NCBI GenBank assembly: GCA_022453515.1
Contig: JAJNNY010000063.1
Coordinates: forward strand, 141,189-205,188
Length of the DNA stretch: 64,000 nucleotides
Origin: Astrocystis sublimbata
Lineage: Eukaryota; Ascomycota; Sordariomycetes; Xylariales; Xylariaceae
Direction of reading: 5' to 3'
Positions 1 through 64,000 of this stretch are shown here, one piece after another (position 1 is the first letter of the stretch; each line of letters starts with the position of its first letter). The notes below the pieces were generated by a model that had not been told where the DNA came from, ran no database searches, and saw only the letters and a list, made by a program, of their open reading frames with translations. The position numbers and the translations under genes are program-made.

Positions 1-3000
1 TCACATTTGAACATGCTTTGGCCTTGCGATGCGTCCACATCCGTGTTCTGGCTCTGGCTGTGACTCTGGCTCTGACTCTCATGCTGAAAACAATGATTCG
101 CCATCGGAGTCTGCACCAGCGACAATCCCGGCACGGCATCGAAGTGAAAGCTATACATAGGCTGAGTATTCTGAGGTGGCGTATGCGTGTGCTGAGGTTG
201 ATGCGGCACATAGTGATACAGCGACGCAGGAGGCTTCATAGCGAGCGGACTCACAGGCCCAATGGAAGGCGTCATCTCGATAGCTTTTATTGGGATCTGT
301 GGCGACTTCTGATCCAGAGGGCCACGCAGGGGAGCAAGGGCAGGTAGCTGATGATGATGCGTGGTCGCGGGATGACGACTCGGCAGGTCTGGTAACGGAG
401 GCAGTACCGGCCGCGGCTGGAACGAGAATTGGGAATATGGATATCTGTTGCTGCCGTTGTCATCTGCGCCAACCTGGGTGTAGTTGGTATGGGTCGTAGG
501 ACCTTGCCCCGGGTCGAGGGGCGCGAAACTTAGAGGCGGGCGCGCCGGGGTGACTGGGGGCTTGTTGACCATGCCGAGGAATCCCGGAGATGGGCCTCTC
601 CTGAATTTGCCGAGTTCTTTGGCAGCGTCGACGAACCGTTGCTTACCGGTTTGTCTATCGGGCTGCTTGACCTCGTTCGATGGGTTCACCTGCTCATGTT
701 TAGGTGCGCAAGCAATCAGAGTGGCAGGAGCAGATTTCCTTGGTTTCCGCTTCTTGGGTGATGGTTTGCTCGGGGGCGTAGGCGTAGGGGTGATTGTTGG
801 CTCTGTGAAGCTGGACAGCCCAGGGACTGTGCTGAGGATAGAGCCATATAAGTGGGCGTAGCTCGGAGGGGGAATGGGAGTTTGCGAAACACATGGAATT
901 TGTTTACCAGCGGCGCGCTGTCGCTGAACTGATGGTCTCTCTGGGAGTGATTTCCTTTGCCTCTTCTTCTGGACCTTGGGTTGAGCCGGGTGATCAAGAA
1001 CAGGCTCACTGTGATGTTCGGTCTTCGGACTGGCAGAGGAGGCTAACGCGGGAGCTGGGGGGTCGGAGACGGGAGGCGGGACTGATGGTACATGTCCGAG
1101 CCTGTCGAAAGGTCGATCGCCTATTTTGGCCAGTGCATGAAATATATCCCAAACGACATAGGCACCGCACTGATAATCATTCCGCATGGCTACCGGGTAC
1201 TTAGGTGTCGGTTTTGGTTTGATGGGTCCCGGTGGAGTCGTGGTGCTCTGCTTAGTCGACGAATCCTTCTTGTCTTCAAGACTTTCACGTTTCTTTTCCG
1301 CGATGCTCTCCCGCTTGCGCACAGCCTCTCTTTTCTTCTCCGCTAGGGTCTCTCGCCTCTGCCGGTCCAGCTCCAGTCGCTCGTCGGGAGAGAGCCAGAG
1401 AACAGGCTTGCGCGTCTTCAGATCCTCGACCCAGGCATCGCAGTCCCACTCGATCCAGTAGTCCAGGACATCGCCCCAAGCACTCTCCGAAGGCTTCGTG
1501 AAATTGATGAATATGACCTTGCCGCCCTTTTGGTGTACAGCCTTGGCAAACTGCTTGACCATCACCTTCAACCCGTGCACGCGTAAGCTTGTACCGAGCA
1601 CCAGTAACAGATCCGGACCGGCAGCCAGGTCATGCTGCACTATCGGTGATATCAAATCCGAATGGGGATGTTCTTCGCCATATAGCACGATGTCGGGACG
1701 CAATTTGCCAACGCCGAGTGCACGCTTCCCCCTCTCCTGGCGGGCTGCGGTAGCTCCAGCGCAGTGAGGACACTCCGGCTGCTCTCCAGATAATGTGCGT
1801 GACTCGCGGCCGTCCTCGTCCCAGTCGCACAATTTACCACACACGAAACAGCGGAGAGAATGCAGTGATCCGTGGAGGAAGACACATTCCACGCCCTTAT
1901 CGGCGATAACTCGTGGGCGAGGTTTGGGCTGTGTCGATGCTTCCGGATCCTCCATCTTTGGCACTGGCTGGGATGCCTCGGCGGCCCCGGAACCCGTCGC
2001 GTCGTCGATTGTTTCGTTGGCCTCTTCCTTTTCAATCGACTCCTGGGCCTGGAGTTTCATCGATTTCCTCTTCTTCGCACCGCACCCGTGCTTAAGGTCA
2101 GTTGAGAGTCCAATCTTCTTCTCGATCTCATCAATGTTCTGGGTGTAGACGCGCGCAAGCTTTCCAACATCTCGCATCTGAGCGATGAAGAGGTGCGTGA
2201 CTGTGGGCTCGACGACCTTGACTCGTTGCCTTAGCGAGGTGGCGAATCTGTAGAAAACCGACGTCTTCAGCGGGTCGGACCAGATGTTGGAGTCGAACAA
2301 ATCCCTTCCCTTCATATTGCGCAGGTTCGAGCTCGAGGCTTGTGACGAAAGAATGTCCAGCGATTGTTGCGTGTCATCGGACGCGGACATATCATAACAA
2401 TCGGAGTCATGGTTGGAGCTTGTGTCGGACGTGAGAGCTTTATCATAGGGATCAAAGAGGTCTGGGGGTGGCGAGGAAAGTGGTGATGAGCAAGCAATAT
2501 AAGCTGCTCTAGCGGACCTCCTGGGTGTGCTAGATCGCGAAGACGAGCCAGAGTGCTCGGCTGTGTCTGTGGATATCGAGCTATCTGTTTGCGAGGAGCC
2601 GCTCGACGTGGGCTGGTTGGCGGAAATCGCGTCATTGGTCGCTGACAATCCGGTGGAGCGACGCGTTAGCTGCCGCGATAGTGCTGATCGCAAGGTGGTG
2701 GCTTTAGAACGCGTCACCATTTGCGGAATCTCGAAGGAGGTCACATCAGCCACCGCATCTTGTGCTATTTCATGGACCACATCTTGATCCGCATGTTGAG
2801 GTGTATCTGAGCCGCCTGGGCTAGGGACGGGTACTGTGGCTGTCGGAGGGGCTTCGGGAGGGTTCGTTCTGAGGTGGGAAGCCGACTGCCTCAACCTCGA
2901 TGAGGACTTGCGAACCAATGGCGTGTTTTTTCTCGGTTCAGATACCCTTCTACGCTTGAGCGGGCGGGTGCTGATGTCAAAAGATGAGGCGCTATCGGTA

Positions 3001-3341
3001 GCAGGGGCAGTGGAAGCGGTAATCGCACGATCCTCAGGTATGTCTTTTCTAGACTCGGCACTCGCATTGGCCTCTGCGCATTCGAACTGGGACTGAATGA
3101 GGGAGTAGAGGCCGTTCTCGGAGCGGAAATCCTAGCATCAACAGTTAGAGGACCCATTGCTGTCATCGAGGTGAAACAATGGAAGGAGACGGGGACGGGC
3201 TGGAGGGGAGCATACAGGTATTCCCGAATTGGTACTGATGCCTGCGCCGGTGACGATGACCATCTTCCGCGACTTGAAGAGGGTGTCGGCGACATGCTGA
3301 AGAAGATCGAGGTCCTCGGGCGAGACTTGAATGGTAGGCAT
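1..3341 (-). CDS. Sir2-family NAD-dependent protein deacetylase (Hst3/Hst4-like), 3' end outside window
   Basis: Two exons are visible, 3341-3216 and 3131-1, separated by an 84-nt intron (GTATG...TAG). They encode about 1085 residues and the frame is still open at base 1. The NAD-binding motif VTGAGISTNSGIP (about residues 29-41) runs across the splice into DFRSENGLYSL. After a low-complexity insertion of roughly 250 residues the core resumes at about 310 with GRDLFDSNIW, then YTQNID (about 369), the catalytic-His segment FLHGSLHSLRC (about 459), zinc cysteines CFVC...CPHC, and LVLGTSLRVHG (about 552). A Lys/Arg-rich segment and a long Pro/Ser/Gln-rich tail follow. By family knowledge, Hst3/Hst4 sirtuins deacetylate histone H3 K56 in the nucleus. 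The assignment to this subclass rests on the split core and long tail and is inferred. It is transcribed away from the HET gene. Confidence 0.85.
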
Positions 3342-4778
3342 GGTTCATGCGGTGAGATGCGGACGCGAATGCGGAGACGGTGGCGGCGACAGTGGCGGAC
3401 ACCGTCTTCGCTGTTGGAGATGGTCCTCGGCCGGGGGTGTGCAAGCCGAGAGAAACATGTAGATATCGTGTGTCAATAGCTCCGGTATGTCATGGTTTGG
3501 GTCGGTGGTTGTGTTTGTGGGTGGAAGTGTATGTGATGTGTGCCCACTTCGAATCGGATCCGGCAGCGTGTGACGTGACGTGTTGACAGTGCTTTCGGCG
3601 GATCAGGTCATGTCGCAAGAGATGCCGCGACGCGTCTGATTGTAGATATACACGCTATACTGCTCAAATAGCAGTGTCATTCAATGACATGATGGGTGTC
3701 CCGTCGGTGAACAGCGCAGTGAATTGGAAAAGCGACGACAGTCTGGCGAGGCGAAAGATGAATTGGAGTGGGGAGAAACATCGGATCAAGCCACTGGGGA
3801 CGAGGCGTGGGAAGGTCGAGGTCGGTAAGAACGCGGCACGGGGCTCACGTCTGACAGACCAAACCACTAACTAATCCATGGAGCCGGTCCGCAGCATGTT
3901 GGTCGGGTTGGCTTCGGTTGGGGCTGCTTGGGGGCTGCTAACGTTTGTTTTAGGTACATGTAGTTAGCTTCTAACTCCGAGTCAGTCCGAGGCACGGACG
4001 GCGCATGTCTGCTGCTGCAGCACAATAACATGGTCGACACGGTGGACCAAATGCGAGTGGCTGGTTCGGCGAATTGATGGGATGGGATGGGATGGGTCCA
4101 TTGTTCGTACGTACATGCAGCGGCGGGCTGTTAGTGCAAGGTTAGAGTTGCACGCGTGCCGCCCGTAGTTACCCCAAATTCGGGGCCATGTCGCTGGAAG
4201 CTTGTGTGGAGCGCGCAGAGGCAGCATGCAGAAGAGCGGGTACCGGCATGCTGGATTCGCTAACATAAACCAAGCTAACGAATCTGCCAACAGCCCGTGC
4301 GGATCCCCCCGTGTGGCCAATCATGTCGCGGGCTTGACATGTGAAGTTCACCCCTCCGCGGCTGGCCCTACCCGCGAGGCGTCCCGCGACCGTAATAGAT
4401 ATAAATAGGACACCGAGACAACAAAAACTGGTTGATGAAGATCGTGGTACTTCCATACTAACCCATATACCAGTCAATCGGGTAAACTTCTCAATTTTGC
4501 ATGATGGATTCAACAGTTTACATATAGCGGTAATGTGAATGAACAAGTCGTAGCGCTATCAGCCGTGCAGACAGAGCCGCATTATGAATCCACTCATTGG
4601 TAGCGCTTCCGTTCGGGGAAAACGCAGACATGACTTCTGCACGAACACATCGTGGTCGTGTCCAACAATACCACAACCTTAAAGGATACTATCACTTCAT
4701 TTATCACCTTGGCTCTAAACTCGATATCATAGCTACCTAGATAATTACCTAACTCACTATTGGGATCCACTGCCTCCG
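3342..4778. other. Intergenic region, divergent promoters of sirtuin and HET gene
   Basis: No convincing gene is present. It separates two divergently transcribed genes. A GGGAT microsatellite (four units) lies near 4078-4097 and a TATA-like AGATATAAATAGG near 4396-4408. The short ORFs here have no recognisable protein character. Confidence 0.5.
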
Positions 4779-6804
4779 ATGGGTAGGATCGCATCTGAGA
4801 GGGCCTACTCGCCTCCCCCCTGGAAACGTGCCCATCCGTATCATGCGCAGACCGCCCATGAATCCGACGCCGACTCTGACTCCGATTCTGACCCCGATTC
4901 CGGTTCTGACCCCGGCGACTCCTCCGCCGGTTCAGACAACAATGACTCTCGGCCCGAACAGGCCGACGAGGACGACCCGGAACCGGAACCGGGATCGGGG
5001 TCCACATCAGCGGGGCTTCCGTACCCGTATCCATTGCTCACGACGGAGGACGGGATACGCATCATGCGGCTTCTGCCCGCCGCCGACGACGACGACCCGA
5101 TATGCATCGAGCTCCGCGAAGTCTCGCTGTCTTCACCACCAGCATACAACGCCATCTCCTACGCCTGGGGCTTGCCAGTGAACAAGCGCGGCATCCTCTG
5201 CGATAGCCAGACCATCATGATCCCCATAAACCTACACCGCGCCCTACGCCAGCTGCGCCACCCACTTTACCCGCGCGACTTCTGGGCGGACGCCATCTGC
5301 ATCGACCAGGCGTCCTCAGCCGACAAGAGCAGCCAGGTGCACCGCATGTCATCGATCTTCGCGCAAGCGGCGCAAGTAACCGTATGGCTCGGCCGCGACA
5401 CGCAGTTCAGCGCGCAGAGCATATTCCCCGTCATGCGCGAGATGGCGCAGCGCGACTTCCATCCCGACATCATCCCCATCGAAGTCGACCCCTTCTGGCG
5501 CCATCTGGCGCGGCTCTTCAGACGGCCCTGGTTCCGCCGCCTGTGGTGTCTGCAGGAGATCGTGCTGGCGGCTGCGGCCGAGGTGCGCTGGGGCGAGGAG
5601 GCGGCTGCCTGGTATACCGTCGCGGAGACGGCGAGGTGGATCCGCTCGTGTCCGGCGCAGCTGCTGCCGCCGGGCGCCATGGCTGGCGTCAACAACGCGC
5701 ACGTCATGTTCGCTGTGGCCCGCGACATAAGGGCTGGCAAGCTGGTGTCGTTCCTTGAGTTGCTGGGGCTCGTGTGGCAGTTCCGCAGCTCGGATCATAG
5801 GGACGTCATCTATGCGCTTCTGGGCCTGCCCACGACGGATGCGGACGTGGGGAAGGGCGAGGTCTTTGTGAGGCCCGACTATGCTAGTGATTACTGTGAT
5901 GTGTATCGGGAATGCGCGATGAAGGTTATACGGCAGACGCAGTCGCTGCGTCTTCTTTCGCATGTCCAGTTGAATGAGGATGATATGCAGGAGCCGAGGC
6001 AGAACCTTCCGAGTTGGGTGCCCCGGCTGCATAATTATACTCACCCGATGCTGCTTCCCTCTGAATCATTGTCTTCGTTCAATGCAGCTGCTTTTCTTCC
6101 GTCTTCCCAACCGAGAGTTGAGGGTCGATCGCTGATCGTGCGAGGTATTCGACTGTCTAAGGTGCAGGAGTGTATCGAAGCTTGGAACGACGATGATAGA
6201 CCTCCACCACAGCTAGTAGAGCATTGCAAAAGTTGGCTGGACGATGGGTCTGGAAAATATGCGGATTCGGGATTGACTCGAGACGAGATGTCGTCGATGA
6301 TATTGACAGCAGGGAAGAGCTGGGGCGGGAGGCTCGTGGATGACGTCCAACAGCACGCAAGGGATATGGCCGATCACGAACATGTTCGCGCCGCTAGTGA
6401 CGACAAGACTGATGATGTGTGAGTACCTCTTCAGGTCCGTGCAGATTGAAGATGTTGTCGCTGTACTGACATTGAGAGCACCAAGCGACGAGACAGTTGG
6501 GGAAGAGAGGGGGAGCGGGGACGGCTACCGCTTCTACCTGGCACAGCGAGATGCATGCAAAGGCCGAGCACTGCTCCTCACGCAAAACGGCCACGTCGGT
6601 TTAGGCCCGCGGTTAATGCAGGACGGCGATATACTTTGCCTTCTGAGCAACTGCGCAATGCCGATGATTTTGAGGCCGTTGAATGATGATGATGAGGCCT
6701 TTGAGGTCGTAGGTGAAGCTTACATTTACGGCATCATGTTTGGGGAAGCTTCTGTCGGATATCAAGATGTGGATGAGGAGCTGAAAGAGTTTGCCTTGTC
6801 GTAA
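4779..6804 (+). CDS. HET-domain (heterokaryon incompatibility) protein
   Basis: Exons 4779-6418 and 6477-6804 flank a 58-nt intron (GTGAGT...CTGAC...GAG, acceptor AG at 6475-6476) and give 655 residues. The N-terminus (about 25-75) is an Asp/Ser/Pro-rich disordered stretch. The HET domain spans about residues 115-260 and shows its hallmark blocks AYNAISYAWG, FWADAICIDQ, VWLGRD and PWFRRLWCLQEIVLA. The C-terminus, reached only through the intron, carries the usual GLGPRLMQDGD and YIYGIMFGEA blocks. HET-domain proteins trigger cell death on encounter of incompatible partners. No partner domain (NACHT, ankyrin) is attached here, so the specific role is unknown. The gene stands alone and looks intact. 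Confidence 0.85.
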
Positions 6805-8234
6805 ATGCTTGGAACAGTGACTTGCATCATGGACTTCCCATGTTCATCCAATGACGGAATCCAGGCTAGATTTCATTTCACTTCAGAGACGTCGCTCCTA
6901 GATTCATCAATCCTACATCCCACTTTTAGGCATGGGCAATACACCCCCCAATACAGTGCCAAGAAAAAGCTTGGGGTAAGGTCACTGAGACCCTCGTCAC
7001 TAATATTGGCCTCTGGCCTATTAGCCCGAGAGACCGATAAGATACAGTCAGACGATGTCCCTACTGCACTGGTTTTTTTTCTTTTTCCTGCGGCCAATTC
7101 TTGCAACGGGCACTACAGGTATGGCGGCAACTTGGCGCCATTATAGCGCCATGCAGGCATAATGCCTGTCATCCAGTCCACTCTAAACACAATACCTCCT
7201 CATTCATCAACTGAACTGCTTCCTTTATAGTAAGTATAGGGTTATTCTGAGTAGCAGACTCCCTAGTAAGTACCTAGGTAGGTACGCATTACCTTATCAA
7301 CTACATCTCTTAGATTTGGAGCGACAGTCACGAACCTAGTGACAGTCATGTACGGTCACAAATCTGAGCGACTCTGCAACCTCTTGTCATGTTTAACGCA
7401 GAAACCGACACTTAAGGAATGATAAATACGTTTTTCCACATGGCACAGGCCATTTGCTCAGGTGATTGAGCAACCGGGCTGTGCAAGCTACTGAGCTGCG
7501 TCTCATTCGAGTATTCTCTCCTCGGCGTAACTCAACCTCGCAGCACTCATCGTGGTATTACTGTATGTTTAGGTATTGGCCTTCCAACTCAGTGTATTTG
7601 GCCTTGCTGCATGGGTCTAGCACTTGATGTAACAGAAACGGAGGAGATCGTCCTTTACGCCCCAATATCGGCAGTGGGCACGTCAAAGGCAATGTAGAGG
7701 ACTTTCAGTGTCAGATTTGATTGGATAAGGTAACAATACGATTCGGCGAAGCCCAGCTTCTCTGAGAACGAGGCCTCTTCACTTGCGGACGTGCGTATTC
7801 CAACTCCCGACACCTCTCAACCACCTATGATTCATTGTACGGAAACTTCGGGGCCATTTAACGATTCCTTCGTCACGCAAACAAACATGTATATATCTTT
7901 ACAGGAATGCGGAGGCCAGTTTCGCGGTACCATATATAAAACGAGAACATGGGCTCGTTGGTTCTGGGTTGAAGATTTTTTCTTGTTTCCCTTCTCTTCA
8001 CATTGTCGGATCACAGAAGAGGTTCGATAGTCAATCTAGAAGGTTTCGGTCTCAATAGCAGATGAATTGCAGGTGAGTTGTCAACCATTGCCAGAATCTA
8101 CGTTGAGAACGGCGAGTTTATAACCACAGCAATAGGGCTTCAGTTTCACCTCAGTCCCAGTGCCAATATACAAGCTCGTACCGTGACCGCCACAGTTGTC
8201 CATTCAAGCCACCCGACTGATAGAGATCTTCACC
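6805..8234. other. Intergenic region without supported genes
   Basis: About 1.4 kb lies between the HET gene and the C2H2-like gene. It holds a TACCTAGGTAGGTAC motif near 7270, a TATA-like stretch (CATATATAAA) near 7930, and no ORF with protein character. Confidence 0.5.
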
Positions 8235-9140
8235 ATGGATCCTAGTCTTTCGCGCGCCAAAGAGTCGCCGATTTGCGAATTCATTTCCAACCACAGTGAT
8301 TCAACTCAAGATGCTAATGCCAATACCAACTACCAGCTAGAGCAGCTAGCCACACCCCAGCACACATCCGAGCCTTATGGGCATGAATATTGGAATGCCA
8401 ACTTTCAGCCACGTGAGCTAGTGAGTCGCAATTGAGCCCACAATCCCAGATACAGTGTGAATGAATGTGTCAACGCTAACTATCAGCAGCAGCAGCTCTG
8501 GCAGCAGCTAGTCGCACCCGAGACACTGTCCCAGCCCATCATCCCGAACTATGGTTCAGGCGGATATTCCCACATCGAGCAGATCTACGGCTACTATGAT
8601 CCAAACCTAGCTGTTGGATCTAAATCCTGGCAGGATGCTACACTCCTGGACTACGGCGAATATACTCCAAATTTTGGCGTCAACTTAGGCGGACCTGTTT
8701 ACAGCGAGCAGCCTGGACTTGCTGGTAACGCCTACTCAAGTGCCGCCTGGCCTTCCGATGCATCATCTGCATCGCTGCTCTCGTCGCTGTCACCATCGTT
8801 ACATTCTGAACCACAGTTGCAAACCCCCACGGAAAAACCATATCTATGCACTCTCGACATTCATTGTCAATGGTCATTCAAGCATCAGAAGGACTTGATC
8901 CGTCACAAAAACACAGTACACCAAATTGGAGGTGGCGACAAACTTTCTTTCCGCTGTCGATGTTCGAAGGAAAACCCGCGAAAAGACAACCACAAGCGAC
9001 ATTGTCTTAGCTGCAACACAACTTACTATGATGCATATCGTTGCAGGTGTGGCGGCCTCGCAATGCAGTTGCAGGACCACATTGAACATATCGTCTCATG
9101 TCAATTTGGCAATCGTCGCACAGGTCGCCCTCGAGCATAG
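8235..9140 (+). CDS. C2H2-type zinc finger protein, hypothetical
   Basis: Exons 8235-8420 and 8487-9140 flank a 66-nt intron with GTGAGT donor, GCTAAC branch site and TATCAG acceptor, giving 279 residues. I chose the ATG at 8235 because it sits in a CACCATGG context. The first 175 residues are Gln/Asn/Tyr/Ser-rich and look disordered. At about residues 187-212 there is one C2H2 finger (CTLDIHC...HQKDLIRHKNTVH), followed by two Cys/His clusters (CRCSKEN...HKRHCLSC and CRCGGLAMQLQDHIEHIVSC) that may be degenerate fingers. The C-terminus GNRRTGRPRA resembles an AT-hook. A nuclear DNA-binding role is inferred from these motifs; no target can be read from the sequence. Confidence 0.7.
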
Positions 9141-9540
9141 GTAACTGGAGGGCATGTTGCGACAAGTCCAGATGACTACCCAAGAGATGGCTTATACGTG
9201 TTTTGTGGTTTTGTTGTCTTTGTTGTTTTGTTTGGCCTGGATCACTCATTTTGGGGCTTTTTTTTTGTTGCACGTCTTCTATTTGGCCTCAATTTCAATT
9301 TCATGATCATTGTGATTTGTTGCTTGTTATTGCTAGTTACCTAGGTAGTCACTCTTTCATAGTCAAATTAAACCCCACGCTCTTTAAAAAAAATACTCGG
9401 TTTTCTGAATTGGGAGTAAACCACGAAGACGTTCATCTCGCAATAACCTTTACAAGCTCTGTAAGCATAGTACTGGGCTTGCATTCCGTTTTAAACGGTA
9501 GAGCCATGAGCCGAACCATAATGCATTCTGGGGTCCCAGC

Positions 9541-9582
9541 GGGGTAACTGTCCAAATATGGGCATATTTGGACAGTTACCCC
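9541..9582. repeat. Perfect 20-bp inverted repeat (hairpin), 2-nt loop
   Basis: The left arm 9541-9560 begins GGGGTAACTGTCC and the right arm 9563-9582 is its exact reverse complement, with GG between. A second pair of arms, ATGCATTC (9521-9528) and GAATGCAT (9593-9600), encloses it and gives a nested hairpin of about 80 bp. It could be the remnant of a small inverted-repeat transposon or a structured RNA. Nothing coding is adjacent. Confidence 0.8.
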
Positions 9583-10249
9583 TCTTGGACTCGAATGCAT
9601 TGCCCATGCTTTTAAAGATGTACCTCCATCACAAGTGCCCCCTGGACGGTTTTGATAAGGTGCCATATGATGGAAACCCATTATCATAGGTAACATTTAT
9701 TAAGTCTCTACTTTTGAAGAGTCTGGTTCTGGCCGAGCTCTTCACAACTCATAATATTATTGGCACTGGGAAAGTGCGTCGTTAGTGAGGAAGCAGCAAA
9801 TTGATTCAGGGTGTTGACTTACATCATTGGTAGATGCAGCAAGCTGCTAGGGGACAGCATTCATTCTGGCAAAATTCTACGGGCAATAATCCGCCAGGGA
9901 TGATTTTTCCACGAGCAACGTCTGAGGGTCAAGAGTCTCTGGATAATACTGACTGCAGAACAAATTGAAGACTTTATGCTGGCTTTATATATACTCCCAA
10001 AGCCTCAAGATTCTTTGATCATGAATGACATCTTCCTATCTTACAATTGTGAACCCGCTTAGGCGAAACCCGCCCGCAGGTGCCTAAGACCCTGGCGGGC
10101 CTGGAAGCCTCTGTTTTTAGAGCAGCCAATCAGATCATGCTAAAGTTGCATATTTTGGAATGTCTTCCTTCACCGTCGAGTCCAATCAGTGATCAGAATG
10201 CTGCAGGCTTTCAGCATTAATTGGCCTTATGCATGCATGGAAGATCATT

Positions 10250-10700
10250 CGAGGCCAATTTGGTTATCATCTCTTGGCGATGGTTGTCCGAGGCCATTTC
10301 ACTGAGGCCATTTGATTGTTATCTCTAGGTGGATATTTGAGGCCAATGCCTAATCACCAATCATTGGCGATGCTTACAGCGAGGCCAATTGTTACTGCCT
10401 CAAACAAATTTCCAATCTCTAGACCACTGTGATTGGTTGATTCGGATAATTATAGTACAAAAGTTGCAGATTACAATAGGAAAGAAAGATTGCCAGGACT
10501 GCGTGCTGGGGCCATTTCTTTCCACATCAATATTGTTGATATAACGCAGTAGGCGACGTGCAATTAACGTCATTACAGAACAAGACTTCTATGTACATGT
10601 CTGCACTTGGAAATGAGGCCAATATTTCTATTGGCTGGGAGTTATTACAGGAAAAGACCGCTACGCGTCTATACTTGGAAAGTGAGGCCAAATCTTTCTA
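10250..10700 (+). repeat. Cluster of GAGGCCA(A/T)T motifs with a degenerate direct repeat
   Basis: At least seven copies of GAGGCCA, most continuing to GAGGCCAAT, occur in about 450 bp upstream of the hypothetical gene at 10778. Two copies near 10613 and 10682 sit in a longer direct repeat (CTTGGAAA, GAGGCCAA, TTTCTATTGGCTGG). The CCAAT/ATTGG cores could bind the HAP/CBC complex, but repeat debris is an equally good explanation. Confidence 0.55.
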
Positions 10701-10777
10701 TTGGCTGGAAAACATATGATCAATTGTCGTAAGAGATATTCCATCTCGAAACTCGACGAACTGCTGATTTTCAATAG

Positions 10778-11494
10778 ATGGCGAGAGGACGCTATAAATA
10801 CCTATGCCGCTTTGATATGAAGCCCTTCATTCATCCTTGCGGCAGGTTTGAACATGTAATTAAATCATTCAAAATGAAGCATGCTTGTAGATTCTATTCC
10901 TCGTTCCATGCGCCCAGCACATCTCAAGACCTAGTGTGTTCCCGCCGTTGGCAATTCCCCTCTTTACGAGAAATATCATACTGCCAAAATACTTCCCATC
11001 AAGATGCGCTCGGGAGAGGCGCTCAATTCGACCACCACGACGTTGGAACGATTTTGCAAAGCCTGGGGGAAAAACTTAAAGTCGGTCCAAGATGCATGGA
11101 CGACGGAGATCTCGTGGTCTACCCTGTGATGAGCGAAGACGGCACACCCTACGAGGCCCAGTGTTTCGCAAAGTACCAGTTGCCCCAGAAGCTGTACACA
11201 GCCCGAAGGAGAAGAATATGCAGATTGAGAAAGTCAACGAATCTCGTCAAGGAGTTGGATGAAGAGGGAATCAAGATTATTGTCTCCAGAGTACCCATGG
11301 CCGATGCTCGCAATGCCCAGAACCGGGCAGTGTGGGATAAAGAAAATGGGAATCAGTACAGCTGTTCCAGCGATGAGTTTCCACCACTTGGCTGTGATAA
11401 CGAGGATGAAGAGAACTCACCGGGCCGTTTGAGAGGCCAATTTGTCGACCGCCAATCTTCATTCGCAGAGGTAGCTTCATCGGGCTTGGCTTGA
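10778..11494 (+). CDS. Hypothetical protein
   Basis: This is an uninterrupted 238-codon frame of normal composition. I do not recognise the family. Visible features are a basic N-terminus with several Cys/His, a basic segment TARRRRICRLRK near residues 141-152, and an acidic C-terminal third (GCDNEDEENSPG). The true start could be a later ATG (10817 or 10874). No intron signals are needed. The upstream GAGGCCAAT cluster might be its promoter. It may be lineage-specific, or part of a longer decayed gene. Confidence 0.4.
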   Translation: MARGRYKYLCRFDMKPFIHPCGRFEHVIKSFKMKHACRFYSSFHAPSTSQDLVCSRRWQFPSLREISYCQNTSHQDALGRGAQFDHHDVGTILQSLGEKLKVGPRCMDDGDLVVYPVMSEDGTPYEAQCFAKYQLPQKLYTARRRRICRLRKSTNLVKELDEEGIKIIVSRVPMADARNAQNRAVWDKENGNQYSCSSDEFPPLGCDNEDEENSPGRLRGQFVDRQSSFAEVASSGLA

Positions 11495-12504
11495 AGAGGC
11501 AAAAAGGCAGACCAACTAGCTTTCAAGGTAAATCCTCGGCCCTTCGGTATTCCCGGCACGAACAGCTAAGTACTCAAAAGAGAAAAACACAAGATTTTCT
11601 CTGACTATTGTACACACACTGACCCAAATTAGGATCTGAAGAAGAGTGTTGAGTGATATGTAAGTATCAGGGGAGAGGGGGGGGGGGGGGATACGCAGAC
11701 ATCAATGAGCTCGGTATATGTCTACAGTTTGTTATGAAACAACTTTGTCATCGACCTCAGGCTTTCATGTACCTCGGACCGACTCTCTCTTACATCCCTT
11801 ACTGGCTTCCAGGAATTCTCACAGCCTTCATGGACTCTCGTTCAGGAATTCTCACAGCCTTCATGGACTCTCGTTTTGCGAATTGCTCAGCAGTTCCACA
11901 GTTTGTCTAATATAGTGTTACCATGGCCCCTTTTTGTCAGTCTTTTCCCTAGTCGCTTTTGTTGATGGTTTTACTTAGATCTTATATCAGTTTCAACACA
12001 GGGGGCAAACAAAAACCATGTATTTTCTATTGCCTAGGTACTCCAAATTGATTTCATGTCCTGACCTATAAGCCACGAGCACTATATCCGCACCCATAGT
12101 CGACCCTACCCGAACATCATTCAAATCATCTTTCCATGCTTGTCTACACACATATAGATAACAGTAGGTATCTCATGTGTCATATGCACCTAGCGTGCAG
12201 CTAGTATTAACAGAAAAAGGAATCAAACTGTGAGAGTCAAGTACCTATAATGGATGTAGGCATGAATGTCTCTGCACTTTTTCCAGCCGTGAAAGGTTTT
12301 TGTGCAATAAAGTTGACAGTAAACGCACTGCCCATGTGATAAACAGGTTAAATATGCCCGGCATGCTTTGTGCGCCATATGCAGATGAAACTTGGAAGTT
12401 CAAATCAGGCATGTCAGGGTATTTAGAGGATAGTTTAACAAGACAGGATAAAATATATCATCGCCGAACCTCTAAGATCTGGATATTCCCCTTTTCCTCA
12501 ACAA
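11495..12504. other. Intergenic region with G-tract and 33-bp tandem duplication
   Basis: A run of more than ten G lies near 11680. A 33-bp unit starting GGAATTCTCACAGCC is present twice in tandem (about 11812-11877). No coding evidence is seen. Confidence 0.5.
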
Positions 12505-13810
12505 CTATAGTCTATCACTGCCCTCAACACCTGACTCCACGACGAATTTGTCCCCTATAAGCTGTTCGCTCAACTCCCAGAGGCGCACAGCTGCCTGCGG
12601 ATCCCTGGCGTGCTCAGCACAAGCGAAAAACTGGCAGTCTGCCAGATACAGCCCACAACGCTCTGCAATGGCGAAAGGAGATATGAACACCGAGTCAGCC
12701 AATCTTCAAGGCAATGGTTTGTTCATGAAACAGTATCGAAACGAAGAGTGGAAGAGAACTTACCATCCAGAGAAGGATCCAAAGCAGCCACGAGGCTCGT
12801 CGAGGCCCCCTCGTCGCTGTTCTTCCAGTAAGTGGAGGTCGCGGCGATCGCATCGGCGACGTCTGGGTCGTGCTCGCGCCCTAGATGGCTTACGACACCT
12901 ATACTTGCAACAACGACGTGTCATTCGTTAGCCAGCGATCTCTATTGTTCTCCTTCTTTCATCTTATTCCCTCTTTTCTCTTCTAATGGCCTCAGAATTA
13001 GTACATGGATAACGTACCCCCAGGATGAACAGCATACGCCACGACCCCAAACTTAGCCGCGCGCTGCTGCAAGTACAGCGTGAACAGGATATTAGCCGTC
13101 TTGCTCTGCGCGTATGCAATGGTAGAAAGATAGCCGTCCTCCGAGGCCTTAGCGAGGGCGGGCGGCATCGTCGACCGCGGCTGCTCCTCCGGCGGTATAT
13201 CCTTGTTGTCCATATTGTAGTCGTGGAAGCGGACCGGCGACAGAAAGTGTCCGTGGCTGGCCAAGTTCACGATGCGCGTCGACGATTGCTTCGCTGCGCG
13301 AAGTAATAAGGGGAAGAGCAGTTTGGTGAGGAGAAAGGTGCCGATGTGGTTCACCCCGAACTGCATTTCTATCCCCTCGGCCGTCCATTGCCGGAGTCGG
13401 TACGCGCAGCCTGCGTTGTTCACGAGTATGTCTAGGTGGGAGATGATGTCTGAGACCTCCGCTGCCGCTTTTCGGATGGACTGTTGGGATGCTAGGTCGA
13501 GAATTATCGTGTGCACGTTGACTCCGGGGTAGGCTTCATGGATCGCGCTTTGAATGGTCGCCAAGCTGTCTTTTCTTCGAGACATTAATATCAGGTTTGT
13601 AGGAGCTTGAGATGCGAATGCTAATGCTGTGCCTTCACCAACACCGGTTGGGGCGATTCCGGTGACGATGACTGAATGACTGCTTTAGTGATGAGATGAT
13701 ATATGGGATCATGCGCTTGACTTACTGTTTTTGCCCTTTACTCTGTCCGCGTATTCGGCAGCGACATGCAGGGCAGAGGTTGTCTGGCCCCAGTCCGGAT
13801 TAGACGTCAT
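12505..13810 (-). CDS. Short-chain dehydrogenase/reductase (retinol dehydrogenase-like SDR)
   Basis: Four exons (13810-13726, 13671-13018, 12898-12764, 12662-12505) give 343 residues with matching phases. The Rossmann motif is VTGIAPTGVGEG (about 31-42). NNAG follows (LDILVNNAG), then the catalytic Ser region NLASHG, YAQSKTAN with catalytic Tyr/Lys near residue 217, and AYAVHPGG. The last exon supplies the usual fungal end GLYLADCQ...LWELSEQLIGDKF. I used the acceptor at 12664-12663 because the earlier AG breaks this conserved reading. Cytosolic NAD(P)-dependent oxidation or reduction is expected; the substrate is unknown. It is divergent from the FAD monooxygenase at 14354, with about 540 bp between them, so co-regulation is plausible. 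Confidence 0.85.
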
Positions 13811-14353
13811 GGTGTCAACTCCAGATCGAAATTTCTAATATCATATGGACGAGAACGAACAGCACACTTTCGAAAGCGGTAACAAGAGCTGTGACCCTGA
13901 TCTTATTGACTTTCCCTCCCCAATCTAACTGTTACTTCGGGACTACGCCAAGTGCGCGTCACATGTGGAAGTCTCCAATAGTACCAATACAACGTTGACC
14001 GGCATTGCGGTTTAGGCTAAGATGATTGGACCCATCGTGTCGACGATCGCGTTCCCTTTTTCCACTCCCGCGAAACAAGAAGGGAGATACCGAGGTAGAT
14101 TCTACCAAAAACCCCACGGTATGTATCTTGGGATGATTGTCGTCAATCACAAGTCCCCAGGGACCAGGTTCCGGGAACACTGGGCAACGAAAGACGACCC
14201 CGCGCCCCCCGCATGCGGCGAGGTGGTTCGGTGCGACGGTTGACCATAAAATCGTGACAGCGTGTCATGTATTAGGTCAAACAACGAATTTGTCTTTTCA
14301 AAGATCACGAACGAAATAATTATGTGAAGACGCGTCATAAGACTCATATAAGA
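13811..14353. promoter_or_regulatory. Bidirectional promoter region between SDR and monooxygenase
   Basis: These 543 bp separate two divergent start codons of redox enzymes. No ORF is supported and no specific operator can be named from the sequence. Confidence 0.5.
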
Positions 14354-16280
14354 ATGGCTACGAACGGTAGCACCGCCAACGGCGCAACGCCGCGTCCTGC
14401 GACAGGGATCAAAGTTCTCATCGTTGGTGCCGGTATGCCATTTGCGCAATCGTCTTGAAGCAAGGCGAGGACGCCAGGTCTGGATCTCAGCTTGCTAACC
14501 GACACACACTCGTTCTAGGGTTTGGAGGGCTAGGCGCCGCGATCGAATGCCACCGTCAAGGCCATGATGTCGAGATCTACGAGGCGTTCTCGGAATTGAA
14601 ACAGCTGGGCGACATCATTTCTTTTGGACCTAATGCCGGACGCATCTTTTACAGGTGGGCGGATGGCGAGATCGCTCGTCGCATGCGAGCGCTTAGTGTA
14701 AGTTTCTGGGACTACGAAAGACCAAGGGATGATTGAGCCCAGCGACGAGTTTGAAAGGAGTATCTAGTCTGGGAGACTGACATGTTTTAGATCGATTTGC
14801 GCAAGTACGGTTTCAACATCCACAAGTACGATACCGGCGAGGTTGTCATCAACCAGCCGACGCCGGAGTATTCGGTAGAGGCTCCCAACTTCAATGGACA
14901 CAGGGGCGAGCTACATGAAATCGTGTTCAGTTATGCCAGAGATGTACTGGGCATACCAAGTGAGTGCCATTTCACACCATCCTCACTAGTCATGCCAAAC
15001 CTAGTTTGTACATGCGTAGTGCATTCTGGACTCGAAACGACTGACTAGAGATATTGTAGTCCATCTCGGGAACAAGATAAACACCTACTTCGAAGACGAG
15101 AACGAATCAGGGATTGTACTCGAAACAGGGGTCAAAGTAAGCATAAGAGCCGCGAACAGCTGTCCCCTTTTATCTTGAGGATGAGCGACCAGCTGATTAG
15201 AGAGTGCCCTAGGTAACGGGTGATGTGGTTATAGCCGCGGACGGCGTCCGGTCCAGAGCTAGAAAGACTGTTCTAGGATATGAGGATAAGCCGAAAAGCA
15301 GCGGCTACGCAGTGTGGCGGGCATGGTATGCCATCAATGTTTCTTCAGCGTCTAATGGTCAGTTGACAGTATTAGGTTTCCCAACCACGACATGCTCGCG
15401 GATCCGCTCACAGCAGGCTTCTGCATGAACGGCGATACATTCAACGGCTGGATCGGGCCAGACATGCATTTCCGTAAGTTGCCGCAAACGCAAACCAAAC
15501 CCCATTTCCTTTCACAAGAAAGTAATCAGACTCTAACCTCGATCTAATGATGCCGACAGTCTTCAGCACCATCAAGAACGGCTCCGACTGCTGCTGGGTC
15601 CTCACGCACCCCGACGAGCACGACATCGACGAGTCGTGGAGCTTCCCCGGCAAGCTGTCCGAGGTCAAGGAGGCGATCAAGGACTGGGATCCCATGTGTA
15701 CTCGGATCATATCCAAGACGCCGGAAGAGCGACTCGTCGACTGGAAGCTGGTATACCGCGACCCTCTGCCCACGTGGGTGAGTCCCAAGGCGAGGATCCT
15801 GCTGCTGGGCGACTCGGCGCATCCGTTTCTGCCTACGAGCGCTCAAGGGGCGACGCAGGCTCTTGAGGATGGCGGTAAGTCAATGCACATCTTCTTTTTC
15901 TACTCTCCCGTAATTACTTCTCCGACTGCATTATGTTATAAGAAGCGTGTATTATTTCGGAAGATCTAGTCTTGTTACTGAACGAGTGCTAATCCAACCA
16001 TTCCAAAGTCGTCATCGCCGTCTGTCTGCGCCGCGGCGGGAAAGCAAACGTGCCCACGTCGGTGCGCGCCCACGAGAAGATCCGGTACGAGCGCGTGCGC
16101 GCGACGCAGAAGACGGGCGAATCGACGCGCGACATGTGGCACAAGACGGACTGGGCGAAAGTCAAGGAAAACCCCGAGATCATCCAGTTTCCGCGACAGG
16201 ACTGGATCTTTGAATTCGACGCAGAGAAGGATGCTGAGGACATGTATGATGGGGTGGTCAAGGGGCTGTCTGAGGGTTGA
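14354..16280 (+). CDS. FAD-dependent monooxygenase (salicylate hydroxylase-like)
   Basis: Eight exons (14354-14432, 14519-14697, 14791-14959, 15060-15136, 15213-15325, 15376-15473, 15560-15874, 16009-16280) give 433 residues, all phases consistent. The FAD dinucleotide motif VGAGFGGLGAAIE is at about 24-36. VIAADGVRSRAR is the DG motif, and LLLGDSAHPFLPTSAQGATQALEDG (about 319-343) is the GD motif that binds FAD ribityl. The intron at 15326-15375 was placed to restore WRAWFPNHDM. Members of this class hydroxylate aromatic rings with NAD(P)H and O2; the substrate cannot be read here. No membrane anchor is seen. Together with the divergent SDR it may form a small catabolic or biosynthetic pair. 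Confidence 0.87.
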
Positions 16281-16860
16281 GTTAGAAATATGAATTTGGA
16301 GAGTATGGTATACTTAGATCATTGATACAGTCGAGTGTTTTGAACACTCCTAGAGAATAGTGTCAGTAGCTTTATCTTGAGATGTCACTCACTTCTAAGT
16401 GTCTTTTTACACACTTGAGTGGGATGACGTCAAGCTTATGAGACGATGACTGCTGCGACTTTTGCAACTTCACATGGCCAGTTTGCTATAAATTTGAAAT
16501 TTGAGCCCACGATGTCTGTAAAACTGATTGAATTACTCTAATTCTTTCATGTCTTCAGCTATCTTTGATGCTAGTTTGAAATCTAGCGACTTATAAGTCT
16601 TAAATGTCATGTGCGGTGCCCACATAACACCGGGAGTCCGGTGGTGTCCATCAAGGTTCGCATCGGCATCGCATCACTTCAATACTAGGTAGGAACTCAC
16701 ATCCGCACATCTGAATTGATAATGAAATAAACACACATAAATCAAAGCTCGGACACACGTCCTTTTCTCATTCCTTCACCATCGTGGATTGCCACCCACC
16801 AATACATCACACAGAACATAATCTGAGTACTTAAGTGTAATCAATCAGTATAGCTAAAAG
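16281..16860. other. Intergenic region between FMO and PARG-like gene
   Basis: No gene is supported. A short hairpin GAGTGTT-TTG-AACACTC near 16332-16350 may lie in the FMO 3' UTR. Confidence 0.4.
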
Positions 16861-18696
16861 ATGGGCCGCACCGAACCAACCATAGTCAAGCGCCCAGCTG
16901 CCTTCCGCCGCGACGCCCGCGCAAAGCGCGCCCGAGCGACGGTCAACAAAGTCATCCCGGCCATGCTATCAGCGCACCCGCGCGCGGCCCGCGGCATCGA
17001 GCGGTCGGAGCTCATCGTCGACCCTCCGGCACTTCCTTACTCGTCCACTTCTACTTCTGAGAAGAACCAAAATGAGTCAAAGGGCAAAAACAGGGACGGC
17101 GGAAATGTTTTGAAGGAGAAGGATAAGAATAAGACTAAGGATCAAGGTGTTGATGATGCAGACACAAAAGCTGCGGGGCGGGGCAAGAAGAAGAAGAGAG
17201 ACCGACAGCCCCGCGAAGAACAGCGTTTACATGAAGATGCGAAGAAGAGCCCGAAGACTACGGATGCTACCTCTAATAGCGGCCATTATCACAATAGGCC
17301 TCCCCCGACACCTCGCATCACGCTCTGCGTAGCCGACGCGCTATCAGCGGCGCATGCATTCCTCAACGCACCAGCACTACCATCTCATTCCCACCAAAGA
17401 AGTGGAAATGAAAATGCAGATGAAAAAGACACAAACAAGTCCCAGAATCATCACAACAGCGGCAAACCCAACCACAAACCCAAGCCCACTCCCAGCAAAA
17501 AGCAAAGAAAAGTAGGCATCCTCAACATGGCCTCCCCACTCGCCCCCGGCGCCGGCGTGCTCAACGGCGCGACGGGGCCAGAGGCGGCGCTGTGTCTGCG
17601 CACGACGCTGTTGCCGGCGCTGCGCGACGAGTTCTATCGTTTGCCGGAGCTGGGCGTCGTGTACACGCCCGACGTGCTTGTGTTCCGGGGCGCGGAGCAC
17701 GTTACTATAGACGATGAAGCGGAAGACGCGCTGCCGAAGAACGATAGGTGGTTTGTGGATGTTGCCTCGGCGGCTATGGTGCGGCTTCCTGAGACCGAGG
17801 TGGTACGGAGCCAGAGTCAGAGGCAGACTAAGACGGATGCTGGGGACGAGGACGAGGGTGCGGATGCGGATGGATGTGAAAGCGAAGACGAGGATGAAGG
17901 TGGAAGTGAAAGTGAAAATGAGAATGAAAACCAAGAGAAAACCTCATCCACCACTAAATACAAATACGCCCACCCCTCAGACAGGGCCCTAGCAGAGCTT
18001 AAGATGCGCGCCGTGCTGCGCGTCCTCGCCTCGCGCGGCTGCGAGGTCGTCGTCCTCGGCGCCTGGGGCTGCGGTGCGCACGAGGGGAACCCCGTGGCGG
18101 AGATCGCGGCGGCGTGGAGGCGCGTGTTGCTTGGCAAAGAAGACCACCACCACCACCACAACAACAACACCAACAGCCACAACAGCAAGGAGAAGAAGTC
18201 GTCAGACCCCGAGCCCTGGGGCGCATATATCTCCGATATCATCTTCGCGATTCCAGAGCGCGGCGTGGCGCGTGCGTTTACGGATGGTTTTGGGAGGGAG
18301 GTTCTTCTCTCGTCGTCGTCATTGCATAGTCGTGGTCGTGGGTGGGACGAGGGGGTAAGTGAAGGGGGCGAGGATGAGGATGAAGAAGAAGAAGACCCCA
18401 TCCAACAAGCCAAGGTGAAAGAGCTCACCTCGAAGATCGCCGAGCTCGAGACCCAGGCCGCGCAGGTGCGCAGTCCGCACCTCAAGGCCGGGCTCGAGAA
18501 CGTGTTGGCGGGGTTGAGGAGACAATTGCCTCCGGATTTTCGATTCGGGAGAGGTGGGGACAGCGTGGTTGGTGACGAGGATGATGAGGATGAGAATGAG
18601 AATAAGGACAATAACGAGGTTAGAGACGAGGACGAGGACGACACATTCTCAAGTCACGGCGACGGCTCGGACAGCCCAAGGCATTACGCAGCTTGA
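16861..18696 (+). CDS. PARG-like (DUF2263/TIGR02452 family) protein with altered catalytic signature
   Basis: Single exon, 611 residues. The fold is recognisable from ITLCVADALSAAHAFL (about 155), VGILNMASPLAPGAGVLNGATG (about 218-239), FYRLPELGVVYTPDVLVFR (about 260-278) and VVVLGAWGCGAHEGNPV (about 394-410). Family members hydrolyse or bind poly(ADP-ribose). The usual signature GAxxQEExLC reads GATGPEAALC here, so the Gln and the second Glu are absent. The linkers are unusually long: Lys/Glu-rich at 50-150, acidic at 320-360, a His/Asn repeat near 421-440, and an acidic C-tail preceded by a short coiled coil (VKELTSKIAELETQAAQV). It is probably nuclear. Substitution of Glu suggests a binder rather than a hydrolase, which is inference. 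Confidence 0.75.
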   Translation: MGRTEPTIVKRPAAFRRDARAKRARATVNKVIPAMLSAHPRAARGIERSELIVDPPALPYSSTSTSEKNQNESKGKNRDGGNVLKEKDKNKTKDQGVDDADTKAAGRGKKKKRDRQPREEQRLHEDAKKSPKTTDATSNSGHYHNRPPPTPRITLCVADALSAAHAFLNAPALPSHSHQRSGNENADEKDTNKSQNHHNSGKPNHKPKPTPSKKQRKVGILNMASPLAPGAGVLNGATGPEAALCLRTTLLPALRDEFYRLPELGVVYTPDVLVFRGAEHVTIDDEAEDALPKNDRWFVDVASAAMVRLPETEVVRSQSQRQTKTDAGDEDEGADADGCESEDEDEGGSESENENENQEKTSSTTKYKYAHPSDRALAELKMRAVLRVLASRGCEVVVLGAWGCGAHEGNPVAEIAAAWRRVLLGKEDHHHHHNNNTNSHNSKEKKSSDPEPWGAYISDIIFAIPERGVARAFTDGFGREVLLSSSSLHSRGRGWDEGVSEGGEDEDEEEEDPIQQAKVKELTSKIAELETQAAQVRSPHLKAGLENVLAGLRRQLPPDFRFGRGGDSVVGDEDDEDENENKDNNEVRDEDEDDTFSSHGDGSDSPRHYAA

Positions 18697-19127
18697 ACAA
18701 TGAGACAGTAAATATTTTTAGATTAAGATATCAAAAGGCAGACCTCCAAGGCAGACGGATAAATACAAGAGAAAGCAAGACATCTATTGGTCTGCTCGCG
18801 ATTATATATAACTGCTTTCTTTTGCTTTGCTTTGGGACATTTCATTTTTTTAGACACCGAGCGAGCATGGCTGCGTATAAATCCTTCCCATCCATCCATC
18901 CCGACTAAAGATTCATTTTGTTTTTGTTACCTCTTTAGCCACGTTATTCAAACACCAACGGATGGCGGAGGGGTAAACGGGAGAAAAAAAAGAGTACTAG
19001 TAGTAAGTATTATTACAGAGAATCCCGTGGCATAGCTCCTTGAATAAAGCCCCCGCCCCAATCTTTGAGTATCTATGGAACCATCATCATGCATGCATGC
19101 CCAAACGCCGGTTATCTGTAATCTTTC
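18697..19127. other. Convergent intergenic region
   Basis: About 430 bp lie between the convergent PARG-like and E2 genes. This is likely 3' UTR sequence only. Confidence 0.5.
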
Positions 19128-20625
19128 TTATAGAAGCAGCTCGAGAGGGTTCTCAATGACCTTCTTGAACTCCTTGATCCACTCGCCACCGACGGCGCCG
19201 TCAACGACACGGTGGTCGAAACTGGCAGTCACAGTGATCTGGTCATCCCACGCGATGGAAGAGCCCTCCTCGGTCTCAACAGCGACGGGGACCTTCTTGG
19301 TGGTGCCGACAGCCAGGATGGCGGCCTGAGGGGGGTTGATAATGGCGGTGAAGTGGTCGACAGCCGAGTTCATGCCCATGTTGGAGATGGAGATGGTGCC
19401 GCCCTGGTACTCCTGGGGCTTGAGCTTGTTGTCGCGTGCCTTCTTGGCCAGCTCCTTGACGGTGGCGGAGATGGACTCGAGGCCACGGCCCTCGACGTTG
19501 GTGACGATAGGCGTGATCAGGCCAGTGGGGGTGGCGACGGCAACGGAGACGTCAACGTTGTCGTACTGGCGGATCGAGTCGCCCTGCCACGATGAGTTGA
19601 CGGCAGGGACCTTCCTGGAGGCCACGGCGATGGCCTTGATGAGGAAGTCGTTGACGGAGAGCTTGTACTTGCCCTCGGCGGAGCCGTTGAGGGCCTGGCG
19701 CAGCTTCAGGAGCTTGGAGGCGGAGATGTTGCTGGTGACGAAGAAGTGGGGGTTGTTCTGGGTAGACTCTTGCAGGCGCTTGGCGATGGTCTTGCGCATG
19801 TTGGAGACAGGGGTGTCGGCGTATGAGGAGGCGGCAGCAGCTGCGCCGGAGGAGGAGGAAGAGGCCTTCTTGACGTCGTCCTCGGTGATGCGGCCACCGG
19901 AGCCGGTACCCTTCAGGGCAGAGATCTTGACACCGTTCTCGCGGGCCAGTCGCTTAGCGGCGGCGCTGATGTTGGGCTCACGGTCGAGGGCGGTCTCGAT
20001 GCGGCCTTCGGAGGCATACTCGGTGGGCTCGGGGGCTGACGACGGGGCGGGAGCGGATGAGGCGGAGGACTCGTCCGACTTCTTCTCCTCCTTGGGGGCG
20101 GGCTTGGAAGCCTCACCACCGGCATCAGCCAGGCTGAAAGACTCGAAGGCGGAAACGTCGGTGCCCTCCTCGACTAAGACGGCAATGGGCTAGCAGTTGA
20201 GTTAGCAGGGAGGGTATAACGACAGTGTCGAGATCAACTGTGAGGGTGAAGCCAACGACAATAACAAGTGGTGGTAGTCACGAGGACGAGGGGCTGGGTG
20301 GGCGAGTACACACGTTTCCAACGGGGACGTCCTTCGCGCCAGCGTCCTTGAGAACCTTGGCGATGACACCCTCCTCTTGGAACTCGAAATCCATCTGGGC
20401 CTTGTCGGTCTCGATCTCGACGAGGACGTCGCCGGGGGCAATGGTGTCACCGGCCTTCTTCTGCCAGGCACCGATGTTACCGGCGGTCATGGTGGGCGAC
20501 AGGGCAGGCATCTTGATGACGGTGTGCGGCGGGAAAGAGGCATAGTATCTGGCGATGGGGGAGAAGGCGGAGCGGAGGGCGGAGGCGCGCAGGAGGCCCT
20601 GCCGTCTCAGTACGGCGCCGTACAT
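19128..20625 (-). CDS. Dihydrolipoamide acetyltransferase, E2 of pyruvate dehydrogenase, mitochondrial
   Basis: Exons 20625-20314 and 20189-19128 flank a 124-nt intron and give 457 residues. Residues 1-33 are Arg/Ala/Ser-rich, a typical mitochondrial presequence. A single lipoyl domain (about 34-115) carries the lipoylated Lys in [13 protein letters not shown]. The peripheral subunit-binding domain is near 168-205 ([25 protein letters not shown]). The acyltransferase domain starts at [12 protein letters not shown] (about 229) and ends with the catalytic HRVVDG (about 429). It transfers the acetyl group to CoA in the mitochondrial matrix and forms the complex core. Length and domain order match the fungal LAT1 family. 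The gene is intact. Confidence 0.95.
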
Positions 20626-23202
20626 ATTGTTGTGAGATGAGATGATGCGCGATGCTATGTGTTTTTTTATGCTACGCTATGCTGAGCCCGTAACAGATAC
20701 GGGGGGCGGACAAGGCAGCTCCGGACTGTGGCGCAGGACACGGTGAGCCGACAGTTAGTTGGTGGAGTCGCTGAACAAATCAATTGCACAGGAAAAGACA
20801 AGGACAAGGACAAGATGGACGAGATGTTGTCGGCGGTGTGAGGACAAAGTTGAGGGGGATGGGGGGAGTGGGAGGAGGAAGGAGAGGAGGAGGAGGGGAG
20901 GAGGTGAGCTGTGTGAGCGGGATTTGCTGGGCTCGGTGTAGATCGAGAGAGGTGAGCAAAAAAATAAATGCTGACTGGTGCTGGTGTTTGGCTCTGGCTC
21001 TTGCTCTGGCTGGACGTGGACGGTGCAGGTGGCTCTTTCTTCGGCGCTGCTCGATCAATATACCGCTACAGGCTACCTACCTGCTAAGGGAATGGGGGCA
21101 GCCTCTCGGCGTTCCTTAGCCAGAGCACAGCGTGGCTCCGGACCGATTGTTGAGTTGACCAGGGGCATGGAGGAGAGCTTGGGGCACTCTGATTGGCGGC
21201 TAGTGGCCGGAGGGTGGGGCTACGAGCTGTGTGTCCCCCATCCTGCCCCCGAAAAGTATAAGTCGTCCGGTGGCTTCTACCACGACACATATTTGCATTT
21301 TCCATCTTGCATTAGATCAATAGTAAGTTATAAAACATAAAGATAGATGCGGTAGGTATATACAGCCGTTCCAATTTGTGTCATTTCTTGTAGGTGCTCT
21401 CAGAACACGTTGTAATATTATTGTAGAGGCCACGGTCAGACTGGCACTGGCACCAAGCGTTATCGGAAGTCGTGGTTAGGAAACCGCCAAATGGAGTTCC
21501 CCCAACTAAATCCGCCTCGCGATCTCCGTCTGATTGGCTGATTGGCCCAGCAGAAGGCCCAGCATCCACAAGACCCTGCATCTTGCAAATCAGCTTAGGT
21601 AAGCTAAGGTAAGTGCTCTCTCTGCGTTTTAGTAACGTGAGATTCAAAGCACTATGTGGCCAGTTCTAGCTAGGAGTTCCTCAAATTCATTCTCATCGAA
21701 ATACAAACCCGATTCTCAATGGAATGTGAGCGAATGTTCAGAGGTTTATAGAATCGATGACATCTGGTCAGATTTCAAGGTTTTGATTGAGACACCTCTG
21801 AAAAGCGGGATTCATCTGGGCACCGCTCTTTCGTAAGCTCAACACATCACCGTTGAGTGAGCTCATACTTGTTTGTCATCATGGCCAACTATCTGAAGTC
21901 GGAGTCTCAGTATGAATTGTCTCAAGATGCAGATTGACCTGAGTAGCAAGCAACCACCAACTCCCACCGTGAGTTTTTATAACACATACCTATACGATCG
22001 GAATGAGAGTGCCTCCATTGCCTGAACAAATTGTCGGCAAATGTTAGCAGTAATTGTCCTGTAATTCGTGTTCTCGGAGCCTGATTATGAATAATGTTGA
22101 TTTTGACAATGTCGATCTAGGAATAAGAAGTAAGCACCAAGATTATGATAATCACGTTTTGGAGTATTTCATAAAGTTTCATTCCGTAGATGCACCCCTA
22201 ACATCTTGCTACTAATTTCATGTTATCTTGTCAGGTAGGTTATTTGAAGGTTAGATCCCTAAATTCTAAAGCGATGTTTTAATAGTTTACAGCCTGCAGC
22301 TAGCAGCTGATGACACAGCAAAAATCCCATAGTCCAAATGGGATAGACTTCAAAGTTCAGGTCCGGTTAGTGGGGGACAAGTGAAGCTAAGCCCAAAGAG
22401 GTCAGGCGCAGGATGGTACCTTGAAATTAGCTTGGCTACAAGGGCCCGTACCTGTGTGCGGCGCAAGTTGCTTGTAGATTCTTACGTACCTGTGGATCCA
22501 GACTCGCTCAGCTCGCGCCCCTAACCAGGTTACTAAGTGACAGTGAACAGGTTGCAGGTCGCAGGCTGAGCTCAGACTCGGATGCTTGGATGCTTTGGCC
22601 GCCAAAGACCCGCGAAACACCGATGATTCGAGCCGAAACTTTAAGTTACCACTTGCCAGCTGCCTCACCACCCACCGGCTCCCCTTCCTTCATCCCATCT
22701 TCACCATCACACATTCCAAGACCCGCGCACCCAAAGCTACCGGCACGCCCTCTCTAGCCTATAATACTTACTAAGTACCTACACTAGCTGATAGGCGCTT
22801 CTTCAACAAGGAGAGTGGGCATCAGGCACTTGCTGGCATTCAAGGCTACAACTCGACTCAAACCTGCATATCCGAGCTTGCCTACCTTGAGAAGTACTTT
22901 GGTGCAAGACTCACTATCCATCGTCATTACCTCGAGCTGCCCTTGAGACAACACCAGCATCTTGTGAGACCTCGAGACTTACTATCCAGGTCTAGCTTCA
23001 GCTTCTTTGTCTTACCGCGCCCACCAACCAACACACCGCGCGCCGGCGCCAAACCCTACATGCTTCGACTCGCACACCCCACGATTGTTTGAAGCCACAT
23101 GCGAGACACGATACACCCACAGCGCCTTGCGAGTCCCAGCGACCTCGACCACCCGCGATCTCGCATGGCACACACCTCCCTCCCGCCCACCCAACTGCTG
23201 CC
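20626..23202. other. Large divergent intergenic region between E2 and Sec7
   Basis: These 2.6 kb contain purine-rich tracts near 20850-20910, short ORFs without protein character, and C/T-rich leader-like DNA just before Sec7. No gene is supported. Confidence 0.5.
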
Positions 23203-26200
23203 ATGAGCTCCCTCCTCTTCGTCGTCTCCTCGCTCGAGACCATAGCCGCCTCGAAAGAGGCCCAGCGGAATAAGCAGCTCGCCGAACTTGCCGAGAAGGC
23301 CGTCAAGGCCATCAAGGAGGCCAGCTCTGCTCCAGGCACCCCCACCCCTGAGCCCGACACCGTCTTCGCGCCTCTGCAGCTGGCCACCAAGACCGGCAGC
23401 CCCCAGCTCATCAACACCGCCCTCGACTCCATCCAGAAGCTCGTCTCCTCGGGCTACCTCTCCAGCCATGCCGCCCCCGCCCCAGCAACCTCCGAAGAGG
23501 GCTCCGAGCAGGCCTCCATGCTCAACCGCGCCATCGACACCATATGCGACTGCTTCCAGGGCGAGACTACCGCCGTCGACGTCCAGCGCCACATCATCCA
23601 AGCTCTTCTCGCCGCCGTCCTGAATGACAAGGTCGTCGTGCACGGCGCTGGCCTGCTCAAGGCCGTGCGCCAGGTCTACAACGTCTTCCTGCTGTCCCGG
23701 AGTACCGAGAACCAGCAGGCCGCCCAGGGCACTCTGACCCAGATGGTCGGCATGGTCTTTGAGCGCGTCAAGACCCGCCTGCACATGAAGGAGGCTCGCT
23801 TGAGTCTGGGCAAGCTGAAAAACAGCTCCAGTAACATCGCCTTCGACCCCGCCGAAGCAACCCACTCAAACGTGAACGGGGATGACCGAGACGACAACGA
23901 CGGTGACGACGACGAAGATGAGTCGCCGGAAGACCAGAATGCCGACGACAATACAACCGCCGACGCGGCCTCTCCGCAGAGTGCCAATGACGACAAACCG
24001 AGGCTGACACTAAAGGATCTAGAGCACAGGAAAAGCTTCGATGACTCCAATATGGGCGATGTCCCCACCGTCGTGACCCAGGTCAAGGCAGCTCGGAAGC
24101 CGACGAGAAGCGTGTCTGAGCAGACCACACAGAGCGACGCGGCGCAGACTGAGGCCGACGACTCGGCTGATACCGACGCTGCCGCTGCCGAGGACGAGGT
24201 CTACATCCGAGACGCCTACCTGGTCTTCCGATCCTTCTGCAACCTCTCCACCAAAATCCTCCCTCCAGACCAGTTGTATGATCACCGGAGCCAGCATATG
24301 CGATCCAAGATGATATCGCTTCACTTGACCCGCATACTCCTAAACAACCACATTGCCGTTTTCACATCGCCTTTATGTACCATCACCAATACAAAGAGCA
24401 ATGAACCCACCACCTTCCTGCAGGCCATCAAGTTTTACCTCTGTCTCACGATCACGAGGAACGGCGCGAGCTCGGTCGACAGAGTCTTCGAAGTCTGTTG
24501 TGAGATATTCTGGCTCATGTTGAAATTCATGCGCGCCCCTTTCAAGGTCAGTACACCCGCCCATGTTATGCCTGGTAGCGCGCTAAAAGTTGTCGTTGGT
24601 ATAGAAAGAGATAGAGGTCTTCCTGAACGAGATTTACCTGGCTCTTCTCGCCAGACGAACTGCACCGCTCACCCAGAAGCTGTATTTCTTGAGCATACTG
24701 AATCGATTTTGTGGCGATCCACGTGGCCTCGTAGAGCTTTACCTGAACTACGATTGCGACTCCAAGGTTGACAACATCTTCCAAGCCGTCATCGAAGACC
24801 TGGCGAGGCTCGCCGTAAACCCCGTGGCCGTGACCACGCTTCAGGAGCAGCAGTACGAGGAGAAGAATGCCAACTCAAATTCGTCGGAATGGCAACTCAA
24901 GGGCATGCTTCCGCCGCCGCTCAACGTCCGTGACATTGTGCCCCCCGCGGAACCCGAGTCCGAGATTCCACGCGAGTATATGATCAAACGGGCAGCGCTG
25001 GACTCGCTTGTCGAGGCTCTGCGCTCGCTGCTGAACTGGTCCATGGCTGGTCGGCCCACGGTGAGCGGAGTGGCCGGAGAGAGCGAAACACGAGCCTCGA
25101 CCGAGGACGTCCGGGAATCCATCGATCCGTCTATTGCGGACAGCAATCCCCGGGAAACCCCTATCCCCCCTTCGACCCCACTCCTCGAGGATGATCCAGC
25201 TCATTTAGAAAAGGAGAAGGCACGCAAAACCGCCCTGTCCAAGGGTATACAGCAGTTCAACTTCAAGCCTAAGCGAGGCATCAATTTTTTCCTAAAGTCC
25301 GGCTTCATTGCGAGCGACAGCCCTCAGGATATTGCTCGGTTTCTGCTGTCGGATGAGCGCCTAGACAAGGCTCAGATAGGCGAGTATCTGGGCGAGGGCG
25401 ACGCCAAAAACATCGAGATCATGCACGCTTTCGTCGACACGATGGAATTTACACGGAGACGCTTCGTCGACTCGCTCCGACAGTTTCTCCAATCCTTCCG
25501 CTTACCTGGCGAAGCCCAAAAGATTGATCGTTTCATGTTGAAGTTTGCCGACCGTTACGTGGCTGGCAACCCGAATGCATTTGCTAATGCTGAAACCGCA
25601 TACGTGCTAGCCTACTCGGTTATCCTGTTGAACACGGATCTGCACAGCAGCAAAATTGCGAGGCGCATGACTAAGGAAGATTTCATCAAGAACAACCGGG
25701 GCATCAACGACAACGCCGACCTTCCGCCAGATTACCTCATTGCCATTTATGACGAAATCGCCGGTAACGAGATTGTTTTGAAGAGTGAGCGGGATGCTGC
25801 CGCGATGGCAGGCAACGCCCCTACTCAGTCGACTGGATTCGCCGCCGGTCTTGGCCAAGCCCTGTCCAACGTCGGTCGAGATCTCCAACGGGAAGCATAC
25901 GTGCAGCAATCCCAAGAGATCTCCTTGCGATCCGAGCAGCTCTTCAAGAATCTATTCAAGAGTCAACGACGGAATGCAGCAAAAACGGGCATCAAGTTCA
26001 TCCCGGCCACGTCGTTCAAGCACGTAGAATCTATGTTTGATGTGACTTGGATGTCTTTCTTCTCGGCCTTCTCCAGCCAGATGCAAAAGGCGCAGAATCT
26101 GGAGGTCAACAAGCTCTGCCTCGACGGCATGAAACAAGCCACTCGGATCGCCTGCCTCTTCGATCTAGCCACCCCTCGCGAAGCCTTCATGTCAGCCTTA

Positions 26201-28897
26201 AAGAATGCAACAAACCTCAACAACCCACAGGAGATCCTAGCCAAGAACGTCGAGGCGCTCAAGGTCATTCTAGATCTCGGTCAGACAGAGGGCAACAGCC
26301 TCAGAGAGTCTTGGAAGGATATCCTAATGTGCATCAGTCAGCTGGACCGACTGCAGCTTATCTCGGGCGGTGTGGACGAAGGTGCAATCCCCGATGTCTC
26401 CAAAGCACGATTTGTGCCGCCTGAGAGATCCTCGACAAATGATTCTCGAAAATCTGTGGCACTGGCACGGCGGCGGAACCGATCCAACCCTGGCTCCAAA
26501 GGCTTCTCCTCCATCATCGCCCTCGAGAGTAGATCGGACGAAGTAATCAAGGGCATCGATCGCATCTTCAGCAACACTGCCAACCTGCACGGAGAGGCCA
26601 TCGTTTATTTTGCCAAGGCGCTAACCGAAGTGAGCTGGGACGAGATCAAGGTGTCTGGCTCCAACGACTCACCCCGTACTTACAGTCTGCAGAAGATTGT
26701 GGAAATCAGCTACTACAACATGACGCGAGTGCGGTTTGAGTGGACCAATATCTGGATGGTGCTGGGTGAGCATTTCAACAGGGTCGGTTGCCATATCAAC
26801 ACCGCAATCGTTTACTTTGCGCTCGACTCCTTGCGCCAGCTTTCGATGCGCTTCATGGAGCTCGAAGAACTGCCTGGTTTCAAGTTCCAAAAGGACTTCT
26901 TAAAACCGTTTGAGCACATCATGGCCAATGCGACCAACCTGACTGTCAAGGACATGGCTCTCAGTTGTCTGGCCCAGATGATACAAGCGCGAGGCGAGAA
27001 TATTAGGTCTGGCTGGCGAACTATGTTTGGGGCGTTCACAGTGGCCGCCCGTGACCCGAATGAGTCCATAGTGGAACTGGCCTTGAAAAACGTGACACTC
27101 GTGTACAAGTCCCGATTTGGCGTCGTCATTTCCCAAGGTGCCTTTACGGATCTGGTCGTTTGCCTGACTGAGTTTTCCAAGAACATCCGATTTCAGAAGA
27201 AGAGTTTGCAGGCTATGGAGACACTCAAGTCGATAATACCGCGCATGTTGAAAACTCCAGAATGCCCCCTGTCCAGCAAAACCAAGACAGAGACAAAACC
27301 TTCAGACACATTATTGAGACAACAAAGCGGTACCTCTTTAGAGGAGGGTTTCTGGTTTCCCATCCTCTTCGCATTCCATGACGTCCTCATGACCGGAGAG
27401 GACCTCGAGGTTCGCTCCAACGCGCTCAATTATTTCTTTGACGCTCTCAACCGGTATGGAGGTGACTTCCCTCCCGACTTCTGGGATATTCTGTGGAGAC
27501 AACAGCTCTATCCAATCTTCATGGTCCTTCGGTCTCGGCCGGAAATGACAAATGCTCTAAACCACGAAGAATTATCCGTGTGGCTCTCGACGACCATGAT
27601 ACAAGCCCTCCGCAATATGATCATTCTCTTTACGCACTACTTCGACGCATTAGAATACATGCTGGACCGATTCCTAGAGCTGCTAGCGCTCTGCATCTGC
27701 CAAGAGAACGACACCATAGCCCGTATCGGCAGCAACTGCCTTCAACAGCTCATCTTACAAAACGTCGCCAAATTCAGCGAGGAGCACTGGTCCAAGATAG
27801 TAGGAGCATTCTGCCTGTTGTTTGAGAGGACAACAGCCCACCAACTCTTCTCGGCCACGACCAAAATTACACCTTCGCTTCAAGCGCCCGCGCCCACCGG
27901 CCTAGGGTTCGACATGCCCGTCACACCCACAGCAGAGGTCATGCCCGACGACAAGTCCCTGGAAATCAACGGGATAAGCGAATTTGGCGAAGGCACCGGA
28001 ACCGCATCCGCCCTCGCCAGCGCTCTCCAAACCCCCAACCCGAACGAACACGGCCGGAACCGCAGCGAGTCGGTGACATCCACGCCTCTAGAGGAGTTCA
28101 AGCCCGCCTCCAATCTACAGCAACAACCCATCGTCGTCACGGCCGCTCGCCGGCGGTTCTTCAACCGCATCATCTCGCGGTGCGTGCTGCAGCTGCTCAT
28201 GATCGAGACGGTCAACGAGCTGTTCTCCAACGACGCGGTGTACGCGCAGATCCCGTCGTCCGAACTCCTGCGCCTCATGACGCTGCTGAAGAACTCCTTC
28301 CTCTTCGCCCGAGGATTCAACGAGGATAAGGACCTGCGCATGCGTCTGTGGCGCGAGGGGTTCATGAAGCAGCCGCCGAACTTGTTAAAGCAGGAATCGG
28401 GCGCCGCCGCGACGTATATCCAGATCCTGTTCCGCATGTTTGGCGATACCTCTCCTTCGCGGGCGGAGAGCAGACCCGAGGTCGAGAAGGCGCTGGTCCC
28501 GCTGTGCAAGGATATCATTAGGGGCTACCTTGCTTTGGAAGAGGATAGCCAGCAGCGGAATCTCGCGGCGTGGAGACCGGTTGTCGTTGATGTGCTCGAG
28601 GGATATGCGACCTGGCCCGAGGCCGAGTTTGGGAAGCATATTAGGGGCTTCTATCCGCTTACAGTGGAACTGCTGGGCAAGGAGGTCAGTTCGGAGCTGA
28701 GGTCGGCGTTGCTTGCGGTGCTGAGACGGGTGGGCGAGGTGGGGTTGGGCATTGATGGGTTGACGGCTGGCGAGGGGGTTAGTGGTGCGGCTGCGGCTAC
28801 GGAGGTGCGGATGCCGATGAAGATGCCGGTTGGGGATAAGAGTGAAAGTGAGGAGGACGAAGATGATGAAGATGATGATGAGAGTGAGAGAGATTAA
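23203..28897 (+). CDS. Sec7-family guanine nucleotide exchange factor for Arf (Golgi)
   Basis: Exons 23203-24546 and 24605-28897 flank a 58-nt intron and give 1878 residues. I chose the ATG at 23203 because the in-frame extension upstream (from 23089) is Pro/His-rich leader. The order is an N-terminal DCB region (about 1-240), an acidic linker (DDNDGDDDEDESPEDQ), a HUS domain with NYDCD (about 496), the catalytic Sec7 domain at about 660-850 with the glutamic finger in FRLPGEAQKIDRF, C-terminal HDS repeats, and an acidic tail. It activates Arf1 at the trans-Golgi to drive vesicle budding. The size fits large Sec7/BIG GEFs. It is intact and is the largest gene in the window. Confidence 0.95.
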
Positions 28898-29516
28898 GTA
28901 GTAATGGTGTGATAATGTTGCTGCTGCTGTTGTTGTACAAAATATTCATCGTTGGAACTCGGGGGACATGTTTTGTTTTTGGTTTGGTTTGTATTGGGAC
29001 TGGAAAAAAGTGCTGAGACATGCATTTATGCCTACTTACATACTTACACACATACATATCTATAGATACGTGCTTGCATTTACATATATTATTATCATCG
29101 CCTGCTGTTTTTTGTAGATATGAAGTACTTGAACGAATGAGATAGGTATGGGTCAAATATGGTGAGGGAGGGATTTGTTGGAATGATATGAGTATTTGTC
29201 TGTTGCCTGTGTTTTCTGCATCGCACCTTTCGTAACTGTTAGGTTATCTTGGTTGGGGTCCTCGTCTGTGTGGTAGAGTTTAATGGATATACGATGGCTA
29301 ATGACCCTCACGGAGAAGTGGTATTCCCTTTGTACATTTAGAAACATACCTCATAGATCATCTGAATCCATCATCCATGTCTATGAGCTCCCTTCTAGAG
29401 ACTGCACCGGCTATTCTTCGCATGAGTGATCGCGTACTATCCTATGTGACATATCTCAACGCATGTTATGAGTCTATAAAAGAAACGATTCCAGTCTCAT
29501 AGAAAAACTACATGTA
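28898..29516. other. Convergent intergenic region containing a dispersed repeat
   Basis: This is the 3' flank of Sec7 and of the cyclase pseudogene. It contains the R3 repeat copy listed separately and nothing coding. Confidence 0.5.
29300..29452 (+). repeat. Dispersed repeat R3, copy 1
   Basis: Blocks such as ACGGAGAAGTGG, TTTGTACA(C/T)TTAGAAA, AGATCATCTGAATC and TGTCTATGAGCTCCCT recur in order in the palindrome arm (inverted near 43196-43294, direct near 57995-58092). Identity looks roughly 80% by eye in the best 100 bp. It links this otherwise ordinary flank to the accessory region. Confidence 0.6.
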
Positions 29517-30694
29517 CTATAAAATAGCAACAGCATTCGGCGGGCTCGCCACGCCACCCGGGATATCCAAGGGCACACTAACAAACAAGAAGCTCCAGCA
29601 CTTCCTCTCCTTACACTTCCTCGCCAAGGCCTCAAGATCGAAACACTCCCCAACAGGCATCCCCCATCCCGACAGAAACACCTCATGCATCGACACCCCC
29701 CGCCATACCCTAGGGCTAGGCCACGCCTCATAAGCGACGGCGTCGCCCGCCACGGCCGAAAACCCATTGTCCCAGTGCCAGCGCATGCTCTCTTCGCTAG
29801 CTTCTAGACCCATCGATGCGCGGATGGGCCGGCTTGCGAGCGACGTCTGTTGGGAGGGTGTGAGCTGGTGGAATGCGGAGAGCCAGCCTGAGCGGATTAG
29901 CAGGATGTCGCCCGAGCGGAAAGAAAGGCCCTGCGCTTTTGCGACGGCGAGGATTTGGCTGTGGGGGATTGCGAAGGTCGAGAAGGCGTCGTAGGTGATG
30001 TCTTGGGCTGATGCCCAGGATGCCCAGTCTAGGAGGACGCCGCGGCCTGTGATGGTTTTTTTTGCCATGTCTGGAGGGTGGGTACCTAGGTTAGCAGGAA
30101 GGTATGTGTGCTATGACTGGAAACAGTGACGTACTGTGAACACCTAGTCTGTTATTCTTTGCTGGGCCTGTAATATCGCTTTGAGTCGCGCCATTATAAT
30201 ACTGCAGCGAGTCTTGGTACGGGTAATGCCGTGGTCCATCCCAGTGACTTGCACCCTGTGTGTTGATGTGTAACTGGAGATTGTGAGTTCTCTCTGTATG
30301 GGACGCTAGTGCGACTTAATCATCAGGTTGAGAATTCAAGGCCTACCGTATCGTCATTAGCATTCCCCTTGGCTAAGATCGTGTGCTCGCACGGTTTCCG
30401 GGCTGGGTTCATAGGTTGGATAAACGCATCTAATGAAAGACTTGAAGTACTGTTAGCTTTGAAGGCTAGGGGACATGGCTCACCGGTATCAGTTACTTAC
30501 TTCAATGGAATCGTCTCCCCCGTACGAACCTCTGATATCGCACTTTTTACCTTTTAGGATGTGAGGAGGTTCAAGCTGCCGAGCTCGTCGCTGGGTCCCC
30601 AGAGACCCCATGCTGAGACAGGAGGGTCATCAGCGTTCAGCGGTAGATCATCGAATAGTATAGGCCGCATTATGCGACTGCTTGAATTACCCAT
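29517..30694 (-). pseudogene. Cyclase-family (kynurenine formamidase-like) gene with one in-frame stop
   Basis: Four exons can be read: 30694-30501, 30440-30347, 30291-30135 and 30085-29517 (338 codons, phases consistent). The exons spell SAWGLWGPSDELGSLNLLT, AISEVRTGETIPL, NTQGASHWDGPRHYPYQ (the metal-binding region of this fungal family) and GRGVLLDWASWA...DIPGGVASPPNAVAIL. A TAA at 30556-30554 falls in the well-conserved block NLLTS-stop-KVKSAISEVRTG, early in exon 1. Everything downstream is intact, so inactivation is recent, or the stop is a base-calling error. An initiation at 30068 would give only the C-terminal half, without the metal site. The enzyme class hydrolyses cyclic or N-formyl substrates; the substrate is unknown here. 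Confidence 0.75.
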
Positions 30695-31445
30695 TGGGAA
30701 AATTGATGACAACCAATTGTCTCGACAATGCTTGATTTACTGTAGTATACACTTATTCGACATGTAAATGTTTTTGTGTACATATAAATATGAACGCAAT
30801 ACTCGAGTTACTAAACAAGGTAGGTGTTGAAGTGTGGGGTGCGAAGCCCGTTGCGGGCGGAAAGAAACCGAAGTCAATTGACGGGCAGCTCGGTAAGTTT
30901 CCAACGCCATGTCATAGGGTATCGGGGATAGCCAGCTATTCCACTCTACTTGAAATACTCAAATGAAATAGCTGGAATGAAAGCGATCTCTGTTACTACC
31001 CCTCCATTGAGTAATGTTGCGCTTGATCCTGTGATAACTATCGTATAATTGTTGAATCGTCTAAATATCCCCTAAAAGTGCTGTAAAACCGCAGAGAAAG
31101 TTTAGTGAGGATTGCTGTGTAATTAGCTTGTTGTTCTTATTCTTGTTATTGTTATGTGAGGGATGTGTGTGCTCAAAGGTGCAAGATGTATGGCCGAATC
31201 GCCGCAGAGAACGCTACCCCTAGGTCTCGAAGTTGGTGGACAGTACATGATCAGTGACTTAACAAAGAACAACAAAACTACCAGAGCAACCAGAATGCGG
31301 CCCGGGGCTTCATGGCCTCTCGTACAATGCTGCACTAGCACACCTCCAATGCTCCTCTCCGCCGTGCTCCTAGGTATCATCAGGGTATATGCGCTCAATT
31401 AGTTGAAGCTTCGTATAGTTGCTCTACCTCTAGTTTTAAGTTAGG
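30695..31445. other. Divergent intergenic region
   Basis: The region between the cyclase and MFS pseudogenes shows no supported gene. Confidence 0.45.
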
Positions 31446-33243
31446 ATGATGACAAGCTCGGATGTTGGGACACAGCTTGAGCAGGTGGCCGCTGCCTCTA
31501 CTATTTGCTGGAACCAGGACTCCAACGGCCATGGTGGCCATCTCGGACCCGAAGTTGAGCAAACGGATGCGCAACCAGGATCTACTGGCACTGGTCCAGA
31601 TTTCGATCATGCTAGTCCGCCCGTGGCCGTCACTGGCAAACTCTCGACTGCACGAAGAATCGCCACCATGGCTGTTCTAGCAAGCCTCAATTTCCTCGGC
31701 ACGTTGGGATCTGGTATCCTTATAGCGGCCCTGCCCCGAATAGCTCTCGATGTCCACTTATCCCAGAATCTGATCCTCTGGCCCGCCGCGGTCTACTCCC
31801 TCGGGGCCGGCTCTCTGCTCTTGATTTTCGGCGCCGTCGCGGACGTGGTCGGACCGAAGCTGATGTGGCTCACTGGCAGCTATCTGTACGTCTTCTTCAC
31901 CCTTGGCGTCGGCCTCTCCAAAACAGGTATCCAAATCATTCTATTCCGTGCCTTCCAGGGCATATCCATCTCCATGAGCCTCCCCACGACCGTCAGCCTG
32001 GTTACCAATACCTTCCCCCGAGGGAAATGGCGGAACACTGCGTTTACGGTAACTGGGGTGGGTTACCCGCTCGGGTTCGCTGTCGGGCTCGTTTTAGGCG
32101 GTGTACTCACGGACTCCATCGGCTGGAGGTGGGCCTACTACATGATGTCAATCATCAACTTCTCCATCTCGACCGTGGTAGTATGGTCACTCCCGCAGGT
32201 CTGCCGCGATGACGCATTTGAGATGAAGTGGTTCCGTCGGCTCGCTAGAGATATTGACTGGTTCGGTGCTGTCATTCTTAGCGCTGCCTCTGGGCTCTTG
32301 TTGTATGTTCTAGGCGTTGTAACTACCTTGTACAGAAGTATTAGGGAGCTTTATATCACTGCCCTGCTTGTCGTGTCTGTTGGCCTTATGGTTTCCTTCC
32401 TATTTTGGATCGAGTTTTAGACTAAGGTAGGTCGACCAGCCTTGATACCCAATCACCTATGGCGTAATGCCACCTTCTCGTCGATGTGCTTATGCGTGTT
32501 TTTGTCTTGGGCCGCTCTGAACTGTATTGAATACTTCACCACACTCTAGTAAGTCTCATCTATCCAGCCATAGTCTACTACTACGTGTCCCACTCAACTG
32601 ACGGCTGCCAGCTTCCAGCAAGTACAGCAACTCTCAGCGCTTGACAGTTCTCTGCGCTTCCTTCCGCATGTCGTTCTGGGCGTGGTGACCAACTTGTTGA
32701 CTGGGTATCTGGTGTCGCGCGTCCACGTCCGAAAGCTTTCCGTCGTCTCGGCAGCAATTACTGCCGTCGCTCCTGCTTTGATGGCCACGGTCCCGATAGA
32801 CTCAAACTACTGGTTTGCGCCTTTCTGGGCGCTGGTACTGTCGCCCATCAACCCGGACGGTGAGCATCATCCAACCCTTTCACCCCTCACCTTTCGCCCC
32901 CCCCCCAAAAACATGCATCTTCCCCAACCTTTACTGACCTGCATTAGTGCTGTTCACCGTTTCCAACCTCGTGATATCGGATGCGTTCCCGCCCGAACTC
33001 CAATCCCTTGCCGGTGGTGTCTTCAACGAGATCGCGCAATTTGGGAACGCGGTGGGCCTCGCTGTGGCAGCTGCGATTGCTATGGCCGTCTCGGAGCAGT
33101 CTGGTATTGATAACCACGAGGTCCGGCTCATGGAAGGCTTCAGGGCCGCGTTCTGAACAGTGTTCACTGCCGCGGCGCTTATTGTTGGGGTGACGTGGTT
33201 CAGACTGCGGAAGGGAGGGCTGGTTGGAAAGAAAGATGCGTGA
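31446..33243 (+). pseudogene. MFS drug:H+ antiporter-like transporter (DHA2 type) with two premature stops
   Basis: Exons 31446-32548, 32612-32859 and 32948-33243 (549 codons) retain perfect phases. A hydrophilic N-terminus (about 1-70) is followed by membrane segments starting at TMAVLASLNFLGTLGSGILIA. The DHA2-like blocks RAFQGISISMSLPTTVSLVTNTFPRGKWR, GVLTDSIGWRWAYYM, QQLSALDSSLRFLPHVVLGV and FPPELQSLAGGVFNEIAQFGNAVGLA are present. In-frame stops occur at 32418-32420 (TAG after FWIEF, where Q is usual) and 33154-33156 (TGA after GFRAAF, where W fits). The reading frame continues sensibly after both, so this is a young pseudogene. The first change fits CpA-to-TpA mutation, the second does not. 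If repaired by editing or error, it would be a 548-residue exporter. Confidence 0.8.
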
Positions 33244-33337
33244 TGTAACAGTTCAGGTCTGCAGCTCTAAACCACTACACTATCAAAAGATATAATGTTG
33301 TCAACTCGGAAAGTCAGCCAATTGCGGGCGCTTCTTG

Positions 33338-33533
33338 TCAGGGCTCGCGTATACACAAAGGCCTCGTACCACTGGGAGTGGCACCTCAAAGGTGTATGTA
33401 TGGGAGACCTGATTCCGTATTGTGTCTCTGCAGAAGGAAGGAAAAGAAAGGTCCACGGTGGAAGCCCAAGGGCCCTGGAGCTTTTGTACAGAAGGTAGGT
33501 CACCTGACGTAGCCTGGCTCCTGCCCTCGCACT
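33338..33533 (+). repeat. Dispersed repeat R2, copy 1 (promoter-like module without gene)
   Basis: Shares ordered blocks with 46581-46800: TCAGGGCTCGC, TGGGAGACCTG, GTATT(G/C)TGTGTCTC, GAAGGAA, GCCCAAGGG, GTAGGTCAC and ACGTAGCCTGGC. In the other copy it lies directly upstream of the unknown gene at 46899. Here no ORF follows, only an AT-rich block and then hairpins plus a tRNA-like element. Confidence 0.65.
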
Positions 33534-33649
33534 TCTACACGGAACCGTGACACGTGATGAAGTGAGGTTGCTCTTGGGGTATTTTCCCCAACACCTCTTC
33601 TCCACTCAACTCCAACGAAGCTTATAGGCGAGGTGGAGCGAAAAATAAA

Positions 33650-33840
33650 TAAAACGATCTTCAGTGCCTCCTAACACATTAACTTCGAAATAAAGCATTA
33701 TTAATTCTTTTTATAACTATTATTTACTGGTTATTACTTGATTATATAGAACTTATTTAAAAGCAAGTTTTAACTTGTATAAAAGATATTGCATGATTAA
33801 GGAAAACTCTTATTACTTAGGGCTATTAAATTTACCTCTT
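33650..33840. repeat. AT-rich block resembling the palindrome centre
   Basis: Strongly AT-rich. It contains TTATTACTTGATTATAT, which also occurs in the right half of the palindrome core (about 50720-50740), with similar flanking words (TTATTTA, TTTAAA). It probably descends from the same mutated element. Confidence 0.5.
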
Positions 33841-33847
33841 TACCCCT

Positions 33848-33892
33848 TGGCGCGAGCCATTCCCTTTTATTCTTTACCCTTGGCGCGAGCCA
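33848..33892 (+). repeat. GNRA-hairpin array A (2 units, GCGA loop)
   Basis: TGGC-GCGA-GCCA occurs at 33848-33859 and 33881-33892, 33 nt apart. Each is a 4-bp stem closed by a GNRA-type tetraloop. It lies immediately 5' of tRNA-like element A. Confidence 0.7.
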
Positions 33893-33894
33893 AA

Positions 33895-33963
33895 GACCTT
33901 TTGACGCTCTCAGTGTCTAGTATCATTCTTTATTAAATATGGAGTTCGAATCTCTCGGAGGTC
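33895..33963 (+). ncRNA. tRNA-like cloverleaf element A
   Basis: 69 nt. The acceptor stem GACCTTT/GGAGGTC has 7 pairs (two G-U). The D-like stem is GACGC/GTGTC, the anticodon-like stem TAGTA/TATTA with an 8-nt loop, and the T-like arm GGAG-TTCGAAT-CTCT, with the pol III box-B-like GAGTTCGAATCTC. There is no convincing box A and the loop is not canonical, so it is not a normal tRNA. Stems agree in position with elements B and D although the sequences differ. Confidence 0.65.
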
Positions 33964-36351
33964 CTGAATTTTATATAGTTTTTTAACGAGGTTAAGCAGT
34001 GGGCGAGGTTCATTAACTCGATTCCTGATGATTCATGCTAAACTTCATCGTGGCAGATATCGTTCAGGCAATCTCGGCAAGCTCTCGAGAGCTTAAGCAC
34101 AGTTGTTCGCTCGGCACCAGATAAGATGCTCCTCTGGCGTGGATACAAACGTTCCGAACCTCGAACTACAAAACGCGTCGGAAGCGAAATATACATTCTA
34201 TCTTCTAAACAGTTGCATACCGAAACGCCTCATCGAGATGTGGTAGTTACTCCCATGTCCCTGCTCGCCTAAATAGGAAATCTATTTTCTCATTGGAATG
34301 GAGACCAACTCGCGGCACGGTCGCGAATATCATTTTATGGGTAATACATATGAAGTACAGCTCGGTTGATCTTACATGCGCTTTTTGAGGTTCAGTGGGC
34401 ATGTCAGAGGAAGCAAGCTATACCAAGGTTGCATCAGACGTGAGCTCCGACACGGTCCATTCCGGGCCCCCGTTGACCAAGCTCTTCGAATTATGTTCAC
34501 CGATGTTGGTTATGCAACAGCATATCCACGTTGAGCTTGTTGCGTCGGCATGTGGTGCCGACAAAGGTGGCGTAGAAAATGCCTTTCCGTCAGTCTAAAT
34601 GGAAGAGTTTTTGATGCTCATTGCTGGCATCAGAAACTTCAATAACATATATCTGAAGGATCTTGTGCATCACAGTTGATTGTGGTACAGGAGCTGTCTC
34701 TCAATATTCAGACGGCCATCCCATGAAGTATCATGGCCATCGCGCGACAGCGGTCAATTTTTGAAATTGGGAGGAGAAACCGGGTTGTATTGAGAGAGAT
34801 TCTACCTTTTAAGCTCACAGGTACAAGTGCGCATCTAGGTACCTGTGACAGCGACAAGTTTTTTCTCTTCTAGGGGAGCTAAATTACCAGACCATTGAGG
34901 ATCTCAATCAGCTTAGAGACAGAGTCGGAGATAGACAAGAGGCTTGGATTGACAGTTGTCTGCAAGCATGATAGGGAGCACCTTGGAAGCTCAACTGGAG
35001 TTCCTAGAAGACGTGAAATCTGGCTGTGGGATCCGGTACGCGAGATCTTCGAGATCTACGTTTTCACGAATTTGATAGCGCGCAGTATCAGGTGACGGTC
35101 GCGATTTGGGTCGGCTTGGAGAACTGGGCTTCCGATCCGTAAGCACGATAAGGAACGACTAGAGTGGATAGATAATTCGGCCTGGATCGGACCGGGAAGT
35201 TCGAGAGAAAGCATCATGAAGAGGAAGCACGAAGAGAGCAACGAAGATGGAAGCAACTTGAACAGCTCGAACCTCGGGTCTTGTCGAGAGGATCTGCAAT
35301 ACGTGTCGCGCCGACGGGTTTTTTTCTATTATTTTCGGGGTCGAGCGAGGCGAGCTGGTGCCTTCTCTTGACATTTGATGCATGGCTTGCGCGAAGGAGA
35401 GCGTTGGACTCGAACCGTCCAAGCCCTCGACACTTCGTTTAGCCTTGACTGGTGGTCATAACGGCGTCACATAAAGCCGACCTCCCCATCCACGAATAAT
35501 ACTTGGCAGCTCTCGATGGCCGGCTCGCCAGAGACGCATGTCCAATTCCCATTGGTGTTTTCGCGGAAAGGTATCATGTATTGAACTGGCGCCCCCAATT
35601 GGGGCAGGCCCAGAACAATAGGATCACGATGTTCGAGAATCGTGAGGCCGGTCAATTCGTCGACTTGGGGGCCGTCACCGAGTCTCCCTTCTACAGGCGA
35701 GACAACCAAGAAGACGCGCACGTTATTGAGTCCTGTATATACCATATGATTAGCCATGTTCCAGACGTCGGATCTTCAACAGCTCGCCCAGGAAACGGTG
35801 TTATGTGATTGGATAGAAATAATGGCTATCTGTTGGTGTCTGATTGGATGGTAACGCTGTCGAGGGGTCTCGGAGCGGACTCGGGATTCAGGGCCACCTG
35901 GCCTTGCCTACCAAGAAAGGGTCTTATCTATTTTTCGCACCACCTTGGTAAGTAAGTAGGTATCACAAGTGGTCAGGGAATTTTTATGATGCAATGCCTC
36001 TATCTCCCCTCATATGTATGGGAGTAGTAGAAAACGAAGAGGCCTAGGATCTTACTTTTTTTCATTCTTCATTCGAGGATTTTCAATCGTATCGGACCTA
36101 AGCCGATGTAGACAGCTACAACTCCTCACAGCACAGCAAAGGAAGCGCACCGCTACGTCCCGCATACGGCTCATGACTTACCCCAGTACATCCATGATGC
36201 ATTCAAACCAATCCTGCATGTTGTGCCGTGCCTGTCAAGTGCGTAGAAATAGCAACAAGGAAGCCGAATGATTGTGCCCACACCACTATTACCCCTCTCT
36301 ACCATTCGACCTGGTCCCTCCACCAAACAAAGACTCGGAAATGATCGCGAA
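33964..36351. other. Gene-poor region
   Basis: 2.4 kb with short ORFs but no recognisable protein. A minus-strand frame at 35757-35467 has fairly normal composition but no family I recognise and no splice partners. Probably decayed sequence plus the promoter of the Zn2Cys6 gene. Confidence 0.4.
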
Positions 36352-38719
36352 ATGGAGACACCGGAATCACTCCGTGTAGATCGGGATCAGCGCAAGCGTC
36401 GGTATCGCTTTGCCTGCACGCAGTGCAAGGCTCGTAAGATCAAATGTAGTGGCGACCAACCGGTATGTCGGGCTTGTCGGCGCTCGAACACATCCTGCCA
36501 CTGGCAGGAAGACCAGCTGCAGAATGCAACCTCGCGTATTCACGAGCTCGAGGCGGCGCTTCAACATGCTCAAGAAAGAGCCACGCCAAGATCAGATGGA
36601 GGCCGTCATGACAGTGCCAATGCCATATCACCAGCATCATCCGGGCAGCCTGCGCCCTTACCGCATGCGCCGCTCACATCGTCGTCGCTCTGGTTCCAGG
36701 TCGGGCTTTCAGATAAAGGCAATGTCACATATAACGGACCTTATAGTCGGTTTCACGCCGAAGCCCTTGAAGATGACGCCTCGCCTCCTGGCTTCTCCAG
36801 CGCAACCCGCGCTACTCACATAGAAGCCTTGCATTCGCAGTACAGATTGCTGGAGATGGTGTGGACACCTTTGATGGCTTCTCGGCCCAGGCTCGAGGGT
36901 GTTGATGATGCTGCCTGCACTGCTCTACTTGATGTTTTTTGGACGTGGATCCAGCCCTTACACAACTGGGTGTATCGGCCGTGTAAGTGGGCATTGCAGA
37001 CCTCGGTGCAGCACTGACAGTATTATATACACACAGGCTTCTTGGTCGACATGGCCATCAGCGGACCACATTACTCCGAATTTTTGCTCATGTGCATGCT
37101 TGCTCATTCGGCAAGAAAGGTGACGGAAATAGACATGGGAATCGACGGCCTTCTGAAAGGCGAGCAGTATCTGGCCCGTGCTAAAGAGCTCTTACTCGAA
37201 GAGATGTGTGCACCGAAGCCCCGAATACCTACAATACAGGGTTTATTGATTCTCGGTGGTCGCCAATGTGCTATTGGTAAGAGTTCTGAGGGGTGGCTGT
37301 ATACTGGCATGGTAATTATGTTTATCTCTCGTATTAGGTTCGAATGGCTGACGAACGCTTGATCAAGGCTATAAGAATGCTCATGGACATTGGTCTACAC
37401 CTCTATCTCGAGAACCCCAGGCTTGCAGAGCTCGAAAATCTGACGCCCGTCGAGCTCGAAGTGAGGAAGCGACTCTACAATTCGGCATTCGTCTGGGACA
37501 AGACCATAAGCCTGGGGCTTGGACGGCCCCCAGTCCTCTTATCACGACCTTATTCAAACTCCTCTATACGTATGTTTGACACAAAATCGCGACACGACGT
37601 GGAAGGCACTGATACTGATATCTTAGTTTAGTTGACGATCGCGACAATGCCCAAATGTGGATGCCAGTACATGCACCTGAGATCACCGAGCGATACAACC
37701 CGGCACCTTCCTATAATACTCTCACGTTTTGTGCGCATAGTCAGCTGCATGAGGTAAAGTGGACATGCCCTCATCACAACATTCATCAACCACTCTGACT
37801 CTGAGGATCTAGATAACCACCGAAATGATGTTGCTCTTCGCAAACGGTTCTCACGTCAACATTTCCTCTGCAGAGATACATTCTATAGGAGCTAAATTCG
37901 CCTCATGGTTTGCCAACTTGCCGGAAGAAATCAAAATCTTAGAGCCGTCTACCCTGATCCAAAGTCCACCTCCTCACATTGTGTCCATCAAGTACGTCAA
38001 TGAACATACCTTTCGCCACCCTCGTCCTCGTCACTAATAAACTCCCCAGCCTCGTCTACCACGCCTTGAACATCCTCCTCCATCGACCCCAGCTAAACTC
38101 TCCAAATGCTGACATCCAAGAGACGACCTCGAAGATCTGCACCTCACACTCAAAACATATCCACGACATCTTCTGCCTCTACAGTAGGACGTTTCCTCAC
38201 CGTATGATGACCTACCAGGTCAGCTACTGCATCTTCACCGCGGCGACGGTCGAAGTCGATGAAATGACGAGGGCGGATCAAGAAGCCGCGACGCAGGCAG
38301 CTCAGAGGCTGGGAATGGCCATCCGTGCCCTCGACGACGAGAGCAAGAACACACCCTCGATTGGAAGAAGTCTGGATACGATCCGACGCCGACTAGCGAC
38401 CAGGGTCTCCGCCACCAAACCTGCTGCTCAGCCAAGTCTTGCACGGGGCGATGCGTCAAATGGTGGGGTGGCGTCGGCTCAGCCAACAACATTACCGGCT
38501 GTTTTGGATGCCAACAACACGGCAGAGCACTCAAGTTTCGTAGATACAGTGTTAAGCCGGGATGAGACTCCCCAGGAGCCACCTCTGCTCAATTCATTAT
38601 CTACTAATACACTTGAGGAAATGAGCGGCTTCAGCAGAATCGACACGAATGCTGGATTTCACCCAGACGCATTTCCATGGAGACTATGGGATAATCCCGA
38701 TCAATTTTGGAATCTGTAA
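36352..38719 (+). CDS. Zn2Cys6 fungal transcription factor
   Basis: Six exons (36352-36982, 37037-37311, 37338-37569, 37632-37753, 37813-37991, 38050-38719) give 702 residues. The binuclear cluster CTQCKARKIKCSGDQPVCRACRRSNTSC is at about 22-49, followed by a short coiled-coil dimerisation segment (SRIHELEAALQHAQER). The fungal-specific middle homology region runs from LLDVFWTWIQPLHNWVYRPCFLVDMA through RRLLYNSAFVWDK-type sequence (here RKRLYNSAFVWDK). I chose ATG 36352 for its purine/-3, G/+4 context; an in-frame ATG at 36268 would add 28 residues. From base 37,288 or earlier the gene lies in the palindrome, so its 3' half is present twice. Its target genes are unknown. Confidence 0.88.
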
Positions 38720-38884
38720 AGTCCTAATAGTAGCTAGATGAGAGACATGAGATCTTAGTAATGGAATATCATCTCAACCTCATTGCGATTGATGAGATGA
38801 TCCGGTATAATTCGCAGAACAAGGATATGACTACCTCGCTCAACGTACTCATGCCTCACGTGTAGAAATAGAAGCACTAGATTA

Positions 38885-39033
38885 CATGTGGCACTGCAGA
38901 TGGTGTAATCCCAAGGTGAGAGCTGCTGCCAGTTCATACACTTCCTAGCATGAGTACCTAGCACCTGCCTACCTTACCTACCTACCAAAAGTAGAGACCT
39001 AGGCTACCACTTGACCTAGGCGGTTGCTCCTAC
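38885..39033 (+). repeat. Dispersed repeat R1, copy 1
   Basis: Blocks GTGGCACTGCAGAT, AATCCCAAGGTGAG, AGCATGAGTA, CCTACCTA and GACCTAGGC recur in the same order at 48453-48580. It sits about 220 bp upstream of the helicase ATG and may include its promoter. Confidence 0.7.
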
Positions 39034-39177
39034 CCAGATAGGAGGCAGGTATCCTTCGCGACTTCCTTGAGGCAGACATCTAGCACAGTCCGCACCTGTG
39101 GCTCCTTCATTTTCACATTCTCTGGCCCCTCTGCCTCTTTCCAACCACCTTAGATTTTACCTGTGTTTTTTGCCAGC

Positions 39178-39248
39178 AGCAACCACAACCACACAATCAC
39201 AACCACAACCACAGCAACAGCAACAGCAACAGCAACAGCACCATCATC
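39178..39248 (+). repeat. CA-rich repeat leader of the helicase gene
   Basis: CACAACCACAACCACA-type repeats pass into (CAACAG)n and end CACCATCATC directly before ATG 39249. It has the same position and composition as the leaders of the genes at 44703 and 46899. Confidence 0.7.
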
Positions 39249-41639
39249 ATGAACCAACTCAGTAAGAAGATGGAAACCCTCGCGGTAACCCTACCAGTGG
39301 AGGCCAGTCGCGAGGATTTCGTGCAGAAGTACGACAGCAGCTCAATTGTCGTAGTCACCGGTGGGACGGGATCAGAGAAAACCACCAAGATTCCTCAGTA
39401 CGTGCTGGAGCACCTCCTGCAACAGGACCCTGAGTCCAAGTTGAGGGTTGCTTGCACCCAGCCGCGAGTCGTGGCGGCAAAGGGCGTCGCCACAAGAGTG
39501 GCTAGCGAGGCCGAGAGTAAGAGGTCGTCACATCACGGTTCATCGGATCGCTTGCTAATACCTAGTCTGATATAAAGGGAACGTAGTCCTCGGCGAGGAG
39601 GTCGGATATCATGTCCGAAATGACAACAACACCGGCGAGAAAACCAGTCTCGTCTTCATGACCGATGGCATCCTGACAGCCCAGTTAAGGCGCGACCCAA
39701 CCTTGTCGAAATGTAGGTCAACTGAAGTCGATCCCTTCTCATTTATGCTGTCCGCAGTGTCAAAACTCTCTCATTTGCGACCGCAACATTTCTTATGAAT
39801 AGCTACTAACTGTGTGAAATCATAGATAAGTGCATTATTATCGACGAGGCGCATGAGAGAACGGTCAACACCGACATTCTTATGGCAAAGTTAAGAACCA
39901 TCGTGGCCGAGGGGAAGCGTCCGGACTTCAAGGTCGTCATCATGTCCGCAACTCTTGATGCGGAAAAGTTTCGGGCTTATTTCAACAATGCCCCTCTCTG
40001 CGAGATCGAGGGACGGACGTTCCCGGTCAAAATCAATTACTTGCAATCGGCAACAATCAAGGTCGCGGGCTCCATACTAGAAACTGTGCGATACATCCAC
40101 CGCGAGTTAGGTCCAGGCGACATCCTCATCTTCGTCGAAGGCATAAGTGAGATCCGTTGGCTGTGTCGTGAAATCGCCCTACTGAAGGAGACAGGACTCA
40201 TCCCCCTGCCACTGATTGCTAGCCTCCCCCCCGAAGACCAGGCCCAGGCGCTTGCTGGTGCTGACGACAGTACACGCAAATGCATCGTGTCAACTAATGT
40301 GGCTGAAACGAGCCTCACCATCAATCGGATTGTGTATGTCATTGATTCTGGTTTGGTTAAGGAGGCTCAGTGGAACCCGCGGTTGCGAACAAGAAGCTTG
40401 GTCAAGACGACGATCTCGCAAGCATCAGCCAATCATCGAAGTGGCCGGGCTGGGCGTACTTCGCCTGGAATCTGCTTTCGCTTGTATACGAAGGAGGCAT
40501 TCGAGTCTTTCCGGAAGTGGAATGCTCCCGGTATTGAGACCATCGACTTTACGCTTACATTGCTTCAGCTTATGGCAACTCGCGACTGGAAAGGCCTCGC
40601 TAGTGAAAATCTGATCACGATGCCGCGTGCCGAGGCTGTGAGGCAAGCACATCAAGATTTGGCTGACCTGTAAGTACTCCTAGTGTGGTTACAATGTCTT
40701 CCTGAAACGTTTTATCTCTGACTATCAACAATAGGGGATACTTCAATAAGAAAATAGAGCTTACATGGTCAGGGCTGGACGCCAGTAAGCTCAGCATAGC
40801 TCCTCTATGGGCACATGCCATTCAGCAGTCAGTTACCGCCCCGTCTCCCACAATGGAATCAACCAACATGTTCTCTATGCTAACACCGATTACCGATAAT
40901 TAGGGCTAGGCAATTCAAGGTGCAGACGTCCATTATCGGATTGGCTTCTATAGCCGACGAGGATTCGATGTTCATTGAGTCGGATTTGTATCAGGCTACG
41001 CTTCAGCACATACACGACCAATGGGCCGACCCATTCTCTGACCATATAGCCCAGTTGAATGCATTGAATGCATTCCTCGAAGTCAAGGAGAACAACCCAG
41101 GCTATGTGCCCATCTGGTGCAAAGACCATTTCCTCTCCCAACGGGTCTTAGAACGCATCTGCGCAACCCGCCAGCAACTTATATCACGACGCATTCGGGA
41201 TAAGAAGTGGACAGCCGAGCCGGAGTGGAGTGACGAAACAATTACCAACATCCGAAAAGCCTTGGCTCATGGTCTAATTCTCAATCTTGCCACGCGGAAT
41301 AGGAACATGGCATATAGGACCGTCCATCACAACCAGGAAGTCTTACCTGCACCCCGAAGCCGTGTGGAATGTGACCACCCCGGCGAACATGATTGGGTTG
41401 TGTATGACTATGTCCAAGCGGCGGCTCGTCCGTATATGATGACAGTTACTGTGATCGAGCCAGAATGGATCATGGTAAGGACCACCAGCCCCCTTCGCGC
41501 AATCATCTTGTAGCTCCCACTAATAAATTTCTAACAGAACCACCCCTACCTTTCGATCGAGCGAGCTCCTAAAAACTACTTCGGCGAGCCTGCTCAAAAG
41601 TTCATTCAAGAGAAGCTCGAAGCCCTCCGAAAAGCCTAG
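39249..41639 (+). CDS. Divergent DEAH-box RNA helicase with altered Walker A motif
   Basis: Six exons (39249-39516, 39578-39712, 39826-40669, 40735-40827, 40904-41474, 41538-41639) give 670 residues. Motifs in order: I GGTGSEKTTKIPQ (about 38-50), Ia TQPRVVAA, II DEAHERT (about 139), III MSATLD (about 172), V STNVAETSLT, VI QASANHRSGRAGRT (about 335-348). The winged-helix, ratchet and OB-like C-terminal regions are short and divergent compared with Prp43/Prp22, ending ERAPKNYFGEPAQKFIQE. In motif I, Glu replaces the Gly before Lys of the usual GSGKT, so ATP binding may be weakened. The rest looks intact. The gene sits in a CA-leader/hairpin/tRNA-like unit. Its mirror copy is at 59649-62039. 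Confidence 0.85.
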
Positions 41640-41674
41640 ATCTCGTCCCCAACCTACCACGACCCACCAATAAC

Positions 41675-41807
41675 TATTTGGTGAAAGCCACCACATAGTT
41701 ATCCTCTGCGGCGAAAGCTAAACCTATCTTTTCTCTGCGGCGAAAGCCAAAATACATCTTTTCTCTGCGGCGCAGGCCAAACACATCTATTCTCTGCGGC
41801 GAAAGCC
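41675..41807 (+). repeat. GNRA-hairpin array B (5 units, 29-30 nt period)
   Basis: Hairpins lie at 41679-41690 (TGGT-GAAA-GCCA), 41710, 41739 and 41798 (GGC-GAAA-GCY), and 41769 (GGC-GCAG-GCC). The period is 29-30 nt and the linkers begin CTCTGC. The T in TGGT pairs with G, a compensatory-type change. The array starts about 40 nt after the helicase stop codon. Confidence 0.75.
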
Positions 41808-41814
41808 ATTTTAA

Positions 41815-41884
41815 GACCTTCTGATGTTAATAGCATCTGGTATCATTCTATCAAGAGTGTAAGAGTTCGAATCTCTTGAAGGTC
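41815..41884 (+). ncRNA. tRNA-like cloverleaf element B
   Basis: 70 nt. Acceptor GACCTTC/GAAGGTC (7 perfect pairs), D-like GATG/CATC with 7-nt loop, anticodon-like TGGTA/TATCA with 6-nt loop, 7-nt variable region, T-arm AAGAG-TTCGAAT-CTCTT (5 perfect pairs). Box-B-like sequence is present, no clear box A. The 6-nt anticodon loop argues against a functional tRNA. It lies 7 nt after the last hairpin of array B. Confidence 0.75.
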
Positions 41885-44565
41885 AATAATATTGGGTTGG
41901 AGAACGTTGATTGGTATAAGTATCCCCCTTCTCACCTTGCTTGAAGGACTGACGATCTTGGTTTACTCAACCCCATTTCTTGGCCCGAGGTGACGCAAGC
42001 TACTGAAAATGTGTTGTACAGTCACCAGCATGTTAATCAGTAACAGCTCAGCGCGTCTATGGGGCTACTAGTGTTACGGATTCAACTGGTTTATAGGTGT
42101 AACATTGACTCCCTCCCTGCCTTGAGCGCCGTGCTGCCAGCCGTCGTCTGACTAACGAAGTTTGGGAGTCGATTGCGTCCCCCGGATCACAAGCTGAACA
42201 AATCCTGGACGACAATAATGGGCTATCCCCAGCCTATCGTCATTGTTCCCGCAACATCGTCAGCGCTTCACAGCAAGCCTGAATTTTGTGGCCCGATCGT
42301 AATATTGCCGGCCACGAGCGTTCTACTCCTCTGCCTTCTACTGAAAGAAACCCAACGATCGCCGAATCCGCTAACCTTCTACCCAATGGAAAATCCGGCG
42401 ATCATGTTTGTCCTTCCTACGACGTGCATAATTGCCGACCAATCGAGCGCATCAAGCGCCCTGTTAAGAGTGATACATGCCGAGGGACTGCCAACGTCAC
42501 CTCGCATCATTGAAGGACGGCAAGAACCACAGACATTTATACTAGATACCCCTCACTTTATTGAGAGTACCTGGAGCGAAAGCCAACATTTTGATTATCT
42601 ACGGTGGTAGCTATATGTATTCTGCCTGTAGTTACCTTATACTATCTCCTCCAAACCTAGTATGTGCTTTAGGAACTGGTCTGAACACTGACATCGCTAA
42701 TTTTGCATGGTGCGCCGCAATTACTATGAGTACGCCGGAGGAGAGAGCGTGGGGGTCCTGGACGGCTTCCCTCACCACACTGGGCATTTGGATGTGAACT
42801 TAAGTAATGCTGCCTTTTATACGAGCGCGTTACACAGTTCTAACGGATATACCGAACATGGGCGGCGATAGAAACAATACTGCTATCCTGATGGAAACTT
42901 GGAAATCGTGAAAGGCCGCTGGAACGAGATGAGTTTCCTCGAGTGGTCCTGGTGTTGCTAGCTACTGTCTTTGTCACTTGCAAGTTGCCACTGGTAATCA
43001 AAAGCCTGCTGCCTTGCAGCAATCATCCAGCAGTCGACGTGACCACTAGGGTCTACACATCAATCCATTACATTACTTTGGCCGGAAACTTCGAGAGTGT
43101 GTGATTGGTATTCGCCTGATTCAACAGGTTTTGGGGGTGGCATCCGAGTGTACACGCCCTTAGGTTTCACTGCCAAAGCATGGTGGTGCACACCTGTCAC
43201 GTATGAGGGTGCGTGATAGCTCATAGAAGTAAAGCTAGTGCAGCCTCTAGTAGGGAGCTCATAGACATAGATTCAGATGATCTCTAAGGTAACTTTCTAA
43301 GTGTACAAAAGGAACAGAAGGTAGGTATTTATAAGCGTAAGCGTATGGAATACTACCTAGGTAGTCACCTGATCGGATTACCTAAGGGACGTAGTATAGA
43401 TCCACTTCTCCGTGATAACACCGCTATCGAGCACCGACGTGAGGCGTGACTTCCCTCATCCGCGACTTCCTTCAACCTTCCAACAGCGCTCCCGATAAGC
43501 ACATTGCCGATGAGTAGCCGATATTGGGAGATAGGCGCACGGAAATAATTGAAGCACGCACAATTTGAGTCCGAGGCGGAAAACATTGCATCTTACCAGA
43601 TACCTACTCTGTGATCATCGTCAGCTCCACACGTAAAATCAATCAACGCACTGCTCACAAGCTACGCACCGCAGTCTTCAAACTTTTCAAACAATCTTCA
43701 ATTCCCGTAGTCCTTACAATGTCTCCCAAGCAGGTTTCCAAGAAATCTACCTCCGGCCCAAGTGGTCAGCCCTCCCTCTCTGCCAAGGGCAGAGTCCTAA
43801 AGTTGTAGAGGGTACCCGAATGAGCGAACGAGGGGGTTTGGGCTCTCAGATTCTCACGTCTCGAACTCAGGGCAAGGACGGGCAAATTCACGTCATACAT
43901 TCAAGTCTGTCTCCAAGTCCCGACTGTCTCCAGTCTGGTTTCTGCTAGCTCGCCCGGGAATCACGATTACCTAACTGCTTGGTTTATACAGCCCAATCCG
44001 GCCACTTTAACTTCGAAGTAGCACCGTAGCCCTCGCTATCATAATTCACAAACAAAACAAGCCTATTCTACGGTATCTCTTTGTATCGTGATACATCCGT
44101 AAGCAATCGTAGTTCCAGCTCATTTGTATTTCAGTTCGCATACAAAAGCGCTGCCCGAGAGATAGCTCGAGGAACAGGTTGAACAGGTTGATCAGAGCCC
44201 AATTGGCCCTCACACATGTGACTGGGCACTCTCCCAAGTGGCCTCGAGCAGTACTAGTACTACTGTATCATGGTCCTTGATTATAACGACCTTTTTACTA
44301 CGATGAGAACTGCAAATAGGCAAGTACCTAAGTACTTAGTGTGTAGGGTAGATAGGAGGTAGGTAAATTCCAAGGTTGGTAGTCGGATGCAACTGCCTTT
44401 CGAAACTCCTTGACTTACCTACATAGCTCCTGCCCGTAGTAGGCAAACACCCGTCTAGCCCAGTGCCTTCCTTACCTGACCTTAGGTAAGTGTTCTCAAA
44501 TTCTCTAGCCCCAGTGTCCTTCCCGTCTCTTCCTCTTTTTGACCACACCATCTTCTCACTTCTGC
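41885..44565. other. Gene-poor part of the arm with decayed coding-like DNA
   Basis: 2.7 kb. Around 42150-42610 two overlapping frames look partly protein-like but are interrupted and match no family I know. At 43719-43808 a 29-codon basic ORF (MSPKQVSKKSTSGPSG...) follows a leader-like CA/TC-rich stretch and could be a gene remnant. Repeat R3 (inverted) is at 43196-43294. The CA leader of the next gene begins at 44566. Confidence 0.4.
43196..43294 (-). repeat. Dispersed repeat R3, copy 2 (left arm)
   Basis: Reverse complement of the R3 blocks seen at 29300-29452 (AGATCATCTGAATC, TGTCTATGAGCTCCCT, AGAGGCTGCAC-like). Mirrored at 57994-58092. Confidence 0.6.
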
Positions 44566-44702
44566 CAACAACCGCAACCACAACCGCAACCACAACCACA
44601 ACCATAACCATAACAGCAATCGCAACCGCAACCGCAGTCGCAGTCACAGTCACAGCCACAATCACAATCAAAATCACAATCACAATCACTACCACCGCCA
44701 TC
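44566..44702 (+). repeat. CA-rich hexanucleotide leader of unknown gene C
   Basis: About 137 bp of CAACCG/CACAAC/CAGTCG/CACAAT hexamers end CACCGCCATC before ATG 44703. The tract is open in the frame of gene C back to an ATG at 44490, so an N-terminal Thr/Ala/Ile repeat extension is formally possible. Confidence 0.75.
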
Positions 44703-45498
44703 ATGTCGTTTGTTCCTGCCCCCCAGGATCTCGAAGCATACCTTGCAAATGGAACGACGTTCAGATTCAATTTAGGCAATTTGAGTCGCTATATTCCTCG
44801 GCGATATTTCGAGCAAGCCCTACAAGGTCTCCCATGCGGCCACGGTCGTGTGGTCGTCTACTGGCCCAAGTATTCGCCAAGGGTCACTGGAGAGGCACAT
44901 AGTGGCTGGTGCCACTTAATGTGTACGGAAGTCGAGCAGAAACGAGAGCTTATGAATCACCTCCGGGAGGTAAGCCTGGATCGTCATCAGGCACGAATCT
45001 GCAGTATAGACAAGGCGAGATACCCGATAGTATGTAACATCTTAACAACCTTAAGCTTTCAAAAATTTTTGCTTACATGTGTCGGGTTATCAGACTGAAT
45101 TCGCGCGAATCGTGCGAATTCAGATTACAGGCCAGCCTGCCGCCGCCTCGACCTCGACCTCAACCTCCACCGTCGCCCAGCCTGCCTCTCCTACCGCCAC
45201 CACTGCCGCCACCATTGCCCCTCCTACCGCCACCAATACCCCCTCCGCCCCTGCCAAGACCGCCCAGGCCGAGACTGCTCGCAGTCGTCAATCGGACCGG
45301 CTGCATGAAGAGCGTACCTGGTGTGAGGAAAATAGACGTCTCGGGGAACTATATCAAGAGATCCTGGACACCACCCCAGGATTGTCTCCGCTCTTCAAAG
45401 ACCTTCTCCGGAGATCGGTTAGATCATCTGCAATTGCAGACCATCTATGGGGCAATGCCTCAAACGCCAACCCCGCCACCGCTTCCCCTCAGCCCTAG
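44703..45498 (+). CDS. Unknown protein C
   Basis: Exons 44703-44969 and 45094-45498 flank a 124-nt intron and give 223 residues. No family is recognised. The N-terminal half is ordered-looking: MSFVPAPQDLEAYLANG, RYIPRRYFEQALQGLPCGHGRVVVYWPKY, GWCHLMCTEVEQKRELMNHLRE. It holds three Cys and one conserved-looking CGHGR. Exon 2 opens with an imperfect 29-bp palindrome (TEFARIVRIQ), then a Ser/Thr/Pro/Ala repeat linker (about 103-145) and a helical end (RTWCEENRRLGELYQEILD). The start at 44703 follows the shared leader layout. It is followed 63 nt later by hairpin array C. The mirror copy is at 55790-56585. Confidence 0.6.
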
Positions 45499-45561
45499 AT
45501 TTTATATTTCGATGAGCTGCCTCCTCCTCCTCCTCCTCCACCCTGCCATAGGTTAAAGTCC

Positions 45562-45764
45562 TTTCTCCTTGGCGCGAGCCATACCCTTCCACATATAATT
45601 TCTCCTCGGCGCGAGCCTTTCCCTTCACCTGTTCTTTCTCCTCGGCGCGAGCCATACCCTTCCACCTGTTCTTTCTCTTCGGCGCGAGCCTTTCCCTCCC
45701 ACGTATAATTTCTCCTCCGCGCGAGCCTCTCCCTCCCACATATAATTTCTCCTCCGCGCGAGCC
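45562..45764 (+). repeat. GNRA-hairpin array C (6 units, 36-37 nt period)
   Basis: GGC-GCGA-GCC occurs at 45571, 45608, 45644 and 45681, and the variant CGC-GCGA-GCC at 45718 and 45755. Spacing is 37, 36, 37, 37 and 37. Units begin TTTCTCCT and end in CATATAATT or CACCTGTTC. After the last unit comes GACCTA at 45775, where the other loci start a cloverleaf, but no T-arm follows. Confidence 0.75.
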
Positions 45765-46811
45765 ACCCGGGTTAGACCTAGGATGCTATATTAGCAACTA
45801 GTAATCTAATGATTTATTCTAGTATGCTGGCTAGATGGATCGTACAACATCAAGCACCTTGACGTGGTGTACATACGGGCTTACGGATGAGCGAAGGCCA
45901 GTGTCTGCGCTGTCGCCGTGCCATCTACAAAGACTTGATGATTCAGCATAATTAGAGCAATAGTCAACCGCGAAGGTGTGTAATGAGATACAATGGTTTG
46001 TTCCGCTAGCCTGTGTTGATGCTATATCAAAACCATGACATGCAATGGCATTAAAAATCAAGGCAACGATGCTACTGCCCAGAAACTAGATGTCTTAAGT
46101 GATAAGGTTCTGATAGGTTTACCTAGGTACCTCTAAGGTGTTATAGGGTCGACAGCAGCTGCATTGGCGAGCTAGGCGAAAGGTCGGGACTTCTTTGCCT
46201 CAAGCATGGACATATTCATTTGGAAGTACTTCAAGCTTGTGTGAGCCTCACTTGAACGCATGGTACCTGATCCCAAGACAGCCCTGATACTACATTCGAG
46301 GTTGTACCAGTTGTAACCAGGTGTATTGCAGCCAAGATAGCATGCAGTTTGACCTCTTGATTGATGATAACGGGCATACCTAATACGCTCATACTAGCTA
46401 CATATAGGTAGGGAAGTCATATTGTTAAGGCATGCAACTGGACCCAAGCCATCGCATCACATAGCAACCCAGCCGAACGCAACACAGCCAGCGCACACAC
46501 TACCTACCATGTAGGTAAGTACCTACTTAAGGTATCACCTAGTGCTACTCCCAGCATCAACACCAGCACCACCACCACTGTCAGGGCTCGCATACCGCGA
46601 AGGATCTCGTATTACTGCAAGGGTAGTGCTACAAATGGTTGTTGGGAGACCTGGATCTGTATTCTGTGTCTCCGAGGAAAAGAAGGAAGGAAAACAAGGG
46701 TCGAGCCCAAGGGTCCGGAAGTTTTGTAATTTACCTACCTAGGTAGGTAGTAGGTAGGTCACTTTAGGCGACGTAGCCTGGCCGGCTCCTGCCTTCCAAG
46801 TGATGCCTGCC
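45765..46811. other. Intergenic region with repeat R2
   Basis: No gene is supported. It contains R2 (46581-46800) just before the leader of gene D, and several TAGGTACCTA-type words. Confidence 0.5.
46581..46800 (+). repeat. Dispersed repeat R2, copy 2 (promoter region of gene D)
   Basis: Matches 33338-33533 in ordered blocks. Ends with GACGTAGCCTGGCCGGC about 100 bp before ATG 46899. Mirrored at 54488-54707. Confidence 0.65.
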
Positions 46812-46898
46812 CCCACAACCACCACCACCAGCACCAACACCACCAACACCAACACCAACACCAACACCAATACCACCATTACCACCACCGTCGTCGAT
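46812..46898 (+). repeat. CA-rich leader of unknown gene D
   Basis: (CAACAC)n and CACCAC repeats end GTCGTCGAT before ATG 46899. The repeat is open in frame from an ATG at 46803, which would add 32 Thr/Asn-rich residues. Confidence 0.7.
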
Positions 46899-47979
46899 AT
46901 GGCTGAAAACATGACGACCGCTGACCCCTCCTCGATCCCCGCAACTCAGGTAAGTGCGTAACACTTCTTTGGCGAAGACCAGCTTTAAGAAACGGTGAAA
47001 GGCTCCAGATCCGGGCACCGAGGGTGTCAATTGGGACGAGGTAGTCGAATCTGACGACGATTTCGCATATGAGATGCACAAGATTCCGGATGACTGGCTC
47101 CCTGATCCAAACGATCCACAAGTAGCCGTAGACAACATGTTCCGGTACTACGAGCGCCTCGATAAGCATTACACCAAAAGAGGCTACAAGCCACGCTTTC
47201 GACTGTGGTCAGAGGGGGGTGAGAAAACAAAGGGCTTCCACTGCATCCATCGACCAGCTCCTAGATCCGGGAATGACAAGTATATCGAGCAGGAGCTGGT
47301 CTACATGTTCAAGACCAAGGAGGATGGCAAGCGAGAGTACAAGCTCTTCCCTTTCGCTGAAGCAGAAGCCGGCATACTCACAAAAACGGAGGTATGGCAG
47401 CTCTGGCGACCCAAACCGCCCCCACTCGACAACAAAGGCAGAGATATACGCTCTTGCAATCGCCTAGAAGATAGCCGAATAAGGGACAAACCTCACCTCG
47501 ATTCCAATTATTATTTCACCAGGGAAGACAATATCCCATTCATGCTAAAGCATTGCGCGCCAGCAGGATGGAAACCTGGCGAGCCACTCGAAGCCAAGGA
47601 TACATACAAGGACGAAGACAACATTTCGACAATCGAGCAATTCCGGCCCCCTAACCAGTCGGACAATTTGATAACGGGCTCCAACAGTTGCCTCATCAGA
47701 AAAACACAAGCTCCTCCTGGCATCGGGGCTGATTGGGGAGACTACCACTTATTCGACCAGTGGCAGGCGCATGGGCGCAAGATTAAGCTCGACATGGTTG
47801 AGGATAAGAAGTGGGATAAGACGCTCGACAAGATAGTATTCGTCTCGGATGACGACCCGACAGACATCACGGCCATCAAGATTGGGGATGATATCAAAGA
47901 GAGAGCCGGATACGATCCCGAGAACCCCCCGATGACTCTGCGAGAACACCTGCTGGCAAAAATGGACAAGCGAGATTAA
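46899..47979 (+). CDS. Unknown protein D
   Basis: Exons 46899-46949 and 47002-47979 flank a 52-nt intron (GTAAGT...GAAAG) and give 342 residues. Starting at 46803 instead gives 374. I chose 46899 because the repeat upstream matches the leaders of the other two unit genes. No family is recognised. It is a soluble, charged protein rich in Asp, Lys, Trp and Tyr: DDWLPDPNDPQVAVDNMFRYYERLDKHY, KYIEQELVYMFKTKEDGKREYKLFPFAEAEAG, EVWQLWRPKPPPLDNKGRDIRSC, GADWGDYHLFDQWQAHGRKIKLDMV. No signal peptide or membrane segment is seen. The array of hairpins starts 65 nt after the stop. The mirror copy is at 53309-54389. Confidence 0.65.
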
Positions 47980-48043
47980 GCCGTCAAGTGAAAGTGATCA
48001 TGGTGCATAGTTGAGGCTCTCTTCTATTTGATAGAAAACATCC

Positions 48044-48147
48044 GTTCCCTGCGGCGAAAGCTAAAACATCCATTCTCTGCGGCGAAAGCTAACATACTTA
48101 TTCTCTGCGGCGAAAGCTAACGTATCTATTCTCTGCGGCGAAAGCCA
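48044..48147 (+). repeat. GNRA-hairpin array D (4 units, exact 28-nt period)
   Basis: GGC-GAAA-GCT at 48053, 48081 and 48109 and GGC-GAAA-GCC at 48137, exactly 28 nt apart, each preceded by CTCTGC or CCCTGC. Confidence 0.78.
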
Positions 48148-48155
48148 TGTTTTAA

Positions 48156-48224
48156 GACCTTTGCTGTTTTATCGCAGCTGGCAATGTTCAACTTGAACAT
48201 AAGGGTTCGAGTCCCTTGAAGGTC
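48156..48224 (+). ncRNA. tRNA-like cloverleaf element D
   Basis: 69 nt. Acceptor GACCTTT/GAAGGTC (7 pairs, one U-G), D-like GCTG/CAGC with 8-nt loop, anticodon-like TGTTC/GAACA, T-arm AAGGG-TTCGAGT-CCCTT (5 perfect pairs). If the anticodon stem is trimmed to 4 bp, the 7-nt loop CAACTTG is tRNA-like. No convincing box A. It lies 9 nt after array D. Confidence 0.75.
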
Positions 48225-48670
48225 CAAATATTATACCACTTTCGAACGAGTTTGGCGGATGTTGGGTTTGATATGCTCGATGAGTGTTACTTCATACAAG
48301 GTTCGTGTCTCCTATCATGGTCTCAATTGTGTTTGCCAGTTCAGCATTCTAACATCGAACGCTGAACTATACTTCTAAACTGCTTGTCCTCCGTCCTCTC
48401 CAACTGGTCCTTCGTGCAAGCCTGCAAGCGTCTAGTAGAGTCAGCTCTGCCGATGTGGCACTGCAGATTGTGCAATCCCAAGGTGAGCTATTGCCAATCC
48501 ACACACCTCCCAGCATGAGTATCTAGTACCTACCTATCTAAAGCAGGTACCTAAGGTACTACCCGACCTAGGCCGTTACTATATTGGTATGTCGGTTGAG
48601 TAGCTCATTCCATAAAGTTTCACTTCTCTTCTCAGACACCCCCTTCGTTATTAACTCAGAACTTAATCTC
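48225..48670. other. Intergenic region with repeat R1 copy 2
   Basis: R1 lies at 48453-48580. No gene is seen before the minus-strand pseudogene. Confidence 0.5.
48453..48580 (+). repeat. Dispersed repeat R1, copy 2 (left arm)
   Basis: Same ordered blocks as 38885-39033. Here no plus-strand gene follows. Mirrored at 52708-52835. Confidence 0.7.
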
Positions 48671-49351
48671 TCAAACCTGCGTTTGCAACAGTAACTCGTT
48701 CACCTCGTACAGGTCTACTGCAGGCGAAGTTCCCTCGGTGCGGTACTTGCTTCCACCAGCGGCGGCCCACTCGTGCCGCACATTGGCGGTCTTCGAGACG
48801 AAAGTGTACCACAGGGTGACCTTGGAGTCTTCGCTACCGTCTAAGGGCGCACACTCGGAGTAGGCAGTAGCGTCGGGGTTGTATGTGTAACTGCAAGAGA
48901 CATCGAAGGCCGGCGCATCACGCGTGTAACCCGCCGGGGCGCTCAGCTCAAACTTCACGCCAAAAGGAAGATCCGGCCGATCGGGGTTGGGGAGGTTCGA
49001 GGCAGCGACGGCAGACCAGGTGCCGAAAGTACCAACCAAACCCGGCACCTTCTCCAACTTCTCGTCGACCGACAGCGGGGCCGCGTCGATGGGGCGGCTG
49101 TTCCTGTCAGGCACGGAAGGGAGCTGCCCCGAAGCAGTGGTGACCCTCCTGATTCCGTCATCGTGGAGCCACGTGTGGTCGACAGTGATGGCGTAATCGC
49201 GGCTTGTGGAGGTGCAAGCTTGCGGTCTATCGAAGGGAGCTTCTCAATGGACGTCGAACGCTAGAGTGCCTGGGATGTAATCAGCCTTGACGCTCATCTC
49301 GAACTTTGTGCCCGTCGTGATGACGCCATGGGTGTCTGACAATTCCGACAT
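48671..49351 (-). pseudogene. Duplicated-domain protein gene with stop at a conserved Cys (left copy)
   Basis: 227 codons read from ATG 49351 to TAA/TGA at 48671, with one internal TGA at 49246-49244. Two related modules are visible: GTKFEMSVKADYIPGTLAFDVH-stop...ACTS and GVKFELSAPAGYTRDAPAFDVSCSYTYNPDATAYSECAP. The stop falls where the second module has Cys. The Cys pairs and Phe-x-Val pattern recall small secreted fungal proteins, but no signal peptide is found upstream and the assignment is weak. A frame upstream to 49763 may be a frameshifted N-terminus. The identical mirror copy, stop included, is at 51937-52617. Confidence 0.5.
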
Positions 49352-49763
49352 CTTCGGCCACCTAGGAGTCGATCGCCAGGGCCGTTCGCTGCAATGTTGG
49401 GGCGGCGGTAGCTACGCTGGCAAATGCGCTGAGGGAGGTTGTCACGGTTCGCTCACCGCCCAATCGCCACCCTTTTTCGTTCTCTTGCTGACGCTTCTCC
49501 GGACGACTCCTATGATGCTGGGTGATGCCAGCGACCTGATGGCGATCTTGGCGTGGGTCCATCCCTTCTGGGAAGCGGCAGAACAAGAGGCCGGCGATGA
49601 GGGCTCGCCACCCCATCTCCCCCCGGTGCACGTCTACTCGGCTGATTTTCGCCGCTCGGTCGCCGAGCTTGGTCTCGACCTCGCTCTGTCTTTCGAGAAC
49701 GTGGAGAAGCAGGTGCGCAAAGACCGAAGCGCCTCCGCCCCAGGTGATAACGTTGGATCGCAT

Positions 49764-50437
49764 GTTGACGAGCGTTAGTTACGTTTGAGGAACTAGTATG
49801 GCAGTCGATTGGAAATTGGGGAGTGTTGGATCGTGATGCCCTATTGTTGCTCTTCTGTTGAACCCACGGGATGTCACCTTGATTTGTACTTTTTGAATCT
49901 TGCACTCAGAGTCGATGTCGGCCTCTCTACCTCGTTCATGTCATCTGTATATTATGCTTAAATGTTTGCCCTGGAGGGTATCAAGGATGCTTGTAATACC
50001 CATGATGTCCTTCTTCCCTTGTTGCTTCGCGTTAGAGTGCGGCCTGCTTATGCCAGCGTAACGAACAGACGTTGTCAAGGTTATGAAGAGTTCTTATATC
50101 GAAGACATATAATAATAATTCTTTTCTAAAGATAGGTACGTGATCGGATCGGCTTTACCATCTATTCAGTAAGCACTTTGGTTGTAGTGAAGTATAAGGT
50201 ATATGAGCGTATTATTCAGTTGAGTAACTAGAATCTATAGAAAGATGATCGGTGGGAAGGACCTTGTTATGTACATGATGAGCCCGTGACAGTGTAGTGA
50301 CCCCTTGACCTAACACCACTTCAACAGGTTGATTGAAATCAAGGACAAATAACTAATACAGCTTCCTAAGGTTGAATGAACCTAGTCTCACTAGTAGCTT
50401 GGGGCCGTGGGACACGGGTGCGAGATGAGGCGCCACG
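49764..50437. other. Non-coding flank of palindrome centre (left)
   Basis: No supported gene or RNA. It becomes AT-rich toward the centre. Confidence 0.5.
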
Positions 50438-50439
50438 CA

Positions 50440-50848
50440 AAATAGATGAGACGGTCTTTCAAAACTTCTAAGTTGGCACATCGTATGAAAAATACTCCCT
50501 TAAGCCTAGAATAACTCCTATAGAACCAAGAAACTACCTTTAAATAATCATAATATAATCAAGTAATAAATAAATATTAAATAATAAACTATATCTATTT
50601 CTAGTTATTAATAAGTTATATACTTACTTAAGTATAACTTTTTTAAAAAGTTATACTTAAGTAAGTATATAACTTATTAATAACTAGAAATAGATATAGT
50701 TTATTATTTAATATTTATTTATTACTTGATTATATTATGATTATTTAAAGGTAGTTTCTTGGTTCTATAGGAGTTATTCTAGGCTTAAGGGAGTATTTTT
50801 CATACGATGTGCCAACTTAGAAGTTTTGAAAGACCGTCTCATCTATTT
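50440..50848. repeat. AT-rich palindrome core, symmetry axis at 50644
   Basis: The axis reads AGTATAAC-TTTTT-T-AAAAA-GTTATACT, with the single T at 50644 unpaired. The inner 200 bp are nearly pure AT. The sequence could form a perfect hairpin with no loop to speak of. Confidence 0.95.
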
Positions 50849-50849
50849 T

Positions 50850-51936
50850 GCGTGGCGCCTCATCTCGCACCCGTGTCCCACGGCCCCAAGCTACTAGTGA
50901 GACTAGGTTCATTCAACCTTAGGAAGCTGTATTAGTTATTTGTCCTTGATTTCAATCAACCTGTTGAAGTGGTGTTAGGTCAAGGGGTCACTACACTGTC
51001 ACGGGCTCATCATGTACATAACAAGGTCCTTCCCACCGATCATCTTTCTATAGATTCTAGTTACTCAACTGAATAATACGCTCATATACCTTATACTTCA
51101 CTACAACCAAAGTGCTTACTGAATAGATGGTAAAGCCGATCCGATCACGTACCTATCTTTAGAAAAGAATTATTATTATATGTCTTCGATATAAGAACTC
51201 TTCATAACCTTGACAACGTCTGTTCGTTACGCTGGCATAAGCAGGCCGCACTCTAACGCGAAGCAACAAGGGAAGAAGGACATCATGGGTATTACAAGCA
51301 TCCTTGATACCCTCCAGGGCAAACATTTAAGCATAATATACAGATGACATGAACGAGGTAGAGAGGCCGACATCGACTCTGAGTGCAAGATTCAAAAAGT
51401 ACAAATCAAGGTGACATCCCGTGGGTTCAACAGAAGAGCAACAATAGGGCATCACGATCCAACACTCCCCAATTTCCAATCGACTGCCATACTAGTTCCT
51501 CAAACGTAACTAACGCTCGTCAACATGCGATCCAACGTTATCACCTGGGGCGGAGGCGCTTCGGTCTTTGCGCACCTGCTTCTCCACGTTCTCGAAAGAC
51601 AGAGCGAGGTCGAGACCAAGCTCGGCGACCGAGCGGCGAAAATCAGCCGAGTAGACGTGCACCGGGGGGAGATGGGGTGGCGAGCCCTCATCGCCGGCCT
51701 CTTGTTCTGCCGCTTCCCAGAAGGGATGGACCCACGCCAAGATCGCCATCAGGTCGCTGGCATCACCCAGCATCATAGGAGTCGTCCGGAGAAGCGTCAG
51801 CAAGAGAACGAAAAAGGGTGGCGATTGGGCGGTGAGCGAACCGTGACAACCTCCCTCAGCGCATTTGCCAGCGTAGCTACCGCCGCCCCAACATTGCAGC
51901 GAACGGCCCTGGCGATCGACTCCTAGGTGGCCGAAG
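50850..51936. other. Non-coding flank of palindrome centre (right)
   Basis: Mirror of the left flank. A plus-strand frame at 51525-51926 may be a frameshifted N-terminus of the following pseudogene. Confidence 0.4.
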
Positions 51937-52617
51937 ATGTCGGAATTGTCAGACACCCATGGCGTCATCACGACGGGCACAAAGTTCGAGATGAGCGTCA
52001 AGGCTGATTACATCCCAGGCACTCTAGCGTTCGACGTCCATTGAGAAGCTCCCTTCGATAGACCGCAAGCTTGCACCTCCACAAGCCGCGATTACGCCAT
52101 CACTGTCGACCACACGTGGCTCCACGATGACGGAATCAGGAGGGTCACCACTGCTTCGGGGCAGCTCCCTTCCGTGCCTGACAGGAACAGCCGCCCCATC
52201 GACGCGGCCCCGCTGTCGGTCGACGAGAAGTTGGAGAAGGTGCCGGGTTTGGTTGGTACTTTCGGCACCTGGTCTGCCGTCGCTGCCTCGAACCTCCCCA
52301 ACCCCGATCGGCCGGATCTTCCTTTTGGCGTGAAGTTTGAGCTGAGCGCCCCGGCGGGTTACACGCGTGATGCGCCGGCCTTCGATGTCTCTTGCAGTTA
52401 CACATACAACCCCGACGCTACTGCCTACTCCGAGTGTGCGCCCTTAGACGGTAGCGAAGACTCCAAGGTCACCCTGTGGTACACTTTCGTCTCGAAGACC
52501 GCCAATGTGCGGCACGAGTGGGCCGCCGCTGGTGGAAGCAAGTACCGCACCGAGGGAACTTCGCCTGCAGTAGACCTGTACGAGGTGAACGAGTTACTGT
52601 TGCAAACGCAGGTTTGA
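51937..52617 (+). pseudogene. Duplicated-domain protein gene with stop at a conserved Cys (right copy)
   Basis: Mirror of 48671-49351. The internal TGA is at 52042-52044. It is identical in both arms, so the stop predates the duplication, or both are one locus read twice. Confidence 0.5.
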
Positions 52618-52707
52618 GAGATTAAGTTCTGAGTTAATAACGAAGGGGGTGTCTGAGAAGAGAAGTGAAACTTTATGGAATGAGCTACTCAACCGACATA
52701 CCAATAT

Positions 52708-52835
52708 AGTAACGGCCTAGGTCGGGTAGTACCTTAGGTACCTGCTTTAGATAGGTAGGTACTAGATACTCATGCTGGGAGGTGTGTGGATTGGCAATAG
52801 CTCACCTTGGGATTGCACAATCTGCAGTGCCACAT
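52708..52835 (-). repeat. Dispersed repeat R1, mirror copy
   Basis: Reverse complement of 48453-48580. Confidence 0.7.
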
Positions 52836-53063
52836 CGGCAGAGCTGACTCTACTAGACGCTTGCAGGCTTGCACGAAGGACCAGTTGGAGAGGACGGAGG
52901 ACAAGCAGTTTAGAAGTATAGTTCAGCGTTCGATGTTAGAATGCTGAACTGGCAAACACAATTGAGACCATGATAGGAGACACGAACCTTGTATGAAGTA
53001 ACACTCATCGAGCATATCAAACCCAACATCCGCCAAACTCGTTCGAAAGTGGTATAATATTTG

Positions 53064-53132
53064 GACCTTCAAGGGACTCGAACCCTTATGTTCAAGTTGA
53101 ACATTGCCAGCTGCGATAAAACAGCAAAGGTC
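53064..53132 (-). ncRNA. tRNA-like element D, mirror copy
   Basis: Reverse complement of 48156-48224; same stems. Confidence 0.75.
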
Positions 53133-53140
53133 TTAAAACA

Positions 53141-53244
53141 TGGCTTTCGCCGCAGAGAATAGATACGTTAGCTTTCGCCGCAGAGAATAAGTATGTTAGC
53201 TTTCGCCGCAGAGAATGGATGTTTTAGCTTTCGCCGCAGGGAAC
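53141..53244 (-). repeat. GNRA-hairpin array D, mirror copy
   Basis: Four GGC-GAAA-GCY hairpins at 28-nt period on the minus strand. Confidence 0.78.
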
Positions 53245-53308
53245 GGATGTTTTCTATCAAATAGAAGAGAGCCTCAACTATGCACCATGATCACTTTCAC
53301 TTGACGGC

Positions 53309-54389
53309 TTAATCTCGCTTGTCCATTTTTGCCAGCAGGTGTTCTCGCAGAGTCATCGGGGGGTTCTCGGGATCGTATCCGGCTCTCTCTTTGATATCAT
53401 CCCCAATCTTGATGGCCGTGATGTCTGTCGGGTCGTCATCCGAGACGAATACTATCTTGTCGAGCGTCTTATCCCACTTCTTATCCTCAACCATGTCGAG
53501 CTTAATCTTGCGCCCATGCGCCTGCCACTGGTCGAATAAGTGGTAGTCTCCCCAATCAGCCCCGATGCCAGGAGGAGCTTGTGTTTTTCTGATGAGGCAA
53601 CTGTTGGAGCCCGTTATCAAATTGTCCGACTGGTTAGGGGGCCGGAATTGCTCGATTGTCGAAATGTTGTCTTCGTCCTTGTATGTATCCTTGGCTTCGA
53701 GTGGCTCGCCAGGTTTCCATCCTGCTGGCGCGCAATGCTTTAGCATGAATGGGATATTGTCTTCCCTGGTGAAATAATAATTGGAATCGAGGTGAGGTTT
53801 GTCCCTTATTCGGCTATCTTCTAGGCGATTGCAAGAGCGTATATCTCTGCCTTTGTTGTCGAGTGGGGGCGGTTTGGGTCGCCAGAGCTGCCATACCTCC
53901 GTTTTTGTGAGTATGCCGGCTTCTGCTTCAGCGAAAGGGAAGAGCTTGTACTCTCGCTTGCCATCCTCCTTGGTCTTGAACATGTAGACCAGCTCCTGCT
54001 CGATATACTTGTCATTCCCGGATCTAGGAGCTGGTCGATGGATGCAGTGGAAGCCCTTTGTTTTCTCACCCCCCTCTGACCACAGTCGAAAGCGTGGCTT
54101 GTAGCCTCTTTTGGTGTAATGCTTATCGAGGCGCTCGTAGTACCGGAACATGTTGTCTACGGCTACTTGTGGATCGTTTGGATCAGGGAGCCAGTCATCC
54201 GGAATCTTGTGCATCTCATATGCGAAATCGTCGTCAGATTCGACTACCTCGTCCCAATTGACACCCTCGGTGCCCGGATCTGGAGCCTTTCACCGTTTCT
54301 TAAAGCTGGTCTTCGCCAAAGAAGTGTTACGCACTTACCTGAGTTGCGGGGATCGAGGAGGGGTCAGCGGTCGTCATGTTTTCAGCCAT
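53309..54389 (-). CDS. Unknown protein D, mirror copy
   Basis: Exons 54389-54339 and 54286-53309; identical 342-residue product to the gene at 46899-47979. The CA-rich leader is at 54390-54476 and R2 at 54488-54707. Confidence 0.65.
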
Positions 54390-54476
54390 ATCGACGACGG
54401 TGGTGGTAATGGTGGTATTGGTGTTGGTGTTGGTGTTGGTGTTGGTGGTGTTGGTGCTGGTGGTGGTGGTTGTGGG
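54390..54476 (-). repeat. CA-rich leader of gene D, mirror copy
   Basis: Reverse complement of 46812-46898. Confidence 0.7.
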
Positions 54477-54487
54477 GGCAGGCATCA

Positions 54488-54707
54488 CTTGGAAGGCAGG
54501 AGCCGGCCAGGCTACGTCGCCTAAAGTGACCTACCTACTACCTACCTAGGTAGGTAAATTACAAAACTTCCGGACCCTTGGGCTCGACCCTTGTTTTCCT
54601 TCCTTCTTTTCCTCGGAGACACAGAATACAGATCCAGGTCTCCCAACAACCATTTGTAGCACTACCCTTGCAGTAATACGAGATCCTTCGCGGTATGCGA
54701 GCCCTGA
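54488..54707 (-). repeat. Dispersed repeat R2, mirror copy
   Basis: Reverse complement of 46581-46800. Confidence 0.65.
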
Positions 54708-55523
54708 CAGTGGTGGTGGTGCTGGTGTTGATGCTGGGAGTAGCACTAGGTGATACCTTAAGTAGGTACTTACCTACATGGTAGGTAGTGTGTGCGCTGG
54801 CTGTGTTGCGTTCGGCTGGGTTGCTATGTGATGCGATGGCTTGGGTCCAGTTGCATGCCTTAACAATATGACTTCCCTACCTATATGTAGCTAGTATGAG
54901 CGTATTAGGTATGCCCGTTATCATCAATCAAGAGGTCAAACTGCATGCTATCTTGGCTGCAATACACCTGGTTACAACTGGTACAACCTCGAATGTAGTA
55001 TCAGGGCTGTCTTGGGATCAGGTACCATGCGTTCAAGTGAGGCTCACACAAGCTTGAAGTACTTCCAAATGAATATGTCCATGCTTGAGGCAAAGAAGTC
55101 CCGACCTTTCGCCTAGCTCGCCAATGCAGCTGCTGTCGACCCTATAACACCTTAGAGGTACCTAGGTAAACCTATCAGAACCTTATCACTTAAGACATCT
55201 AGTTTCTGGGCAGTAGCATCGTTGCCTTGATTTTTAATGCCATTGCATGTCATGGTTTTGATATAGCATCAACACAGGCTAGCGGAACAAACCATTGTAT
55301 CTCATTACACACCTTCGCGGTTGACTATTGCTCTAATTATGCTGAATCATCAAGTCTTTGTAGATGGCACGGCGACAGCGCAGACACTGGCCTTCGCTCA
55401 TCCGTAAGCCCGTATGTACACCACGTCAAGGTGCTTGATGTTGTACGATCCATCTAGCCAGCATACTAGAATAAATCATTAGATTACTAGTTGCTAATAT
55501 AGCATCCTAGGTCTAACCCGGGT
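54708..55523. other. Intergenic region (mirror)
   Basis: No supported gene; mirror of 45765-46580. Confidence 0.5.
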
Positions 55524-55726
55524 GGCTCGCGCGGAGGAGAAATTATATGTGGGAGGGAGAGGCTCGCGCGGAGGAGAAATTATACGTGGGAGGGAAAGGC
55601 TCGCGCCGAAGAGAAAGAACAGGTGGAAGGGTATGGCTCGCGCCGAGGAGAAAGAACAGGTGAAGGGAAAGGCTCGCGCCGAGGAGAAATTATATGTGGA
55701 AGGGTATGGCTCGCGCCAAGGAGAAA
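55524..55726 (-). repeat. GNRA-hairpin array C, mirror copy
   Basis: Six hairpins with GCGA loop. On the plus strand the array also reads as a spurious ORF starting MARAEEK. Confidence 0.75.
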
Positions 55727-55789
55727 GGACTTTAACCTATGGCAGGGTGGAGGAGGAGGAGGAGGAGGCAGCTCATCGAAATATAAAAT

Positions 55790-56585
55790 CTAGGGCTGAG
55801 GGGAAGCGGTGGCGGGGTTGGCGTTTGAGGCATTGCCCCATAGATGGTCTGCAATTGCAGATGATCTAACCGATCTCCGGAGAAGGTCTTTGAAGAGCGG
55901 AGACAATCCTGGGGTGGTGTCCAGGATCTCTTGATATAGTTCCCCGAGACGTCTATTTTCCTCACACCAGGTACGCTCTTCATGCAGCCGGTCCGATTGA
56001 CGACTGCGAGCAGTCTCGGCCTGGGCGGTCTTGGCAGGGGCGGAGGGGGTATTGGTGGCGGTAGGAGGGGCAATGGTGGCGGCAGTGGTGGCGGTAGGAG
56101 AGGCAGGCTGGGCGACGGTGGAGGTTGAGGTCGAGGTCGAGGCGGCGGCAGGCTGGCCTGTAATCTGAATTCGCACGATTCGCGCGAATTCAGTCTGATA
56201 ACCCGACACATGTAAGCAAAAATTTTTGAAAGCTTAAGGTTGTTAAGATGTTACATACTATCGGGTATCTCGCCTTGTCTATACTGCAGATTCGTGCCTG
56301 ATGACGATCCAGGCTTACCTCCCGGAGGTGATTCATAAGCTCTCGTTTCTGCTCGACTTCCGTACACATTAAGTGGCACCAGCCACTATGTGCCTCTCCA
56401 GTGACCCTTGGCGAATACTTGGGCCAGTAGACGACCACACGACCGTGGCCGCATGGGAGACCTTGTAGGGCTTGCTCGAAATATCGCCGAGGAATATAGC
56501 GACTCAAATTGCCTAAATTGAATCTGAACGTCGTTCCATTTGCAAGGTATGCTTCGAGATCCTGGGGGGCAGGAACAAACGACAT
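55790..56585 (-). CDS. Unknown protein C, mirror copy
   Basis: Exons 56585-56319 and 56194-55790; identical 223-residue product. The leader is at 56586-56722. Confidence 0.6.
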
Positions 56586-56722
56586 GATGGCGGTGGTAGT
56601 GATTGTGATTGTGATTTTGATTGTGATTGTGGCTGTGACTGTGACTGCGACTGCGGTTGCGGTTGCGATTGCTGTTATGGTTATGGTTGTGGTTGTGGTT
56701 GCGGTTGTGGTTGCGGTTGTTG
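56586..56722 (-). repeat. CA-rich leader of gene C, mirror copy
   Basis: Reverse complement of 44566-44702. Confidence 0.75.
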
Positions 56723-59403
56723 GCAGAAGTGAGAAGATGGTGTGGTCAAAAAGAGGAAGAGACGGGAAGGACACTGGGGCTAGAGAATTTGAGAACACTT
56801 ACCTAAGGTCAGGTAAGGAAGGCACTGGGCTAGACGGGTGTTTGCCTACTACGGGCAGGAGCTATGTAGGTAAGTCAAGGAGTTTCGAAAGGCAGTTGCA
56901 TCCGACTACCAACCTTGGAATTTACCTACCTCCTATCTACCCTACACACTAAGTACTTAGGTACTTGCCTATTTGCAGTTCTCATCGTAGTAAAAAGGTC
57001 GTTATAATCAAGGACCATGATACAGTAGTACTAGTACTGCTCGAGGCCACTTGGGAGAGTGCCCAGTCACATGTGTGAGGGCCAATTGGGCTCTGATCAA
57101 CCTGTTCAACCTGTTCCTCGAGCTATCTCTCGGGCAGCGCTTTTGTATGCGAACTGAAATACAAATGAGCTGGAACTACGATTGCTTACGGATGTATCAC
57201 GATACAAAGAGATACCGTAGAATAGGCTTGTTTTGTTTGTGAATTATGATAGCGAGGGCTACGGTGCTACTTCGAAGTTAAAGTGGCCGGATTGGGCTGT
57301 ATAAACCAAGCAGTTAGGTAATCGTGATTCCCGGGCGAGCTAGCAGAAACCAGACTGGAGACAGTCGGGACTTGGAGACAGACTTGAATGTATGACGTGA
57401 ATTTGCCCGTCCTTGCCCTGAGTTCGAGACGTGAGAATCTGAGAGCCCAAACCCCCTCGTTCGCTCATTCGGGTACCCTCTACAACTTTAGGACTCTGCC
57501 CTTGGCAGAGAGGGAGGGCTGACCACTTGGGCCGGAGGTAGATTTCTTGGAAACCTGCTTGGGAGACATTGTAAGGACTACGGGAATTGAAGATTGTTTG
57601 AAAAGTTTGAAGACTGCGGTGCGTAGCTTGTGAGCAGTGCGTTGATTGATTTTACGTGTGGAGCTGACGATGATCACAGAGTAGGTATCTGGTAAGATGC
57701 AATGTTTTCCGCCTCGGACTCAAATTGTGCGTGCTTCAATTATTTCCGTGCGCCTATCTCCCAATATCGGCTACTCATCGGCAATGTGCTTATCGGGAGC
57801 GCTGTTGGAAGGTTGAAGGAAGTCGCGGATGAGGGAAGTCACGCCTCACGTCGGTGCTCGATAGCGGTGTTATCACGGAGAAGTGGATCTATACTACGTC
57901 CCTTAGGTAATCCGATCAGGTGACTACCTAGGTAGTATTCCATACGCTTACGCTTATAAATACCTACCTTCTGTTCCTTTTGTACACTTAGAAAGTTACC
58001 TTAGAGATCATCTGAATCTATGTCTATGAGCTCCCTACTAGAGGCTGCACTAGCTTTACTTCTATGAGCTATCACGCACCCTCATACGTGACAGGTGTGC
58101 ACCACCATGCTTTGGCAGTGAAACCTAAGGGCGTGTACACTCGGATGCCACCCCCAAAACCTGTTGAATCAGGCGAATACCAATCACACACTCTCGAAGT
58201 TTCCGGCCAAAGTAATGTAATGGATTGATGTGTAGACCCTAGTGGTCACGTCGACTGCTGGATGATTGCTGCAAGGCAGCAGGCTTTTGATTACCAGTGG
58301 CAACTTGCAAGTGACAAAGACAGTAGCTAGCAACACCAGGACCACTCGAGGAAACTCATCTCGTTCCAGCGGCCTTTCACGATTTCCAAGTTTCCATCAG
58401 GATAGCAGTATTGTTTCTATCGCCGCCCATGTTCGGTATATCCGTTAGAACTGTGTAACGCGCTCGTATAAAAGGCAGCATTACTTAAGTTCACATCCAA
58501 ATGCCCAGTGTGGTGAGGGAAGCCGTCCAGGACCCCCACGCTCTCTCCTCCGGCGTACTCATAGTAATTGCGGCGCACCATGCAAAATTAGCGATGTCAG
58601 TGTTCAGACCAGTTCCTAAAGCACATACTAGGTTTGGAGGAGATAGTATAAGGTAACTACAGGCAGAATACATATAGCTACCACCGTAGATAATCAAAAT
58701 GTTGGCTTTCGCTCCAGGTACTCTCAATAAAGTGAGGGGTATCTAGTATAAATGTCTGTGGTTCTTGCCGTCCTTCAATGATGCGAGGTGACGTTGGCAG
58801 TCCCTCGGCATGTATCACTCTTAACAGGGCGCTTGATGCGCTCGATTGGTCGGCAATTATGCACGTCGTAGGAAGGACAAACATGATCGCCGGATTTTCC
58901 ATTGGGTAGAAGGTTAGCGGATTCGGCGATCGTTGGGTTTCTTTCAGTAGAAGGCAGAGGAGTAGAACGCTCGTGGCCGGCAATATTACGATCGGGCCAC
59001 AAAATTCAGGCTTGCTGTGAAGCGCTGACGATGTTGCGGGAACAATGACGATAGGCTGGGGATAGCCCATTATTGTCGTCCAGGATTTGTTCAGCTTGTG
59101 ATCCGGGGGACGCAATCGACTCCCAAACTTCGTTAGTCAGACGACGGCTGGCAGCACGGCGCTCAAGGCAGGGAGGGAGTCAATGTTACACCTATAAACC
59201 AGTTGAATCCGTAACACTAGTAGCCCCATAGACGCGCTGAGCTGTTACTGATTAACATGCTGGTGACTGTACAACACATTTTCAGTAGCTTGCGTCACCT
59301 CGGGCCAAGAAATGGGGTTGAGTAAACCAAGATCGTCAGTCCTTCAAGCAAGGTGAGAAGGGGGATACTTATACCAATCAACGTTCTCCAACCCAATATT
59401 ATT
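56723..59403. other. Gene-poor region (mirror)
   Basis: Mirror of 41885-44565. R3 lies at 57994-58092 in plus orientation. Confidence 0.4.
57994..58092 (+). repeat. Dispersed repeat R3, mirror copy
   Basis: Same orientation as the copy at 29300-29452. The shared blocks start upstream, with ACGGAGAAGTGG near 57877. Confidence 0.6.
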
Positions 59404-59473
59404 GACCTTCAAGAGATTCGAACTCTTACACTCTTGATAGAATGATACCAGATGCTATTAACATCAGAAGGTC
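59404..59473 (-). ncRNA. tRNA-like element B, mirror copy
   Basis: Reverse complement of 41815-41884. Confidence 0.75.
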
Positions 59474-59480
59474 TTAAAAT

Positions 59481-59613
59481 GGCTTTCGCCGCAGAGAATA
59501 GATGTGTTTGGCCTGCGCCGCAGAGAAAAGATGTATTTTGGCTTTCGCCGCAGAGAAAAGATAGGTTTAGCTTTCGCCGCAGAGGATAACTATGTGGTGG
59601 CTTTCACCAAATA
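59481..59613 (-). repeat. GNRA-hairpin array B, mirror copy
   Basis: Reverse complement of 41675-41807. Confidence 0.75.
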
Positions 59614-59648
59614 GTTATTGGTGGGTCGTGGTAGGTTGGGGACGAGAT

Positions 59649-62039
59649 CTAGGCTTTTCGGAGGGCTTCGAGCTTCTCTTGAATGAACTTTTGAGCAGGC
59701 TCGCCGAAGTAGTTTTTAGGAGCTCGCTCGATCGAAAGGTAGGGGTGGTTCTGTTAGAAATTTATTAGTGGGAGCTACAAGATGATTGCGCGAAGGGGGC
59801 TGGTGGTCCTTACCATGATCCATTCTGGCTCGATCACAGTAACTGTCATCATATACGGACGAGCCGCCGCTTGGACATAGTCATACACAACCCAATCATG
59901 TTCGCCGGGGTGGTCACATTCCACACGGCTTCGGGGTGCAGGTAAGACTTCCTGGTTGTGATGGACGGTCCTATATGCCATGTTCCTATTCCGCGTGGCA
60001 AGATTGAGAATTAGACCATGAGCCAAGGCTTTTCGGATGTTGGTAATTGTTTCGTCACTCCACTCCGGCTCGGCTGTCCACTTCTTATCCCGAATGCGTC
60101 GTGATATAAGTTGCTGGCGGGTTGCGCAGATGCGTTCTAAGACCCGTTGGGAGAGGAAATGGTCTTTGCACCAGATGGGCACATAGCCTGGGTTGTTCTC
60201 CTTGACTTCGAGGAATGCATTCAATGCATTCAACTGGGCTATATGGTCAGAGAATGGGTCGGCCCATTGGTCGTGTATGTGCTGAAGCGTAGCCTGATAC
60301 AAATCCGACTCAATGAACATCGAATCCTCGTCGGCTATAGAAGCCAATCCGATAATGGACGTCTGCACCTTGAATTGCCTAGCCCTAATTATCGGTAATC
60401 GGTGTTAGCATAGAGAACATGTTGGTTGATTCCATTGTGGGAGACGGGGCGGTAACTGACTGCTGAATGGCATGTGCCCATAGAGGAGCTATGCTGAGCT
60501 TACTGGCGTCCAGCCCTGACCATGTAAGCTCTATTTTCTTATTGAAGTATCCCCTATTGTTGATAGTCAGAGATAAAACGTTTCAGGAAGACATTGTAAC
60601 CACACTAGGAGTACTTACAGGTCAGCCAAATCTTGATGTGCTTGCCTCACAGCCTCGGCACGCGGCATCGTGATCAGATTTTCACTAGCGAGGCCTTTCC
60701 AGTCGCGAGTTGCCATAAGCTGAAGCAATGTAAGCGTAAAGTCGATGGTCTCAATACCGGGAGCATTCCACTTCCGGAAAGACTCGAATGCCTCCTTCGT
60801 ATACAAGCGAAAGCAGATTCCAGGCGAAGTACGCCCAGCCCGGCCACTTCGATGATTGGCTGATGCTTGCGAGATCGTCGTCTTGACCAAGCTTCTTGTT
60901 CGCAACCGCGGGTTCCACTGAGCCTCCTTAACCAAACCAGAATCAATGACATACACAATCCGATTGATGGTGAGGCTCGTTTCAGCCACATTAGTTGACA
61001 CGATGCATTTGCGTGTACTGTCGTCAGCACCAGCAAGCGCCTGGGCCTGGTCTTCGGGGGGGAGGCTAGCAATCAGTGGCAGGGGGATGAGTCCTGTCTC
61101 CTTCAGTAGGGCGATTTCACGACACAGCCAACGGATCTCACTTATGCCTTCGACGAAGATGAGGATGTCGCCTGGACCTAACTCGCGGTGGATGTATCGC
61201 ACAGTTTCTAGTATGGAGCCCGCGACCTTGATTGTTGCCGATTGCAAGTAATTGATTTTGACCGGGAACGTCCGTCCCTCGATCTCGCAGAGAGGGGCAT
61301 TGTTGAAATAAGCCCGAAACTTTTCCGCATCAAGAGTTGCGGACATGATGACGACCTTGAAGTCCGGACGCTTCCCCTCGGCCACGATGGTTCTTAACTT
61401 TGCCATAAGAATGTCGGTGTTGACCGTTCTCTCATGCGCCTCGTCGATAATAATGCACTTATCTATGATTTCACACAGTTAGTAGCTATTCATAAGAAAT
61501 GTTGCGGTCGCAAATGAGAGAGTTTTGACACTGCGGACAGCATAAATGAGAAGGGATCGACTTCAGTTGACCTACATTTCGACAAGGTTGGGTCGCGCCT
61601 TAACTGGGCTGTCAGGATGCCATCGGTCATGAAGACGAGACTGGTTTTCTCGCCGGTGTTGTTGTCATTTCGGACATGATATCCGACCTCCTCGCCGAGG
61701 ACTACGTTCCCTTTATATCAGACTAGGTATTAGCAAGCGATCCGATGAACCGTGATGTGACGACCTCTTACTCTCGGCCTCGCTAGCCACTCTTGTGGCG
61801 ACGCCCTTTGCCGCCACGACTCGCGGCTGGGTGCAAGCAACCCTCAACTTGGACTCAGGGTCCTGTTGCAGGAGGTGCTCCAGCACGTACTGAGGAATCT
61901 TGGTGGTTTTCTCTGATCCCGTCCCACCGGTGACTACGACAATTGAGCTGCTGTCGTACTTCTGCACGAAATCCTCGCGACTGGCCTCCACTGGTAGGGT
62001 TACCGCGAGGGTTTCCATCTTCTTACTGAGTTGGTTCAT
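59649..62039 (-). CDS. Divergent DEAH-box RNA helicase, mirror copy
   Basis: Exons 62039-61772, 61710-61576, 61462-60619, 60553-60461, 60384-59814 and 59750-59649. Product identical to the copy at 39249-41639, including the GSEKT Walker A variant. Confidence 0.85.
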
Positions 62040-62110
62040 GATGATGGTGCTGTTGCTGTTGCTGTTGCTGTTGCTGTGGTTGTGGTTGTGATTGTGTGGT
62101 TGTGGTTGCT
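62040..62110 (-). repeat. CA-rich leader of helicase, mirror copy
   Basis: Reverse complement of 39178-39248. Confidence 0.7.
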
Positions 62111-62254
62111 GCTGGCAAAAAACACAGGTAAAATCTAAGGTGGTTGGAAAGAGGCAGAGGGGCCAGAGAATGTGAAAATGAAGGAGCCACAGGTGCGGAC
62201 TGTGCTAGATGTCTGCCTCAAGGAAGTCGCGAAGGATACCTGCCTCCTATCTGG

Positions 62255-62403
62255 GTAGGAGCAACCGCCTAGGTCAAGTGGTAGCCTAGGTCTCTACTTT
62301 TGGTAGGTAGGTAAGGTAGGCAGGTGCTAGGTACTCATGCTAGGAAGTGTATGAACTGGCAGCAGCTCTCACCTTGGGATTACACCATCTGCAGTGCCAC
62401 ATG
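62255..62403 (-). repeat. Dispersed repeat R1, mirror of copy 1
   Basis: Reverse complement of 38885-39033. Confidence 0.7.
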
Positions 62404-62568
62404 TAATCTAGTGCTTCTATTTCTACACGTGAGGCATGAGTACGTTGAGCGAGGTAGTCATATCCTTGTTCTGCGAATTATACCGGATCATCTCATCAAT
62501 CGCAATGAGGTTGAGATGATATTCCATTACTAAGATCTCATGTCTCTCATCTAGCTACTATTAGGACT

Positions 62569-64000
62569 TTACAGATTCCAAAATTGATCGGGATTATCCC
62601 ATAGTCTCCATGGAAATGCGTCTGGGTGAAATCCAGCATTCGTGTCGATTCTGCTGAAGCCGCTCATTTCCTCAAGTGTATTAGTAGATAATGAATTGAG
62701 CAGAGGTGGCTCCTGGGGAGTCTCATCCCGGCTTAACACTGTATCTACGAAACTTGAGTGCTCTGCCGTGTTGTTGGCATCCAAAACAGCCGGTAATGTT
62801 GTTGGCTGAGCCGACGCCACCCCACCATTTGACGCATCGCCCCGTGCAAGACTTGGCTGAGCAGCAGGTTTGGTGGCGGAGACCCTGGTCGCTAGTCGGC
62901 GTCGGATCGTATCCAGACTTCTTCCAATCGAGGGTGTGTTCTTGCTCTCGTCGTCGAGGGCACGGATGGCCATTCCCAGCCTCTGAGCTGCCTGCGTCGC
63001 GGCTTCTTGATCCGCCCTCGTCATTTCATCGACTTCGACCGTCGCCGCGGTGAAGATGCAGTAGCTGACCTGGTAGGTCATCATACGGTGAGGAAACGTC
63101 CTACTGTAGAGGCAGAAGATGTCGTGGATATGTTTTGAGTGTGAGGTGCAGATCTTCGAGGTCGTCTCTTGGATGTCAGCATTTGGAGAGTTTAGCTGGG
63201 GTCGATGGAGGAGGATGTTCAAGGCGTGGTAGACGAGGCTGGGGAGTTTATTAGTGACGAGGACGAGGGTGGCGAAAGGTATGTTCATTGACGTACTTGA
63301 TGGACACAATGTGAGGAGGTGGACTTTGGATCAGGGTAGACGGCTCTAAGATTTTGATTTCTTCCGGCAAGTTGGCAAACCATGAGGCGAATTTAGCTCC
63401 TATAGAATGTATCTCTGCAGAGGAAATGTTGACGTGAGAACCGTTTGCGAAGAGCAACATCATTTCGGTGGTTATCTAGATCCTCAGAGTCAGAGTGGTT
63501 GATGAATGTTGTGATGAGGGCATGTCCACTTTACCTCATGCAGCTGACTATGCGCACAAAACGTGAGAGTATTATAGGAAGGTGCCGGGTTGTATCGCTC
63601 GGTGATCTCAGGTGCATGTACTGGCATCCACATTTGGGCATTGTCGCGATCGTCAACTAAACTAAGATATCAGTATCAGTGCCTTCCACGTCGTGTCGCG
63701 ATTTTGTGTCAAACATACGTATAGAGGAGTTTGAATAAGGTCGTGATAAGAGGACTGGGGGCCGTCCAAGCCCCAGGCTTATGGTCTTGTCCCAGACGAA
63801 TGCCGAATTGTAGAGTCGCTTCCTCACTTCGAGCTCGACGGGCGTCAGATTTTCGAGCTCTGCAAGCCTGGGGTTCTCGAGATAGAGGTGTAGACCAATG
63901 TCCATGAGCATTCTTATAGCCTTGATCAAGCGTTCGTCAGCCATTCGAACCTAATACGAGAGATAAACATAATTACCATGCCAGTATACAGCCACCCCTC
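62569..64000 (-). CDS. Zn2Cys6 transcription factor, mirror copy, 5' part outside window
   Basis: Exons 63238-62569, 63475-63297, 63656-63535, 63950-63719 and the 3' end of exon 2 from 63977 onward are visible, all identical to 37288-38719. Whether the second copy includes the zinc cluster depends on sequence beyond base 64,000. Confidence 0.85.

Follow-up and report, generated by a model that had tools for sequence, protein, structure and literature searches.

A shared 3' module of GNRA hairpins and tRNA-like structures, with CA-rich leaders, around unrelated genes of the fungus Astrocystis sublimbata

How do genes that are unrelated as proteins come to lie in the same non-coding frame? The question is raised by a 64,000-nucleotide window at the end of an Astrocystis sublimbata contig of 205 kb, in which a helicase gene and two further genes, C and D, each stand between a CA-rich tract and an array of small hairpins. 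A first-pass annotation had noted this frame and suggested a gene-carrying mobile unit or a common RNA-processing system. Its statement that the three genes have no common protein sequence is upheld by our comparisons, in which the best cross-match has an E value of 6.3. All arrays, leaders and tRNA-like structures (TLS) lie on the same strand as the genes. A perfect inverted repeat (37288-64000, centre 50644, no strand assigned) extends to the contig end and is probably an assembly fold-back artefact. The copies seen at 53-60 kb are mirror images within this repeat and do not count as independent; positions 1-50644 form the unique part of the window.

The DEAH-box helicase gene (39249-41639, + strand) encodes 667 amino acids in a model with five predicted GT-AG introns. 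Its Walker A motif is GGTGSEKT, its closest relative among the matches listed is from Xylaria arbuscula (55%), and Pfam recognizes helicase-type domains alone in it. Gene C (44703-45498, + strand) has one predicted intron and 243 amino acids in our model; the public model P0004 splices it differently (223 amino acids). It has two paralogs, C2 and C3, within the same genome. Gene D (46899-47979, + strand; 342 amino acids, one predicted intron) has relatives in Xylaria flabelliformis (57%) and in a second source (43%). No Pfam family matches C or D above the cut-off, and their predicted structures, with mean pLDDT of 48.8 and 39.5, respectively, are too poor for a fold search.

A CA-rich tract before the ATG, as the annotation had described, was found at all three genes. 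Using a threshold of at least 48 nt at 85% A+C or more, we detected seven tracts in positions 1-50644, three of which are these leaders; two of the other four lie within an ORF at 16861-18696. The helicase leader (39170-39248, + strand; threshold tract 39170-39249) runs up to the ATG and contains an ACAGCA repeat of period 6 at 39211-39240, as identified by TRF. The hexamer leader of gene C (44555-44702, + strand) was seen by both methods, the threshold tract covering 44555-44636 and the TRF hexamers running on to 44695, shortly before the ATG at 44703. The gene D leader (46801-46898, + strand; threshold tract 46801-46895, also found by TRF) is taken as coding sequence by the public model P0001, giving Thr/Asn repeats. 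Just two further tracts occur in 22 other loci of the same genome (82,158 bases, a count that omits L015 and loci overlapping the 22 or the window), namely a CA microsatellite in L051 and a tract in the leader of paralog C2, which ends 57 nt short of the C2 ATG.

TRF and a scan for GNRA hairpins agree that an array follows soon after the stop codon of each gene, again in keeping with the annotation. The helicase array (41679-41808, + strand) has five units, four of them with a GNRA loop (GAAA); that of gene C (45560-45767, + strand) has six, four with a GCGA loop on at least 3 bp; all four units of gene D (48035-48147, + strand) carry GAAA. TRF copy numbers are 3.7, 5.5 and 4.0, respectively. 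A fourth, shorter array of two units with GCGA loops (33848-33893, + strand) belongs to a copy that we call U0. Altogether 14 hairpins combine a GNRA loop with a stem of at least 3 bp (two in U0 and four in each of the others), and by reading such a loop is missing from one unit at helicase and from the final two at gene C. Stems measure 3-5 bp, most of them just 3 bp. Folded as whole regions, C, U0, D and helicase give z scores of 0.05, -1.40, -1.95 and -2.72. The first GNRA hairpin lies 39 nt (helicase), 71 nt (C) and 73 nt (D) past the stop, so that the earlier figure of 36-65 nt for the array start is about right, units beginning somewhat before that hairpin. Such proximity, the gene-strand orientation and loops that vary from one array to another (helicase and D have GAAA, C and U0 have GCGA) yet remain GNRA would suit mRNAs that are polyadenylated in the usual way and have a structured 3' UTR, in which array and TLS bind proteins and no cleavage takes place, with roles in stability, localisation or translation control.

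The annotation had also reported a cloverleaf after two of the three genes, and both fold as such at minimum free energy. The helicase TLS (41815-41884, + strand) has a 7-bp acceptor, 5-bp D, anticodon and T arms and the T loop UUCGAAU (z -3.65, 0/200 shuffles as good); that of gene D (48156-48224, + strand) has the T loop UUCGAGU (z -3.43, 1/200). In both, a short linker containing TTTTAA separates the last hairpin from the TLS. The U0 TLS (33895-33963, + strand) keeps 19 of 22 pairs; the minimum free energy fold of this TLS alone is not a cloverleaf (z -1.22). Array and TLS of U0 (33848-33963) stand without a leader ORF, the closest upstream ORF, an MFS-like one, ending at 33110.

Covariation was counted on our own structural alignment of 22 pairs in three copies. 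Standard pairs fill 63 of the 66 stem cells; five pairs changed on both sides and six on one side. Gene D differs from helicase at 10 stem positions and keeps all 22 pairs intact, which none of 20,000 random placements equalled, and U0 differs from helicase at 12 and keeps 19 (0.2% of random placements as good). It is thus very probable that the TLS is a selected RNA structure. Aligned by BLAST, the 3' regions of helicase and D are similar from within the array to 8-9 nt beyond the TLS, which fits a module that ends with the TLS. U0 and D share a weak, putative similarity of 35 nt that runs on beyond the TLS. A constrained structure is also what protein binding in a 3' UTR would call for, although that explanation accounts neither for the full acceptor/T-arm stack with its canonical T loop nor for helicase/D similarity ending so close to the TLS; we regard it as possible but rather unlikely.

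Could the TLS be independent tRNA-derived elements, Pol III genes or SINE heads, that lie after the arrays by chance? Their placement speaks against it, since each of the three TLS comes immediately after an array and the combination was not found elsewhere, as do the tRNA models: ARAGORN reported no tRNA within the window, the Rfam tRNA model RF00005 scored the helicase and D TLS at 19.3 and 12.4 bits (cut-off 29), and U0 gave no tRNA match in scans of larger regions. By reading, no A-box was recognised in the TLS, and a run of at least four T, the Pol III terminator, follows within 45 nt in one of the three copies (U0). On the other side, the T arm of gene D holds a perfect match, GGTTCGANTCC, to the B-box consensus, and tRNA-like stretches with very similar 3' halves exist elsewhere: a 22-nt T-arm/acceptor pattern with up to three mismatches has 35 genome matches against 8 in the reversed control. 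Five of the 35 are the local TLS (three, plus two mirror copies). Among the other 30 we examined four, none with an array and three with GGCCGG at the presumed 5' end. One match, C111:3141, has a single mismatch to the T-arm pattern and was considered as a further unit; it was rejected, having neither an array nor a confident cloverleaf (z -0.33), and in the 7 kb examined the adjoining coding-looking ORFs are on the opposite strand. No Xylariales SINEs appeared among the matches listed in the open-licence literature. On balance an independent tRNA origin is unlikely.

Gene C is followed by a branched 3' element (45766-45888, + strand). Its core (45817-45888) is identical to that of paralog C2 at 67 of 71 positions (94%). 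Between the two coding sequences the synonymous difference is 0.66-0.68 (dS about 1.6-1.75, dN/dS 0.13-0.20), that is, synonymous sites are saturated, so the element is far more conserved than the coding sequence; such a core needs selection or else gene conversion. The two-sequence consensus fold has 40 pairs, three changed on both sides and none broken. The C element beats most shuffles (z -2.77) and that of C2 does not (z -0.90). A degenerate TLS seemed alignable here by eye; we rejected it as homology because shuffles score as well (45-140 of 300 as good for C against the three TLS, 13-137 of 300 for C2). Judged by sequence, it is a different conserved element, not related to the TLS. Both the TLS and the C/C2 element look like selected RNA structures. 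Paralog C2 keeps the CA tract and the 3' element, its hairpin units being, by reading, eroded and down to two; C3 has neither array nor TLS within 908 nt past its stop.

Is the frame mobile? Two signs that the annotation had proposed to look for, further genomic copies and target-site duplications, did not appear in our searches. Genome BLAST with array plus TLS (E<=10) returned nothing beyond the two copies at helicase and D, each with its mirror image; it missed U0, and copies as diverged could escape likewise. A two-ended pattern picked up U0, also on this contig, along with matches at two other places, against 4 in the control, and the array pattern outside the contig matched nine times, as often as in the reversed control. 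In these searches array and TLS patterns turned up only within a stretch of about 15 kb in a 42.6-Mb genome, other matches occurring at about the control rate. The 60-nt flanks of six intervals shared words of 5-8 nt at most, none of them a clear duplication, and 4.5% of random pairs do as well as the longest (C unit, 8 nt). Upstream of D and U0 lies a similar stretch that is a dispersed repeat with at least 10 further places on other contigs; the similarity therefore reflects two repeat copies and not a common 5' frame. The sequence CTCCTRCC, which precedes each of the four units and was considered as a common promoter motif, was rejected as a feature of the unit, being part of this repeat at D and U0; at the same place 9 of 10 other copies read CTCCTGCC and L046 reads CTCCTACC (the L047 place was assigned by distance).

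A mobile gene cassette or a segmented RNA replicon, either one carrying different ORFs between common ends, would explain why three unrelated ORFs have the same frame, which resembles the segments of multi-part RNA viruses. The single cluster, the flanks without clear duplications and the bare paralog C3 all argue against it. All three ORFs have predicted GT-AG introns, the only Pfam domains above cut-off in them are of helicase type, and Pfam matched no viral replication protein and, across these genes plus seven ORFs nearby, no reverse transcriptase. Searches of IMG/VR found no relatives of D or C; two single matches there to the exact repeat motif (17-mer) were judged to be chance given the size of the collection. 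We consider this explanation very improbable. A coincidence of unrelated tandem repeats and pseudo-tRNAs at a repeat-rich contig end would fit the dispersed repeat, the tRNA-like stretches without arrays and U0, the one copy where the link to an ORF, which the annotation had made essential to its unit and which holds at helicase and D, fails. The control-rate array matches and the selection required by compensatory changes in three TLS and by the C/C2 core (there, alternatively, gene conversion) make it improbable.

The annotation's other suggestion, a common RNA-processing system, remains plausible in view of compensatory change in the TLS and conservation of the C element. We tentatively prefer a structured mRNA 3' end in which tRNA-processing enzymes cut the TLS. 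The array and TLS would lie within the transcript of the preceding gene, which is rather probable. RNase P would cut the 12-bp acceptor/T-arm stack with its canonical T loop on the 5' side, and RNase Z on the 3' side; such cutting by itself has somewhat less than an even chance of being right. It would leave an mRNA without poly(A) ending after the hairpins, which may then protect the end or bind protein, while the CA leader may favour initiation. Local duplication of the 3' module, rather than mobile-element dispersal, would have given rise to the copies. Several points weigh against this reading: the TLS is represented by just three copies from a single genome, one of which has no leader ORF, the element of gene C is unrelated to it by sequence and does not fold better than most shuffles in C2, most array stems are short, and C3 has no such module. 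More speculatively, and quite doubtfully, the genes could represent a fungal nuclear mRNA class without poly(A), with a TLS-made 3' end, a protecting GNRA array and a CA-repeat leader for translation; the same low confidence attaches to the view that this class mirrors, in cells and across unrelated genes, the layout of tobamoviruses. If true, the tRNA-like route would reach a second kingdom and the 3' ends of natural mRNAs there, raising the question of how an mRNA without poly(A) is exported and translated. No tRNA-like 3' end on a fungal mRNA was described among the matches listed in the open-licence literature. Even as a mere 3' UTR motif, one structured 3' module common to unrelated genes is unusual.

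Several known systems share parts of this layout. With tRNA genes and tRNA-derived SINEs the Astrocystis TLS have in common a T arm and B-box-like sequence, but they score under tRNA-model cut-offs, have no recognised A-box and, in our searches, are not dispersed together with the array. The Mauriceville retroplasmid of Neurospora, which resides in mitochondria and encodes a reverse transcriptase, is likewise fungal, whereas no reverse transcriptase was found at this locus. Tobamovirus RNA has a CAA leader, a pseudoknot domain and a tRNA-like 3' end, and resembles our genes in the order of CA-rich leader, ORF, small structures in a row and tRNA-like end; it is, however, an RNA virus genome, and the genes described here are chromosomal, have predicted introns and gave no match to a viral domain. 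In vertebrates, the long non-coding RNAs MALAT1 and NEAT1, with 3' ends of the mascRNA/menRNA type, are cut downstream of a triple helix. In Astrocystis a tRNA-like structure lies downstream of a putatively transcribed gene, but the genes are protein-coding, the upstream structures are GNRA hairpins, the organism is a fungus, and transcription and cleavage are proposals. No triple-helix motif of the MALAT1 type (U-rich motifs and an A-rich tract) was seen by reading upstream of the TLS, and Rfam mascRNA-menRNA (RF01684) has no match in the window at the gathering threshold, the D T arm alone matching at 12.9 bits against 42.5. For human liver mRNAs with tRNA-like features, such as IFNA5, an abstract reports cleavage by RNase P in vitro (PMC4565877). 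That abstract mentions no hairpin array or CA leader, unlike what we see in Astrocystis; the likeness lies in a cloverleaf-like structure within a protein-coding mRNA, for which RNase P is proposed (PMC4565877).

The hairpin arrays that follow three genes of the window, a helicase (39249-41639), gene C (44703-45498) and gene D (46899-47979), and the tRNA-like cloverleafs (TLS) found beyond some of them resemble RNA structures under constraint, on the same strand as the genes that precede them. The window (C150:141189-205188) reaches the end of its contig in a 42.6-Mb assembly of 189 contigs, and its left part has ordinary chromosomal content, with HET, PARG, short-chain and 2-oxoacid dehydrogenase, Sec7, cyclase and MFS domains. 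The 26.7 kb at 37288-64000 form a perfect palindrome that runs to the contig end, with 13,356-bp arms, no mismatches and a single central base (50644) in A+T-rich sequence; exact TTAGGGTTAGGG or its complement is absent from the window. Because so perfect a fold-back terminates at the contig end, we infer that it is probably an assembly artefact. Mirror copies from its second arm are excluded from counts unless stated.

The first-pass annotation described the three genes as having no common protein sequence, and the best cross-match among them indeed has an E-value of 6.3. The predicted helicase (667 amino acids, five predicted introns) contains DEAD, Helicase_C and OB domains. Scoring covered the 8000 candidates with the most shared words, of which the best 120 were listed; the best match among those listed was a Xylaria arbuscula protein (55% identical), and A. 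sublimbata's own protein was not named among the 120. A conserved glycine of Walker A is replaced (GGTGSEKT), as is the first residue of motif VI (HRSGRAGR), while the X. arbuscula relative is standard at both (GATGSGKT, QRAGRAGR), which makes ATPase function of the helicase doubtful as judged from sequence. The stretch upstream of the gene (38886-39028) recurs after gene D (48453-48580, 74% identical), and no further genome copies were found, mirrors aside. Between the helicase TLS and gene C, 42184-42336 weakly matches the C-terminal part of gene C (33%, E 0.01), possibly a decayed relative or chance. A short repeat elsewhere in the window has two copies in opposite orientation (29324-29451 and 43195-43314, 77% identical).

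Neither gene C nor gene D matches a Pfam family above cut-off. Gene D has two relatives at E≤0.001 besides itself, one of them in X. flabelliformis (57%), and a genome search found no paralog. Protein searches with gene C returned its own public model and the paralog C2 only; a genome search added a second paralog, C3 (42%). As first described, CA-rich tracts run up to the ATG in the helicase, C and D. They are uncommon elsewhere: nine were counted in all, across the window's 50,644 unique bases and another 82,158 from 22 other loci, four of these in the leaders of the helicase, C, D and C2. The C2 tract stops 57 nt upstream of the ATG, and the C3 leader shows weaker A+C richness, under the CA-tract threshold. 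The public model of D begins upstream, so that its CA tract is translated; the X. flabelliformis protein begins at the later ATG.

Four arrays together contain 14 hairpins with a GNRA loop and 3-5 bp stems, the fourth belonging to U0, an array and TLS copy without leader ORF (33848-33963). The loops are GAAA in helicase and D and GCGA in C and U0; by reading, the GNRA pattern is lost in one helicase unit and two C units, three in all. The arrays are confined to this locality, since a pattern of two such hairpins, 14-40 nt apart, matched 24 times in the genome, 15 times in the cluster and its mirror and nine times elsewhere, equal to the reversed control (nine).

The cloverleaf had been assigned to two of the three genes, and the copies of the helicase (41815-41884) and D (48156-48224) do fold four-armed at minimum free energy; gene C has no TLS of homologous sequence. 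The U0 copy (33895-33963), folded alone, forms no cloverleaf at minimum free energy (z -1.22). In our own structural alignment of the three copies, on which the pair counts rest, standard pairs occupy 63 of 66 cells, all three misses falling in U0; five pairs are changed on both sides and six on one. D differs from the helicase at 10 stem positions and keeps 22/22 pairs, and none of 20,000 random placements was as good; U0 has 12 stem changes and 19 pairs kept, matched by 0.2% of random placements. Region folds including the TLS gave z-scores of -2.72 (helicase), -1.95 (D) and -1.40 (U0). Acceptor and T arm have 7+5 bp, with the loop UUCGAAU or UUCGAGU. The anticodon loops differ, and the D loop lacks the GG typical of tRNA D loops, so that charging like a tRNA is unlikely.

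Run against 149,410 bases, a covariance model of the three copies matched 20 times at E≤10, headed by the copies themselves and two mirrors (E≤2.7e-19). The 15 weak matches (E 0.043-3.9) were single array hairpins and their mirrors, one place in another locus (L049), and part of the D intron (at 46964-47007) with the mirror of that part. Genome BLAST (E≤10) with the array and TLS of helicase and D found only each other and mirrors; it missed U0, and diverged copies may thus exist. A two-ended genome pattern recovered U0, helicase and D along with two mirrors, and also hit two further places (control, four), at neither of which the covariance model had a match.

Past its array, gene C instead carries a branched element, which CCCG/CGGG closes in a two-sequence consensus; apart from C and its mirror, C2 was the one place where it was found. 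The whole C region, with its short array stems, folds no better than shuffles (z 0.05); the element folded alone gave z -2.77 for C and -0.90 for C2. C2 lies about 100 kb away (C150:83710) and has its CA tract, two eroded hairpin units (by reading) about 600 nt past the stop, and the element. The core at 45817-45888 is identical in C2 at 67 of 71 positions. The coding sequences of C and C2 are 70% identical across their first 109 codons and 62% across 191, with a synonymous difference of 0.66-0.68 and dN/dS of 0.13-0.20; gapped global alignments, which are gap-inflated, put the intron at 72% and the 300 nt upstream at 73%. With synonymous sites saturated next to it, a non-coding core so well conserved must be held by strong selection, the alternative being gene conversion limited to exactly those bases. 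Of 40 consensus pairs none is broken, and three, including two in the first hairpin, have both sides changed. C3 has neither array nor TLS within 908 nt after its stop.

A gene-carrying mobile unit had been proposed, and no clear target-site duplications flank the units or 3' modules. The 5' stretch shared by D and U0 (46579-46812, 33336-33545) was rejected as a feature of the unit, being a dispersed repeat of about 220 bases (TGTCAGGGCTCG ... CTCCTGCC), to which a candidate shared promoter motif, likewise rejected, also belongs. A search with the D copy returned its own mirror and, on other contigs, 10 places that are 71-78% identical; one copy terminates near where the CA leader of gene D begins, and Rfam at gathering thresholds had no match in the five of these loci that were scanned. 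One main rival explanation takes the TLS as an independent tRNA-derived element. A genome pattern for tRNA-like stretches with TLS-resembling 3' halves matched 35 times (control, eight), five times at this locus. Four of the other 30 were read (C111:3141, C36:25161, C115:237011, C57:282774): they have a B-box-like T arm and an acceptor-like 3' end, three of the four with GGCCGG at the presumed start and T-runs after; reading 351-501 bases of each showed no tandem array, and neither ARAGORN nor Rfam at gathering reported anything. Such stretches hint at a possible origin of the TLS.

The sequence common to helicase and D terminates 8-9 nt past the TLS. In the simplest model, the structures would be a 3' module of the preceding genes' transcripts. 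The shape of the TLS makes it a candidate RNase P substrate. The other main rival would keep the same structures in an uncleaved 3' UTR. The whole chain from transcript module to RNase P substrate, which leans on analogy, seems to us conceivable but on balance somewhat improbable. The TLS may be likened to MALAT1/NEAT1 as RNase P substrates (PMC12941219) and to the tRNA-like sites of human mRNAs that are cleaved in vitro (PMC4565877).
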